A stretch of 64,000 nucleotides of DNA from Kalmusia sp. IMI 367209. Taxonomy: Eukaryota; Ascomycota; Dothideomycetes; Pleosporales; Didymosphaeriaceae. Position 1 is the first letter of the stretch. Each line of letters begins with the position of its first letter. The stretch is taken from assembly GCA_027946365.1 (NCBI GenBank), contig JAPEUQ010000008.1:1612001-1676000 (forward strand). Direction: 5' to 3'. The position numbers were made by a program, and so were the translations under genes. Below the pieces are notes generated by a model. The model saw nothing but the letters and a program-made list of their open reading frames with translations. It was not told the origin of the DNA and did not search any database. Positions 1 through 64,000 of this stretch are shown here, one piece after another.

Positions 1-509
1 CCCCCGCCTTCGTAGTAATCGATCCATTGGTATAGAAACTCGACAAAGTTGGGGACAAGCTTGCTGTGGACTTGCACAATGTCGATAAGAATTCGCAAGA
101 TGTCATCCTCTTGAAACAGCTCCTGGTGAAGAGTACGTCGTTCACAAATTGTCAGCGCAGGCTCTTTCCGCTTTGCTGGCTCAGCATTTCTTGCCGCTTT
201 GAACTGGACCTCCGTTCGCTGTTTCTTCACAGCAGGTGAAACGGGCGCATCTTGAGTGAGCTTCTCCACCTCCCACTGCACACACCACGTCCACACTTCT
301 TTATGCTCCTTTCGCGCGAAGCGATCAGTAAAGTCCTGGAGCAGGCCCATATATATCTCGTGGTTGGAGTCAATTCGGTACACAATCATGTTTTCGACGT
401 ACTGCTCGTACGGCACGAGTGTGGGAAAGGGTACCACATTGCCGACGACATCTTGTATGTTGAGATAGCGGTCGTCGAGCAGGTCGAGCACTTTACCGTA
501 GGATGTCAT
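1..509 (-). CDS. Unrecognised protein, N-terminal 169 residues (runs off the left edge)
   Basis: An uninterrupted reading frame starts at an ATG (507-509) and stays open to the window edge, so the C-terminus is missing. The protein begins MTSYGKVLDLLDDRYLNI and has a middle basic stretch (PAVKKQRTEVQFKAARN) between two mostly helical, acidic/aromatic segments; the last visible residues read FVEFLYQWIDYYEG. I see no signal peptide, membrane segment or catalytic motif and do not recognise the family. It is transcribed in the same direction as the MIC12 gene, about 440 bp downstream of that gene's stop. The lack of stops over 169 codons and sensible composition support a real gene; whether further introns follow cannot be seen. 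Confidence 0.7.
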   Translation of the reverse strand, partial: MTSYGKVLDLLDDRYLNIQDVVGNVVPFPTLVPYEQYVENMIVYRIDSNHEIYMGLLQDFTDRFARKEHKEVWTWCVQWEVEKLTQDAPVSPAVKKQRTEVQFKAARNAEPAKRKEPALTICERRTLHQELFQEDDILRILIDIVQVHSKLVPNFVEFLYQWIDYYEGG

Positions 510-951
510 GGTGGCGGAGGCCGGGTAACAGCGAAGTGAGTTGAGAGTCGTGTAGGAAAAGAGGATAGGCGCTCAGCAGGGTGGGCAGTTGTTGTGGTGC
601 TGCTGTAAACTCGGGGCCCGTGCGTTATAGTTGGTGATAGCAGCAATTGAGTGAAGTCGACACGACAAATATGGCGCTCAACTATAAAACGCGAGGGACA
701 AGCGTGACGAGTTTCAAGTGAGAGAGAAGTGGAGCGATGCGCAGGTAGGGAGAAGATGTGCAAAGTAAAAAAATCGATAGAAACGCGCAGCATACCTAGA
801 CCCTTGCCGTGTAAGGTAGCATCTCCAAGCCTAAGCTCTTTTTCGCTTGCGCGTTGCCATCATTTGCTACGTCTTCTGCAACGAAGGGTATATCCGTGGT
901 TCTCTAACACACTCTACCTGCCTCCTTCCCCTCCTCGCGCCGCATGACCCT

Positions 952-1345
952 CTACTTCCCATCCCTAACCTTCTCTACCAACGTTCCCACTCTATCTTCT
1001 GCGTTCTCCCTCACCCTCCTCCAATCCGTCTCATAAACACCCCTCAGCCCACCCTCCAACGCCCGATTCCACTTGTCCTTCGCCATTTCTGCGAGTCCTG
1101 CCGGCACGACCCTCGCAACCGGTTCAGGAGCTGGCGGCTCCGGCTCAACGACGTGAGTGAGTACGTTTCGCTGCTGGCGCAGCAGCGCCGCTTGTGTGAG
1201 GCGGTTCTTGGTGTGGAGGGATACTGTAAGGTAGAGGACTGAGGCAGTGAGGGTGAAGCCTCCAAGCTACGGAACACGTTAAACTCTATATTTCGGGCCG
1301 AAGGAGGTATTGGGGAGATCGTACGAAGCCGGTCGTGAAGCCCAT
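952..1345 (-). CDS. MIC12: MICOS complex subunit MIC12 (AIM5-like), 111 aa, two exons
   Basis: Exons on the minus strand are 1345-1325 and 1266-952, with a 58-nt GTAC...GTAG intron. The spliced N-terminus reads MGFTTGFLGGFTLTASVLYL, a short membrane segment followed by TVSLHTKNR, which I know as the signature start of fungal Mic12/Aim5. After a Pro/Glu linker the C-terminal half (LAEMAKDKWNRALEGG, then ETDWRRVREN) matches the family's helix with conserved KDKWN and TDW. The family is a small inner-membrane component of MICOS that helps hold cristae junctions. Exon 1 encodes only seven residues, so simple ORF calling misses the gene. The frame is exact across the junction and length is typical (about 110-140 aa). 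Assignment is by motif recall, not alignment. Confidence 0.85.
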
Positions 1346-2159
1346 GGTTGGGGCGTGGATGTGGTGAAGACCCGGCGGTCGCAAGCGTGTGTTGTAACTT
1401 GTGAGCCGTGCACAAGGTCAATGGATGAGGAAAGAACACGGGGCGATGCTCCAAAGAAACTGCCCGTAGCAGCAGGGTATAGCAAAGGAAGATTCGTGTC
1501 GTAGGAAAGGAAAGCCGATTGCGCGATCAAGTTTGGCGGACAGTGAGGTTAGACGTCCGCGTTGATACGGAGCGGGCCGCTGCGATTCGAAACTAGTCCC
1601 GATCTGCGTGCCTACCCATCAAGGAAGGATCAAGTCTGATGTTGAGAACAGCAGTGTGGCTCACCAAAATGCAGCCCAAGCAATGGGTGCATTGTGCCCT
1701 GTCTGCCGCTGCATCTATTGTGCTTGTAGCGGCCCAAAATCGTGAACAGCTCTAGACGTTTCGAAATCATTGTCAAGGTCCTAGCTAGCAGATGCACAAT
1801 GGGGTAAATTCTGACAAGTTCATATTATCATGTACAGAGAATATTAGGTTCGACACCTCTCATTCTTCCTATGGAGGTCTTTCTCTTTTTATTCTTTAGA
1901 GCCATCGGTGTCCGGCTCCACACACGTGCACGAGTGGCCTCAATCCTCCTCCTGATGCCCAGCCGCACAATGAACCGACCCATACCTAGACGACTACATT
2001 GCCACAATGCACTACACAAAACGTTAGCAAAATGTCTACCTCAGCCGCACCAGAATTCAAGACTCACAATTACAGCCCCACCAACACAAGCCTTACATTC
2101 ATCACCATTAGCTTCTTCTTCTTCTTCTTCTTCTTCTTTGACACGAACTAGCTCTTCCT
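1346..2159. other. Gene-free stretch upstream of MIC12
   Basis: No convincing coding sequence on either strand. A CTT/TTC trinucleotide run lies at its right end (about 2112-2138). A sequence resembling a tRNA B box near 1849 has no matching A box or acceptor stem. Confidence 0.5.
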
Positions 2160-2830
2160 ATTCCGACACACCCATAATATAGGTGATCCCACAACTTAAG
2201 CTACGAGCAATATAGCGCACCTATACACCCTAGTAACTAATTGGAATTCTAGATCGCTTCTACAATCACCCAGGCGAGCGTCCACGCTGTAGCACGTATC
2301 CCCACCCAGCTCTCGCAGTGTTTCAAATAGCTTTTGTGCACAGTATTTTCCCTATTCCAGATCCACAGGTATATGTATTTGCATGCTACTGAGACGTTAA
2401 TGGCGTTAGATATGATGGTGATTGGGGGCAGCGAAGCCGAGCGCGACCTTGCGAACGAGGGGATGCGGAAACCAGTGGGTTTGGTAGTGGACGGCCCGGT
2501 GTAATGGTAGACCATAGATGATAGTATTATGTAGAATGTGACGGCACACGTCTGGTTGAATGCGAGCGCTTTAGTGAAGTTTCAAAGGCTTCTAAGGTTG
2601 CAGCCGAAGCCCAAGTAGGCTGCGTGCCCGGCTGCATGGAGATACATATTAGAGGGGAAATGGGGGGAAGAGAAGAAGCGGTGGTACCATCAGCTAGGAT
2701 GATGTCAATGACAGGACCGAGGCGTTTGATCAGGGGATTGCCAGGGCCAACGGCGAGGACATTGCTTGCGTTGGAGTTTTGGATAGTAAAGGCGGACACG
2801 GCTACTATGCACACGAAGATGACAGAGTTG
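2160..2830 (-). pseudogene. Decayed relic of an Mtr-type neutral amino-acid permease (C-terminal half)
   Basis: Reading the minus strand from about 2590 to 2250 gives a patchy but clear match to the C-terminal half of fungal Mtr/Aa_trans amino-acid transporters: FTKALAFNQTCAVTFYIILS, then SSMVYHYTG, then NVSVACKYIYLWIW, then ESWVGIRATAWTLAWVIVEA. The family normally continues with IP..FNNLLGLIGALF; here the same frame continues as I-stop-NSN-stop-LLGCIGALYCS-stop, so three stops fall at conserved positions. A further stop sits just before the FTKAL segment where the family often has Arg (CGA to TGA would do it). Residues further upstream (RLGPVIDIILADG) lie in another frame. The stops and Pro-to-Leu type changes fit C-to-T decay. 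Not expected to make a working transporter. Confidence 0.55.
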
Positions 2831-4664
2831 CATGCTAGAACTTATCAGCTGCTGTTCACCTTCTGCAGCAATTTTTTACCACCAAAATTCTAAAAAGCAT
2901 AACTTCCTTTGGCGGCGTGGCTTGCTTGAAGAGGAAGGAATTAATAAGGCCAATCTCCGAGAACACTACCATACACAATCAATGATCTGTGATTGCATTC
3001 AGCGCAATTGCATGGCTGAGCGTACGCGCAGCCACGATGAAGATCAACATCAGTTCTCGAGTAAAATTCATGACTTCTCGTCCAATAGGACTGTAATGAA
3101 TTCACCGCGATCGACGAATGATTGTACAGCTGGGTCCTAAGTAATCGAGCTGTCAGTGCGGGACTGGTACTTGTTTAAACTGCTACTCACCACCATATGC
3201 ATGCTTTCTTATGGATGTCGACTTCAGAGGTATCGCGGGCCATTTTGTGCAAGCATCTCAATGCTTGCTAGGCGATAATGCACACCACTTGTCCCTTAAG
3301 ATCTGACGAGTTGGTAACTTCCTTCTCCTACGGCGCCCATTTGCCGCGATTATTGTGTCTCAATTCTGTTTTCTATTAGTTACTGGAAGTAGCCTTTCAT
3401 CGGCTGACGGCCATCTCTGCTGCATTCATTGCGTGTACAACAGTTGCTCAGACTTCACAATCAATAAACGTGGTAGGTTGCACAATGGAAAATTTGCCAA
3501 AGCCAACAGAGGCGTGAACTAGGTGTAAGGGTCTGTAAAAGAGGAATATATGGAATGATCTAGTAGTATAGTTGATTAATTCACTTAATTTTACTTGTAC
3601 GACGTGACGGTGGATATAATGTATGGGCCTTCGATAAGTTCTCCAGAAGAGATAGAATGGCATGAAGAATTCATGCTGCAGACAATCTTAATCAAGATAA
3701 TGGATGTCAGGCATCGAATGAAATAGTCTCTAGAACGCTTCCATACGCAACAATGCTCGAATACGCGCGACGTAGCTCGGTTTGGTACCGGCCCCAGTGT
3801 GAGAGCTTTCCGGGACATTCTGCTTTCTGGATCACTAATAGCAGCACTTCAAGCAGAGAGACTTCAACATCGATCATAGCGAAGAACAGAATGTGGGGTG
3901 ACATTAGAAACGCAGTGCCGGAGTAAGATGGATGCATGGCGGGTGAACACGAAAGTGGCCAAAAGCGGGGTACTGGCGTTTAAGCCGCCAGTGAAGCAAT
4001 GTGATGGTATTCTGGCATAGCAAGCTGTCACACGGTTTCATCTTGGTAAAGCACGAAATGACGATTCGGGACGTGGCCGAGAGCGAAGGAGTCCAGTGTT
4101 GTTTTCGACAGGAGCGCCGGTTGGTAAGCTGCATCAAAGCAACCAGCCCCATCGGTCCTAGCTCCAAACCAAGGCCTGATACTCCTGCAGTTCACCTCCT
4201 CCACCCCGGATGTCCCCAGACCTCCAATCAGCTTGCATCGCCCGCCCAAGTGCTTCCGTGCAGCTGAATCGAGCCCGGCAGACTAATCTGCCTAATATTG
4301 ATATGGACGTCTGCCAAGGAGCGAGGCTGGACGCCCTCGACTTCGACCCTAAAGACGTGCTTTGGCCCTATTGCCATTTTCCCCCATTTCCTGATTCTCC
4401 AGAGCTCCTTCTCCCGCTGTTCGCGCTTGCCTCACTGTTACGCCGCAGATAGATAGCTTGCGGTGTTACCGCAAAACAGACAAGGTCAGTTATATGTAAG
4501 CGCCGGTACTTCGTGCAGCCACCCAGTTCCGTCCGACCTCATGCCAACCCCCTCCGCGCTATCGGCCTGATAGTTTCCAATCCGCTCCATTTCTCCCACT
4601 CGCACATCGCCGCGACAACCCTTCTAACAACGGTATAGCTCCGCAACTCTACCCGCGATCCATC
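2831..4664. other. Gene-poor stretch between permease relic and peroxiredoxin
   Basis: Only short, unpatterned ORFs (under about 90 codons). The left part is AT-richer. It may hold the unrecognisable N-terminal part of the permease relic. The last few hundred bases should contain the peroxiredoxin promoter, but I see no clear TATA box. Confidence 0.4.
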
Positions 4665-5484
4665 ATGGTTGAGCTTCGCAAGCGCAAGACGCCCCCGCCC
4701 GCGCCTGTGCGCCCGGCGAAGAAGAAGGCTGCTCCCAAGTCCAAGGTCGCGCAGGCGAAAGAAGCCGTCGTCGAGAAAGTCCAGGCTGTAAAGGAGGCCG
4801 TTACGAGCAAGGGCAAGGCCAATGGCGAGAAGGCCCCTGCTGCTGGCGCGACGGGCGCGACGGGCGCGCCCACGGTCGGTGAGACAATAAGCCTCACTGG
4901 ATTTGGCGGCGAGGTCGAGACGCACGAGGGGACCAAGACGACGCTCGCGAAGCTTGTGGAGGAGAGCAAGAACGGAGTCGTGCTCTTCACGTATCCCAAG
5001 GCTTCGACGCCTGGATGTGAGTGCGCCCGATGAGCGCGTCGGATGCGCAAATGTACTGACAAGCCGTTCGACAGGCACCAAGCAAGCATGCCTCTTCCGC
5101 GACTCCTATGAGCCCCTCACCGTTGGTGGGCTTGCCATCTATGGTCTCTCCACCGACAGCGCCAAGTCGAACACCTCCTTCAAGACCAAGCAGAACCTCC
5201 CTTACCCGCTTATTTGCGACCCTTCGCAATCGCTCATCTCGGCCATCGGTCTGAAGGGACCAAAGAGCGCTAAGCGAGGCGTCTTTGTTGTGGACAAGTC
5301 AGGCAAGGTTCTTGCAGCTGAGCCAGGAAGCCCCGATGGAACTGTCGCTGTAGTCAAGAAGATCGTGGATGGGAGCGCTTCCGCTGACGGCCCGAACGCA
5401 CCTCCTGCGACGACTGCGGAAGACGCAGAGATCGCGAAGACCGCGAGCGAGGTCGCCGATACAGCCGCCAAGGTTGACGCTTGA
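4665..5484 (+). CDS. DOT5: PrxQ/BCP-type peroxiredoxin (nuclear thiol peroxidase, Dot5-like), 253 aa
   Basis: Exons 4665-5016 and 5075-5484 join across a 58-nt intron (GTGAGT...GACAG, branch TACTGAC at 5054-5060). The N-terminal 60 residues are Lys/Ala-rich (VRPAKKKAAPKSK), consistent with nuclear targeting as in yeast Dot5. The thioredoxin-fold domain follows (about 70-225). The intron splits the codon of the peroxidatic cysteine in TPGCTKQAC: Cys118 and Cys123 form the CxxxxC pair typical of PrxQ/BCP enzymes, which reduce hydroperoxides with thioredoxin. Later motifs ICDPSQSLISAIG and KRGVFVVDKSGKV fit the family. A C-terminal acidic/Ala-rich tail of about 30 residues (AEDAEIAKTASEVADTAAK) is lineage-specific. 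Reading through the intron instead gives an early stop after the active-site Cys, so splicing is required. Confidence 0.92.
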
Positions 5485-6539
5485 CACCGTGTCAACGATG
5501 ACAGCAGATAGGTAGCAGTAGGTGGTGCCTCGGTTCGTCGCTGTGTAGGATACCAGTCTTATGTCATGCGTTTGTTATGTTTACCAAGAGGCACATTACT
5601 CGTGTTATGAGGGCCTTTCCTTCACTATAATGAATTGAAGAATTCCATCATAGCTTTCCGTGTTGGTGACGTCTTGACCTCGCTTGTTGAAATTATCATC
5701 CTCTCACCAGAGGCTGAGAACGCATTGCAGTATCTCAACCGTCCAATCCCTCCATGTGCGCCCGAGCCCATCAACACCAAAGCAACACGTACATCAGTAC
5801 CAACGACGGAGCACCAACGACGGAGCACACCCTCCCCATCAAGCGTGAGCATCTCGTGGCTCGCCAATGTGCTTCAAGGAACCACTGCGTCTTGACAAGT
5901 CCCACCACGTAGCGTCTTCCAGACACTTGTCCGAGAGACCCAGCTCCAGCGTCCCAAGTCACCGTATCCACCGCACCCTTTCCGTCGCACAAAGCTGAGC
6001 GGAACCAGTCACATGACATATCCCGTTCCGTTGGAGAAGACTTGAGATTGGGATGCGAGAGAACGTACGATTGAAAAGCTTCTTCATTACAAGGTATATC
6101 TAACATGAATTGAGGTGCTCAATCTGCTTGCTAACGGCAAGGCCTACCCCACCAGAAAAACCGATATGCTAAGGAAATCTTCAAGGATAGACGCACTTTT
6201 TCTTTGTTTCCCACCATAGGCATGTACATATTTGTGAGTCCCTCGCACCAAGGCGAACGTACTCCCGCATCCACGACCCTACACTCGAACTCAACCTTCC
6301 CAGTCCCCCACCAGCAGCACAAGCACAACATGCCAAAGTCAGATCCACGCGAAAAACAACGACCCCAAATGCCGGTACCCGCGCTCATGCAGGTAGAAGG
6401 ATAGACGCAGAATTTGACCAAAATCAAGTCAATGAGTATTGTGAGAAATCGCCGGGTAAACGCCACCGTGGATATATTTAAACGCGTATGATTAGGAAAC
6501 ATGGGAGAGACATGTCAAAAACTTGGAGTAGCCAGAGCA
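5485..6539. other. Convergent intergenic region
   Basis: Lies between two convergently transcribed genes, so it should hold both 3' UTRs. No coding sequence or RNA gene that I can support. Confidence 0.5.
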
Positions 6540-7940
6540 CTAAAAGTTCTGCGCGATGCCGCTGTTCCCTTGTTGGGGAAAGACGGACGGGTTCTCGATT
6601 CGAGTATTCCGCCGCGCAGAGACATCTCTTATGATGGGCTGCTGATTTCCACCATATGCGTTATCGTACGGACCGTTTTGATAGTACCCGTTGTTGTCGT
6701 AGAACTCCTGCTGATTGTTCATGGGGATGGGATAGTCGCCCGAATGGTCTGATCGTTCGGCGGCAGAGTAAGACGAGGAAGCATTAGATGGGCCGCGATG
6801 AACACCGGCTTGGTTTTGGTTAGCAGCGGGGGCGGCACCCAGAGCACCGATGCCATCAGAGTCCAGCGTCTCTCGACGACCGTTCACTAGCGGGTCTCCG
6901 GAGTGGGCGTCAGAGTAGGCGTTTGTAGGTGATCCTGGGTTGTTGGCATAGCCGTCGGGGTTGCTGTTGCTGTCCGAATAGGTCATGCCGCTGGTCAGCG
7001 TCGTGGAAGCTTTGCGGTTCGAGCTCGTGGTGGTGTTGCCCCATCCTCTGTATCCGCTCTGGTCCTCGGCCATTTCCGAGGTCATGCCGACCGCAGGCAG
7101 CGTCGGGTCGTCGTTGGGATTGAAGCCGTACTCTTCCACTTCCTTCCTGCGAGCCTCTTCTGCATTCTTCCTTTGTTTGCGCTTTCTCCAAAAGAAAATG
7201 CCGGCGAGCAGGAGCAGTGCAACGGCGACGACAGGGATGACGACGGCAATGGCCGTCTTGCCTCCAGCACTCAGGCCTGTCGAGCCCTTGCCTGAGTGTA
7301 GGTTCGCTAGCGTCGGGTCCGAAGTATTGGTCGTGGAGCTTGTTGGTGTTGCAGCATCCGCGGTGTTGGGCGAGTTGCCGGCCTGTGTTATCGTCCTGAC
7401 GACAGTCTGAGGCGCCGGGGTCTCATCAGACCTTGTCGCACTCGGCGTGACAACGGACGTGATGACCTCTGTCTTGGTCGGGGTTGGCGAGGCGGTCTTG
7501 GTTTGCGTCGTAGAAGGCGCAGCAGACGAAGGCACATCCGACGACGACGGTGGCTCGGATGAGGATGGTGCAGAGTTTGCAGTAGATTCCGGTGCCGATG
7601 AGGGTTCCCCCGAGGACGAGGGTGGGGCAGAAGACGCGGGCGGGGTGGTGGAGAGCGACACTGGCGAGGAAAGCGGCTCCGAGGTGGACGCTGAAGAAGG
7701 CTCAGTAACGGATTCCGACGAGGGCGGTGGTTGCGACGAGGGCTGCGATGGCGAGGGCGTCGGCACCGGACTCGCAGAGGGCTCGTCTGAGGTGGGTGCT
7801 GCAGACGGCGTTGGAAGAGGGCTCGAAGCAGAAGGAGAAGGCTGTGAAGGGGAGTCTTGCGGAGAAGAAGGTGACGGAGTAGGAGAAGGAGAATCAACAA
7901 GAGACGACGTACCAGCCGTGCCGTTACCGGCGGACGCCAT
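6540..7940 (-). CDS. Ser/Thr/Pro-rich single-pass membrane protein, Mid2/SKG6-like, 466 aa
   Basis: I chose the ATG at 7938-7940 (MASAGNGTAGTSS); the open frame extends upstream through a Pro-rich stretch encoded by a CCA-type repeat, which looks like 5' UTR. Residues about 1-225 are almost only Ser, Pro, Thr and Ala, as in highly O-mannosylated stalks. A transmembrane helix follows (IAVVIPVVAVALLLLAGIFF) and then a basic stop-transfer stretch (WRKRKQRKN). The cytoplasmic tail is Asn/Ser/Gly-rich and ends with RRNTRIENPSVFPQQG and GIAQNF, a C-terminal block I recall in fungal Mid2-like proteins. No conventional signal peptide is seen, so insertion would rely on the TM helix. A role as a cell-surface stress sensor or polarity factor is inference from architecture. 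Confidence 0.75.
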   Translation of the reverse strand: MASAGNGTAGTSSLVDSPSPTPSPSSPQDSPSQPSPSASSPLPTPSAAPTSDEPSASPVPTPSPSQPSSQPPPSSESVTEPSSASTSEPLSSPVSLSTTPPASSAPPSSSGEPSSAPESTANSAPSSSEPPSSSDVPSSAAPSTTQTKTASPTPTKTEVITSVVTPSATRSDETPAPQTVVRTITQAGNSPNTADAATPTSSTTNTSDPTLANLHSGKGSTGLSAGGKTAIAVVIPVVAVALLLLAGIFFWRKRKQRKNAEEARRKEVEEYGFNPNDDPTLPAVGMTSEMAEDQSGYRGWGNTTTSSNRKASTTLTSGMTYSDSNSNPDGYANNPGSPTNAYSDAHSGDPLVNGRRETLDSDGIGALGAAPAANQNQAGVHRGPSNASSSYSAAERSDHSGDYPIPMNNQQEFYDNNGYYQNGPYDNAYGGNQQPIIRDVSARRNTRIENPSVFPQQGNSGIAQNF

Positions 7941-10235
7941 TGCGGGCGGTGGTGGTGGTGGTGGTAGCGGTGGTGAAGGGAAAGGCTGCTGAGAGCGGTG
8001 CGAAAGGCGATGTGGTGAGACGGCGCGCTGGTGCAATTGAGGCCACAGGCAGTGCTGTGCTTGCTGCGTGTCAGAAGGTGCGCGATACGAGCCTTGCTAG
8101 TCGCGGAGTGTGTCAGGCAGGAGCGATGGGCGTGCGCTCGGCAGCCGAATGGACAGACGCTCGCCTCGCAGACAGTGTGCAGCGATTGACGACTTGGGTG
8201 GAGCAGGACTCTAGCGGGCTGGAACGGTTGAGATGGCCGCAGAGGAGAGTGGAGTTGCAGAGGAGACGGCGATCCCAGCACAAGGAATGGCCGGTCGTGT
8301 TGATCCTGGCGGCCAGGGCACGCGGCAAGTCGGGTCCGGCTAGCAACAGCAAATTAAGGCACGCGCGACGGCGAAACGCAAGAAGCGAGAGAGAGGAGGG
8401 GGGGGAAAAGAAAAAATAAAAAAATTAAAGCACGATGGGACAGACAAGAGGGCAAAGCACGTCAAAGCTGGCCCAGCTGCGAAATTGCCATGGTTTGGTT
8501 TTCCATTTCCAGCAGCTGGAGCCAAGGCGGGCCAGCAGCCAGCGCGTTATCGACGGCCGATGCGACTCCAGACAGAAAAGCGGAGTCGTCTGCCTCCAAG
8601 GGCCTGTAGCGTCCCTCGTTTGGGCAACTCGCTGGCGCTGACGGGCGCCGCTCCAAACGCACTCGGCAGCGCCTGTGGCTGTGTGCAGCTCCAGTCTTCG
8701 AAAAACACGCCCTTATGCTTTCTTTGACTGCGTCTGAAATGAAGCCCGCGCCTACTGCCACCACCATCACGACGACGACCACAACGACGACGACGACGAC
8801 GACGATGCCGGCAGCCGTCGCACTGTCGCACTTCGTTGCATTGTCGCAATTGCATCATGTCGCTCGTGCTCTTCCCCACTGCCAGGGCGCCATCCCCGTC
8901 GCCAGCGTCATACTCGATGCTTTCGCCTCCACTCGAGCCATCCCGGCCCTAATTGGCCCTGGCTATTAATATGCCAGCGTTTCCTCGGCACGTTGCACGC
9001 CACCCATCAATGCAATGCCTGCAACAACAGAAACATGGCCTTGCTGCCTCGCATTTGCTGACTACAAAGGACCATCATATCGACAATGTATCAAATTATT
9101 GGACTTGCCGCAATGGGCTGCCCGTCAGTCTGCACACACGCAGTAGGCGCATGCGCGATGCCCTCTCGGGCAACCCCATCAGCACAAAGCCTCAAGCCAT
9201 CGCCCTCGTCAGGGTCCAGCACAGCACCTTATTATTCGATAGCGCCGATCTGATCGGTTCGCAGCCCCAGTCTGGTACGCACGCGAGATCTTTGCGAAAC
9301 CGTCACCTTGCCACGAGAAATCGTTACATTGCAAATTCATGTCGCTGCTGGCTGCAGCCACTCTTCTCACGGCTCACCGGCATCCTGGACCTCTAGTCGA
9401 GGGGACCGGAGTGGTACTCTCCGCCGTGAACCGTGGCCCTCCCACGGCTGCCATGACTGAGCATTAGCGTACCGAAGATGCTGGTCAATGTCGGACCACC
9501 AGATCACAACCTCGCTCGGTGGAGCTTGCAACCAAATGCTACATGCCGAAAATCTTACCTTGCCACTTGCTAACCCTCTGGCACTACCAAAAAGCCTCGA
9601 TGGAGAGAGTTGCATCTTACAAGGAATGCGTCGTGTCTTCTAGTAGGCGACTCGAATAGCCTGACACGGAGTACAGCTCCATCCTCGTATGCTGAATCAA
9701 TCTTTCCGTTTCACCGTAAAGCAGATCAATTACATCTGCTTTAATCTCACAACTCAAGCCCAATCTTCATCAACATGTCTATTCTCTCTCTTCCGTGCTG
9801 CCAACACTTCCGTATTGTACTATCTTATGGCACATTCCTTGAATGAATAAACGAATAAACGAGAAGCCTGGACCATACGCAGATCTGATTGAACACAATA
9901 TACGTGTATAGAGATGGTCTGGAGGTATCCGGGCAATAGCCGCCAACTGCAGAATCTTGCAAGCGGACCGCACCGAAGTTCACCTACTCATAGATCCTAG
10001 GAAATACGAAGTGCCGCATTCTACAACAATTGGGTATTTCTCTGTGTACGAGTGGTGGATGTCTGACTTGGAGGCTGCTTACGCTCATACTGAATGAGCC
10101 TTGAAGGAGGCTTACAACCCCTACGTAAGACGACCACCACATCCGATCACATCCAATATCATTCGTTCATAGATTCCGAATACTTTCCAATCCCAGATTC
10201 CAAATCTGGCTATCCAATCATCCTCCAGGATCATG
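7941..10235. other. Long intergenic region (2.3 kb) with simple repeats
   Basis: Upstream of the Mid2-like gene. Contains a GGT/CCA run at about 7951-7975 and an ACG-type trinucleotide run at about 8770-8806. Several open frames exist but their composition is unlike protein. Probably a long promoter/5' leader region. Confidence 0.45.
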
Positions 10236-11237
10236 TCAAATGAGCCCCGGGATGACCGCCTTGCGATTACCAACTTTTTCCTTTCCAAACTTCTCCTCGT
10301 ACCACCTCTTTCCTTGCAATGCTCTCGGCAGCATGGTCGCGACTTCGTTGACTACGAACGTCCTCGCAGGCGTACATGCCCAACCGCCCACCATCCACCA
10401 CCCGGCCCACTCCACCCACTCACAGAAATAATGCGCATACAGCACATACTTGAATAGCCCATTCTTCGGGATCATATACACCTTATCCACCCCTTCTACC
10501 GGCTTTCCCAACTTTTCAGCCTCCTTGCGCTGCTTGCGGTCCGCCGCCCGGCGTATCTCACGCAAGTCATCATCGTGGAAGGCGTTTCCCAGCAGCCCCC
10601 AAGCCCATATGATCAGCCCGATTTCCATGGACATGTAGCGCCCGGCCCAGTCGGCGTCGGTGGTGGGGCCGTATCCGGCGAGGTAGCCGCCGATGGAGAG
10701 GGCGTTGAAGATTTGGAAGAGGGCCATGCCGAGGCAGAGAATGGGGTGCATGGGGGACATGCTGGGGTTTAGGAACAAGGGCGATAATATAGCGCGGTAG
10801 GTATAATGGATGATCTAATATATCCGAATAAGCCATGGCGTAAGGAGGGGTGCTTTGGGGTAATGGGAGACGTACAAAACAACCTGCCATGGTCCAATTG
10901 CCCCACGGCAGCGACTGCAACCCCAGGTCTGCGGGCAGCGTGTACATGATGTATAGCAGCGTAGTGAAGCCTGTGGATTCGGTGATGGCCCATCCCCATT
11001 TGCCGGGAATGTTGAAGCGCGAGTGGTTGGACGTTTTACCCATGGGATACCAGTCCAGGACCCATTGGAGAGTAGTGACCTGTGCAGCGGCGTGTTAGTG
11101 GCTTTTCAAGTGTCATGTTCTGCAACAGAGGTGTGGAACCGCGCTTAGAGACGTACCAGAGGGAAGTACTGGAACAGCGTGCATGCGGTTTGCCATGTCG
11201 CGCGCGATGGCGGCAGTATGCCGGGTATAAGTGCCAT
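10236..11237 (-). CDS. Steroid 5-alpha-reductase-family membrane enzyme, 287 aa, three exons
   Basis: Minus-strand exons are 11237-11157, 11079-10876 and 10814-10236, with introns of 77 and 61 nt; all phases agree. The protein begins MALIPGILPPSRATWQTACT, runs through FQYFPLVTTLQWVLDWYPMG, then contains LPWGNWTMAGCF joined to IIHYTYRAILSPLFLNPSM, and ends with the C-terminal domain typical of 3-oxo-5-alpha-steroid 4-dehydrogenases: LFKYVLYAHYFCEWVEWAG, where His and Glu in the HYFCEW block are conserved. The family are polytopic ER membrane enzymes that reduce a C=C double bond with NADPH. Fungal members include Tsc13-like and DET2-like branches; the spacing and the LNPSMSPMHP loop look DET2-like. 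The actual substrate (sterol, polyprenol or other enone) cannot be told. Confidence 0.88.
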
Positions 11238-13534
11238 GAAAAGCCAAAAGCCTTAGTGTAGGCGGATGTGGTGGTTTGAGTCCCGCAGAAGGTGGCAGGC
11301 GTCGTCAAGAGACACTTGTCGGGAGGTGTCGCGTATATTCTTTTTCTGGGAGGTGCCGGCAGAATGGTGAGGTCATGTCGTAAACAACCATTCCTGGCCG
11401 CGCCAAGCCGACTGGCTCGCTACACACGTCAATTGATATGGTAGCGCGCCTAATGTGTGTATCGTAATGTCCATCTTATAGGTAGTGCAGGAAAAGATAT
11501 TTGCGAGAGCTATATGATGGCCAGGATGTAAGAAAGAGAAGGTGAGAATGGCGTCGTTGCGCATCTTCGCCCCACATTAGAAGGTAAGCGTCTTAGCTTA
11601 AATTAGGCACATAGAACCGCCTCCCCAAAAAGGTATTCCAATACAGAACACCTCCATATACCTTCCCGAGCTTCCCTGTATCGTGGGGATCTTATTCCTA
11701 GTAATCGATCAGTAAGAGCATTCTGTAGGCGATCATTTCAGATATGATACCTCGAATTAATTTGCTTAAAATTTCAATGCAAACCGCGAGCATACAACCC
11801 TAAAGGGTAGTACGGAGTTGTTCGTCACTTAATCAACATAAGACTCTTCTCTAGCTTCCAAAATATCGGCTTCACATTGGGACGCAATGGAGTCGCGCAT
11901 GTAATCCAACGACATGGCATAAGATTGTATGGACACTCTCTTCAAAGCTTCGAAGCCTAAACTATGCGGAGAAGTCACCATAAAAACTGTCATCAACTTG
12001 ACCGCAAATCACGGAGGCATATTGCACTAAGTCTTATTCGCTACATAGGGCCTTCAACGTCACCAAACGTATGGAATTAGGTGACAGAGGCTCTGCCATC
12101 ATTCGAGCTTCATGGCCAGCTACCCATCTTCTCAAGCTGGAAAACGTTGCATGATGTCATCGCTCAACTGAAGTTATTCCCCGATGTGCTATCCAATTTC
12201 TTTCTATCTGTATCCTGATTGCATGGCGTAATTTACCTCACGAGCACTCTGGATTAGCACGCTGCAGCCTCCTTCGCTATCTTACGTCCGTGTTAGTCAC
12301 AAATATATTTAGACTATGTTACGTGTCGAAACGTCCGGTTAGAAGCATATGCTACAATCCAATCTCGTGCAGCGGCATTGAATATCAACGACAATCCACC
12401 GTTTTCCATCTTTTTCTCCTAGGTCGAGCGATTAAGGGAGCAGACGGCCGCATAGACAAGATATTCGTAAAGCGAGCCTCTCGCATCAACATACCGGAAT
12501 GCGTGACCGATACTATCAGGATTGGGTAAGCTCGCCGAAGAGTCTCACGAGGCTGAAAAGCTCCGCAATGGCCTCCTTTAGCTTCGACAAAGCCTATGTA
12601 TCTGTGAAAATATAGACGAAAACGGAGATATTCGTCACGGACATGTTTTGGTAAGCTTCTGCTCCTTCTTCGACATGGATGGCGTGGTCAGTGTCTCCTT
12701 TGGGTCAGAGAAGCGCCCGGTTTGCAGCCAGTGAAATATCACTGCGAAAAAATTCAGGGATCCCGGCCGGTTTCGAGAACTGATGCCCTTCACCACGTTC
12801 ATGACTGGAGGGTCTTCTCAGAGTTTTTCATTGAGAACTGTGGAATAGCAGAAGAGGTGGGAGTCATGGAGACAGAAGGCGTCTCCAGCTTACCCTAGAA
12901 AAATTTGATAGTGTCGTTATAACTATCTAGGTAAGCATGCGGACGACGTCTACCACAATAAATTGCCTACCTCGAACCGTCGATGATGATTTGAGGCCGT
13001 TGATAGTGGATAGATTAGAAGTGCGGCACGTGGTGGCCGCAAGGGTGCGGATGTTGCGAAGCTTCATCTAGCTGCTGCGTTGCTGCTGTGAGTATCAGTA
13101 GATTTTGTTTAGTATTAAATCCGCAAAATCTTGTACCTACCATCCTTTGTATCTTTCTGATCTTGCTGCTGGGCCGCTGGAAGAGTTGAGCCAATAGTAG
13201 ATTACAAGTGGCTGTGATAGTTAGACTTCTATCCAAAGAAGTTGACAGAGCATTGTCGTGTACATCGCAGCGGTAGGCCACGAGCGCGACGTAAGCAAAC
13301 TGCTTTCGTGTCTCATCCAGATATCAGCCACATCATTGCGAGCCTGCAAGCGCCAAACAGTGTCATAGAATGTTCACGATGTACAGGGAAACCCCGCTGG
13401 TAGCCCTCACGCTCCATGTGTTCAACTTACTAGGGTATTTGCCTATGTAAACCCACAATTTTCTTTCAAGTCACACTCAACACTCCTCATCGCTAGACCC
13501 TCAACTCCTACTGTATCAAGACTCAAAACCCAGT
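11238..13534. other. AT-rich gene-poor stretch
   Basis: About 2.3 kb without a supportable gene; the base composition is more AT-rich than the flanking housekeeping genes. Short open frames on both strands show no motif. Confidence 0.45.
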
Positions 13535-14143
13535 ATGTCTGATCCAGTTCAAGAGGACATACTTTTCCACATGGACGATATCTTCCAAGACCAGCCTTCA
13601 ATGCCTGACCCCTCGCACGACCAGCCTTCTACAGCGGGCGCTATCCAATCGTTAGATATGTTGCATAGGCATGAATACATGTACAAACCCTACCATGTAT
13701 TTGAGACCTACGTTTCCTCTAGCGTTATCATCAGTTCCGCCGACACGCTCGCTCTTCTCGACACTAATTATAGCGAAACTATAGCGCACTTTGATAAGGC
13801 CGCCGACTTCCTCACCAAGCTTAGCAATACTGTCAAGCACCTTGAGATTGACCAGATAGTTTATGAGGCACAGAATGCCAGTCCCGACGGATGGTGGTGC
13901 AACCTGCCTAGTGCAGAGCTCGAGGAAGCGACCACGGAACTTCTTCGTAAATCCGAGGCTTTCTGTACCAAGGCGCTAGCTGACATCGAGAAGTACAAGG
14001 CGGCTCTTAGGGCTGACACGAAGAAAAAGGAGGACTTTCTGATAATGGATCACATCTTCGAGAAGGAGGGTAGGGTTGGACGGTCAGGCCTCAGTTCCAC
14101 CGAACGCTGGTTTCGCCAGGCATGGATTGAAGGGAAATTGTAG
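13535..14143 (+). CDS. Orphan 202-aa protein, no recognised family
   Basis: A single uninterrupted ORF with an ATG start (MSDPVQEDILFHMDDIF). The N-terminus carries an imperfect short repeat (FQDQPSMPDPSH / DQPSTAG). Residues 70-185 are predicted helical and charged, with DTNYSETIAHFDKAADFLTK and EATTELLRKSEAFCTKALAD resembling a coiled-coil or helical bundle. No signal peptide, membrane helix or catalytic motif is visible. It lies in a gene-poor, AT-rich stretch between the reductase and the phosphoesterase genes, each more than 1.6 kb away. Codon use looks normal and the frame has no stops over 202 codons, so I think it is real, but it may be lineage-restricted. Confidence 0.6.
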   Translation: MSDPVQEDILFHMDDIFQDQPSMPDPSHDQPSTAGAIQSLDMLHRHEYMYKPYHVFETYVSSSVIISSADTLALLDTNYSETIAHFDKAADFLTKLSNTVKHLEIDQIVYEAQNASPDGWWCNLPSAELEEATTELLRKSEAFCTKALADIEKYKAALRADTKKKEDFLIMDHIFEKEGRVGRSGLSSTERWFRQAWIEGKL

Positions 14144-15809
14144 CTGATACACAAGGTTCTGGACAACTGGCGAATGAATGTAGTAATGAAAGAACAGGCC
14201 TGGTAATTCAATGACGAACCGAAGTCCAAATTCAAGGGTCATGGGCACGTATCATACTTTTTGGCCAAGGACAGATGGGATGAATGTACAGTTCAAGCGG
14301 CCAGCAAAGATCGACGGAAGCTCAAGCTCTTGACCATGCTGGTCTCGATTTTCGGGCGATTATCCTCGTAGTTCACCCAGGTAGAAATGATCAGTGGGAC
14401 TTAGAGGTCTTCAGTAGCACGAATAGCATATCAACATCGAAATGAGAAACTTAGATTGATGATATCCAATGACATGTAACACGAAAATGCATCAGTGTGG
14501 TCGCGTAAAGAAAGCAAATAGCAGATCTGGCAAGCAGGGACGATATCACCTATTGTGCTATTGCTGTTGCGTTAGCGCCTTGTCTGTCATACGTGACCTT
14601 GTTTGATGCCGACATTGTTCGTTTCTTTTCTCGGCAAATACCCACATCAATCGCCAGAAGATTTCTTATTCAAACATAATTACAATGCAAAAGTCTATGA
14701 TCAGTCTTAAGCGATGCCATGTAAAGAAGGAGTTAGGTTCTGCTGGATAATTAGATTTTTATACTCACGAGGTGAGTTTGCAATTTATTTTTCACGTGTG
14801 GGGTGTTTAGAGCACCTACTGCAATAATCCAGCTCAAAATGGGACCATGGGTATATGTCCTGACAATGAGGCCAACATTTCACTTACAATAGGCATATCG
14901 AGTCGACAACCACAGTGGCTCACTATATATATATCCTAAGTATGATTAGCTGCGTAGACGATCTAGCATTTAGTGGAATCAGGTAGGATCACTACATGTT
15001 ATTTGATGCAATAGCCAATTGTGTTTTCCCAGCTACCAATTTGTTCTTTACACTGGTCTGGGATTCATTTTTAAGGGTCGATTCCATCTCTTTTCATAGC
15101 TGATTAGTATGTGATTGAAAACTGGTAAGTTGTGAAAAAGGTGGGATTGAACCATGGATGGATGGGACACAGGATCATAAGACCAAAGACAATCAATCTG
15201 GTCAAGTTGAGCATAGAGTCTTTCGAAATTTTCTGCCGGTAGCACGATTTCTTCCACTTCCATTGCGTTATTAGGTGCCTTATCTTACCAAGCAGCTATT
15301 ATATACCGCTTTCGATGAACTAGTATCGAATTGACTGCTTTTTTGCATTTTGTGTCTTCGATATCGGCCATATTTTGTCCCCAGAAAGCCAACTGTATGT
15401 GCTACTTCTTTGGCAACCAATGAGACATTTGATTTACTGATATAGTCGATGTCGTTCTTGCAATCTACGTCTTCCTGTTCACCATGAGTAGCTATTTGGG
15501 TTAGACTTGTTGCCTAAATGTTCTTGGCATTGCTTGATTTCTGTATAGGGTGCGTCTCTGATCATATACTACTCATGTTGGTACTACTGTTGGCGTAAGT
15601 GACTCCCTTGACACATAGACAGGGGCACTCTTTGTTGTTTACCCTATGCCAGCCTACTGGCTAGCTTCCTTCATATCCACTTTTTTTTCAGAGAGGTCTA
15701 ATAATCAACTTGTTACTTCACTTTTGCCTCCAACAACTGCGACTCGCAACTTCGCCCATCACGACCATAGCCGAAGCTACGCTCCGCAGGATCCCCAGGG
15801 TTAACACGC
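14144..15809. other. AT-rich gene-poor stretch
   Basis: No gene that I can support. A 71-codon ATG-initiated frame on the minus strand (15263-15048, starting MEVEEIVLPAENFERLY) is the only plausible candidate for a small protein, with no recognisable family. Confidence 0.35.
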
Positions 15810-16610
15810 ATGGCTCTCCAGATAGTCTCGGATCTCCACCTCGAGGCTCCCAAGGCCTACGACTTCTTCTCCATCATCCCGCACGCACCCCACCTGGCCC
15901 TCCTCGGTGACATTGGTAACATTGTCACCCATAAAGCCGACATGTTGGAGTTCCTCACCCACCAACTCAAGCAATTCCGCACCGTACTCTTTATACCCGG
16001 GAACCACGAGCCTTACGGCTCAGACTGGCCCACTACCCTTGCTATTCTCCGTGCTTTCGAAGAAGACGTGCGGGGCGATAGCACTCTCGGAAGCTTCGTC
16101 CTACTCGATCGCACCATATTCCAACTCCCAGATACAGACGTCACTATCCTAGGCTGCAGTCTGTTCTCCTCCATACCATCTGAGCAGGAGATGGCAGTTA
16201 GCGTGGGGCTGAACGACTTCTTCTACATCGCCAATTGGGAGGTGCGTGCGCATACGGCGGCGCACGAGCGAGATGTTGCGTGGTTGAACGAGCAGGTCGA
16301 CGCTCTCAAGCAGACTAGCACTAAAATCGTCATTCTCACTCACTGGAGCCCGTCTGTGGATGATCGCTCGACTGACCCCAAGCATGTTGCTAGCTCTATC
16401 TCGTGTGCTTACTCGACGGACTTGTCCAGTCAGCCGTGCTTCAGGAGCGGCAAGGTCAAGCTTTGGGCTTTTGGGCATACGCACTACAATTGCGACTTTG
16501 AGGTTGCGCGTGGAGGAGATGCGGGTCCACTGAGGCTGGTGGCCAATCAGCGGGGTTACTACTTCGCTCAGGCTGTTGGCTTCGACCCAGAGAAGAGGTT
16601 GGAAGTGTGA
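15810..16610 (+). CDS. Calcineurin-like metallophosphoesterase, 266 aa
   Basis: Single-exon gene. The metal-binding blocks of the metallophosphoesterase superfamily are all present in order: SDLHLE with Asp8 and His10, GDIGN with Asp34, GNHE at 64-67, LTHWSPS in the C-terminal half and GHTHYNCD near residue 223. These residues normally bind two metal ions (Mn, Fe or Zn) for hydrolysis of phosphoesters. The protein has no signal peptide or membrane segment and no accessory domain, so it is likely cytosolic. Length fits the compact fungal Ser/Thr-phosphatase-like or Ted-like subfamilies. The true substrate (phosphoprotein, nucleotide or lipid phosphoester) cannot be inferred. The ATG chosen places SDLHLE seven residues from the start, as is usual. 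Confidence 0.9.
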   Translation: MALQIVSDLHLEAPKAYDFFSIIPHAPHLALLGDIGNIVTHKADMLEFLTHQLKQFRTVLFIPGNHEPYGSDWPTTLAILRAFEEDVRGDSTLGSFVLLDRTIFQLPDTDVTILGCSLFSSIPSEQEMAVSVGLNDFFYIANWEVRAHTAAHERDVAWLNEQVDALKQTSTKIVILTHWSPSVDDRSTDPKHVASSISCAYSTDLSSQPCFRSGKVKLWAFGHTHYNCDFEVARGGDAGPLRLVANQRGYYFAQAVGFDPEKRLEV

Positions 16611-17913
16611 ATGGATGCAGCGAAGCTTTGACACTCGTGATTATACCGTATGTGCCCAAATCTTGACTGGCAGCCTCGCGAATATTGGTTCCAAAGGAGT
16701 ACAGCCGCCACCTACATAGTTTCATGACTGCTAGGCCACACTAAATGACATGATATAATTTCATTGTTACGAGGGCTTCGATTTTCAAAAGCTGTATTGT
16801 AGGTGTGTACATGAACGATGTCTAGCGTGATAGGTCAACCTGGGATGTTTGGGTAATCGTATCTTAGTACATGCACCGGCGGCGACGCAGCTGCAATCGA
16901 TGCCAATTCGTGGAAAGTCTTAAGATGAGACTCGGACACATAGTTCGCTGTCTTCCAGAGAACAATTACGATTTCCATGAAATTCTAGGTTCTATACACA
17001 ACCACGTAGTTTTTTTTAGAGATTGAAGTTGCATCACAACATGAGCCAAAACTCCTAGAACTCGACACGCAAAGACTGGAACGCAAATCAGAGTACCGGA
17101 GTTGACAGCATAGGAAGAAAAAAAAACCCGCTGCGATTGCCCACTGGAGCAATTTGCAGTGTGTAGCGACTGCGAGTGCAGACACACCAAAACCGCGCTT
17201 CAGCGCGGAGGAAATACTTCCAGCTGGCAGGCCAACAAGCCAACACGCACCCACGGCGGACCTTTGCCTCCAGCCCACGCCTAACCCGCGTCACCCTCGC
17301 CCTCGCGCTATTTCACGCAATCATGCCGACATGTGTGGACGCATTCCGGTCGCGGTGTCGCTCATCGCCCTCAGCCGCACCTGTCAACCTACCTAAACGG
17401 GCAATGCTCGCACGGAGAAACCTAAACCATTGAAAGCTGCGGGCACAACCGCCCTCGCACTAGCTTCTTACCTGGCCAATCAGTCGGCGCGCCCTCGACC
17501 GATTCAGGGCCCGGCCCGTGGACTAGCGAATCAGAGTGGGGATGTGAGTTGATGGCATTAGTTTGGTGTGGAGGGCGATGGGCGATGGGCCGGAGGGCGT
17601 GGATGACAGAAGAATATTTGTGGACGTTTGGACGGCAATGCGGGCCTTTGAGCGTGGTGCGTTGGTGTGTGTGGTTCGGGAGAGGTGAAGAGGACTGTGG
17701 TTCGCGAACTAGTGGGGCGGTGCATTGCTTCTCTCGGAGCAACTTTGCGCACTCAAGGACCACTGCCCATGTTTCTGATGCTCGCCTACGTCTACGTGCA
17801 TGGAAAGCTGAATTGAAAAAGGGTATAATCTAAACATTTTCCTAGTCGTGCAGCTTGATCCTTCATTGCGCAAACCTGAATGCTGTTCCAACTTCCCCGG
17901 AAACCGAAACGCC
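16611..17913. other. Intergenic region, convergent 3' ends
   Basis: Between the phosphoesterase and eIF2B-beta genes, whose 3' ends face each other. Only short shadow frames; no RNA gene recognised. Confidence 0.45.
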
Positions 17914-19453
17914 TCACAGCGTGATATCCTCCGTACGATAATGATCTGCAACAATCCGGTACAGATACGAAGGAGCATGTCCACCACTACCAAAAGTCAG
18001 CACGCCTACAATGCATGTTGTCAGACTAAAACACTTACAGATTGGTGATGTAGAGGTCGACGAGATCTGCCGGGACGTAGTCGTACAGCGGGTGCTCTAC
18101 ATCGACCTTGTCTACGAATTCACCGTCTTCGTACGGGACCACTCTGCCTGCGTCACCATACTCAATGAGTTCGTCGATGTCGAAGGGATATACCGGGCTC
18201 AGCTTGTAAACACCACTGAGCACTACGACGGGCGTTTGGTGCTCTTTAGCTGCCTTTGCGATCATGTGGGCCCCTGCCGCTGCCACAAGACCGCCGTTGG
18301 CTAGGACGGTATGTGTGGCTAGAATCACCTTGTTGACGCGGGACATGATGGCGAACACATGTGAGTCTGGAATGACATAGACTGGTATGCCAACAGAGGT
18401 GAGCGGCTTCCAGGGGTCTTCATCTTCGTGGAGCTGCGTTTCTCGTTTCCTTCCAGTGAGCAGAATTCCATGTGTCGCCGTGTTATCGTGCGGATACGTC
18501 TCCGCATGCACCACGGTGAACTTGCGTTTCTTCGCCGCACTAAGGAGGAACTTCTGGACAGTCGTCGATGCGGTATGAGTGAGAATGATCTCGTTCGAAT
18601 GAATGTGCTCCAGCGCAACGCTAGCAATCTGCTCGTCCGACTGCTCCAGCTCATCTTGCAATTCCCGAATGCCATCCATGACCTCGCTCTTCAGATCCAG
18701 ATTAGCACTTTTACTGAGGTCTGCCAGCCGTTCTAGATTCAGGCTATGCGCACTCTTGCCATCGGGAGATGCCTGGCCCGTAGGCGTGCTTGCATTTGAG
18801 TCTGCAGGCTGAGAGAAGAGACCGAACAGGGAATTGACTAGGGGAGCGGAGGACGTAGGTGCGTACGAAGTATGCGAGGTGAGGAGCGGCGGTCTTCTGG
18901 ATAGCTCGGATGAGTCAGACATGTCGGATGCTATACTCGCGTCGAGCGGTTCAATGGCTGCATGTCTGAGAGGACTAAATGTCGATATACTCGACGCCAA
19001 AGTCGGTCGGTTGAGCGAGTCGTGAGGAATAGGCGTTTGGTGGCCGGCATCGCTGCCAGCATGGCTGTCCCCGCCTGCGTTATCGTCGAGTACCTCCCGT
19101 ACAAGCCCCAGCACGCGGCGCACAATGTTGCCTACGACAACTTCCCGGGGCTGGGCTGCGGTGAGCCGGCGGCCCACCTGTCGTATCCGCTCCACCAGCT
19201 TCGCAGCATCTCGTCCTTTGAATTCGCCCACGACGCGGAGCATGAGCGCGGTCGTGGCTATGGCGCATGGTCGCGAGTTGCGGATCTGTCTTCGCTTGAG
19301 AAGCCTGCGCGTGGTCAACCATGGAGGGCGCCAGAGGGGGGGAGCGACTCACGATATGAGGTGCTCGACCGAGGGGTCGGCGGGGGTGGTCTTGAGAGAT
19401 TTCAGGAAGGATGTGAGCCCTGGAGCTAACGGTACTATGCTGCCCTGCGCCAT
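17914..19453 (-). CDS. GCD7: Translation initiation factor eIF2B subunit beta, 479 aa, three exons
   Basis: Exons on the minus strand are 19453-19353, 19304-18039 and 17986-17914; introns are 48 and 52 nt, and phases match. The N-terminus MAQGSIVPLAPGLTSFLKSL joins to LLKRRQIRNSRPCAIATTAL. The C-terminal half holds the eIF2B alpha/beta/delta Rossmann-like domain: IILTHTASTTVQKFLLSAAK, HGILLTGRK, SRVNKVILATHTVLANGG and PLYDYVPADLVDLYITN. The last exon supplies GGHAPSYLYRIVADHYRTED, so stopping at the second exon would lose the conserved tail. The subunit belongs to the regulatory core of the GDP/GTP exchange factor for eIF2, the target of eIF2-alpha phosphorylation. A Ser-rich insertion (about 105-200) is less conserved. 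It is divergent to Nem1 across about 650 bp. Confidence 0.95.
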
Positions 19454-20103
19454 TGCTGCAGGGTGCGCTCGTGGCGCTGTTGTATACTGTTAAAAGGTGA
19501 CTCGAGTCCTCGGGGTGATGTCGACGGCGGGCGCGTTGTAGCTTTTTCTGTGCGCGAAGCCGGTGGGGTGCAATTGAGACGGGTTTACGGAGTGCGCGCA
19601 GGGTCTGGCAGCGACCGCGAGCTGTCTAGCGAAGAGTGGAGAAACGGGGCGTATGTTAGCGAGTTTCGTGGGCAAGAAACACGTCGGTGGGCGTTGTGGA
19701 ATGGGTTTGGACGCTGTGCGGTAGCTATGAGTCTTTGTGTGAAGGCGGGCCGCATGACTGGCCTATTTCCGATTTCCATTTTCGGGCTTCCGCGTCTGAC
19801 ATCGTCATTGCTTCGCAGTGGTCCGCACCCTACCGCATCCCTCTCTCCACCCCGTAGCCATCGCGCTCGCTCTCTGCCCGGCCAGACGGTCCCTTGCTCG
19901 CCCTGCCCTGACTTTCCCTGCGACTCTGACAATCGCTTGTTTGCTGCTTCACGGCCGCTGCCGCTGCTTGCTGCCCATTCAGCTAGCTGAAGAAACGCCT
20001 CCCGGCCCCTGCAAACACCGCGCCGTGGCTCGCTGCCTACCCAAAATTCGATTTACCAGGGCGCGCGGGAGCATCAGTATCTGTTCATGGCTGTGAGCAG
20101 AGC
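19454..20103. promoter_or_regulatory. Shared divergent promoter region, eIF2B-beta / Nem1
   Basis: About 650 bp separate the two divergent start codons. No clear TATA box; a pyrimidine-rich stretch lies at about 19840-19930. Shared regulation is inference from arrangement only. Confidence 0.4.
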
Positions 20104-21778
20104 ATGAACGTACTAGCACATATCGGCAGCACCCCGCCAGCGAGTCCTCCCCGTTCACGCGCCTCGTCAGAGAGCAACGTCTTTCACGCGCAACCTCGGC
20201 TACGAGCGCTTATTCAATCGAATGATGCGGGCGCAGGACCCATAGCAATCTCAGACGCATCGGAAAACATGGTAGCCAGGCGGGCGGACGTCACCAGCTA
20301 CATACAAACGGACGCGACGGCATCCGACTACGACGAGAAGACGCCGCTTCTTCAAGGCTCTGAAGAACCCTTTCCAGAAGTGCAGAAATCGAAACGGTGG
20401 TTGTTTCCCCAGAGAATATCAGACGTCGTCTTGGGCGGCGTAAAGCTACTGATCGCGCCCGTTGTTCTCACCGGACAGTACTTGTTCGCATGCTTTCATT
20501 ATGAGGACGGGCGCTTCTCCCTGATTGCCCCGTTATATCACATAACTCATCCATTCACGAGGACGCGTCGGAAGAAGCGGACCACCGCGGCGATGCAGGC
20601 GTCGGATTCGTCCGATACTCAGGAGAAAGGGAAGCGCAAGGGCAGAAGCATAGCCACTGCGCAGAAAACCAGAAGACCACCCAGACGCTCACCCTCCATC
20701 GCCTCGACCTCTACAGCCATTACATCTGATTCTGAATTGGACAGTGAGCGGCCGCCGACGAGAGATGGCGATTACGATGCGCCCTCCCGCCATACGCGAT
20801 CGAAATCTAGCACCTCCTCTACTGCTGAGGAGATAGCGCCCGCGAAACGACAGATCCGTATCAAGTTGCACAACGATGAGGCGCTAAGGCAGCGCAAAGC
20901 GGCGAAGAAGATGCAGTCCTCGAAAGGCGGCTCGGATCACGTGTCCACGGAAGCTGCCAACGCGTTGAAGTCCCCCACTGGCCCTATAACCTCCAAACAG
21001 CTGACCAAGTTCCCTCGAGCGCCACAGCCCCCGCGTCCCCTTGTACCGCGGCGCCAGCCGTCTTACTCTGCAGCAAGCACCGCCTCGCTCGGCCCGCACC
21101 AGAAAACGTTGATTCTAGATCTAGATGAAACCTTGATCCACAGTATGGCCAAGGGCGGCCGCTACACTACCGGCCACATGGTTGAAGTGAAGCTGCAGCA
21201 GCCAGTTGGGGCAGGCGGCCAGATCATAGGCCCCCAGGTCCCAATTTTGTACTATGTTCACAAACGGCCACATTGTGATGAGTTCCTCAAGAAGGTAAAT
21301 CTGCAAGCCCGGGGTAGGCGGAAGCCGCTAATTCAGCTCGTCGCAGGTGTGTAAATGGTACAATCTTGTAATCTTTACGGCCTCTGTGCAAGAATATGCC
21401 GATCCTGTCATCGACTGGTTGGAGACGGAGCGCAAGTACTTTGCGGGAAGGTACTACCGTCAGCACTGCACATTCCGCAATGGGGCTTATATCAAGGACC
21501 TGGCTCAGGTCGAGCCTGACCTCAGCAGAGTCATGATTATTGATAACAGCCCCATGTGCTACGTGTTCCACGAGGGTGAGGTTGCTTCCCGCGCGGACAC
21601 GCCGAACAACGTGGGCTAACGATCGACATCAGATAATGCCATTCCCATCGAAGGCTGGATCAACGACCCTACGGACCATGGCCTGCTACATCTAATACCC
21701 CTCCTCGAGGGTTTGCAATATGTCACTGATGTCCGCGCGTTGCTTGCTCTGCGGTTGGGTCAGCCGCAGTCCGTCTAA
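20104..21778 (+). CDS. NEM1: Nem1-type FCP/SCP1-like phosphatase, 521 aa, three exons
   Basis: Exons are 20104-21294, 21347-21575 and 21633-21778, with 52- and 57-nt introns in consistent phase. The N-terminal half has an acidic/Ser-rich region, a hydrophobic segment (VVLGGVKLLIAPVVLTG) that would anchor it in the nuclear/ER membrane, and basic Ser-rich linkers. The catalytic domain starts with LILDLDETLIHS (DxDxT, Asp339-Asp341-Thr343), the HAD phosphatase signature, and continues with VCKWYNLVIFTASVQEYADP, YYRQHCTFRNGAYIKDL, MIIDNSPMCYVFHE and DNAIPIEGWINDPTDHGLL. This set is typical of Nem1, the catalytic partner of Spo7 that dephosphorylates the Pah1 lipin and so controls lipid synthesis and nuclear-membrane growth. 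The third exon completes LLHLIPLLEGLQYVTDVRA. Confidence 0.93.
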
Positions 21779-22449
21779 GGTGGTGAGATACGAGAGAGTC
21801 GCGACGCGGCTTGTAGCATTCTGTACACGCAGCAGTTTAATATTCATTGTATTATAGAAGCGGCGACGTTGGCTGAAGCGGAGCAGCCGCAGGTTGGAAG
21901 AAGAAGATACCCAAGATACCTTTCATCGTACGCGTTCACATCCCTGATCTGCTGACGGCGCCGTCGCCCATTTCATGCTTGCTTTTTTGTTCGCTGTACG
22001 TTCCGTCGGTCCGGTCAGAGGCATTGAGGCTCTCCGATTCGCGCCATGCCCTGCCAGCACCCACGCTTTTGCGGGAATGGCTTGGCGCCCCCATGCTTTC
22101 TGCTTCAATTTGCTAAGCCGTTTTACCTCAACACGCGCGGCTTGCTCTGCAGGTACATCTCCCGCTTATCGTCCCGCTCACCTTCCGCTGCCACGCGCCC
22201 CACGTCGAACACTTTTCGGTAACCGTCCGTGCGGTAAACGCGGTTGCATGCAACCCTCACGAAAGCACGACATCGCCATGTTCAGCTCTGCCTTCGAAAT
22301 CTGCTGCAACACAACGCCTAGAATGCTTGTACCATCTCCCGTCATCCCATGGATTTCGAATCTGGACCCATCTTTGAACTCCAGTCAATGCATCCTCTAA
22401 AAGAAGTACGATCAGTTCCGAAAAGTATAGGTCAGAGTAGTTCAAGACG

Positions 22450-25400
22450 ATGTCGCGGCAGGCTCAGGTCCCAGCCATGGACATGAAAATGGACGATCAG
22501 ACGTCAGTAGTAGTTGTGAAACATCTGCGCTCTACTAATTGCTTAGGTTGCACGATTCCTTATTTAACAAAGCCATTCACGCTGTCCAAGAAAGAGTCTC
22601 TGTCGTGGATCAATGGGCGTTGAGTCGTAATGACGGCGTCGCTTCATTATCAGAGCACTTGAATACAATCTGCAAGGACAACGAAACAGAGACACAAAAT
22701 CTGATGATGTGCGAGAAGAAGTTCATTGGCCTCGCGCGCGCGCTGGACCCATACTTTGATCTTCTTCTGGTTTCCACTCAAGCCAAGTCGGATTGGCGTA
22801 GGTCGTTGTGGGGGTTATTACATCTGGTCTTCAAGGTATCAACACCATAAATCGTCTTGATGGAATTCGCTGACCGAAATCAGTCTGGCAGTAATTACAC
22901 TTTGTTTCTAGAGAAAGCTGCGGGTCTGTTGGAGAGCATCACGCACTCGCTGCCGAATTACGAACGGAACCACGAAATTCATAAACGTCAACAGCACCTC
23001 CAAGACGAGCATCAAGGCGAGCAACGTCTTGCACTGCTGGCGTACGTGTATGCGGACCTTATTCAGCTCTTTTTGGAGCTGAACCAAATGTTCTCAAGAG
23101 CCTCCCACGGTATGTTAATTTTACGTACAAAAAAAACCGCTTCGGCTTGCGTATGTAATTTCCAGCTCAAAATATCCCGGTGGCCGTTTCCACTTCGGGA
23201 AACCCAGATGTGGCTTGTACGCAAGTGAACCACCAATTATTGGCGCACGTGAACGTGGGTTTCACATTGCAAAAGTCGCACAGCTTATTGCGAAAACATT
23301 TCGACCCAGTTGTCAGGCAGGAATGTAAACTCTCAAGTAACAGTTTGCAGGGGTGACATTACGCCATGTTCGCTTGTTTTCGCATACAACCTTGTGGAGG
23401 CCGCTCGACTCCCGTTTCGCGCAACTCGAGGCACATCTCGTTCGTCACAAAGTATGGCTAGAAAGCGAGATTGGGTGTCCCAACCAAGACTATGCGACGA
23501 TAGCGCAGCACCGCAGCGAGTACATCGAGTTCCTTGACAAGCAAGCTGAGGTGGAAGAGAGTCAGGATCTTATGGAGCATAGAATGGCTAAACGAAGTCA
23601 GTACCTGGCACGAATTATTGGATGTAAAATTGTTGTGCTGATATTCCTATAGTGAAAAGAGTTGATCGGGTCCAGGCCTGGCTTGACAGCAATTGTTCTT
23701 ACCGAGACGTCTACGAACACCGGCTGAAGCAACGACATCCCAATACCTGTGCCTGGTTTCTCGACAACGAAAAATATCTTCGCTGGAGAAACATTCCCTT
23801 CGATCACGAAGCGGCCAATGACACGGAACATCTTGAGGATGACTGGCAACATAGAGTGCTCTTTGTGCAAGGTATGCCATCCTTTACAGTAAAGCTCCTA
23901 CAATAGAATTGACTATGATCGACTCACGGACAACGAAGGACTATCGTAGATCAACCACATATAATTAATTGCTGTGCTAATAAGTAGATAGCTGAGTCAG
24001 GTTTCGGGAAAAGCTTTCTGTCTGGCACAGTGATTGACGATCTCGGTATCGAGGCGGGCAACCTGAGTATTGATGATGACCATGAGCCACCATCTACTGC
24101 ATTCTATCATTTCAATGCAGCACATTCGTACTGCATCCACCCCGATGATGCTTTTCGAGCGCTCACAGACCAGCTTCTTCATACTCATCGACACCATCGA
24201 ACTACCTTGGATGCTATATCCTTGCTTATGCGCAAGACACCGTCACAAGCGAAGGCAACATCGGATGAAGTCCTCTCTATCCTTGCACTGATTTTACGGC
24301 AGCACCCAACATTTCTTGTCATTGACGGAATTGACGAATGTAGTGAAATTGAGCTCCTACTTCGCAACCTACCGGAGCTCTGTCGCAGATCCGATACACG
24401 AGTCATCCTATTCGGCAGACCGAATGTCAAGATTCCAAACGAATATCACAAATGGGCAACAGATGCACCGCACATTGTGGCACTCGATAATAACAGCAAC
24501 CAGCACGACGTAGAAGCCTACATTGTTGACAATCTTCATGAGCTCGCCGATAAGGGGTTCTTTGGGATTTCCATGGATCGGACGCTAATTACCTCCATAG
24601 CTAAGAGGTCCAAGGGCAACTTTCTCTGGGCCAGCGCACTATTGAAGTATCTACGGTCGCCGCTACTATCTCCCGATGAACGCCGCTTGCAGCTGGAGAG
24701 TACTCACGATTTAGACGGCTTGGAGGCAATATATAGTCATATCCTATCATTACTCGATCTACGGCCGCAACCAGAGAAGCGCTTTGTTTCCGGTGTCTTC
24801 CGCTTGTTGGCAATGTCAATTCATCGACCATGCGACCGAGGTTTTCGGATAGCGCTTGCCATCACCCCGGGTCAACGTACAGTTGAATCTGGCGTTGATC
24901 TCAACACCATTGAGTCCATCCCTCAGCTTACCTGCGGCCTGGTCGAAGTCACAGCCTGTAGCGTAATATTCACGCATAGGTCTGTTAGAGAATACCTCCA
25001 AGCGATAGCCACTGAGTCCAGCGCATTCAGTCTCTCCGACGAGAGTCTCGCGCACGCTCATCTTGCGGCATGCTGTATTTCATTCCTCGCATTCGATATT
25101 CCGAAACGGCCATTGGGCCGATTAAGCCCAAACGCCTCCCGGCTCCGACCAATAGTCCAAGTATCAAGTAGCGGCACTAGCATGAGGACAAGCAAATCCG
25201 GCGACAGCGGCTATAAGTCTATGTCCTCAGCTTTCGATCCAGAGAACCTCGCCCCTCCAGGAACAACATCTATACCCCTCTCCCCAACTCCTCCAGCCCA
25301 GCATCAACCCGCCTTTGATGCCGACCTCCCCTTCCTCCGCTACGCGAGCCTCTGCTGGCCTGTTCATCTCACACGCGCCCTCACACCTTCCGATCATTCC

Positions 25401-25754
25401 AATCACCCAGCTACACCGCAACAGTATCCCTGGCTCACGTCCCTCTCAACCTTTCTGACCGACCGCGCCGCAGTCACCGCCTGGGTCGAAGCCTCGTGGC
25501 GCTACAACCTACCACCGAACCTGTCGCGGCTGGTTCCATTGCTTGAGGCGATCAAGAGTCGCACGCCGCCGGCGACCATAGAGGGGAGGGAGCTAAGGTG
25601 GGTGGTGCATGGGGTGAGGCAGCTGAGTGAGAGTTTGAGGGAGTTGAAGGAGGGTTATGGGATTACGTTGAGAGGGGAACCAGGGTTGGTGTGGGGTTGG
25701 AGAGGTGGGGCGTGGGTGGCGTGGGAGGGTGAAAGGTTCCTGGAAGGTTGGTAG
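22450..25754 (+). CDS. STAND NTPase with N-terminal DUF7708-like domain (fungal NLR-like), 931 aa, six exons
   Basis: Exons: 22450-22502, 22547-22835, 22884-23109, 23351-23596, 23653-23871, 23992-25754; all phases agree. The N-terminal domain (about 60-190) has ALDPYFDLLLVSTQAKSDW, WGLLHLVFK, and YVYADLIQLFLELNQMF, which I recognise as the DUF7708 region found ahead of NTPase domains in many fungal NLR-like proteins. After a helical linker (LWRPLDSRFAQLEAHLVRHK) comes the P-loop AESGFGKSFLS (AxxxxGKS, Ala in place of the usual first Gly) and Walker B FLVIDGIDECSE. Later blocks include RVILFGRPNV, RSKGNFLWASALLKYL and RSVREYLQA. The C-terminus has no WD40, ankyrin or TPR repeats but a Ser/Pro-rich loop and LPFLRYASLCWPVHLTRAL. 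A role in non-self recognition is inference. The 241-nt third intron contains an open frame that could be an extra exon. Confidence 0.85.
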
Positions 25755-26563
25755 GAAAAGAAAGGTTGTCGTATGAAGAGGTACGGCTGCGTACCATCCC
25801 AGCTCTTACATCCGGGTCATTAGCATATTCAATTACGTTCGTATTATAGATCTTGAAGTACCTGGCCGATTTCGAAACCGTTCGCGAAGACCCAATGACG
25901 CCCTCCATTGTACTTAGTCTGAGTCTTTGGCCAGGCTCAGCGCGAGCCACATATGTGAATTGAAAACAGGATTCGTAACGCCAACATATAGGTTTAGGAC
26001 CAGAGATGCCTACTTTCCTATGAACAAACGGCTGCCGCTATTGGCGACATCAAGTGGCGAGCATCAGGGAGGGAACGTACCGCCCACCTCAACTTCCTAC
26101 CTTGACCTCGGCCGAATTTTCGTCTTTCTTGATACTGCAGCCTTCATGGCCCACGGGTGAGCCGATATGGTGACAATTCAACGCCGTCAAAGCGAATAAA
26201 AAAAGCACCCCTTGCTCCTCCAACTGGCTCGTGGAGATGCCTCGCTTTATTGTTGCACGGATTCGACCGAGCGATGTGGCTGATTGAGACATGGAGCATT
26301 GTAGGGCGAACTACTACAGGATGCATGATGCAGAAGAGGGAGAAGTGCGTGTTCTTGCTTACTGGAGGCAAACGGGTAAGTTTACTGTATGCATGTGTTC
26401 TTTGTCTTTGGAGATAAGTGTTAGATGGCGACTACTACCTGTAACGTGGGTTGTTATTTGCAACTACTATCATCGTCTCGTTGTCCTGGTGTATGCATCG
26501 TTGGAATTGCGCTATTATTTTCCAATGCTGTCAAGGTCACTGGGTCTAGCTAGAAAGGGCTCG

Positions 26564-26600
<37 letters not shown>

Positions 26601-27101
26601 GAAATATATCATCATCGCGTATATAACATTGAGATACGACCTTGTTTTAACATACGATTTTCTTTGGCAATCTTGAAGAGACTTTGTTTTTGTTTGTTTT
26701 AATATTACAGAACTTATTGCTCATTGCGTCACAAAAGCCCCTAGAATGATATAACGTTGAAAAAGTGGTATTACTATCGTTTTTCCGGAACGGATCGAGT
26801 GATTGCGCCAGGCTCTCCGTGGATTTGAGGGTGAACGGCTAATCAGATCATCTACGATGAATTGAGCATTTGAGATCAGCTGGCTGAATGTTTGATTTGT
26901 TTACTGTTGACGGATTCAATTTTTAGTACAACGTGGAGAAATTGGTGGAGGTTGTGAGGCTGATGTCGATCCTTGGCGCCTACCGCCGAAGTGTTGACGC
27001 GACCTCACACCTCTAACATCTTTGCGCACCCCTGCAAAACCATCAACGCAAACCTTCTACCACCCTCGCTCATCGCCGAACCGACACTGATACCCCGCGC
27101 A
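25755..27101. other. Intergenic region with GA microsatellite
   Basis: No gene seen. A (GA)n dinucleotide tract of about 30 bp lies at 26565-26597. The right part (26600-26950) is AT-rich. Confidence 0.45.
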
Positions 27102-29073
27102 ATGGCGTCCGGCCGCGATGTGCGCGATATGCTCGGTCTGCCCATGGGCGGCGATGCGCAGAAGGGCGCTGTACAGAAGCGATCGAAGGCCGCGGCGCCC
27201 GTGAGGAGAATACGTACGTCACAGGCATACATTTGGCTGGGCAGCTTTCGAAAGACATTATGTGGCTGACGGAGATTGTATAGAGGGCGTTGCGCGTGAG
27301 GTTGCGGCGCTGTACGGCGAACGGCCGCCGCCCGTAGCAGTCTACGAGGAAAAGAAGGCATATCGCGCGAAAAGGCAGAACCAAGGCCCCGCGAAGAAAT
27401 GGTAGGCCTCTTGTCCACCACCAAGCGCGTGTTTACATACTAATTGCGCGGTGTCTAGGGTACAGCAGCCCTTTATAAATCAAGCTCGCAGCGACGGTCT
27501 CATTCTCAAACACTGGAAGCGGAAACCCACGATCGCACCACCGGTTCAGGATGGCGAAGACGTGGCTATGGATGAAGCTGAGAGTGCAGAGCCCTACATC
27601 GAACACAACGGCGACTTTGTCAAGTACAACATCCAAGTGGATCTACCCACATTCACAGACGAAGAGTATGATGCGCATTTGCGGAGCGATAGCTGGAGTA
27701 GAGAAGAGACGGACTACTTGTTTGAGGTCGTAAAGGACTATTCATATCGGTGGGCAGTCATATGGGACCGTTACGATTACCAACCTGCGAATAATTCGCA
27801 TCTCACGCAAGAGACAGTCAATGGGGATGCAAGCCAGGCGCTGGCGGCTCTGCCATTTGCGCCACCAAAGCAACGGACTGTGGAAGACTTGAAAGCAAGA
27901 TTCTATGATATTTCCGCAAAGTTGATGAAGTTACGGATACCAGAGATGCAGATGGACGCGGAACAGTACACCCTCTACGAGACGCTCTCGAAGTTCGATC
28001 CCAACATGGAGCGCAACAGAAAGACGCTGGCTGCTGCACTGATGAATCGCAATATGGACGAGGTGAAGGAAGAGGAGTTCCTACTCGCAGAGCTACAACG
28101 CATCAACATGGCCGCCAACCGCCTGGACGCAGAGCGTGAGGAGCTACGCGCACGCCTTGATGCTCCGCAAGCGAACCAGCAAGTATCCGCGGGCATGGCC
28201 TCATTCACATCATCACAGGCACTGCAAGCACTTTTTACACAACTGTTTGCTCAAGATAGGTCCAAGAAACGTGCCTCAGGCGGCGGTACTGGGCCCTCCC
28301 GCATTAGCCTCAACACAAACGACATCCTACAGACTCCATCCTCAGCCAATGCCCAAATGTCGGCAGCCGCGCGCCGGCAATCTATGGTCACCAATCAATC
28401 CGCGCAGACTCCCATACGTACACTATCACCACAACAAGAGTACCGGTATAACGTCTCCACACATGACCGTCTTACGTCGGGCGTCACGTTTGGGTCAGAC
28501 AAACTCCTTAAGATGCGACAGGCGAAGAGCAACGTGCAGACACAGAAGATTGCAGCGGCACTCGCAGAGCTGGGTATAAGCGAGGTGATCAGTCTACCGA
28601 CAAGCAAAGTTGGCGAGGCATTTGAGCAACTGATCGGGAAGGTCGGCAAGTTGTTGGACGTGCGAAAAGTGCGAGAGAAAGAGGAGGGCGAGTGCCGCGT
28701 CTTGGAAGCCATGAAAGAGAGGCGCAACTCGGAGGCCCACAATGGCGATCGGTCCATGTCCAATGGGACGTCGGTTGAGCCGCAGACGAAGCAGGAGATT
28801 CCCGATTCTCAGTCACAGACGCCTGGTCTAGATGGGGAGGGCGAGGTAGAGGACGATGACAACGACGCTGATGGCGACGCAGACATGGATGCCGATGGCG
28901 AGCCGGATGTCGATGCCGAGGGGGAGGAGGATGAGGATGAGGATGCAGAAGGAGAGGAGGAGAGCAGGCAACCAAGTGAGACGGTCAGTAGGGCTGTGAG
29001 CGTAGGCCACAAGAGGAGCGCCAGTGTTCTGAGTCAGGGGAGCAATCAGAGCTCCAAGCGAGCGAGAAAATAA
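27102..29073 (+). CDS. SWC4: SWR1/NuA4 complex subunit Swc4 (DMAP1 homologue), 614 aa, three exons
   Basis: Exons 27102-27213, 27284-27401 and 27459-29073; introns of 70 and 57 nt with CTGAC and CTAAT branch sites. The start MASGRDVRDMLGLPMGG is the Swc4/DMAP1 hallmark. Exon 2 reads REVAALYGERPPPVAVYEEK. Exon 3 begins VQQPFINQARSDGLILKHW and carries the SANT/Myb-like DNA-binding block (WSREETDYLFEVVKDYSYRW, about residues 155-185). A central helical region (EEEFLLAELQRINMAANRLD) and DMAP1-like segment (GVTFGSDKLLKMRQ, ISEVISLPTSKVGEAFEQLI) follow. The C-terminus is a long Asp/Glu repeat then a basic Ser-rich tail. Swc4 is a shared subunit of the SWR1 (H2A.Z deposition) and NuA4 acetyltransferase complexes, so it acts in the nucleus. 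Confidence 0.95.
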
Positions 29074-29816
29074 CCTACCTGCTCCCATGGGAAAACCTTT
29101 GATATGCATAGCGTCGGCGTTCGGAGAATATTACGGCCATCATAAACACACCGTATCCAATTTTCGGGTAGCATTGCTAGCTGGACCCCAAATACAAGAG
29201 TCGCCTTTGCGTCAATGTGAGTTTTGTGTATGTGCTGTCGTAGACCAAAGGTCAGAAAAAGCATTATTGACCAAAACGTACCGTCATGTCTTACGCGAAT
29301 CAAAGCTGTCCTCAGGTTTGTACCTTGGGACTGCAGATGGATGGGCATGGACGCACACACAAATGACTTCCCTGCGTCCGTGACATACATGTACAGCACT
29401 CGACCCAAAGCCAATAAACGCAAGGTGGCTCAGGTTATACTATAATACATCTTGTACATGACGAAGTATGTACAGGCTTGTATGTCGGTCATCTTGTGAT
29501 ATAGATTTCCAATGGTCATGTGTGTGGAAAGATTGGCAGTTTAGCGCTAAGTTCAATCGAGCGACCTGGGTGAATGTTTTTCAAGCCGAACATATCAAAG
29601 CGACAGTTTCCCTTGCAGACTCGCTCTCTCTGCCTATAACCCTCCAGCTCTCATTGATCTTCCAAGACTTTCACTGACGTCACGTTGACCTCTCTTCGGC
29701 ACCTCCTTCCGCCTTTACCTCACCGCTCTCTCACACACTCTTGGTCACCCATCTAGACACCCATCCGCGCTAGCCAATCTTTGGTATCGCTAGTCACTAG
29801 CGTGCTTTCCTCCCAC
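29074..29816. other. Intergenic region upstream of the U2 snRNA gene
   Basis: No coding sequence recognised. The last 120 bp are pyrimidine-rich and hold a CCAAT box (about 29773-29777), which may belong to the U2 promoter. Confidence 0.4.
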
Positions 29817-29824
29817 TATATAAA
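29817..29824 (+). promoter_or_regulatory. TATA box of the U2 snRNA gene
   Basis: The sequence TATATAAA lies about 30 bp upstream of the inferred U2 5' end, the usual Pol II TATA-to-start distance in fungi. It is one of the few canonical TATA boxes visible in the window. Confidence 0.7.
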
Positions 29825-29852
29825 GCCGCCCGCACCGCGTCCACTCTTGCTC

Positions 29853-30206
29853 CTTAGCTCTCTTTGCCTTTTGGTAAGCACCCCCCAACACTTGGTATCC
29901 TCTCATCGCTTCTTTGCTAACTCTTGCGTAGGCTTAGATCAAGTGTAGTATCTGTTCTTTTCAGTTTAATCTCTGAAAGTGAGTCCTGTCATTGCCTCCA
30001 CCTTGGTCCCTTTGCTAACAGTCGCAGCGTGACTACGGTCACATTTTCAAGATTATTCCTATTTTTGAAATCGGGTCTCCTCTCACTGGGCTTGCTCATA
30101 GTTGAGACCATAGTGTCGCCAGTGTAAGTTCTTCCCGTCCTCATTCATGCATGGTTAATATTTGCTAACCTCAACTCTAGATTGCACTATCTCTGGCTGA
30201 CGCGAA
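29853..30206 (+). ncRNA. U2: U2 spliceosomal snRNA gene interrupted by three introns
   Basis: Four exons (about 29853-29873, 29932-29978, 30028-30123, 30181 to about 30206) splice to roughly 190 nt, the usual U2 size. Joined exons 1 and 2 give CTCTTTGCCTTTTG+GCTTAG then GATCAAGTGTAGTATCTG and TTCTTTTCAG, the near-invariant U2 5' domain; the branch-recognition GTAGTA is at 29945-29950. Stem IIa is TTCAG/CTGAA. Stem IIb is GTGAC-TACG-GTCAC (30029-30042), capped by a UACG tetraloop. The Sm site ATTTTTG is at 30061-30067. Stem III pairs GGTCTC (30074) with GAGACC (30104). Stem IV pairs 30113-30122 with 30193-30203, and its loop, TATTGCACTATCT, forms only after intron 3 is removed. Introns are 29874-29931 (58 nt), 29979-30027 (49 nt), 30124-30180 (57 nt), each with GTRAG start, TTTGCTAAC and AG end. 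The 5' and 3' ends are estimates. Confidence 0.93.
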
Positions 30207-31194
30207 CACATCCCTTTTCATTGAGCTGTCTAGCTGCTGCTAGCACTTGAGGAAGAATCAGTTGCGTTTTTCCTGTCTGCAAGGTGGGAATGTGTAGCTG
30301 GCTGGCTTGATGGTTCGCATCCGCTAGAGGTGGTTGCGATACCTTAAACATATCTACTACTCTCTAGCTGATGCGGATCGTTCTCATTTAAGTTTTTGGC
30401 TGTTGCTGTTGTGGCTTGGACCTCGAAGATTTCCCCTCGGGTCTTCCGACTGTGTTGGATGCTTGAGAAGGATAGATATACTGGGGTGGTGCCATGAGAC
30501 TGTACGTGTGTATGTACCTGTGCTGTCTACTATACGGCTACTACGGCGGTAGAACCTTCTTTCCGGAAAAGAAGCCAAAGAGCGGGGTGCAGCTACATTC
30601 GTCTATCTCACTCACCGTCCTTAGGAGTCTGATGTATCTTGATCGGCGTATGACGAAATCGGTCAGAGGTAAAGAGACAGCATGACGTTCACACACATTG
30701 CATCGGGTTTGGTCATGAGAACTGGGCGAGACTGGAGGGATTGGGGCAGTTGCGCGCTGCGTGAACGCACAGGTACTCAGGTAAGGCTCTACACTTGTGC
30801 GCCTGGTGCCATTGACGACTTCTTTAGCAAGGCACGGGCGCGTGTGAGCTCGGAGTATTCGCATGCTACAGGACGTCAGTAGAGGGTACTTCGGCAAGAG
30901 ATAATGCAGCAGCCTATGCGTAGACAGTTTGTTAAAAATTCCATACTCTCACGTCTTTCTACAGCAAATAGATCCCAAGCAGCCCGAACATCACCTAGAT
31001 CAATGCTTTCAACCGGCTAATCTGATAACGTGCGTCAATTCTATCGCCATCGCTAACCGAGACCCATGTGACAACGCCAGATCATACAGTACAGCCCACC
31101 AATGCACCTGAAAGCTCACAAAAGCTACCCGAACCTTTTTCCCAGTCATAGTGTGGTATTGCCTCGCTCCCCTCTCGTGCGTAACCGACGGCTC
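30207..31194. other. Intergenic region downstream of U2
   Basis: No coding sequence supported; several TTGAG/CTAGCTG-rich stretches right after U2 could belong to its 3'-end processing signal, but I recognise no defined element. Confidence 0.35.
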
Positions 31195-31967
31195 TTATGT
31201 GAGCTTCTGTTTGATGAAGAAGGCGCGCAAATGTGACAGTTGCCATGCGCAGGTAATACCAAGGACAGCAAGCTGGATCAAGGTCCAGCGGACGACGCGG
31301 GCATTCGTGTGTTCGGACTGGTCGCGGAACTCGGCTTCACGCTCCTGTACAACAATCAGCGTCCTTCTCGCAGACTTATTCGTTGTTAACATGGAGGCCA
31401 CATACCCGTTGGAACACCTGCTCCCTCCTCACATCCGCCAATCGACTGTTTAAATCCCTGACCTTTTGTGCCAAATCATCAATTTTGCCCTTATCCGTGC
31501 TCTCAATCTTACTCGTCTCGCCAATGGCCAGATCCAACGTAAATTTCACGCTCGCATGTACGCCGCTGCCGAACCACGCATTGCCCTGCTGCACGTTCTG
31601 GGGCACGACGCACAGTCGGTGCTCGCCGCTGTCAGCCGCGCTGAATGTGAATTTGCCGTTGTTATTACCGCGCTGGGCGACGACGCGGTGGTTGTTGTCG
31701 AAAGTCTCTTCGACTGTGATGAAGACGCCCACTTCGGGTTTAGAGATGTAGTTTTTGGCATTATCGTCCCAGACTTTAACGTCGTAGTGACCTGGACTTA
31801 TGAGTGGAAAATCCTTTCGAGAAAAAAGGAGAAAGCATACCGACTACTAGCGTGTCCTTTGGGAGTTCTTCAAAGAAGCACTTCTGGACTGCGCCGTCGA
31901 TGAAGAAGTGTAGCGCTTGCGATGGGACCGCTAGCACGGCAGCGAGGAACAGAGACGGTCGCCACAT
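31195..31967 (-). CDS. p24 family (emp24/gp25L, GOLD domain) cargo receptor, Erp1-like, 220 aa
   Basis: Exons on the minus strand are 31967-31841, 31791-31406 and 31344-31195, with 49- and 61-nt introns. A cleavable signal peptide (MWRPSLFLAAVLAVPSQA) precedes LHFFIDGAVQKCFFEELPKD, the start of the lumenal GOLD domain; its paired Cys is in GEHRLCVVPQN. A coiled-coil stem (KIDDLAQKVRDLNSRLADVR, then EREAEFRDQSEHTNARVVRW) leads to one TM helix (TLIQLAVLGITCAWQL). The cytosolic tail is short, SHLRAFFIKQKLT, with the FF motif and lysines used for COPII/COPI sorting. The EELPKDT block points to the alpha (Erp1/5/6) branch. The family cycles between ER and Golgi and selects cargo such as GPI proteins. 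Function assigned from family knowledge. Confidence 0.93.
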
Positions 31968-32683
31968 GGTGAGGGGCTGATTACGCCGCGGAGAAGGGGA
32001 ACGGCGTGGAGCTGTGGTGTTGTGCTGCGGCGTGAGATATCTTGAAGTCGAGGACCCGTGTCGCCAAGTTAGCTGTTCGTAAACGGCTAGCGCGAAACAA
32101 GGGAGGGAAGTGCCATCGTGGTCGTTCCATGATGCCCTTGCTCCTCCTCGTCCATCCGGTTAGGTAAAATCAGGTGCAGCGGGTCTCTCAGTGGAAAAGC
32201 CCTCCGTGTACTCCTACGCAATAGGGTTTGGGTTTCGACTTGATTCAATCAGCGCGTTAGCGGTCCATCGACCAGAACCTCGCAGGAACTTATCTCTTCG
32301 ACGTGTCTACTCTACTTGGGTCCAAAATATATCACGCTGAAGGATCTTCACTTCAGATCTAATTCCGGCATAGAACAATTGCACTGTGCACTTCGCCCGG
32401 TCCAACACAAGTCTTCTCAAGTGCTGACAGTCATCCGCGAATACCGACCCCGCATAAGCTTGGATTCCAAGCGTCTCTAGGATTGATTTAAAGAGGCACA
32501 TCCCATCCCGAAGGAATAATGTACTTTTAGTACAGCTTCAGCTATCCAATCTAAACTTCTCACTACGATTCTGAAGTCACTTCCTACCTTTCGACCTCTA
32601 GCCTCTAACCTCCCCCAACCCAATAGCACCACCACCACCACCACCACCACCACCACCTCTGCTTGTAGCCAAGAGCATCCAAT
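31968..32683. promoter_or_regulatory. Divergent intergenic region (p24 / dehydrogenase) with CAC repeat
   Basis: The two start codons face away from each other across about 715 bp. A (CAC)n tract of about 30 bp lies at 32627-32657, within the 5' leader of the dehydrogenase gene. Confidence 0.4.
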
Positions 32684-33850
32684 ATGTCACTCCTTCAACC
32701 CGATGCATCAACATTCGCCACCCTCAAATCGATCCCAAAAACAATTCTCATAACAGGTGGCTCTTCCGGAATTGGCCTCGCAACGGCAACTTACCTCTCC
32801 ACCCTCAACCCCTCCCACAATCTCATCCTTCTCGACCTCAATCCACCCCCATCTACCTTTCCCCACAATCCATCCCATACCCTCTTCCTCCAATGCGATA
32901 TCATGTCTTGGACGTCGCAGCGCGCCGCGTTCGAAACAGCCTACGCCCACTTCAACCGCATTGACGCCGTGTTCGTCAATGCAGGTATCATGGAATATAA
33001 GGATCAATTATTTACGGATGAGCTGGATGGGGAGGGAAAGTTGAAGGAACCGGATAGGAGGACGTTGAGGGTTGATTTGGAAGGAGTAGGTGACACGACG
33101 AAGCTCGCAATTCACTATCTGAAGAAGAATGGTAAGGATGGTGGGAGTATTGTCTTAACGGCTAGTGTTGCGGGATACCTAGGGTTTACAGGGGCGCCAT
33201 TTTATTCTGCGGCGAAGCATGGTGTGTATGACTCGATTTCTCTCCCCTCTTCGTTTGCATTCTCTGCAGCTTCCCGGTAAAGTGTCTTTTTTACACGTCC
33301 AGGCGATTCTCAAGCGCGGCTTATCATGACCACAACACTCGACTCAAATATTGACATTATACCCATAGGCGTCGTTGGTCTATTGCGCTGCCTCAAAGCT
33401 GAAACATCCAAACTCAATATATCCATCTCCTGCATTGCTCCAGGGATAACTATCACACCGTTGCTAAATGCATCCGAGACATCACCCTCAGATCGCACCC
33501 CGGAAGCCTACGCAAAGCAGATGGCAGCCGCAGGCGTACCTATCAATCGCGTGGAATCCGTTGCGTTGGCCGTGTGCTTTCTTCTCGATCAGGGAATGAA
33601 GGTGAGTTATGCATGCTTTTACATGATCATTTGAGCTAGGGATATCTATAATATCTAGTTGCTTAAATATATTCTAACGTAATCAAAGTACAACGGCGCA
33701 GGTATATTTATTCAAAACGACAAGTTCTGGGACTTTGAGAGAGGGCTCGCGAAGAGCAGGGCGAGTTGGATGAGTCAAGAGATGCTCGACGATTTCCGTG
33801 GGGGTCGTAAAGCTGAAGTATTCGACGTCTCATCGAAAGCTAAAATCTGA
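32684..33850 (+). CDS. Short-chain dehydrogenase/reductase, 310 aa, three exons
   Basis: Exons 32684-33221, 33369-33601 and 33689-33850; introns are 147 and 87 nt, the first unusually long for this window. The Rossmann nucleotide-binding motif is TGGSSGIG (residues 24-31), the adenine-ring Asp sits in ILLDLNPPP (favouring NAD over NADP), VNAG follows, and the catalytic pair is Tyr174/Lys178 in FYSAAKHG with the Ser in IVLTASVAGY. The later ISCIAPGITITPLL fits the classical SDR PG motif. The third exon supplies YNGAGIFIQNDKFWDFERG. It resembles fungal 15-hydroxyprostaglandin-dehydrogenase-like SDRs, but the substrate is not known. The 5' end of intron 1 falls inside the glycine codon after the active-site Lys. 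Confidence 0.9.
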
Positions 33851-34554
33851 ACAAACGCATGCGGAATATAATTCGGTCCATTCCCCTTCAGTAGAGATAA
33901 GTAGATATAGGGTCGACTTAGTACAGTACTGAAGCATCTCGATCATTCCGTGACTTCGAAAGAGAAGGACATCAATTTCGTGCAAAGGGCTCCATTATTA
34001 TATTGCATTTTCCTGAAGTACAATTGACTACATCGTAAGGGACGCATCCTTCCTTATCATCTGATCCCACTTACATGGTGAAGGAATTCTCTACGGTCAA
34101 CTCAAACTTGATTGTTACCTGATGACAAATTTTTGTTAGCGTATGTAGACACTGGCAATATTCAAATACCACTACAAAAGTACTAGAGTTCGAGCAACTG
34201 ACGTGAAAGGGGACGACATAGAATATAATTAAAGATGATGGAGTATAGTCATATTGTCTAGCTTTATTTCAATCGAACCGGTTAAGTGAGTTGAATTAGC
34301 CTGTTATTGCGTATCGAAGGTGATTCTAAAACCACATGCATTGGTGAGAGATCTGAATAATGTAGTGCTAGAAAAAGTACGTCAGGTGTTATCGCACCAT
34401 TAGCGCGATCCATCTACTCCTTATCCCCGCATTTCGTCTTATCGCCACAGCCCAATATCAACATCACCTCGCCACCCCTACACCGGTTTCACAACTCCAC
34501 ACACTCACATAATCACTTCACCGAGACCCCGGGGCGTACATCCACAAGACGCTC
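33851..34554. other. Intergenic region
   Basis: AT-rich at left (33850-34350), pyrimidine-rich 5' leader of the next gene at right. No gene or repeat recognised. Confidence 0.4.
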
Positions 34555-35603
34555 ATGCCGGCTTCCATCACGGCTGCAAGCTCCGCAGTCCCTGCATCGC
34601 GTTCGTCGCGCAAGCGCAGGCAAATCAGCTACGTTGATGACGACAGCGACGACGATGCAGCATATCACGAGACTCTCATATTCAAGAAGCGCAAACCTAT
34701 TGGCGAAAAAGAGGTGGTAGACTTGACGGCAGACAACGACAAACCGAAGAAGTCACCCAAGAAGAAAGCCAAAGTTGATGAGGGCAAAGGCGAAGAAAAA
34801 GCGCCTGCGTCGCTTTCGCGCAAAACCCCCGCAATCGTACCGCGAGATTAAAGCTCGTGCATTGAGCCAGCGCCTCACTGTCATCTCACGCGAGCGCATC
34901 GGTATCGATGAAGTATGTTGCGAAGATACGTTCTACAACATTAAATATACTGACGTTATAGGCTCCAGAGGAGAAAGTGATTATGGCGGGCTCAACTGGC
35001 AACTTGTACACGCAGCATATTAGACATGTACCTAGCTGCGATTGCCCGCATGCAAAAAAAGGCAACCAATGCAAGCACATCGTCTACGTCATGCTGCGTG
35101 TCCTGAAGGCACCAGAGCAGGTCGCCTACCAGCTCGCTCTCACCTCATCCGAACTACGAGACCTCTTCAAGAATGCCGCGCCGATTCCGAACGTGACCTC
35201 GAGCGCTGATTATGGAACCGATGCAGAAATCGATGGGAACCGCAAAGCAGTTGAGGGTGAATGCCCCATTTGCTACACAGAATTCGAACCTGGTAAGGAA
35301 GCCATTGTATACTGCAAAGCCGCATGCGGGAACAATGTGCACAAGGATTGCATGCAGTCATGGATGGCTGCAAAGTCAGGAAAGGCTACCTGCCCGTATT
35401 GTAGAGCGCAGTGGGAGCAAGATGACGTTGGAAGCTTCGAAGGGAAAGTGGATTTGAAGATCGCTACAAGGTCCGAAGAGGGATACGTAAACATTGCATC
35501 TCAGCTAGGATTGTCAGGTGAGAGGGACCACTCAACTTACCACCAACCGTGGGTACGGGGTCGATTTGGTGGCAGCAGGTACCGGTATGGTCGGAGGTAT
35601 TGA
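34555..35603 (+). CDS. SWIM and RING zinc-finger protein (probable E3 ubiquitin ligase), frame broken at an A5 run
   Basis: Exon 34555-34912 and exon 34962-35603 flank a 49-nt intron (branch TACTGAC). The N-terminus has an acidic stretch (DDDSDDD), a basic KKRKP, and VVDLTAD, which looks like a SUMO-interacting motif. The protein then changes frame: KVDEGKGEEK is in one frame and RLRRFRAKPPQSYREIKARA, clearly conserved, is in the next. Dropping one A from the A5 run at 34796-34800 restores EEKRLRRFR. The SWIM motif is CDCPHAKKGNQCKH, followed by IVYVMLRVLKAPEQVAYQL. The RING finger starts CPICYTEFEP and ends CPYCRAQW, with HKDC between. The architecture matches fungal SWIM-RING (ZSWIM2-like) ligases. 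A weak GTGGTA-CAAAG intron could instead bridge the frames but would remove the VVDLT motif. Confidence 0.8.
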
Positions 35604-38148
35604 CGAGAAAGGGATACCCAGGCGTTTGAGGGCTCCAGATTATGATTTACGATAATGGACGAATTCCCAGGGCTTAGTATTTAGCGTTGAAAACGAAAGG
35701 CCACACTACCTATTCGAGAGGACATGGTCAGGACCTCGAGCCTAATGGGTTGGATTTAAAGATTACTATTGTACGATATATGTCAGCATGTCTTTGCGAC
35801 ATTATTCACTTTGTTGAACGAAATCTGACGAAATATTTGGTATCGTCCCTTATATGGACCTTGCGAAGAGATGTTACTTTGAATCTAATAGAAACGCATT
35901 ACTATACAACCCCCTTGCGTATTTTTGGCAGCCATGTAACGCATCTGCTTCTTAGCACACCAAAATCTAGCATTACCCCCGAACTATCTCTTCTTTAAAA
36001 GATTTTAAAGAAGGATAAGGAAGTAAAACCCATAGCTGCAGGCAGACATCAAACTGCGGCGAGAATAAAACAGGTAACGGTCTAAACCCACGCGAGGAGC
36101 GCTCATCTGCTTACAGTACTAGTCGTCATACTGCCATAGGAATCAATAAATAGCACCATGACTCTAAAAGGTATACGTCCGGCCAGTGGCCAAAACTGCA
36201 GTTTCCTGAGGACACAATCAGTCCTATCAACAACGTTACTACAGCAGCACCCTCCCGCATCTTGTGCCAGGATTCTCAAGCCTTTGGTCTGATCATAATC
36301 AGCATGCCTATCAACTGTAGCAGATCTACCTTCGGTCAACGGCTAATGGCAGCCAATCCGACAACGACAGAAATATTTCCACCATCTCCAGATAGTCATT
36401 GCAAGCATTTCCTAGAGCTAAGGGGATTTTATGGGGTACTAAGATCCAAATACGACGGCTATCAATTATCGATAGCATACAATTGAGCAAGGTATTAAGG
36501 ATCAGCATCTACAGTAGCGTCTCAGGTAGGATTGAACTCGAACTACCTATATTCCCTCTTTGCGCACCGCATCATCAACAGATGGGGTACTAGTATTCCT
36601 GTCGAACAACTCATATTCGGAACTTGCAAAACAGTTGTACCACACCGGAACCTCTTCAGCTCCGACCCGACGCATAGCACAGCCTGCATGCTCGCCAAAT
36701 GCATCCCGAACCTCTTTACTCTTTCGAGCAGCCTCTGCAGGACCCACATTTTCGTACCTGATTCTGTGCTACAGCTATGCATTCTTCAGCTGAGACAACG
36801 CGTCTCTGAGCATCGACCCCTGTGTCTACTATGCTTGGCATAGAGAATGAGAGGAATGAATTCATTCTCCAATTTAGTAAGTATAGTAACAGAGCGCTTG
36901 CATCCAGTCACCATCCCAGCTCCAGCGCACGATCCCCGTAAGCATCGCATCACAGCACAGCGCAGCCGCGCGCGCATCATCTCGCCTTGCCTTGCAGACC
37001 GCCATCTCGCGTGGCACCACACATCGGTAGCGGATACGAGATACGCACCGATAGACGTTGTGTAGCCTCACGCCTCACGTCACCTCGTCTTCGCACCTCA
37101 GCCATTGTCGCATTTTAATTATTGCTGTTCCGTAGGACGGGCGACATGTCATTCCTCGGCCCGAACCTACAATGAGCACATTGGTGGATGATGTCGGCGC
37201 TACATCGAGTCGCTGCCGTTTGAAACAGGGTAGGTGAAATTACGCATCCTGGAATGAGCTCTTGTAGTCGGTCTCTTACGAGCAAGCCTCCACGAGAACG
37301 CTGCTGGTGGAACTGCAAGCCTCTCGTGCTCGTCGCGACCCAGTGATTGAGTGGTGGAAATTCGCTCGTCCCACCTCGTAAACCGAAACATCCTCGTTGA
37401 TGACGACGTCAGAAGACGGTGATTAGCCAAGGCGGCCGAGGCACCCAAGAGGGAGCGGGCACAAGCGACGAGCGGGCGAGATTGGGAGTCGGGATTGCAA
37501 ACCTTGTTCTGGTCCTTGCTTTGACCTGGACGGTCAGGCCTGGGGCCGAGGGCACTGATGGGCTGCAGCGCGCCTGAACTGAGGCCAGGCGATCTGGAAC
37601 ACGTCTGTGGGGAGGGAGAAGTTCGTGCGAAAAGGATGGCTATGCATTGAGAGCATACTTCGTTCTGTAGCATGAGTTTGTAGTTTGTAGCCTATGTTCA
37701 CGCAGGATCATAGTCGTCAAGAGGCACGATTGTTCTGCATAGAATTGAAATGAAGTGTCAGATGCGTTTTGAATTGATTGTTTGATCTAGGTAGCGATGC
37801 AAACTCCACCGCCATGCCAGATGGATCTTTTTACAAGACATAGGAAAATAAATTCTCGAACAAGGAGGTGTGACCCCAACTCCGTCGTAAGCATCATAGC
37901 ACCAGAGCGTTGAGCAAGTGTGAGAAAAGACAGTGTGTATTGTCAGAGGAAGCATCCGTACATAGAAGTCTTACTGTCTTTCCTCCACCACCCACAACTG
38001 CTCCCGAGCAGTCCACTCCAGGACCAAAGAAAAAAGCGGCCATGCGAAAGGCCATGCGACAAAGAGATGCTATGTGCAAGAGCCACAGGCTACTTCACAG
38101 AATGTGTACAGAAGTGAATTTCATGAACCCTTATATCAAAACAAGCGC
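35604..38148. other. Gene-poor stretch with a perfect inverted repeat
   Basis: No supported coding sequence in about 2.5 kb. An 11-bp perfect inverted repeat (CTTCTTTAAAA / TTTTAAAGAAG, 35990-36013, 2-nt spacer) is described separately. The rest shows scattered short frames only. Confidence 0.4.
35990..36013. repeat. 24-bp near-perfect palindrome
   Basis: CTTCTTTAAAA and TTTTAAAGAAG are exact reverse complements separated by GA. It lies about 390 bp past the SWIM-RING stop. It could be a transcription-termination hairpin, a protein-binding site or a small transposon end; nothing else nearby decides. Confidence 0.6.
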
Positions 38149-40332
38149 TTAGAAGAGGCCAAAGAAGCGCTTGTAGTTGCCGGTTCCGTAACCGTTGCCG
38201 TAGTCGCCAGCAGGGGGCGCGGCAGTTGGGGTAGGGGTAGAAGAGGCAACAGGGCTGGAGCCCTCCTCGCCAACAGGAGCAGCGGTAGTCTCAGGGACCG
38301 CCGAAGACTCAGTAGGGAGGACGAAGGAGGGAAGGGGAGTGGTCTCCGATGAAGGAGCGGGGACGGGGACACCGGTTCCGGAAGGCTTGGGGTAGCTGAA
38401 GCCACCGGAAGGCGCGGATGGGCGGCCACCAGCAGGACGAGTGTGGGTCAAGAAGCCAGACGAAGCGCCCGAGGGAACAGTGCCATTGCCTACAGGGTAA
38501 GGAGCAGGGACACTGGTCGGGATGGGAGCAGCATCAGTGGCAGGAGTAGACTCGGCAGGCACAGACGGAGCAGAGCTGACATTGTCAGAGCCAGCAGGAA
38601 CATCGGCGGTAGGAGTAGAGTCCTCCTGGCCAGCGGTGACAGTGACGGTCTCTTGCTGAGTGACAGTGACAGTGGTAGGAGGAGCGCACTCGCCTTCACC
38701 AGCACCACCAGTAGGAGCAGCACCAGACGAGACAGGAACAGAGCCAGCACCCTCAACAGGAACACCAGAACCGACGGGGTAACCGTTGCCACCGGCAGGC
38801 GCGGAGGCACTGGGGTAGACGGTGATAAACTGAGTGGTGGTCGACGTAGAGTCAAGAGTAGTGTAGGTAGTCTGCTCGCCAGAACCTTCAGTGACGGGGA
38901 CGCTGTTGCCCTCCTTGGAGACAGAGGGAACGGCAGTCTCGTAGCCCTGGGTGATGTAGACAGTCTTGTAGATGGTCTCGGTAGAGGTGGTCTCAACCTG
39001 GGTGGTGACAGCGTGAGCAGAGGAGCCAGTGCCGACAGTGTAGACAAGAGTCTCAGTCAAGGTGTGGACCTTCTCGGTGACGGGGGTGCTCACAGCCTCG
39101 ACGACAGGAGTGCTAGCACTAGCCTCAGGGGTGGCAGTGACAGCACTAGATCCGCCGACGGGGGTAGCGGTCTTCTCGCAGACGGTGGTCGTGAGCGGGA
39201 TGGTGCTGGTGATCAAGACAGTGGAGTCAGAAGGGCAGTCAGTAACAGTCTGGGGGCAGCCAGTCGAGGTGAAGATCTGGGTGGTGTAAATGACCGAGGT
39301 GACGAGCTCAGGGACACCAGTCGAGTTGGCGGCGCCAGAGACAGGGAATCCGCTGGTGGGGAAGATAGGCGCGCCAGTGCTGACGGCACCGCTGCCGATC
39401 GGATAGCCAGTGCCCGAGAAAGTTGGGATAGGGGCAGGGGCGGTGCCGGTGCCGGGGAATGACGGCAGAGAAGAGGGAGTCTCAGCGCCAGGAGTAGAGA
39501 GACCAGTGCCGGGGAAAGTGGGCACGGGGGCAGAGCCAGTACCAGGGAAAGTGGGTACGGGAGCAGAGCCAGTGCCGGGGAAAGTGGGCAGCGAAGAGGG
39601 GGTCTCAGCTACAGAGCTAGTGGGCTGCTCAGGCGAAGCCTCGGTGGAGGCAGTCTCGCCAGCGGGCACGGACGAGGAACCGCCAACTTGATAGCCGGAG
39701 CTGGGGATCGAAGGCACTGGGGCAGCAGTGCTGGGGAAGGCAGGCACCGAAGCAGAAGGAGTCTCGGCTACAGCAGTGCTGGAAGGCTGCTCGGGCGAGG
39801 CCTCAGTGGAAGGCGAGGGAGTCTCAACAACCACGCTCGAAGACGGGACCTCATAACCGTTACCGGGGATTGAGACAGCAGGGGCGCTGGCCGAGGGGAT
39901 CTCAGCAACACCAGTGCTGGATGGCTGCTCTGGGGAAGCCTCGCTAGAAGGCGTCTCCGCAACGATGCTGCTGGAGGGCACTTCAGCGACAGCGCTGGAA
40001 GATGGAACTTCATAACCGTTGCCCGGGATGGAAGGTGCCGGGGCACTGGCCGGGGTAGAAGAAGGCAGCTCGGGAGAGGCCTCGCTCGAGGGAGTCTCAG
40101 CGACAGCAGTCGAAGAGGCACCACCAACCTGGTAGCCGCCGCCCGGAATGGAGGCAGCAGGGGCGGAGGCAGAGTTGCCACCGACGGGGAGAGCAGTGCT
40201 GCTGACTACGGGAACGGCGGACGACACAGGGGCGACCTGGTAGCCGTCACGGCGGGCATGGCGACGGCCATGAGCGTTGGCAGCGTCAGCGGCCGCCAGC
40301 GAGGCGAGGAAAGCAACAGTAAGCTTCATCAT
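38149..40332 (-). CDS. Large secreted Ser/Thr/Pro-rich repetitive cell-surface protein, 727 aa
   Basis: Single exon. The start MMKLTVAFLASLAAADA is a signal peptide, followed by a dibasic site (RRHARR) suited to Kex2 processing. The rest is low-complexity Ser/Thr/Pro/Ala/Gly. Imperfect repeats are built on SIPGNGYEVPSSS, EASPEQPSSTAVAETPS and PTFPGTGSAPV; the last is tandem at 33-bp spacing near 39500-39600. A central block with three cysteines (STGCPQTVTDCPSD, TTTVCEKT) resembles the CFEM-less 'TVTDCP' module of fungal wall proteins. The end, GNGYGTGNYKRFFGLF, lacks the hydrophobic tail expected for a GPI anchor, so it is probably secreted or wall-trapped. Adhesin or wall function is inference. 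The strong repeat bias also leaves long empty frames on the opposite strand, which I do not call. Confidence 0.85.
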   Translation of the reverse strand: MMKLTVAFLASLAAADAANAHGRRHARRDGYQVAPVSSAVPVVSSTALPVGGNSASAPAASIPGGGYQVGGASSTAVAETPSSEASPELPSSTPASAPAPSIPGNGYEVPSSSAVAEVPSSSIVAETPSSEASPEQPSSTGVAEIPSASAPAVSIPGNGYEVPSSSVVVETPSPSTEASPEQPSSTAVAETPSASVPAFPSTAAPVPSIPSSGYQVGGSSSVPAGETASTEASPEQPTSSVAETPSSLPTFPGTGSAPVPTFPGTGSAPVPTFPGTGLSTPGAETPSSLPSFPGTGTAPAPIPTFSGTGYPIGSGAVSTGAPIFPTSGFPVSGAANSTGVPELVTSVIYTTQIFTSTGCPQTVTDCPSDSTVLITSTIPLTTTVCEKTATPVGGSSAVTATPEASASTPVVEAVSTPVTEKVHTLTETLVYTVGTGSSAHAVTTQVETTSTETIYKTVYITQGYETAVPSVSKEGNSVPVTEGSGEQTTYTTLDSTSTTTQFITVYPSASAPAGGNGYPVGSGVPVEGAGSVPVSSGAAPTGGAGEGECAPPTTVTVTQQETVTVTAGQEDSTPTADVPAGSDNVSSAPSVPAESTPATDAAPIPTSVPAPYPVGNGTVPSGASSGFLTHTRPAGGRPSAPSGGFSYPKPSGTGVPVPAPSSETTPLPSFVLPTESSAVPETTAAPVGEEGSSPVASSTPTPTAAPPAGDYGNGYGTGNYKRFFGLF

Positions 40333-43300
40333 CTTGAAGATGGGATGTTCCTTGCTCTTTGCTTAGTGGGTTGAGTGCTAAGGCGTCACAGTCTTTTGAA
40401 AATGCTGTTTAGACGGTAACGTTTCGTTTTGCCGGATATTGATGCTGCAATGAAAACCAGGCAGAAGTCAATTCTGCGGATGTACGTTCGGTCCTGTAAG
40501 GAATGACTGGAGCTTGTTCAAAGAGAGACGGCGTCTACGAGAGACGAAAGCGAATGTCTGGAAAAGAAAGTGAGCCTTGCGGTGGGGAGGAGAAGCAGGT
40601 CGGGAGCGGCGAGACCGCTATATAGCGAGAAGATTGATTGCAGGAAGCTCCGCCAAGACGACAGAGGGCCTCTGCCCCCGGCGGCAGCAATTTCAGCAGG
40701 GGCAGGTCGTTGCAGGGACCAGTGAGCGTGAAGGATGTCCAGGTGTGTTTCTGGGGCTCCCATGCGCACGGCCACTCAGGGTCCGCCCCTGGTGCGCTAC
40801 GATGAGCTTGGAGCCGCTCGGCTGCTTGCGAAGCGCTGCAACGCTCTGCAGCGCCGAGGGCCTCTCTTCCATCGGGGCCTCGCGATGCTGTCTAGTCCCC
40901 GCTTTGCTGGCGCCCTGTTGGATGTCATACTCTCCCGTCGTCGCTACCCTCGTTCTTCCGTCTCTTTTTGTTTCTGACACATGACACGTTGACGCCCGTG
41001 GTGCCGCGCCTGGGTGCACCGCACGTAGCCATCTGCTCGCCGCGGTGCCAAATTGCGTTTCACTGCGCTTCGCCGAAATCGAAATGGCCCTGCGCAGATC
41101 CTCCCTGGTCTAAAACAGAAGCGGCGGGTGTACCTGGCAGCGATGCGCTGCAGGCAAATCATCAAATCATCAGCGCCGGGCGCCGGGGCGTCGCATGCAG
41201 GAACCCAGGCTGCGGCTGACGGAAGCCGCGCAGATTGACGAGACTCGGGACGGCGTCAGCCTCTGTGTGGTGCGAGAGACAGCGAGCTCGTGGCCGCTGC
41301 TGAGCCGTTGGTGTTGCTGGCGGGCGGGCGTCGACTGTGTCGGTTGGCTGGGTGGCCGGTTGGCTGTGGAGATGCGAATGTGGGCGGTTTCACCTCCTAG
41401 CCACAGCGCACCTTCCAAAATCTCCGTCCGAGCTTCTGTCTCTTGCCACTTCCGAGCTGGTGCGACACTCCCGCCTGCCGCTGGCCTCCGTCCTAATTTG
41501 CACAACCTCAACGCTCGCCAGCACAATCATGATGTGCTCGCGCCCCAGCCTGGCACCATTGCCGCCGCCAGCATGAACAGTGTGGGCCGTCGATAGCTTC
41601 GAAACGTGCACACATCCACCCAGCAGCCTCCATCGTCAGGCATCGCTCATCGCCAGCCACATACGGCAGCCATTCCGACCAACGGTTCCTCCTCCTCCCC
41701 TCCTCCCGCCAGCGCCCGGGCCCCATCGGCGCTCTCGCCTGCTGATGCTTGTTGTCGAGCGACAAGAGCGAGCGTTTGCTGCATGATGCACAGCCTCAGT
41801 CGCCTACGAAGATGCTTCTGACCATGTCTCAATCTTCCATCTCCAAACCTCAACGTCTGGACCTGCCTCGGATCCCAGGACCCAAGAGCCAGACACTGAG
41901 CCCACTCCCCTCATCTATAGCACGTGGCGGCGACGTGCTTGCATGTCTCCCGACCGCGCCAAGCAGCTCGGTCCAGAGATAATCTTGCGGCGTCGGCTCT
42001 GCCATTGACGCGGGACGTCGCGGGTTGCAGATTGGATGACGTCTGATTTGCCATATGTTTATCCACTGTTTCTTCTTTTGGTGTCAATCTATTCACGGCA
42101 GTCTTTTTTAGTCTGTCAAACACAATGCGTCTGCCGCGAAAACAGGCTTCGAAAATGGTCGCAGATTATGCGGGCTTACTACGGTCTGCGGGCACCACCC
42201 TAGCACTATACTACGGGGTTTTAATCTACTGCGCGCCTACACTCTACTCGTGGATCGACATCAAGTCCGCTCATAGTTCACCCTCTCCGTGTGGAGGCTT
42301 CGTTCGCATGCGCAGAATTCTCCGCTTACGTCTTGCGTGCTAAAGGATGCTTGGTGCTGTCCTCCAGACTCCAGCCAGGTCAGCTCTCAGCCTTGCCGGT
42401 CATCACGTCCGGCATTTCCCTCTGTTTCTGGACATTATAGTGATCCTCGCCACTAGCGAACGGCGTCTTCTAGCGACAGAAACTAGCGATTGCCAGGTTC
42501 TGTTGATCCTCAATACTCGGCTCACCAAGAACAGGCCATAGTTTCATGGGTGGCGAATGAGCGCACATCTGGCACCATGCCCGCGCGTTGTCGGTCCAGG
42601 ACATCGATGCTGTCGTTTCGACGTTGAATGCATCAACAATGCAAAAACAAGTCTCCTGTTATGTATTCTCTGACGGCAGATCCTCTGGGCATCTGGGGTG
42701 GTTGCCTCCACTTCTGCTGCGCTCTGAAACCCTCGTTCGAAACGAAACAATCTAGCCCACGACGGTGCTGTGGACAAAACCGCTCCGCCAAGCTATTTGA
42801 TTGCATTCCTGAACATCACCACTGTGGAATTGTGGAAATCTTTTCGTTCCACTGGAATAATATGGTATCGTTCCCGGCTCCGCATACTCTGACTGAAACG
42901 GAGCATACTCGTTCCACTGCCATCGCTCTCTCTATTCTCGACAGAAATATTTAGCTTGCCAAATCTACACCAATTTCTCTCACATCCGAAAGAAATTACT
43001 CTCCCACTCCTCTATTTCACCATCACCTGTATAGTGGGATATTGTCCACTATCACAACAGTATCGCTCTCCGAGACCGAATCATTTCAGCCGTGGAACAC
43101 GAAGCACACCATCAGAGTAGGACAGTTGAGCCCTGAGACATAATGCCATCCTTCAAGTGTTGGCTGTGCCATTGACCGTCGCCATGAAACCTTCGGTCCA
43201 TCTATCGCACGAGCGCTGCCTCCAAGAAGCGCCAAACTATCACTTTCACGGCCGTAACCTCAGGAGCAGGCAGGGCTTCAGCCATACCAGTGCCTGCGAT

Positions 43301-44318
43301 ACCTCTTGATCTCCGCGATACACAGCGTAACGCCTGTAACCTGATCACGACACTCTTGTTTCGCCTTAAGGTAAGGCTCTCTCGTCGGAAATCAACACGC
43401 CTTCACACCGTAGACATCGCTCTACACCGGAAATGATGCAACACACACGCAACAAGCCCATTGTTGCCCTTCAAGGACATGTTCACGATGTCGATATTAT
43501 CGAAAGGTACACCGAGGCTGGGTGCGGACTTCGCGTGCAGCCTCATCTCCGACCACCTGCATACTCAAAACTGTACGACCGATCCTGCGAAAGACATAAG
43601 CGATATGCACGAGCTCTTTGCAACTTCTCAGTGAGTATGCAAGGCCTACAGCTTCGCCGAACACGGGTGTGACTATATTACATTCGGTCATACCCACGCA
43701 TGCGCACGTACTGGAACCTGTACTGCTTGACAAGGAATCGCACGATAAAGACTACTTCATAGTGCATACTTGCACTCGTGCGCTTCGCCTGCGAGGCTAC
43801 GTTTCCAAATTGTATCCTATCATTTCTGCCTTCATGACTTCACGCATCTCGCTTACACAAAGATGGTCGGAGTGAAATTATATCGGACTGATATCAGGTT
43901 CACGCAAAGCATCTTCAAATCGCTCCTCTTAGTCATGATGCGACTGTCAGAGCTCCAAAATCTTGGTCCGATTGATTGGGCAACTGCTTCTGCCTTGGAC
44001 ATGCTCTATAAGCCGTAAGTCGTTCTCACTCGACGACTACGAAACTACTCACATTGCACATCTGAACCGCTTCACCATAAGCCATTCTTTCGTGAGATAA
44101 GGCAATGTATGTAGACGTAGTAACAAAGATGACGGTAAGCTACACTAGAGGTATTTATACGCATAAGATATGATCTCTACAAAACGAAGCTACCTTGACA
44201 AAAACCAATAAAGATCAACTTTCTAAAAAAGAGTGTGTCCTGTTAAAAATCCGTCTAGCCTTTGTAATATCAGCAGAACCAAGAAAATTCCTCGCTACTC
44301 CCAATATATGCCTGAAAG
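40333..44318. other. Longest gene-free stretch (4 kb)
   Basis: No frame here looks like protein. The left 1.5 kb is GC-richer and sits upstream of the wall-protein gene, so it may be a long promoter. The right 1.5 kb (about 42800-44300) has mixed composition with several CT-rich stretches. I find no transposon terminal repeats, tRNA or snRNA signatures. Confidence 0.4.
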
Positions 44319-45661
44319 CTACCACTCTAGTTCCCCCTGCATGCTGTCAACCCTTCCATGTCCCTTCGCCTTCCTCTCTTTGGCAAGTATATCAAGCTCA
44401 TTACACACTGTTCTCATCGTTAGCCTCACCAATCTTGCTCCGCTCCACCACAAGGACTCACCCTTCTCAGCCCTACAAAACCCCTCGCTATTTCCGACTC
44501 TCGGTCTCCCAGGATACATCTCCCTGCCCTTTAGCCTCTCATGCCTCAGGTGCTCTTTTAAAAGCGGAAGTTGTTTCGGCTCGCCGTGCTCATACCTGAT
44601 ATATTTATGCGCGTCGTAGTGCGTTTCGAGCCTTCCTAGATAGGCGAGGAAGAACGATTCCAAGATTTGTTTGGCGGGAGGAGAAAGAGAGGTGGCGGGG
44701 CCGGTCGTGAAGATGTCGATCTTGATAGTGGTAGAAGCGGGCGAGACAGGGAGGGCGGTCGCGGTTGCGAAGTGGGCGGAGGCGGGGAATATGAAGATGA
44801 CGGTGGGAAAAGAGAGGACGAAGGTATGATAGGGTGTGGTAGATAGAATAGGGGGGTAGAAGACGGAGAGTATGGAGGAGAAGGATGAGGGGCTGGATGG
44901 AGAGGTGGTTGGCGTTCCGATGCCGGTGCGGTCACTTGCTCCTTGGAAGACATAGCTATGTCAATGCACTGTTCACATGACTGCTGAGGGCGGATGACTT
45001 ACCGATGGTTTTCCAATTGAAAGCTCCGCTCAGCTCCCAGCCTGTAAGCCACTTACTATCAGGCGAGATACCATGCTGGCCCGAGAAATCCAGAAAATCT
45101 TCGAGATCTGGTGCATGGACCTTCCTTCCAGCATCGAGATTGATATGAACAAATCCCTGGCGATCAGTACACGTTTGAATCGCAAACAAGCTATTCTCAG
45201 ACCTGTCGAACCCCTCAATGCCATCAAACTGCGGAGCCTTGACAAGCTTCCCCTTAGTGTCATATGACCAGCCGTGATATCGGCAGCCAAGGACAAGGGA
45301 TGAGCCAGCAGGTCTCTTGGTGACGGTATAAGCTCTGTGGCGACACACGTTATGGAAGGCTCTGGCAATTTTGTCTTTTCCCAAGATGAGAAGGATAGGA
45401 AAGCCAGCTAGCTCAAAGGAAATGTAGTCGCCGGGCTTATTAAAGCGGCTCCTATGAGTGATGCAGATCCATGTCTATTCGTGTTAGGGAAAGAGTGGCT
45501 TCAAGGTGGGAGGAAAGTACTTTGCTAAAGATTGCTCGGCGTTCAAGGGCGAAGAGGAACTTTGAGGTCCACCATCCGTCAAGAAGATCCGGTTCCTTGA
45601 ACACTTCTACCGACGAAGTGTCGTGGAGAGTTGTGATTGGTGTCTCAGCAAAGGGTGCCAT
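44319..45661 (-). CDS. Rieske [2Fe-2S] protein with replaced catalytic domain, 411 aa, three exons
   Basis: Exons on the minus strand are 45661-45521, 45474-45003 and 44941-44319, introns 46 and 61 nt, phases exact. After LLDGWWTSKFLFALERRAIF the sequence follows ring-hydroxylating oxygenase alpha subunits: TWICITHRSRFNKPGDYISF, then the Rieske ligands Cys91 and His93 (CRHRAY) and Cys111 and His114 (CRYHGWSYD). Instead of the usual NWK...E-C-x-H-C-x4-H mononuclear iron site, NWKTIG runs straight into ASDRTGIG and a Ser/Pro-rich then hydrophobic stretch (HTFVLSFPTVIFIFPASAHF), ending with YIRYEHGEPKQLPLLKEHLR. So it has an electron-transfer cluster but no visible oxygenase site. The 3' splice site of intron 2 (CCAAG) was chosen for frame; a CATAG site 15 nt earlier gives a different frame. 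Transcribed in line with the neighbouring half-gene. Confidence 0.85.
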
Positions 45662-46213
45662 TAAGTCAAGGTGAAGCGGTGATACTGGCCAGGCTAGTCT
45701 GCTAGTGTGAGTGAGGGTTTGTGTAAGTACGGAGGCGATGCTGTCAAACTAATACAGGTGACACATTATCAGCGGATTCGCAATTAGATACTGCATGGGG
45801 CAGGTCCTTGGGAAGGCTAATGGGAGGATGATGATGAAATACGTTTCGCTGGCTAATTTCTGTGGTGGGCCATTGCGACAGCACACCTTCTGCAAACTCG
45901 GCCTATCCGACTCGTTCAACATTTCGTTGGAGCATCGTCATAGCGATAGGCATGTGCTCGAATGATGTGGCGGTTATATCAACGTGAAAGTCTAAGTGGA
46001 GAAGGGTGTGCCTAATCGGGCTAATATTTCCCGTATCGATATATGATTGGATGTAAATGAACGACTACATGCATGTCAAACCAGACTACGAGACAAAAGA
46101 GTGTCAAAGATATCGAAGAAACAACGGAGGGGCTCTTCACACACGAATCGGCAGTCGTGGTCACCGTTCATCGTGTCGGGTGTATGCGCTGTCAAAGATA
46201 TGAAGGAAGCGCG
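45662..46213. other. Spacer between the two Rieske-type genes
   Basis: About 550 bp, no coding signal. It must hold the 3' end of the upstream half-gene and the promoter of the downstream one. Confidence 0.4.
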
Positions 46214-47462
46214 TTAAGAAGTGGTGGGATCGACCAGCTGAACAGCTGTTGTTGTGCTCGAATTATTGATCGCCTGGAGAGCAGGGCTTTGCTCTTCCAT
46301 GTCTGTCTCGTGTTGGGCGCAGACCAGATCAAGCACTTGCTGTTGGTAATCTATAGCAATCGTCAGTAGGACAATGGTCAGTAGTGGTTGATGCTTACAA
46401 GCCACGCCTGTCTCCTTCTCTGGGTTCAAGATTCCTTCAGAGTATATGCCTTTCTCTAGATTCTCTTGAGCTTTCTCGCAAAGTTCGTAGTCTTCCATAG
46501 CTACTTGGCGAACGAACTTATAGTACTCGTCGAATTTGTCTCCAGATTCGAGGTGGTAATAGTCAAATTCCATGCGGGTCACGCCGGGCTTTTCTGTTGG
46601 ACACACGCGGAATGATGACATTCCGCCGCCATACACATTCAGAGTGCAATTTGGGAAGAAGTACAGAAACAAGCCGTCATCAGCCTTGCTTGGGTCAGCG
46701 ACGTGTTGGCAGAAGTTCTTGTGGTTGTAGACCGTATAGAAGGTCGGTGGATAGTATACGCTGAATGATGGATGAGTATATTGGCAATGGAGGCATTCTT
46801 GGTAGCCATCCACCCTGAGAATGTCAACTTTAGGTTGGTAGCTTAAAAACACGGCTCACATTGTCTTCCAGTTGAACTCTAGATACAAATATACGAATTA
46901 GCAAAATCTATTGTCAGCCATAGAAAATCATGCCAGCGCACGAAAAACGTGCAGATGCACCTTCGGGGTCACGTACTGCCTTCATACTTGATGCTGCGCC
47001 GATATGGTAAATTGGTGAAGTCCACTGTATTGATTAGAGGCTTTAGGTCCGGAAAGAATTCGTCGAAAGGAGGTGCTGCATCAGAGATAGTGGAGAACAA
47101 TAGTCCGGTCTCAGTGATATAAAATCGGACTGCCTCTCCCTTTCTCCTGTTAGTGTACAGCACTCTTGAGGAATATGTTGCACTCACAGTGTTCTTATTG
47201 AACACTTTCACGTCATTGATGTCTTCTGACATTCTGCAGACTATGATTGATACCTGGGCCATCTCATACCCCACTTTACCACCCACTGTGTGGAATCGAG
47301 TCAAAGGTCCTAACAGATACCATGACTAGTGCTTGTGAGCGCTCTACTAGCACAAAATGAGTATAGCGAGAGTACCTTTAAGAAGACAGCACGTCGTTCG
47401 AGCTGATACAAAGGCGAGCTGCAGTACCAAGAAGCTGGAAGGGTTCTCGTCAGAGGCGCCAT
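46214..47462 (-). CDS. Ring-hydroxylating oxygenase catalytic half lacking Rieske ligands, 319 aa, six exons
   Basis: Exons on the minus strand are 47462-47376, 47325-47188, 47139-46977, 46878-46860, 46814-46399 and 46350-46214. The phases all fit. The N-terminus (LERRAVFLKSWYLLGPLTRF) is homologous in layout to the neighbouring Rieske protein, but the following 70 residues have no CxH or CxxH pair, so no Rieske cluster can form. The mononuclear iron site is intact: FNWKTMVDGYQECLHCQYTH with His145 and His150, and Asp244 in VAMEDYELCEKAQ as the likely carboxylate ligand. Other family blocks: SVYYPPTFYTVYN, FFPNCTLNVYGGGM and TRMEFDYYH. The C-terminus AVQLVDPTTS is unremarkable. Exon 4 is only 19 nt. 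The fungal catalytic core resembles choline monooxygenase-like proteins; substrate unknown. It sits 550 bp upstream of the Rieske half-gene in the same direction. Confidence 0.85.
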
Positions 47463-47979
47463 TTCTCACTTGAAGATTGCTAGAGTGAAATCTTTGAACT
47501 TTTTGAATACCTGGCTATTTGAAAACATGATTCAAATTGTCGTGTTCCCTTTCAAAGATGATATAGGTTCTATAGCTGATGCACCCGAAGAGGTAAAACT
47601 TCCCCATCCATGCTAGGCGCTAGGGATGCTGAAGGTGAGGTGTCGTAATGTGGGGCCCGGTCCCTTGCAAATGTGATTTACAGCATTAGCATTTGTTGCT
47701 CTACAGCTGGGGCCCAATCACCGGAATAAACAAGAGTGGACGATATTGATCGATTAACGTCAGTCATTTGGGTCACTACGTGAGCAATCGTGTTCCGAGC
47801 AGGCGCGTTAGGACAGCCACGTGATAGCCTCATCGCTTGGGTCGGGGCTTTCTCGGCATCGTCCACTTCATCGTTTCGGTAACTCTCTTGGCCTTGTCCA
47901 TCAAAGCATTTCATCACCGGCTGTTGCATTGCCTCCAATTCGTGAGGACACGAAAGGCACAAAGGAATCAGAGGAGGGA
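47463..47979. promoter_or_regulatory. Divergent region between catalytic half-gene and acetyltransferase
   Basis: About 515 bp between divergent starts. The acetyltransferase frame is open upstream of its first ATG, to a stop at 47809-47811, so the 5' leader is in frame; no TATA box is evident. Confidence 0.4.
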
Positions 47980-48525
47980 ATGGAAGGCTCCGTGGAAGGA
48001 AAATTAGCTTGGCGGAAGTTGTCTGCCAGCGACATCCCCAGTCTCGTCCGCGTTGCCGATTGCGTCCACCCGGATCTCCCTGAGAGCGAAGAGGTATTTG
48101 CCGAGCGCTTCAGACTCTTTCCTGAAGGTTGCTTGGCTCTCACGAGCGAAGGAAGCAATGCAAACGCATTGTTCGGCTACGCTATCTCTCATCCAATACG
48201 CAAGCGCCAACCGCCAGCGTTGAACAGCTTGCTCAAGGAAATAGCTCCTGATGCCGACCAGTATTATATTCATGATCTCGCAATTCTGCCTGAGTTACGC
48301 GGACAAGGCCTAGCGCAGGACTGCATATCGAGACTTCTTCTTGTCGCTCAACCATTTCAAACAATGAGCCTCATATCTGTGTACGGCACCGGCCAGTTCT
48401 GGGGGAAGTATGGCTTCGCTCCTGCTGAAGTGGATAAAGGTTTGAGAAAGAAGTTGATGGGCTATGGGGATGATGCCGAATACCTCGAACGCGAAAACAA
48501 GGAATACGAACCACGCACGGGGTAA
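47980..48525 (+). CDS. GNAT-family N-acetyltransferase, 181 aa
   Basis: The frame is open from 47812 but its first ATG is at 47980 (MEGSVEGKLAWRKLSASDI), which also gives the usual GNAT spacing. The start block LAWRKLSASDIPSLVRVAD is the beta1-alpha1 unit; motif A is IHDLAILPELRGQGLAQDCI, where the R/Q-x-x-G-x-G/A acetyl-CoA loop is RGQGLA. The following VYGTGQFWGKYGFAP is the conserved C-terminal segment with the FW..YGF pattern. No targeting signal with this start. It faces away from the oxygenase half-gene, but there is no sequence evidence that they work together. Substrate not predictable. Confidence 0.85.
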   Translation: MEGSVEGKLAWRKLSASDIPSLVRVADCVHPDLPESEEVFAERFRLFPEGCLALTSEGSNANALFGYAISHPIRKRQPPALNSLLKEIAPDADQYYIHDLAILPELRGQGLAQDCISRLLLVAQPFQTMSLISVYGTGQFWGKYGFAPAEVDKGLRKKLMGYGDDAEYLERENKEYEPRTG

Positions 48526-48984
48526 AAGTCTATTTGGTTATTCAAGTGCTATTATATGGTTTCCAAGCGCTGACGAGACTCTTGGAATCTTGGTGAGATG
48601 GTAGTGAGGTAGGGGCCTGCCTATTTAGGTGAGCGTATTCAAGGTAATGATTGATGGCTCGGATAAGCGTACGTGGTCTAGTCTTATATGCTAACGCAGG
48701 TTTACTCTCGATACGAGCTTGAAAAAGACATGCGCAACACGCGCTTGTTCGGACGCGCAGGCTAGTTGATTCGGTAACATCTAGTCCACCAATGCTTGCT
48801 TCTCAAATATGCGAGATACTATGGGGCCAAATCAGGTTTGGACCCAACCCCCACCAACGCATATTGCGTGGAAGCCGGCGCTGTGCAAATTCGTTCTCCG
48901 TGAATTCTACGTCTCCCCTCTCACGGAACATACCACGTCTTGCAGCTTGCACGAGCAATTATCCGTCCGATGTGATACAGAAAC
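48526..48984. other. Short intergenic region
   Basis: About 460 bp. A short ATG frame at 48792 is unconvincing. No motif recognised. Confidence 0.35.
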
Positions 48985-50457
48985 ATGGCAACTCCAAGTC
49001 CAACAGTGTTTCGTCATGCAGTTCGGGTCTGCAGCGAGCTCAACGGTGAAGCAGTTTACGAATGCTTGATATCATTCCTAGGCGAAGATGGCGGACCATC
49101 ACGAAATTTGCGAGAAGTCTTGCTTCGTTCACTAGGCATACATGTAATCTCGCTGGCTTCGTATGGTCACTTGATGAATATGCAGGGTTTTGCTTCCGCG
49201 CGCTCACCAAAGGCCTACATGCTACTCTTTGCGTACTTCTGCTTTCCAGCATTACCGATAACTCTAATTTTCATGCGGACTGCGGCTGTTCTCACGCGAG
49301 CGCCCCGGAAACAATATATTCATTACCGTTACTGGATCGCAGCATGCCTTGGCAGCCATGTTTCGGTCGCTGGAGCGCCGGTTCCTCTATGCGACATAGA
49401 GTCAACGCATATACACTTCAAAAAGTTGAACTACAACCTGGTTTGGCTGGCGCGGCTTGGTGTCATGTCCCTGTTGCTAGTTCAGTACATGGGCAGCCTT
49501 GGAATCTGGTTTCGGTTTCGGTTCCTTTTTGACGATCGGCTACAAATGTATGGCAATATCGACTGGCGAAATTTTGAACTGGCTCTTGGAGGCACGGTCG
49601 CTGTTATCAACAGTATCATCCTCGCCGCATTGAATCTGGAATGGCAACAGATATCCGATGAGATAGTCTCTGTGCAGAGCTCTCGGGAACCAGAACGAAC
49701 CTTCACGGACCTCACGGAGCGAACAAATACGTTAGACATGGAGGGTTGCTGGCCCGCGCCCATGAGTGTCGATATGAGTGAGCAAGCTATGCCGGCCCGC
49801 TCTTCATTAGACAAGATCCGGTTGTATAACCATGCTTGTCTTTGCTGGCTCGACCATTGGTTCCCCGAGCCCATTCAACGTAGCGTAGAGGGTGCAATTG
49901 TTACGCAAATCGTCATTGGCTTCATAGACATGGCGTGCGTTTCATGGCAAGCCCACCATCGCATAGGTTTGACAATGCTCATGCTGGATAAAGCCCCAAC
50001 TGCTATACGGGGATTTCGAAAACACACGTCACCTGGCGCGGTCGTGCGCTTCATTGGCCCAAATTCTGGCCCGTTCACTGTCTATGGACCAAAAGAAATA
50101 AACCGCGATGCAGTCTTCTTCATAATGTCCTACATCGTTCCCATTCTCATGACAATATCTGCAATCATACGCCTATTTGCTCGTAGTAAAATGATAAAAA
50201 ACTACGTACCAAAGACGAGAACGTTGTTGACGTTTTGCGACAGTTGGGTTACCGGCGGACGAAGTATTGTATCATTTCCTTGCTTCTTCATCGTGTTTTC
50301 TCTTTGCCTTGGCAGGAACATAGCATCTTTCATTCGGAATGTTGAAATGTACAATTCCGTTTCTACGATACTGGACGAAGGCTCTCGATGGGATCGTCTG
50401 CATCTAGGAGCTTATTTGTATAAGGATCCTTGGTACGACAACATGTATATACTTTGA
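48985..50457 (+). CDS. Multi-pass membrane protein of unknown family, 490 aa
   Basis: Single exon, ATG at 48985. At least five hydrophobic segments are evident, for example YMLLFAYFCFPALPITLIFM, WLARLGVMSLLLVQYMGSL, LALGGTVAVINSIILAAL, FIMSYIVPILMTISAIIRLF and SFPCFFIVFSLCLGRNI. Loops carry few charged residues until the central one (SREPERTFTDLTERTNTLDM). Tyr and Trp near the C-terminus (RWDRLHLGAYLYKDPWYDN) are unusual. I do not recognise a transporter or receptor signature. A long uninterrupted frame with membrane-like hydrophobicity supports a real gene; it may be fungus-specific. Neighbours give no clue. Confidence 0.75.
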   Translation: MATPSPTVFRHAVRVCSELNGEAVYECLISFLGEDGGPSRNLREVLLRSLGIHVISLASYGHLMNMQGFASARSPKAYMLLFAYFCFPALPITLIFMRTAAVLTRAPRKQYIHYRYWIAACLGSHVSVAGAPVPLCDIESTHIHFKKLNYNLVWLARLGVMSLLLVQYMGSLGIWFRFRFLFDDRLQMYGNIDWRNFELALGGTVAVINSIILAALNLEWQQISDEIVSVQSSREPERTFTDLTERTNTLDMEGCWPAPMSVDMSEQAMPARSSLDKIRLYNHACLCWLDHWFPEPIQRSVEGAIVTQIVIGFIDMACVSWQAHHRIGLTMLMLDKAPTAIRGFRKHTSPGAVVRFIGPNSGPFTVYGPKEINRDAVFFIMSYIVPILMTISAIIRLFARSKMIKNYVPKTRTLLTFCDSWVTGGRSIVSFPCFFIVFSLCLGRNIASFIRNVEMYNSVSTILDEGSRWDRLHLGAYLYKDPWYDNMYIL

Positions 50458-50784
50458 GCCGGTCCGCTTTAGCTTATAGCAGCTCCACGATTTACCACTT
50501 ACTAGCGATAATCATGAATCCTGGGAAACCGGTAAAGTGGTAGCGATTCACACATCAATACTCAATGTCATAGTGAACATCATGTTTCCTACGTTATGCA
50601 CACCAAACATTCATACAATATACGCGCGTCAAAGCATGCTAACATGCAAAAATAATTCGCTTTCCACCGGCCAATGCCGTAACCAATAAAGCCAGCCAAT
50701 GAACCCAAAAACGCCTTGCTCGCAAGTGCTTCATTCCAAACTCCATTCGCCATGCCAGACCTGTTCCCATGTGCATTCATCTTC

Positions 50785-53232
50785 TCAACTCGCAACATCA
50801 TTCGGATCTTCTAGCCTCTCCTGGATCAGTTCAACCTGCTTGACAGGATGCAGCAGCATAGCAGGCAAACACATTCTGCCTTCACCCGCTAGCTCCTCTT
50901 GCTCGCCACCGTCATTGTCGACCTTGTAGCCGAGCCACCGCTTCCACAAATTAGGCGCATGGCCAGCATGATAGTACCACGTTGTTCCTAGGAAGTTGTG
51001 CTGTCTCTCATCTGAGAAAATTGAAAGGCGACCCCCGCCGCTCGCACCGTTCCTGCCATTGTTGAAAATAGCGGCAAGGTACTGCACAGGCCATTTTCGA
51101 TCGATGAAGACAGGGTGCGGGGCGTAGACTGCCTTGAGGCCGTGGTGCAGCGCGCATGATGCGGGCCACATTTCGGAGAACATTGTGTGTCGCTTAAGCG
51201 ATTGCTCGCGGTGCATGGTCTCGAGGAGCCGGCGAGAGAGACGGCCAGATGTATTGATTGCAACGCGGCGAGGTGGAAGGCCTTGTGTCTTGTTGTAGCC
51301 TGTGACATCTTCGGCGAGTATCCAATTCGTGTGATCGGGGTCAAAGAGTGGATTGAGGACGATCAGGTCGGCGGGCTCGCCCACACCCCATTGAAATTTG
51401 TCTTCCTGAAATCTTCGGGGTGGTTTGGTATCTTCGTCAATCTCAATATCAGGATAATCAAGCGGAATTTCCGGACCCCATATTGGCTTCTCGGGCTTTT
51501 GTGATTCAAGTTCAGGCATATGTGGGTTTGGAGGAAGGTGCGAAGACCAGGCGTTGGCTTTGCTGTTAGTACCGTGCTCAGTCTGAACGCGCACCATCTG
51601 GGAAAAATCTTCCCAAGACTCATGTACGGCAGGGACGTAGAAGCGAGCATTGCGCTCCCAGAGTCCTTTACGGGGTTGTTTGTCTGTCCATTCACTAATC
51701 TTTTTGAATAGATGATAGTAGTGACCCGTGTAGCGGACATCCATCTCCCAGTGCCAGAAGAATTCGAATTCGGGATGCTGGTGGGCGAAATATGTGACAG
51801 GCATATACGCTGAGCGGTAAGCACCATGGACGGGCAGATCGCGGTACATAGAATCCTCAATGCCACCATAAATGAGTCCCATTTGGCGTTCCGACCAAAG
51901 TGTGCCCATTCCGGCAAACTCGGCGGGTAGTGATTTGTTGAGGACCTCTTGATAAACATCGTCTTCAGCCCAGATTTGCTTGTTATCATCCTTGACATGG
52001 ATTAAGAAGTGTACCTGGAACTCGCCGCCGGATCCAATGCTAAGCTCGGAGATGAGAGATCGGAGGTACATGATGTCCTCGTCATCGTACTCGTAATCCG
52101 ACCACGTCCTGATGAGGACCGCTGTGCGTGGAAGGAGCTTATTGTGTTTCACGTCTAGTGATGCCCGAACGGTTCCGTTGACGGACTTCTTATCGCCTTC
52201 TGCTCGAACATTGAGCGTTGTAGCATCTGACTCACTTGCAGTCATGGTTTGAAATTTTTGCTTGTGAGCGTCGGACATGGGCTTAAAACGATGCTTGTTC
52301 TTTTCCAAGCAGCGATCTAGCGCATCAGCCCATTTAACTTCGCGGAAGTCGACCTCTGGGCTTTGTTCCCAAACCTTTTCGCTGCCTTCTCGTTCACCTT
52401 CCATGGCGGCACCAGTGCCCCCTCGTCTCTTCGAGTATCCGAGTCCGTACGGACCTAACCGTCCGAAACGCTCGAAGCATACGTCATTCCGTAGACCAAG
52501 CAGATCGTAGGAGCCTATCACATTGTCCGGTGTCCCCTTCGTAATTCCGTTGTATACCCTCATCGGTGGAACCTGTATCTTATCTTTCGCGTCCAGATAA
52601 CATGTCTTCACCGGACCGTACTCTTCGATGTAATTTTTACTCTCATAGTCGGGATACGGATTGAAGGGTACAGAATCGGGCACGTTCCCGCCTTCCGAGC
52701 GTTTCTCCTTGGGCGAGACTTCCTTGGCCTCCTGTTCTGGCATCTCAGGATCTATGTCTTCCTTCGTTGGGTACTCCGGCACATTCTCCTTCCTGCTAAC
52801 CAGCGTCCGTATCCCACCGTGGTATCTCTTCAGGAAAGGGAAGCTTTCCCATACCGGCTTCTCAGGCGTAACTTTATGCAGGCCTAACTCAGCGCTCTGT
52901 ATTGATGCCCAGCTTCGATGAAAGAGAAAGAAAATGAACAGCAATATTGTAGTCCCAATTGCTAGCCCAAAGTACCTTGTGAAGGCTCGCGGATTCTTGT
53001 AGCTGTAGGCGCTCACCGACGGTCGGAAGGGTGCCCTCAGTGCTCGTTTGGGCGGTACGTATGCGCTCGAAGACGATCGTGATGAGTAAGGAGAAGATGT
53101 GGCGGAGGAGTTGTAGCTCTCATCGTCGCTACTGCTATGTTTCTCATAGTCAAGATCTTCGACATCGTATGCGGGGATTTCGTTGTAGTGTAGCTTCCGC
53201 TTCGCCACCTGCAGTGGCCGGAAGCCCAACAT
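50785..53232 (-). CDS. DUF3405 family membrane protein (glycosyltransferase-like), 815 aa
   Basis: Single exon from an ATG at 53232. A Ser-rich cytosolic N-terminus (SSSDDESYNSSATSSPYSS) is followed by one TM helix (YFGLAIGTTILLFIFFLFH), i.e. a type II topology. The large lumenal region has the DUF3405 hallmarks: TAVLIRTWSDYEYDDEDIMY, GEFQVHFLIHVKDDN, HPEFEFFWHWEMDVRYTGHY and WEDFSQMV. The DVRYTG region resembles glycosyltransferase DxD-type sites and the family is annotated only by domain number, so a Golgi glycosyltransferase role is inference. Later blocks FKFQWGV-like and MHREQSLKRHTMFSEM are also typical. Length is normal for the family. Confidence 0.88.
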   Translation of the reverse strand: MLGFRPLQVAKRKLHYNEIPAYDVEDLDYEKHSSSDDESYNSSATSSPYSSRSSSSAYVPPKRALRAPFRPSVSAYSYKNPRAFTRYFGLAIGTTILLFIFFLFHRSWASIQSAELGLHKVTPEKPVWESFPFLKRYHGGIRTLVSRKENVPEYPTKEDIDPEMPEQEAKEVSPKEKRSEGGNVPDSVPFNPYPDYESKNYIEEYGPVKTCYLDAKDKIQVPPMRVYNGITKGTPDNVIGSYDLLGLRNDVCFERFGRLGPYGLGYSKRRGGTGAAMEGEREGSEKVWEQSPEVDFREVKWADALDRCLEKNKHRFKPMSDAHKQKFQTMTASESDATTLNVRAEGDKKSVNGTVRASLDVKHNKLLPRTAVLIRTWSDYEYDDEDIMYLRSLISELSIGSGGEFQVHFLIHVKDDNKQIWAEDDVYQEVLNKSLPAEFAGMGTLWSERQMGLIYGGIEDSMYRDLPVHGAYRSAYMPVTYFAHQHPEFEFFWHWEMDVRYTGHYYHLFKKISEWTDKQPRKGLWERNARFYVPAVHESWEDFSQMVRVQTEHGTNSKANAWSSHLPPNPHMPELESQKPEKPIWGPEIPLDYPDIEIDEDTKPPRRFQEDKFQWGVGEPADLIVLNPLFDPDHTNWILAEDVTGYNKTQGLPPRRVAINTSGRLSRRLLETMHREQSLKRHTMFSEMWPASCALHHGLKAVYAPHPVFIDRKWPVQYLAAIFNNGRNGASGGGRLSIFSDERQHNFLGTTWYYHAGHAPNLWKRWLGYKVDNDGGEQEELAGEGRMCLPAMLLHPVKQVELIQERLEDPNDVAS

Positions 53233-53910
53233 CGCGTCAACCTTTCGACAGACGCACGAATGTTATCTCACGTGGTATGCGGGAAGTATGGTGGGTCTCC
53301 GGGTTTGAGAGCGAGGAATGCGGCCGCAAATAACGTGAAGGGTTGCTGCTACAGTCAGGTACCAATTCTCGGTGTGATGTAATTTATTTTAGCAGCGAAG
53401 CGCGTAACAATGTCGTAGAAGCAAAGGCTGCGCGTCTTGAGTTGTCACCTTGAAGATAGGTGAAAGTCGAGGTGCACCTAGGCAATGCCAAGACCAAACA
53501 CAACTAGTGGTTGTCCCAGCAGCCGCGAGTCATGCACGGGCCACTTCCATCTTCGCGTCACTGCAGAGCATGCTCCATGCACTAACTACAATTCATCGAC
53601 TGTTTACCACTGTACTTCTATTCGTGTGGACAAGCCGTCTACTAGAGAGTCGTGTATATTCCTTATAGCTTATGGGTGTGGATCCATGTCTAGGCGGCAC
53701 GTCTCCGCAAAACGTACTAGTAAATGAGCGAGATAATTAAAGCAATGTATAGGAGTGTTTCCTGTATTGGCAAATTGAGTCCTTGGGATCCATAAACGTT
53801 TCGACATGTGTGCCTATTGCTACCTGATCCCAAAGCCTTTTGAAAGCATACCTGACCCTTGTAGAAGCAAGAAACAACATGTTCTTCATATACAAGCTCA
53901 ACAGCCCGTC
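53233..53910. other. Intergenic region
   Basis: About 680 bp; short frames only. It contains the promoter of the DUF3405 gene and the 3' end of the next gene. Confidence 0.35.
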
Positions 53911-54921
53911 TCATTCTGTCGCTGCTACCCGACCCTCATTGAAAGATATCCAAAGCACTACCCAAAAAGCGACAGCGACACCTAGCATCCCCGCCACGCC
54001 GACCATCCAGCCCTGTCGCCTCCTTGCATATCCCTCTTTCTTTCTCTCAACTCTCTTCTTCCACCTACTGAACCACCAATCAACATATCCTTTCTCAAGA
54101 TCCAAATTGTTTTCTTGATCATCGTCTGTGCCATTATAATCATCTTCCTCCAAATCTTCACAAAACACCCTGACCTGCCACCCTGGCCTTGCTCTTGCAT
54201 CCCAATCACCTGCGCTGACCTGCATATCCTCGCACTCATCCCATATCAAGGTACAAATCATGCCGTCTGTATGTAACGCATGTACAAGGAGCTCCATGTA
54301 CTTCCAAGAACGGAAGACGTTGTATTCAAGCGCGTATCTATGTGTCTTATAGCCGAAGTCGAACGTTAAACATATCGGCATGGGCGCCGTCGTGAGTGGC
54401 CGCTTCTCACAATTTGAAGAGCTTTTGAAGACATATTCGGAAGAGGTATCGTATCGGTAGAGAGTTTGCAGTGGTAACCATGCACCAGCTTCCGGGTCGT
54501 CACTTCCTTCAATAACCCGTGGCCATGGTTGCGATTTCCTCCACCACAATGCCCTCACAGATCTCGTTAGCTTTCCTGCATCTCTGAATCCGCTCCAAGC
54601 GATGTAAACCCCTTTCTCCAGTGACGAGGTGATCGAGGTCGCGAGCGTTGAGCCCGTTTTAGAACTGCCCCAAGACGATGTACTCTCGATTGTCTTTGCC
54701 GATTTAAAGCTAGCCGACGATTGGAGAATGGGACTGGCATTGTCCCCTTTGTCGCTACGAGATTCTGAAGGATAAATGTGATCTATATCGGTTCGGCATG
54801 GAGGACTTGAGCTAGAAGGTAGAACGAAGGGATTGCTGTATGTCTTTTCACCATCTCCAAGATCAACGACGCGAGGTACCGACATGATCACCCTTATTCT
54901 TGTATTCTTGGTACTAACCAT
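53911..54921 (-). CDS. Tail-anchored protein of unknown family, 336 aa
   Basis: Single exon. Two starts are possible: MVSTKNTRIRVI at 54921 or a second Met 12 residues later (MSVPRVVDLGDGEKTY). The N-terminal third is Ser-rich and probably disordered. Middle blocks include SSLEKGVYIAWSGFRDAGKL and FDFGYKTHRYALEYNVFRSW. The C-terminus has a basic juxtamembrane stretch (KKRVERKKEGYARRRQ) and one hydrophobic helix (GMLGVAVAFWVVLWISF) close to the end, so it should be a tail-anchored membrane protein with most of it in the cytosol. I do not recognise the family. Coding potential is supported by length and composition only. Confidence 0.7.
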   Translation of the reverse strand: MVSTKNTRIRVIMSVPRVVDLGDGEKTYSNPFVLPSSSSPPCRTDIDHIYPSESRSDKGDNASPILQSSASFKSAKTIESTSSWGSSKTGSTLATSITSSLEKGVYIAWSGFRDAGKLTRSVRALWWRKSQPWPRVIEGSDDPEAGAWLPLQTLYRYDTSSEYVFKSSSNCEKRPLTTAPMPICLTFDFGYKTHRYALEYNVFRSWKYMELLVHALHTDGMICTLIWDECEDMQVSAGDWDARARPGWQVRVFCEDLEEDDYNGTDDDQENNLDLEKGYVDWWFSRWKKRVERKKEGYARRRQGWMVGVAGMLGVAVAFWVVLWISFNEGRVAATE

Positions 54922-56261
54922 GAATAACAGACGCCTAGCACTAAGTGTAGACCCCTACCTGTCTGGGCTGACCCCTTTATACTAGGACCAACACTGCACT
55001 CATCATCTCTTTCGCAATCGCCAATCATCAGCATCCATTTTCATGTCTCAACACCACACAGTTGCCCTTGCAAACCGTTACACTTGCAAGACCATTATCT
55101 TGGCCTAATTCTTAATATGCCATCTCTCCCAACAAGGCACCACTCATCTACCTCGCCTGCCCTGCGATTGCACACCCCGATACGGGTGCGACAGTGACCA
55201 TTGCACCCGTGCCTCGCCGTCTCAGCCTTACATAAAGGTGCTGCAAAGTTCACCGGTCAATTTCACGGCCGGTGTTTGGCAGCTTGACAAGTGTTGCAAA
55301 AACACCCGCCGCATAAAATAGGTCCCGTCGGATACATGCAGCTTCTCAATCCTCCAAAATGCAACAAGAGGATTCCTAGATGCAGCTAGGTACTATCGTA
55401 GCACCAAACTGCGTCCAGACCCCACTGAAGGAACGGGTGGCACTGGAAGAGTAACACGATCTTTGGACGACCAAACAAGCAAGTTGGATACCTTGGGAAA
55501 GAGGCAGTAGCTAGGCCAATCTAATACTTAGAACAGTAAGTGGTAGCAAACAATTCCTAACCGACCCGTCTCTGCCTCGATGCTGCGAAGTAGCATCGGA
55601 TGTACTGTGTACGGCGATTTGACATGTCCGGGAAGACAGGTTGTCAACCCGACTGGACTTCGAAGGTGCGTCCACCCACTGTTCTCAGAACACAAGCGGA
55701 CACCAACAGCGTCGCGGTCGACACCACCTGCCTTCAAATTGTCCATTTATTGGCTACTGCAGGAGCATGCTGTCGAGTTAATGGAAGCTCTGCCTCGAAT
55801 ACAACTCACTGATGATCGTCATAGAGCTCTCGAAGAAATTGTCTGCGCATGGCCCTAATGCGTTCGTGCGGTATTATTATAGCTAGGGAAGGACGGGATA
55901 TAGACGAGATGGCACGCACGTACGGCAACATTCAGTAGAGGAACGCAAAACAATTGCTACTGGAGCCATGAAATAGCGGGGCTGAATGTTAGCTGTAGGC
56001 GACAAATAGCTTCTGACTGGAGATGGTCATAACATTAAGAAACAAATCATATTGGTGAATCATATACTGAGCTTCCCCATAAACTCATCATGAGCATCGC
56101 ACACTTTACTTCGCCGCCAGCGCATCTCCACAAGGAAGGCTACTCCATCACCCAGCCGTCTATTAAACAGAGCGAGAATACAGTGTGCGCGCCAACTCAG
56201 CGAGCTAGCGAAAGCCGAAGCCCAGTCGGAAATCAGGAACGAGAAGAAAGATGAATTTGGC
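54922..56261. other. Gene-poor region upstream of tail-anchored gene
   Basis: About 1.3 kb with no supported coding sequence. Confidence 0.4.
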
Positions 56262-57467
56262 TTAGGCCTTTGAGCCGGACGTCTTGGTACCCACGCCGTC
56301 GGTCCTGTTTCCGTTACTTCGCTCGCTCTTCTCCTCGTGCTTGGTGAGCATGGCCCTGATCTCGGACGAGGAAGTCTTGCCGCCGTTTTTCTCAGTGATG
56401 AGGCTCTTGAGCCAAGTGTTTTCGGTCTCTAGCTGCTGAATGCGAGTCTCCAGAACGCTGACGCGCTCAGTCATCTCCTTGGCCGTCTTCTCGAGAGCCT
56501 GCTCGCGCTGCTTCTTCTTGATACGGAATCGCGCGCTCGCCGCAGTGTTGCGTCGTCGCTTGTCCTCCTCGGCGGCGACCCGGGACGTCTCATCTGTTAC
56601 TTGTTGACTAGGGGGTTTCGGCGGTCTCCAACTTGCGCTTCTTACCAGCGGCCTGATCGAAGCCCGGGATGATGGGAGACACAGCAGACGAGACGGGTGA
56701 CGTGTAAGCGGTGCCTACGGGATAGGCGCCTGAGGTAGGCAGCGGGGTTTGGATCGACGGGTCGATGTTGAGGGGTTGAGAGAAGTTGGAGAAGTCGGCA
56801 AACTGGAAGTCGCCTGTAAAGAGGTCAAAGTTAGCCATGGTGTTGTGGACTGAAAGGACGATCGAGTGCAAGGTGCAGTCGCTGGCCGCGGTCTTGTGTG
56901 GCTAGGCCGGGTATTGCGTGATTGGGGAGCACGATGCGATGTTGCAGACCAGCGCTCGAGGCGCTGTGCACCCCGGCACCTTGTTTGGAGCGTGCGCATG
57001 TGAGTGGCTGCGAAGGTGCAGGATGCGTGGGGTAAAGTGGTTGGCGAAGCGCGTTTGGCGGGGTCTGCAGTGCACCCCTGCGGGCGGCGACCACCGATTC
57101 GGCCAGAATACAGCGGCGAACGAGGGCGGGATGAATGGAAATGCAAATGAAGCAGATGCAGACGATGATAGAGAAAGAGGTACATACCATTGAGGTTGAA
57201 GTCCATCTTGGGCTCGTTCGCGCTAGCGGCGGGCAGTGTGCGGTTCTCTCGGCTAGACGCTGGGGCTTCAATATTGAGATCGATGTCTAGCGGCGAGTTG
57301 AGATCGACGTTGTTGCCGGCGTCGAACTGATCAAAGTACTCGGTATCCAGGAAAAGGGAGAAATCGGGATCCAACTTGGGCTCGTGGACGTCCTCAGGCG
57401 CGATGGTGTTGAGGTTGGCAACGTACGCGGAGACGTTTGGCCCGCGACGGCCGTTGTAACCGGACAT
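56262..57467 (-). CDS. bZIP transcription factor, MetR/Cys-3-like sulfur regulator, 259 aa, three exons
   Basis: Exons on the minus strand are 57467-57188, 56813-56646 and 56593-56262. Intron 1 is 374 nt, the longest in the window; intron 2 is 52 nt. The N-terminus MSGYNGRRGPNVSAYVANLN is a block I recall in MetR-type factors. Exon 2 has SQPLNIDPSIQTPLPTSG. Exon 3 gives DETSRVAAEEDKRRRNTAAS, then ARFRIKKKQREQALEKTA, the basic region typical of MetR/Cys-3 and close to Zip1-like sulfur regulators, followed by a leucine zipper (MTERVSVLETRIQQLETEN). The end is Gly/Ser/Lys-rich. The intron 2 call is needed because reading on gives a stop (TAG) after ETAETP. Role in sulfur-assimilation gene control is inferred from family. 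It is divergent to the CHL4 gene across about 950 bp. Confidence 0.88.
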
Positions 57468-58419
57468 GAGTGGTCTCGGCGGGCTGGTTGTCAAGAACCA
57501 CAGATGGCGGGTGCCGCTTCGAGGGGACTCGGAATGTATGTAAAGTGAGGGGATTGGTGGTTCACAGGACGGTTGCGTCCAGATGAGTAATTCCGATGCC
57601 GTGGTCGGTGCCGGTCGATCGGGTGGGCGTCAGATTACAAGCGGTGTGCAGACAGGTTGTGGTGCACGAAACAGCTTACTCGCAGCCTGTGTGCGGGCAG
57701 TGTGTTGAGAGAGGAGTGGTGGAGTGGTGACGTTGAGAGATTGTCGCTGGTAGAGAAGGGTTTGCACGGCGTTCACGCCAGGCCCCGCGAATCGGCCGGC
57801 CCTATTATTGCCGTCTATGACTGATCGGATGCCGCACGCCTTCACCCCACGGAGATGGTTAGTTGCAACGCCGCTGGCCCACCAATTCGACTCGGGAGAG
57901 AGTTACGAGGCGCTTCGCGAGGCTTCGCGAGGGAAGGCGGCGCTGCAGTCATTGTACAGCCTTTGTATTCTCTTTATGCTGCCCCCCGCCGGTTGACCCC
58001 GCTTCCCATCAAAAGAATAGCTGTGCGGCAGTTTGTAATCAGAGCTCGAGTCGAAGGGTGGACGAATAGGCCAAATCCCGAATGCGCCCGAGTTTCGACA
58101 GCGACTAGACAAACGTAGGCAAGCCGGCGGAAGGCATACCGCAGCGGCATCGTGGCAGCCGACGCACGCCTTGTACATGACATCGGTGCTGATGCAGGGC
58201 AAGGCTTGAGGCAGGTTTGTCAGCTGCAGCCCTCTCCGCGTCTTGGCTGCTGTTGCTGGCCTAGCCGGATCGGTAGCATGTGATCTCTTCCGATGATCTT
58301 CATCACGTGACAAAACCCTGCCCCAAGAAGTGGAGCCTCGACGCGTCCGACCGCGCTGCCTATCGATAACAGGCATAAACAATTGATGCACCCCAGCCCA
58401 TCTCTCCACGTAGCCCAGC

Positions 58420-59959
58420 ATGGCGCCGAAGTCGAATGCCACCGTGCCGGACTACAAGAACATCCCACACTCGCACCGCTTGCCCGTTGACCACCGCGAA
58501 GTCCAGCGCACCTTCAGCAAGCTCTCGCGCCAGTCCCTCCTCGCCCTTGCCCATCAATGGCTTGCAAAGAAGAACCGCGACTTTTGTCGACCGTACCTGC
58601 TGGGCGATCGCGGGGTGCATGAGGAAGAGGAGGAAGAGGAGCAGTACACACCTGCGCAGAGCTATGAAGAGCTGCAGGAAGTATACAAGGAGCTTGCGGC
58701 GCGCAAGGGCGGGAAGCGCGAGGTACAAGATCGCATACTCGAGGGGGACTGGAGGACAGGCATATCCATGTATCAATTAGCCACGGCCGAAATACAGTAC
58801 CTCATCGATCATCCTAACAGCCTACGATGGACTGCGAAGCGGCTTGCGCGAATACCAAACGCTAAGAGCGCATCCCTGGATATGGAGGTCACGAACGACT
58901 CGGAGCATTTGCCGCGATTCCAGGCGCAGACCTTCATGGCAAACCTCGCGAGGGAGCTTACACCGCTTATGAAGGCGCATTATCTGCTCATCAAGATCAA
59001 AACGATGCCTATGACCATTCTAAGGGTCTATATACACGATTCACCGTATAGCACAGAGGCATCTCTTGCGGCAGACTCAGGAAACTCGGACAGCGCAAAG
59101 GCCGTGTTCTTCATCTGGCCCAATGGCTCACCGTTCGTCTACTCGTCAATCGCAAACCACCTTGGCCAAGCAATAGGTGATGATGGCCGCCATCTACGCG
59201 ATATTGTACAGCAAGCCATACCAAAGGCCTTTTCGCGTCCCTCAGCAAGGTATCAACTTGCAAGCACAAACTTCACCACCAAGTCATTGGATGCGCTACT
59301 CGCCTATCGAGGGCCAGGGAAGACGAATGCAGCAGCAGGCGGATGGAGTATCTTTCAGGATCACAGCTTCAGTCAAAATGCGCTGGACTTCATCACAAGC
59401 CAGAGAGGCGACGGGCAAAGCAGGAACGGAGTGCATAAAGACACCACAGCCGGCGCGTCGAAGCCAGGGCCAGGACCAGGGCGAGCAAAGCGAACACTTG
59501 ACGATAAAGAAACATCGGAAGCGAAGAGGAGGCATAAAGTTGCGGAAGGTCGGTTTGGCTCGTCAGCACAGCCTAATGACGGCCAGGGCCTCGAGCGCGT
59601 CGAAGTCCGCATCGACGACCCTTTCCCATCGATCCCGAGTACCTCCGAGCAAACTAACGGCGATTCTTCAACTATCAGTGCACAGCCAGCGAATCGTAAC
59701 CGCAGGGGGCGACCTTCTTTGCTTGATCGCTCAATAGATGAGATCGAGGTATTAGAGGGTGGAGCGGTGTGGGTCCCTGATGTACGTGTCGTGTTTCAAG
59801 GCAGTCACGTATTCGCTGGTGTTAGGCAACTTGTCGAACAAGGCGTCATAGACGGAGAGAAGATGCCGGGCTGGATGACTGGCGAGGCGGGGGGTAACGA
59901 TCGGAGCTGTCAAAGAAGGCAGGATACGAACCAAAAGCGGAAACATTCCTGGTGTTTGA
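58420..59959 (+). CDS. CHL4: Kinetochore protein CHL4/CENP-N family, about 512 aa, frame broken at a G6 run
   Basis: The start MAPKSNATVPDYKNIPHSHR and LSRQSLLALAHQWLAKKNRD are typical of fungal Chl4/Mis15 (CENP-N). Further blocks: RILEGDWRTGISMYQLATAE, MTILRVYIHDSPYSTEA, AKAVFFIWPNGSPFVYSS and IDEIEVLEGGAVWVPDVRVV. Near the end the conserved VFAGVRQLVEQGVIDGEKMP and GWMTGEAG should continue VTIGAVKEGRIRTKSGNIPG-V-stop. That tail is present in the genome but one frame off: deleting one G from the G6 run at 59889-59894 restores it and ends the protein at 59959. Without the correction the frame runs on to 60225, which I reject. Chl4 is part of the CCAN/COMA-linked inner kinetochore and helps centromere establishment. 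Convergent with the HhH-motif gene. Confidence 0.85.
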
Positions 59960-60135
59960 GATTGTATAACGAAGCTGGCGTTGGAGCTTTGGTTCTCTAT
60001 ACCCCTGGTATTTTGGCATGGTGCTACGGCGTTTGTTTTTTTGTGTTGGCTTTGTACGACTGTACGATGTTATGTCGGAAAGATACCGTAGTTTCGATCA
60101 ATGCGTTATATCGCGTTATTGTGGCACCCGTGAGC

Positions 60136-61007
60136 CTACATCGCCATTTTTCTTCGACTGCTCCTCCGTTTCCCCTCTGTAGACGCCTTCAATTCACTAC
60201 CTTGCCGTTTTACCCCCTTCTTTGACAGCTCTTTTATTACAACCTTCTCTTTTTCGCCCGCTGTCTCCTCGGCTACCTCCTTCGACCTTTCAGCCCTTCT
60301 TACACCTACTTCTCCATCCGCATCCTCATTGTCAACCCCAACATCAACGCCCTCCCTCCCCATAACCCAAGCGACCTTCTCAACATCCACAGCCTCCGCC
60401 CCCAATCTCACTCTCACCTCCCCAACCCTTTTAACCACCTCCTCATATTCCTTAGCGTTATACTTGATCGGCCTATCCCAGCCTGTCGGCTTGCCTGAAT
60501 CATCCCACATCATCCATCGAAAGACCTCGTCCGAGAAGAAAGGGATGCTGGCAGGGCTGGACACTGCCAGTATGAGGGGAAGCTGTAGCGGGGCCGATGC
60601 CCTTCAAAGTTATCAACTTCTTCAATGACGCGGAAATGTTTTCTGAGGGATTTAAGGCGAATGCTTCACGGGTCGTTGAAGATATGAAAGGAGCAGGGTT
60701 GGAGAGGACGTAGGAAAGGAGTTTAGGCCGAAAGTGTCCGTGTTTTCTGGCGAAGGTTATTGTTTGACTTTCTACGGCTAACGAATGGTGAGAAGGAAGC
60801 GTACAGTTTCCACTCTACTAGTTTCTCAACCTCCTCCTTGGTCAGGTGCGCATCATTGTCCTTTGAGCGCTGTGCTAAGGTTGCTGGGATTTCATCATAA
60901 CGTAGGGCGTCTAGGTCGCGTAGCTTTTCGAGCGCAGCGGAGGGATAGCGTGCGAGAATGTTGAGGAAGCTCTCTTTTGATATCGTTGTGTATTTGAGGG
61001 TGGACAT
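60136..61007 (-). CDS. HhH-motif protein of unknown function, about 270 aa, two exons, frame broken at a C4 run
   Basis: Exons on the minus strand are 61007-60805 and 60746-60136, intron 58 nt. The N-terminus (MSTLKYTTISKESFLNILAR) leads to EEVEKLVEWKLKHGHFRPKL, then SASLKKLITLKGIGPATAS, a helix-hairpin-helix motif as in DNA-binding and repair proteins. Frame breaks there: LILAVSSPASIPFFSDEVF is in the next frame and gives DEVFRWMMWDDSGKPTGWDR, also conserved. Removing one C from a C4 run (G4 at 60576-60579 on the plus strand) restores ATASLILAVSSP. The C-terminus is acidic then basic (KRRSSRRKM). I know this fungal family only as an uncharacterised nuclear-looking protein; a DNA-related role rests on the HhH alone. 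Convergent with CHL4, ends about 180 bp apart. Confidence 0.75.
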
Positions 61008-62326
61008 AGTGGTGCTGCTCGTCAGTGGGGGGTGGTGCAGGATATACGCAGGGTTGACGCGCAGAAGAAGCTACATAGGGTATCTTGAAGAAAGAGACGA
61101 ATCTGCACACATCCTTGATATCTACAACCAATGCTCATTCGTGCACCTCAGACTGGTGAATAAGTTGTGCATATTATGCTGCTGCGCCCAACGAGATGAA
61201 AGCTACTTTGATCGCTTAACATGACGTCACGCGTGCATCTCGTGTCACACAGCACCTGCGCTCTTTCCACAACCGAACAACCAATATGCGAGTTGGTACA
61301 GCACCAAGCGTCAGGGGAACTCTTGAATGCTCTCTTTCGTCATTTGTTACTGAGTCCTTCCTTATGACGCATAGTGGGATTTGCCTTCACATCAAGACAC
61401 ATCATCTTGACGGTTTTTTCACAAGAGTGGCATAGAGACAGCTGGAATGCTACTTGACTTTGAATATGACAATCTTGGTTCATGTTTTTCTGAGTGCATA
61501 GTCAAACCATTGTTTTCCGCGCACAAGGCCACCGGTCCTGTTGACTCGTGAAGAATTCGCAAGTCTGTAGAACAGTCCGTATGTAATGCTAAAGTTATCT
61601 GAGGACTTATTTATTTTCGCTTGTCCTTTCTATTGTAATTTGTTACTGTGGATGGTTCGGCTATGGGTGGGCCGTTGATAAAGGTCTGCATTGAATCGAT
61701 GGTCAGGTTGGTTTCGTTTGGAGCTGCGGGTGCATCAGTCAAGGCTAGTCAATTGTCTTTGACATCTCGTTTTGAACAAGCTCATTCGATCAACTGTAGA
61801 CGTCCTCGGACCTGTTCCTTTTTGAGGTAGCCCTGTGGTGGTCGAATTCTGCTCTCACAGTTGTATTGTTTGGCAGGTCAGTCGATGGCGCGACAATCCC
61901 GCTCGCTACCTTTTCTCTATATGATGCGGTGGGTACTGGATGGAGCTGCACTATAATCTCTTTGACTCTCTTCTTGTTTGCTCAGTCTATTCTCATTTAC
62001 CGAGAAACCGTCTAGTGGATGGAGAATTCCTATCGATTAGAAGGTAGATGAGAAGGAGACTAAGGTGTAGCCGAGCCCTAGACACGGCCAAGTTCCGAGT
62101 GAATATCTGTCAAAGTAGTATGTGAAGATCGATAGATTTAGTCTCACTATGGCTTCGACCTACCGTGCATGCAGAAGATAACAATCCCGGCTGTCAGACT
62201 CAGTAGTGCCGCATAATATCGGCAATCCTTCAATCAACTAGTAAAAACAATTCTTAACAATCATTTGGTATCTTATAAGCCTCAAAAACCAACTCCTGAA
62301 GTACCAACGCCATCCGACATAATTCC
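61008..62326. other. Gene-poor intergenic region
   Basis: No gene or RNA recognised in about 1.3 kb. The right end covers the 3' region of the AT-hook gene. Confidence 0.4.
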
Positions 62327-64000
62327 TCACAGCATCTTCCTCGGCCGTCCACGTCCACGTCCGCGTCCGCGTCCACGCCCTGAGCTAGGACCCCTATCAG
62401 AGACTAACGAAGGTCGCCCGACAGGCCTGCCAAGCGGTTTCTTAGCAGTGGAAACCGGTGCCGTGGCTGGGATCTCGTCCTCACTATCCGACTCTGAGTC
62501 TGATACATTGATAGACTTCGCAGCTTTTCCATTCATGCTCGTAAAGCTCGGTAGCGGGGCCTTGATGGTGGTTGTAACAGAGGAAGTATTTGTTGTTCCA
62601 TGGTCGCCGCGCTTGGAAATAATCTTGATCTTCTTACCTTGCATACTAGGCTTTGAAAAGATAGGGTTTGTTGATTGCACAGGCTCCGGTCGGACTACGG
62701 TGGGTGAGGAGGATGGAAAAGCGTTTCTCTCGTAGGCTTGAAGCTCGTCTTCCGCGGCGAGGGTGTCAATGAAGCCGTTCAGAGACTCAATGTCAGAGCC
62801 GTCAAGATACTCTTCTGCGATACCCATCTTCGCTCGTAAATTCTCTTGAGCTTCTTCTTCAGCACGAGCCTTCTCTTCCTCAGCTTTTCGCTGAGCTTCT
62901 GGGGAAGCTGCAGCCGATGGTGCAAGCAGAAGTGCCTTGGTAGACTGGTCATCCTCTTCGTGTACATCATCTTCGTTCGAGAGTTGTTGAGTCTTCACAT
63001 TAGGCTCTGAAGGGGTGATATTTCTTCGCTTGGCCATTTCGCGATTCCGCGCGCGATTCCGTTCAAGGTTCTTCTCTCGATTCGGATTTATGAGGCCATC
63101 CCTGAAGTCCGCAGGAAGTTCAGTAGGAAGATTCTCCTCACCTTCATTTTTCCGAGCCAGCCAGTTGGATGCCCGTAACGTTGACCGATCAGCACTGGGT
63201 CCTTCATGCCCAGTCATAAGCTTGTCATCCTCATCCTCATCAGAATCGATCGTGACCACTTCGAAACGTCTACGTCGGTGACCGGACCTGCCGGGTTTGC
63301 CGGGCTGTGCGATCTCCGGATTGCGCTTCCTTGTAGAATAATTATCGTCCTCATCAACACGGACACGGAAAGTCTTCGTAGCTTTCTCTCTCTGCGCAGG
63401 GATAACAATGGATTCCCGTGCGACCACAATGTCGGACTGAAGAATGGATCGAAGGTCGCCTGCTGGTTCCTCATTGGGTTCCCGCTCTCGTGTGGGAACT
63501 GAGTGTTTGAGTACTGGTCTGTTCTGGATTGCCTCTAAGATCTCACTGTCTAATGCTAATTTAACGATCTTAGACTTGTCTTTCATCCTAGCGGCCACGA
63601 GAATGAATCGATCCTCACGTTTAGCTTCTTCAAGCAGCTTCCGTTGTACTTCTTTCTGATACTGCTTCCCAGAAGTAGTCTTCGGTTGAAGGCGCTGCGG
63701 CGTCTCGTCTTTTTTTTCCTTCTGTTTCTTGTTCTTCTTGCGTCGACTTGTACCCTCTTCCTCGCTGTCCTCCCCGCGGCTGCGTTTACCAAGACGAGGA
63801 ATATCCGCGTTCATGGTAGGGTCGGGGTAATATGAATCCTCATCTCCCGGGAAGGTGTTGTATATTGTTAAGGGCAACACATTTCCGTCCACCTCGTGTG
63901 TCTGACCATCGAACCCACCGTCTTCATTCACTAGAGAGTAGGCGATACCACTGCGACTTGGGTTATGGTCTAGATCTATATAACGATCATCAAGTTCTGG
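62327..64000 (-). CDS. AT-hook nuclear-like protein, C-terminal 557 residues (runs off right edge)
   Basis: The frame is open to the right edge (visible start PELDDRYIDLDHNPSRSGIA), so the N-terminus is missing. There is no Met at the top of the visible frame; the coding region continues outside. Features seen: an acidic/basic stretch (KRSRGEDSEEEGTSRRKKNK), a probable coiled coil (AQRKAEEEKARAEEEAQENL), Ser/Asp-rich IDSDEDEDD and SDSESDSEDE stretches, and an AT-hook-like tail: KPLGRPVGRPS then SGRGRGRGRGRGRPRKML. The GR repeat and GRP motifs bind AT-rich minor grooves in HMGA-type proteins. No enzymatic domain visible. Composition suits a chromatin or transcription protein; exact family not recognised. 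Confidence 0.75.
   Translation of the reverse strand, partial: PELDDRYIDLDHNPSRSGIAYSLVNEDGGFDGQTHEVDGNVLPLTIYNTFPGDEDSYYPDPTMNADIPRLGKRSRGEDSEEEGTSRRKKNKKQKEKKDETPQRLQPKTTSGKQYQKEVQRKLLEEAKREDRFILVAARMKDKSKIVKLALDSEILEAIQNRPVLKHSVPTREREPNEEPAGDLRSILQSDIVVARESIVIPAQREKATKTFRVRVDEDDNYSTRKRNPEIAQPGKPGRSGHRRRRFEVVTIDSDEDEDDKLMTGHEGPSADRSTLRASNWLARKNEGEENLPTELPADFRDGLINPNREKNLERNRARNREMAKRRNITPSEPNVKTQQLSNEDDVHEEDDQSTKALLLAPSAAASPEAQRKAEEEKARAEEEAQENLRAKMGIAEEYLDGSDIESLNGFIDTLAAEDELQAYERNAFPSSSPTVVRPEPVQSTNPIFSKPSMQGKKIKIISKRGDHGTTNTSSVTTTIKAPLPSFTSMNGKAAKSINVSDSESDSEDEIPATAPVSTAKKPLGRPVGRPSLVSDRGPSSGRGRGRGRGRGRPRKML

Follow-up and report, generated by a model that had tools for sequence, protein, structure and literature searches.

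The U2 locus and its interrupting sequences

The window (the whole 64-kb stretch of DNA analysed, on contig 29 of a genome searched over 42.8 Mb and 30 contigs) carries on its forward strand a U2 snRNA gene with three predicted introns (29853-30206; Rfam RF00004). Unspliced, the RNA scores 89.1 bits against the Rfam U2 covariance model, above the gathering cut-off of 46, in keeping with the first-pass annotation, which had named the gene from its letters; U2 is the sole Rfam match in the window at gathering cut-offs. A TATA box (TATATAA; 29817..29823, forward strand) precedes by 38 nt the UAGCU found close to the start of the RNA, and each of the four U2 loci of the genome has a TATA-like motif 35-40 nt ahead of its 5' end. 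Past the gene, on the same strand, lies a downstream element of the form TTCATTGA-hairpin-TGAGGAAGA (30217..30256), presumed to be a 3'-end signal. The promoter/terminator scan was designed for bacteria and has no meaning at a fungal locus.

All exons and introns read along the forward strand. Exon 1 (29853..29873; 5' end approximate) provides the U2/U6 helix II strand and the 5' strand of stem I, the 3' strand of which is split (G|GC) by intron 1 (58 nt, GTAAGC...GCTAAC...GTAG; 29874..29931), with a predicted branch adenosine in TTGCTAAC at 29920, 11 nt before the intron end. Exon 2 (29932..29978) holds the U2/U6 helix I region, the branch-site recognition sequence GTAGTA (29945..29950, inside the invariant core) and stem IIa. 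Intron 2 (49 nt, GTGAGT...GCTAAC...GCAG; 29979..30027; predicted branch adenosine at 30018, 9 nt before the intron end) then separates stem IIa from stem IIb, and exon 3 (30028..30123) comprises stem IIb, the Sm site ATTTTTG (30061..30067), stem III and the 5' half of stem IV. Intron 3 (57 nt, GTAAGT...GCTAAC...CTAG; 30124..30180; predicted branch adenosine at 30168, 12 nt before the intron end) falls within the stem IV loop, which we take by homology to be the loop bound by U2B''; exon 4 (30181..30206; 3' end approximate) supplies the rest of that loop and the 3' strand. Every element that the first-pass annotation ascribed to its three GT-AG intervals is present, and TTGCTAAC, holding the presumed branch adenosine, recurs in all three. 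Introns 2 and 3 can be placed in one way only. The boundary of intron 1 can be shifted by one base in either direction, but GT-AG results at a single position; an alternative acceptor, CTTAG, ends at 29937, and the acceptor at 29931 is preferred because the paralogous gene L001 favours it.

Joining the exons yields stem I (GCCTTTTGGC), stem IIa (TTTCAG/CTGAAA), stem IIb with its UACG loop (GTGAC-TACG-GTCAC), the Sm site ATTTTTG, stem III (GGTCTC/GAGACC) and stem IV (CCAG-TATTGCACTATCT-CTGG on GTGTC/GACGC), as had been proposed from the letters alone, and all 32 listed pairs are standard (32/32). Across the four U2 copies of the genome, 32/32, 32/32, 32/33 and 36/38 positions of the listed helices are paired, with two-sided pair changes in IIa, IIb, III and IV; the helices were picked and typed by hand, with one bulge of the divergent copy L004 omitted, and the pairing count is therefore a check and no blind test. 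In the spliced window RNA, the predicted pair probabilities are 0.97 in the upper part of stem I, 0.89-0.90 in stem III and 0.92-0.93 in stem IV; in the unspliced RNA those of stems I, III and IV drop to 0.00-0.01, in agreement with the earlier claim that retained introns break stem I and the stem IV loop. The introns make little difference to stems IIa and IIb, which are predicted to form in both cases and are therefore uninformative on splicing. Minimum-energy folds include stem IV in the window copy and L001 and lack it in spliced L002, so the folding test bears on the window copy only.

Elsewhere in the window, a protein encoded at 50785-53232 (minus strand) is 78% identical to its relative in Trematosphaeria pertusa and 80% identical to that in Paraphaeosphaeria minitans, these being the best named among the 120 of 1077 matches listed; other relatives among the matches listed reach 85%. 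Both named species belong to the Massarineae, Pleosporales, and by this one protein the fungus would be placed in the Pleosporales.

Paralogues as natural controls, and the signals of the introns

A genome-wide covariance search, in which the best candidates only (46 of 671) were scored and for which the assembly may miss a copy, returned four full-length U2 loci: the window gene, L001 (contig 6), L002 (contig 28) and L004 (contig 8). All four match over the full Rfam model, and they differ in intron content. (i) In L001, sites 1 and 2 are joined exactly and a 54-nt intron occupies site 3. (ii) In L002, a 51-nt intron occupies site 1, site 2 is joined to the base, and site 3 has no intron, the diverged loop there being one base longer. 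(iii) L004 has no intron at any of the sites, with substitutions and no gap at site 3 and diverged surrounding sequence at sites 1 and 2. Intron 2 is found in the window copy only, being missing from L001, L002, L004 and the U2 fragment L048. The search for other copies, a check that the first-pass annotation had proposed, favours its reading: of the three other loci, two carry a single intron each, and the only intronless one is divergent (L004, 80.9 bits).

Window and L001 exons are identical at 186/187 positions, as against 164/185 aligned positions for L002 and 135/174 for L004. Intron 3 of the window gene and that of L001 agree at 43/53 aligned positions, and the 300-base outer flanks of these two genes at 186/260 and 178/253, compared with 177/243 for one random pair. 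Exons are thus kept as introns and flanks drift, the pattern expected of a working RNA gene; the exon identity could come from gene conversion as well as from selection. What tells these two genes apart is confined to the introns, the tails at the 5' and 3' ends, and a single base of the exons, located after the Sm site (GAAATC in the window, GAACTC in L001).

Across the window (n=3), L001 (1) and L002 (1), all 5/5 U2 introns have a GTRNGY donor, GCTAAC, which is a branch-site-like sequence of the CTRAC type, and a YAG acceptor. When these signals were combined in a strict motif (GTRNGY-N20-45-GCTAAC-N4-14-YAG), the 64-kb window gave three matches on the plus strand, all of them the U2 introns, and two on the minus strand, relative to a mean of 0.5 per strand and a maximum of 3 in 64 kb under first-order Markov resampling (40 draws); the set of intron signals at the U2 locus thus goes beyond chance. 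With a looser motif (RCTRAC), one strand had 7 matches, the three U2 introns among them, and the other had 5, whereas resampled sequence averaged 1.3 and never exceeded 5; given this excess, such introns are seemingly used elsewhere in the genome. Strands of other loci in the same genome, 233,696 nt in all, contained five strict-motif matches: the L001 and L002 U2 introns, an intron in the U4 gene L019, and two overlapping matches in L039.

Introns at the same site resemble each other to a degree reached by 9/500 shuffles for intron 3 and 4/500 for intron 1; this lends modest support to their homology, for which the common position weighs more. Introner-like elements, i.e., repeated near-identical new introns, would show high similarity between introns at different sites. 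Of six such cross-site pairs compared, five had similarities that between 87 and 475 of 500 shuffles attained, and for the sixth, which pairs L001 intron 3 and L002 intron 1, the figure was 1/500.

No intronless canonical U2 was found in the genome by covariance search and core search. The U2 core GTAGTATCTGTTCTTNTCAG has three exact copies in the genome, all within intron-bearing genes, and the next-best match has two mismatches (13 matches listed, vs 14 for the reversed control). A DNA search of the genome with 78 bases of exon 3 recovered the three U2 genes and fragment L048; it missed L004 and the U2-like gene L041, and its reach is therefore limited. Fragment L048 (around 1500), which is without the core, lies ~8.6 kb from L001. 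On the minus strand of L002, ~190 bp past the gene (about 1330-1260), the sequence shows another 3' end of U2 type, together with a near match to the downstream element. By their sequences, both appear to be decayed U2 copies.

The intronless L004 retains GTAGTATCTGTTCTT, a TATA-like box and a degraded downstream element. Its 5' end pairs with U6 3' tails at -12.8 kcal/mol for L014, L015 (spliced) and L016 and at -8.1 kcal/mol for L013; the corresponding values for the window U2 are -16.4 (L013), -12.0 (L014) and -14.6 kcal/mol (L015 and L016). L004 thus avoids U6 L013 and outpairs the window U2 with L014 only. The idea of two matched U2/U6 sets is weakened by these values, as the canonical U2 pairs better with L015 and L016 than L004 does.

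A U2 gene that would need U2

From the sequence of the locus and its paralogues, we infer with high confidence that the window gene is a working, expressed Pol II U2 gene with three mRNA-type spliceosomal introns that are spliced out. This was also the reading of the first-pass annotation, and it is strengthened by paralogues with a single intron at the same sites. Three other explanations were weighed against it. The best of these, to which we still give little credit, is that U2 comes from the other loci, the window gene being silent or a pseudogene. Three more full-length U2 loci do exist, and U2 copies do decay in this genome, as seen from fragment L048 and the 3' remnant beside L002. Against this stand the exons, which differ from those of L001 at 1/187 positions while introns and flanks drift, as well as the intact TATA box and downstream element; moreover, were the window copy silent, L001 and L002 would still carry introns at sites 3 and 1.

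Budding yeast U2 is much enlarged, and some yeast U2 RNAs carry long extra segments. The inserts could by analogy be expansion segments retained in the mature RNA, and the covariance alignment of the unspliced RNA does span the whole model. We regard this as very improbable, given that 5/5 inserts start with GT, end with AG and contain GCTAAC, that they break stem I and abolish the predicted pairing of stems III and IV, and that paralogues without inserts have otherwise the same RNA. We give next to no credence to inserts of another kind, be they group I or II introns, insertions of mobile elements or errors of assembly: at 49-58 nt, the inserts are much shorter than any known self-splicing intron, their spliceosomal signals are complete, U2 is the one Rfam family matched in the window at gathering cut-offs, and introns occupy the same sites on other contigs. 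What speaks for mobile introns is their occurrence in Pleosporales rRNA (PMC11889510).

Under the preferred reading of a spliced Pol II gene, the transcript would start near 29853 and terminate via the shared downstream element, and the primary transcript would be spliced three times by the major spliceosome. As exons 1, 2 and 4 are only ~21, 47 and 26 nt long, recognition would probably occur across each short intron. Since U2 reads branch sites, making U2 would need mature U2, and U2 from earlier rounds would thus mature new U2. The branch-site reader itself carries introns with branch sites in each canonical copy found; i.e., all three canonical U2 genes are intron-bearing, and the canonical supply would therefore depend on U2 in a positive feedback. 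Such self-dependence is no paradox because a growing cell inherits U2. L004 could be the source of a splicing-independent base level of U2. We put at about an even chance the wider proposal, in which (i) canonical U2 would become functional only after splicing by U2, (ii) the resulting feedback would be self-sustaining with L004 as its starter, and (iii) introns of the U2, U4 and U6 genes would still be gained and lost.

The mosaic of introns among paralogues implies, on the present sequences, a turnover of introns. Because L002 falls outside the window gene and L001 by exon similarity, the presence of intron 1 in the window gene and L002 is suggestive of its loss, most simply, in L001; intron 2 would likewise most simply have been gained in the window gene, and intron 3 is common to the window gene and L001, this history being parsimony on few copies. 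Near-identical-exon paralogues that differ by intron presence or absence offer a natural system for the study of intron loss and of how introns enter snRNA genes, for which reverse splicing in the spliceosome is an old proposal. The same genes offer a natural system for asking whether the spliceosome limits its own supply by a feedback loop.

Introns in fungal snRNA genes, one U2 included, are already known, as the first-pass annotation had noted for U6 in fission yeast and for several snRNAs in basidiomycete yeasts. Takahashi et al. reportedly described in 1993 a U2 snRNA gene with one mRNA-type intron in Rhodotorula hasegawae. Like the window gene, this is a fungal U2 with an mRNA-type intron; R. 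hasegawae is a basidiomycete yeast with reportedly one intron, whereas the window gene belongs to an ascomycete mould and has three, and here five introns are spread over three genes and three sites, varying between paralogues. Tani and Ohshima reportedly dealt in 1989 and 1991 with introns that interrupt the U6 gene in fungi (S. pombe, Rhodosporidium), and Canzler et al. are said, per the title of their 2016 paper, to have dealt with multiple intron gains in fungal U6. These too are mRNA-type spliceosomal introns in a catalytic snRNA; U6 is a Pol III product and a different RNA, whereas the main case here is U2. S. pombe U6 is also treated in a further source (PMC8917221). In a study of fungal U3 snoRNA genes (PMC5832005), short canonical introns likewise interrupt a structured RNA, and eight genomes hold both intron-bearing and intronless paralogues; four genes have two introns, with no case of three noted there. 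The likeness to the window U2 lies in the short introns and the mixed paralogues; U3 is no splicing RNA and therefore, unlike U2, would have no self-dependence. That such introns were undescribed in this kind of ascomycete, as first suggested, agrees with the literature searched (main subscription papers beyond reach), in which no introns were reported in U2 or U4 of moulds of this group; such agreement falls short of proof. What is of interest here is the paralogue intron mosaic, together with a U2 that would need U2.

Outside this genome, the U2 core (24-mer) had no match in a viral contig collection, and a 29-mer U2 query had none in a genomic contig collection. A 21-mer U2 query of the latter returned four stretches on three eukaryotic-looking (contaminant) contigs. 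U2 on these contigs has no intron at the sites covered, i.e., from inside stem I for L050, from after site 1 for L051, and up to model position 76 for L052; the fourth core match, on L051, is a short fragment only. The organisms concerned are distant, and L049 contains histone 3' stem-loops.

Introns and 3' elements in other small RNA genes

Of the U4 genes, three in number, only L019 is interrupted: an intron of 50 nt (GTGAGT...GCTAAC...GCAG; minus strand, reverse-complement position 1463) follows ATCCCAGTGCTCG. Once spliced, the 5' part of L019 aligns with the U4 copies L018 and L020; on the unspliced sequence, the 5' end of the U4 model was aligned to intron sequence, an example of how intron-blind snRNA searches misplace genes. 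A 50-nt intron (GTGAGT...CTGAC...GCAG; minus strand, reverse-complement position 1578) also lies close to the 3' end of one of the four U6 loci, L015; it is missing from L013, L014 and the 5'-truncated L016. Both introns have GT-AG ends with donor and acceptor consensus, and the phenomenon is therefore not confined to one locus. The truncated U6 copy (L016, 1501-1800) is followed downstream by an inverted repeat of its own 3' end, with a stretch that looks tRNA-like by eye between the two; it is perhaps a U6-derived piece within a mobile element.

Alignment of all five U1 copies revealed no intron, the single U5 copy aligns through its Rfam model, and the single U3 copy is without evident intron as judged by length only. 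All five U1 copies score below the Rfam U1 cut-off. U12 had no match in the genome, but the control genomes were equally without a match, so this negative says little about whether U12 is present.

The genome contains 24 matches to the downstream element, searched as TTCATTGA-N-GAGGAAGA, vs 0 to the reversed pattern. In eight of these, the element comes after a gene that Rfam recognises (U1 in four cases, U2 in three and U3 in one; window 30217-30256, L001/L033, L002, L021/L035, L023, L032, L034 and L038), and the search revealed two further U1 genes in this way (L032 and L034). Another four follow TATA-driven genes of other kinds (L037, L040, L041 and L042), and the remaining 12 have no gene attached, some lying apparently in coding sequence. 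Near-matching forms are found after U1 L022 and the U4 copies. The element may act as a 3'-end signal for small RNA genes.

L037 (1371-1494, plus strand) is U1-like, at 23.3 bits and an E value of 0.05, far below the cut-off, with a TATA box, a GATCAAGAAG loop and an Sm-like site; near its presumed 5' end, CAG|GTGAGT stands in place of the ATACTTACCT of U1, a predicted layout that recalls spliced-leader RNA. L041 (1541-1765, minus strand; contig 25: 3543888-3544112) is a gene with a TATA box and the 3' element. Over ~94 alignment columns its 3' half resembles U2, with an Sm site and stems III and IV, but its 5' half is without the U2 core; it scores 32.1 bits against the Rfam U2 model, below the cut-off, and to judge by its letters is a chimeric U2-like Sm RNA. 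A DNA search with L041 matched itself alone, though U2 genes share its 3' half; the search is therefore insensitive, and the description of L041 as single copy rests on it. L042 (plus strand, upstream of an element at 1501) is a short TATA-driven gene with a AATTTTTG Sm-like site, the 3' element and no Rfam match; it and the L041 gene run in opposite directions, with ~550 bp between their TATA boxes.
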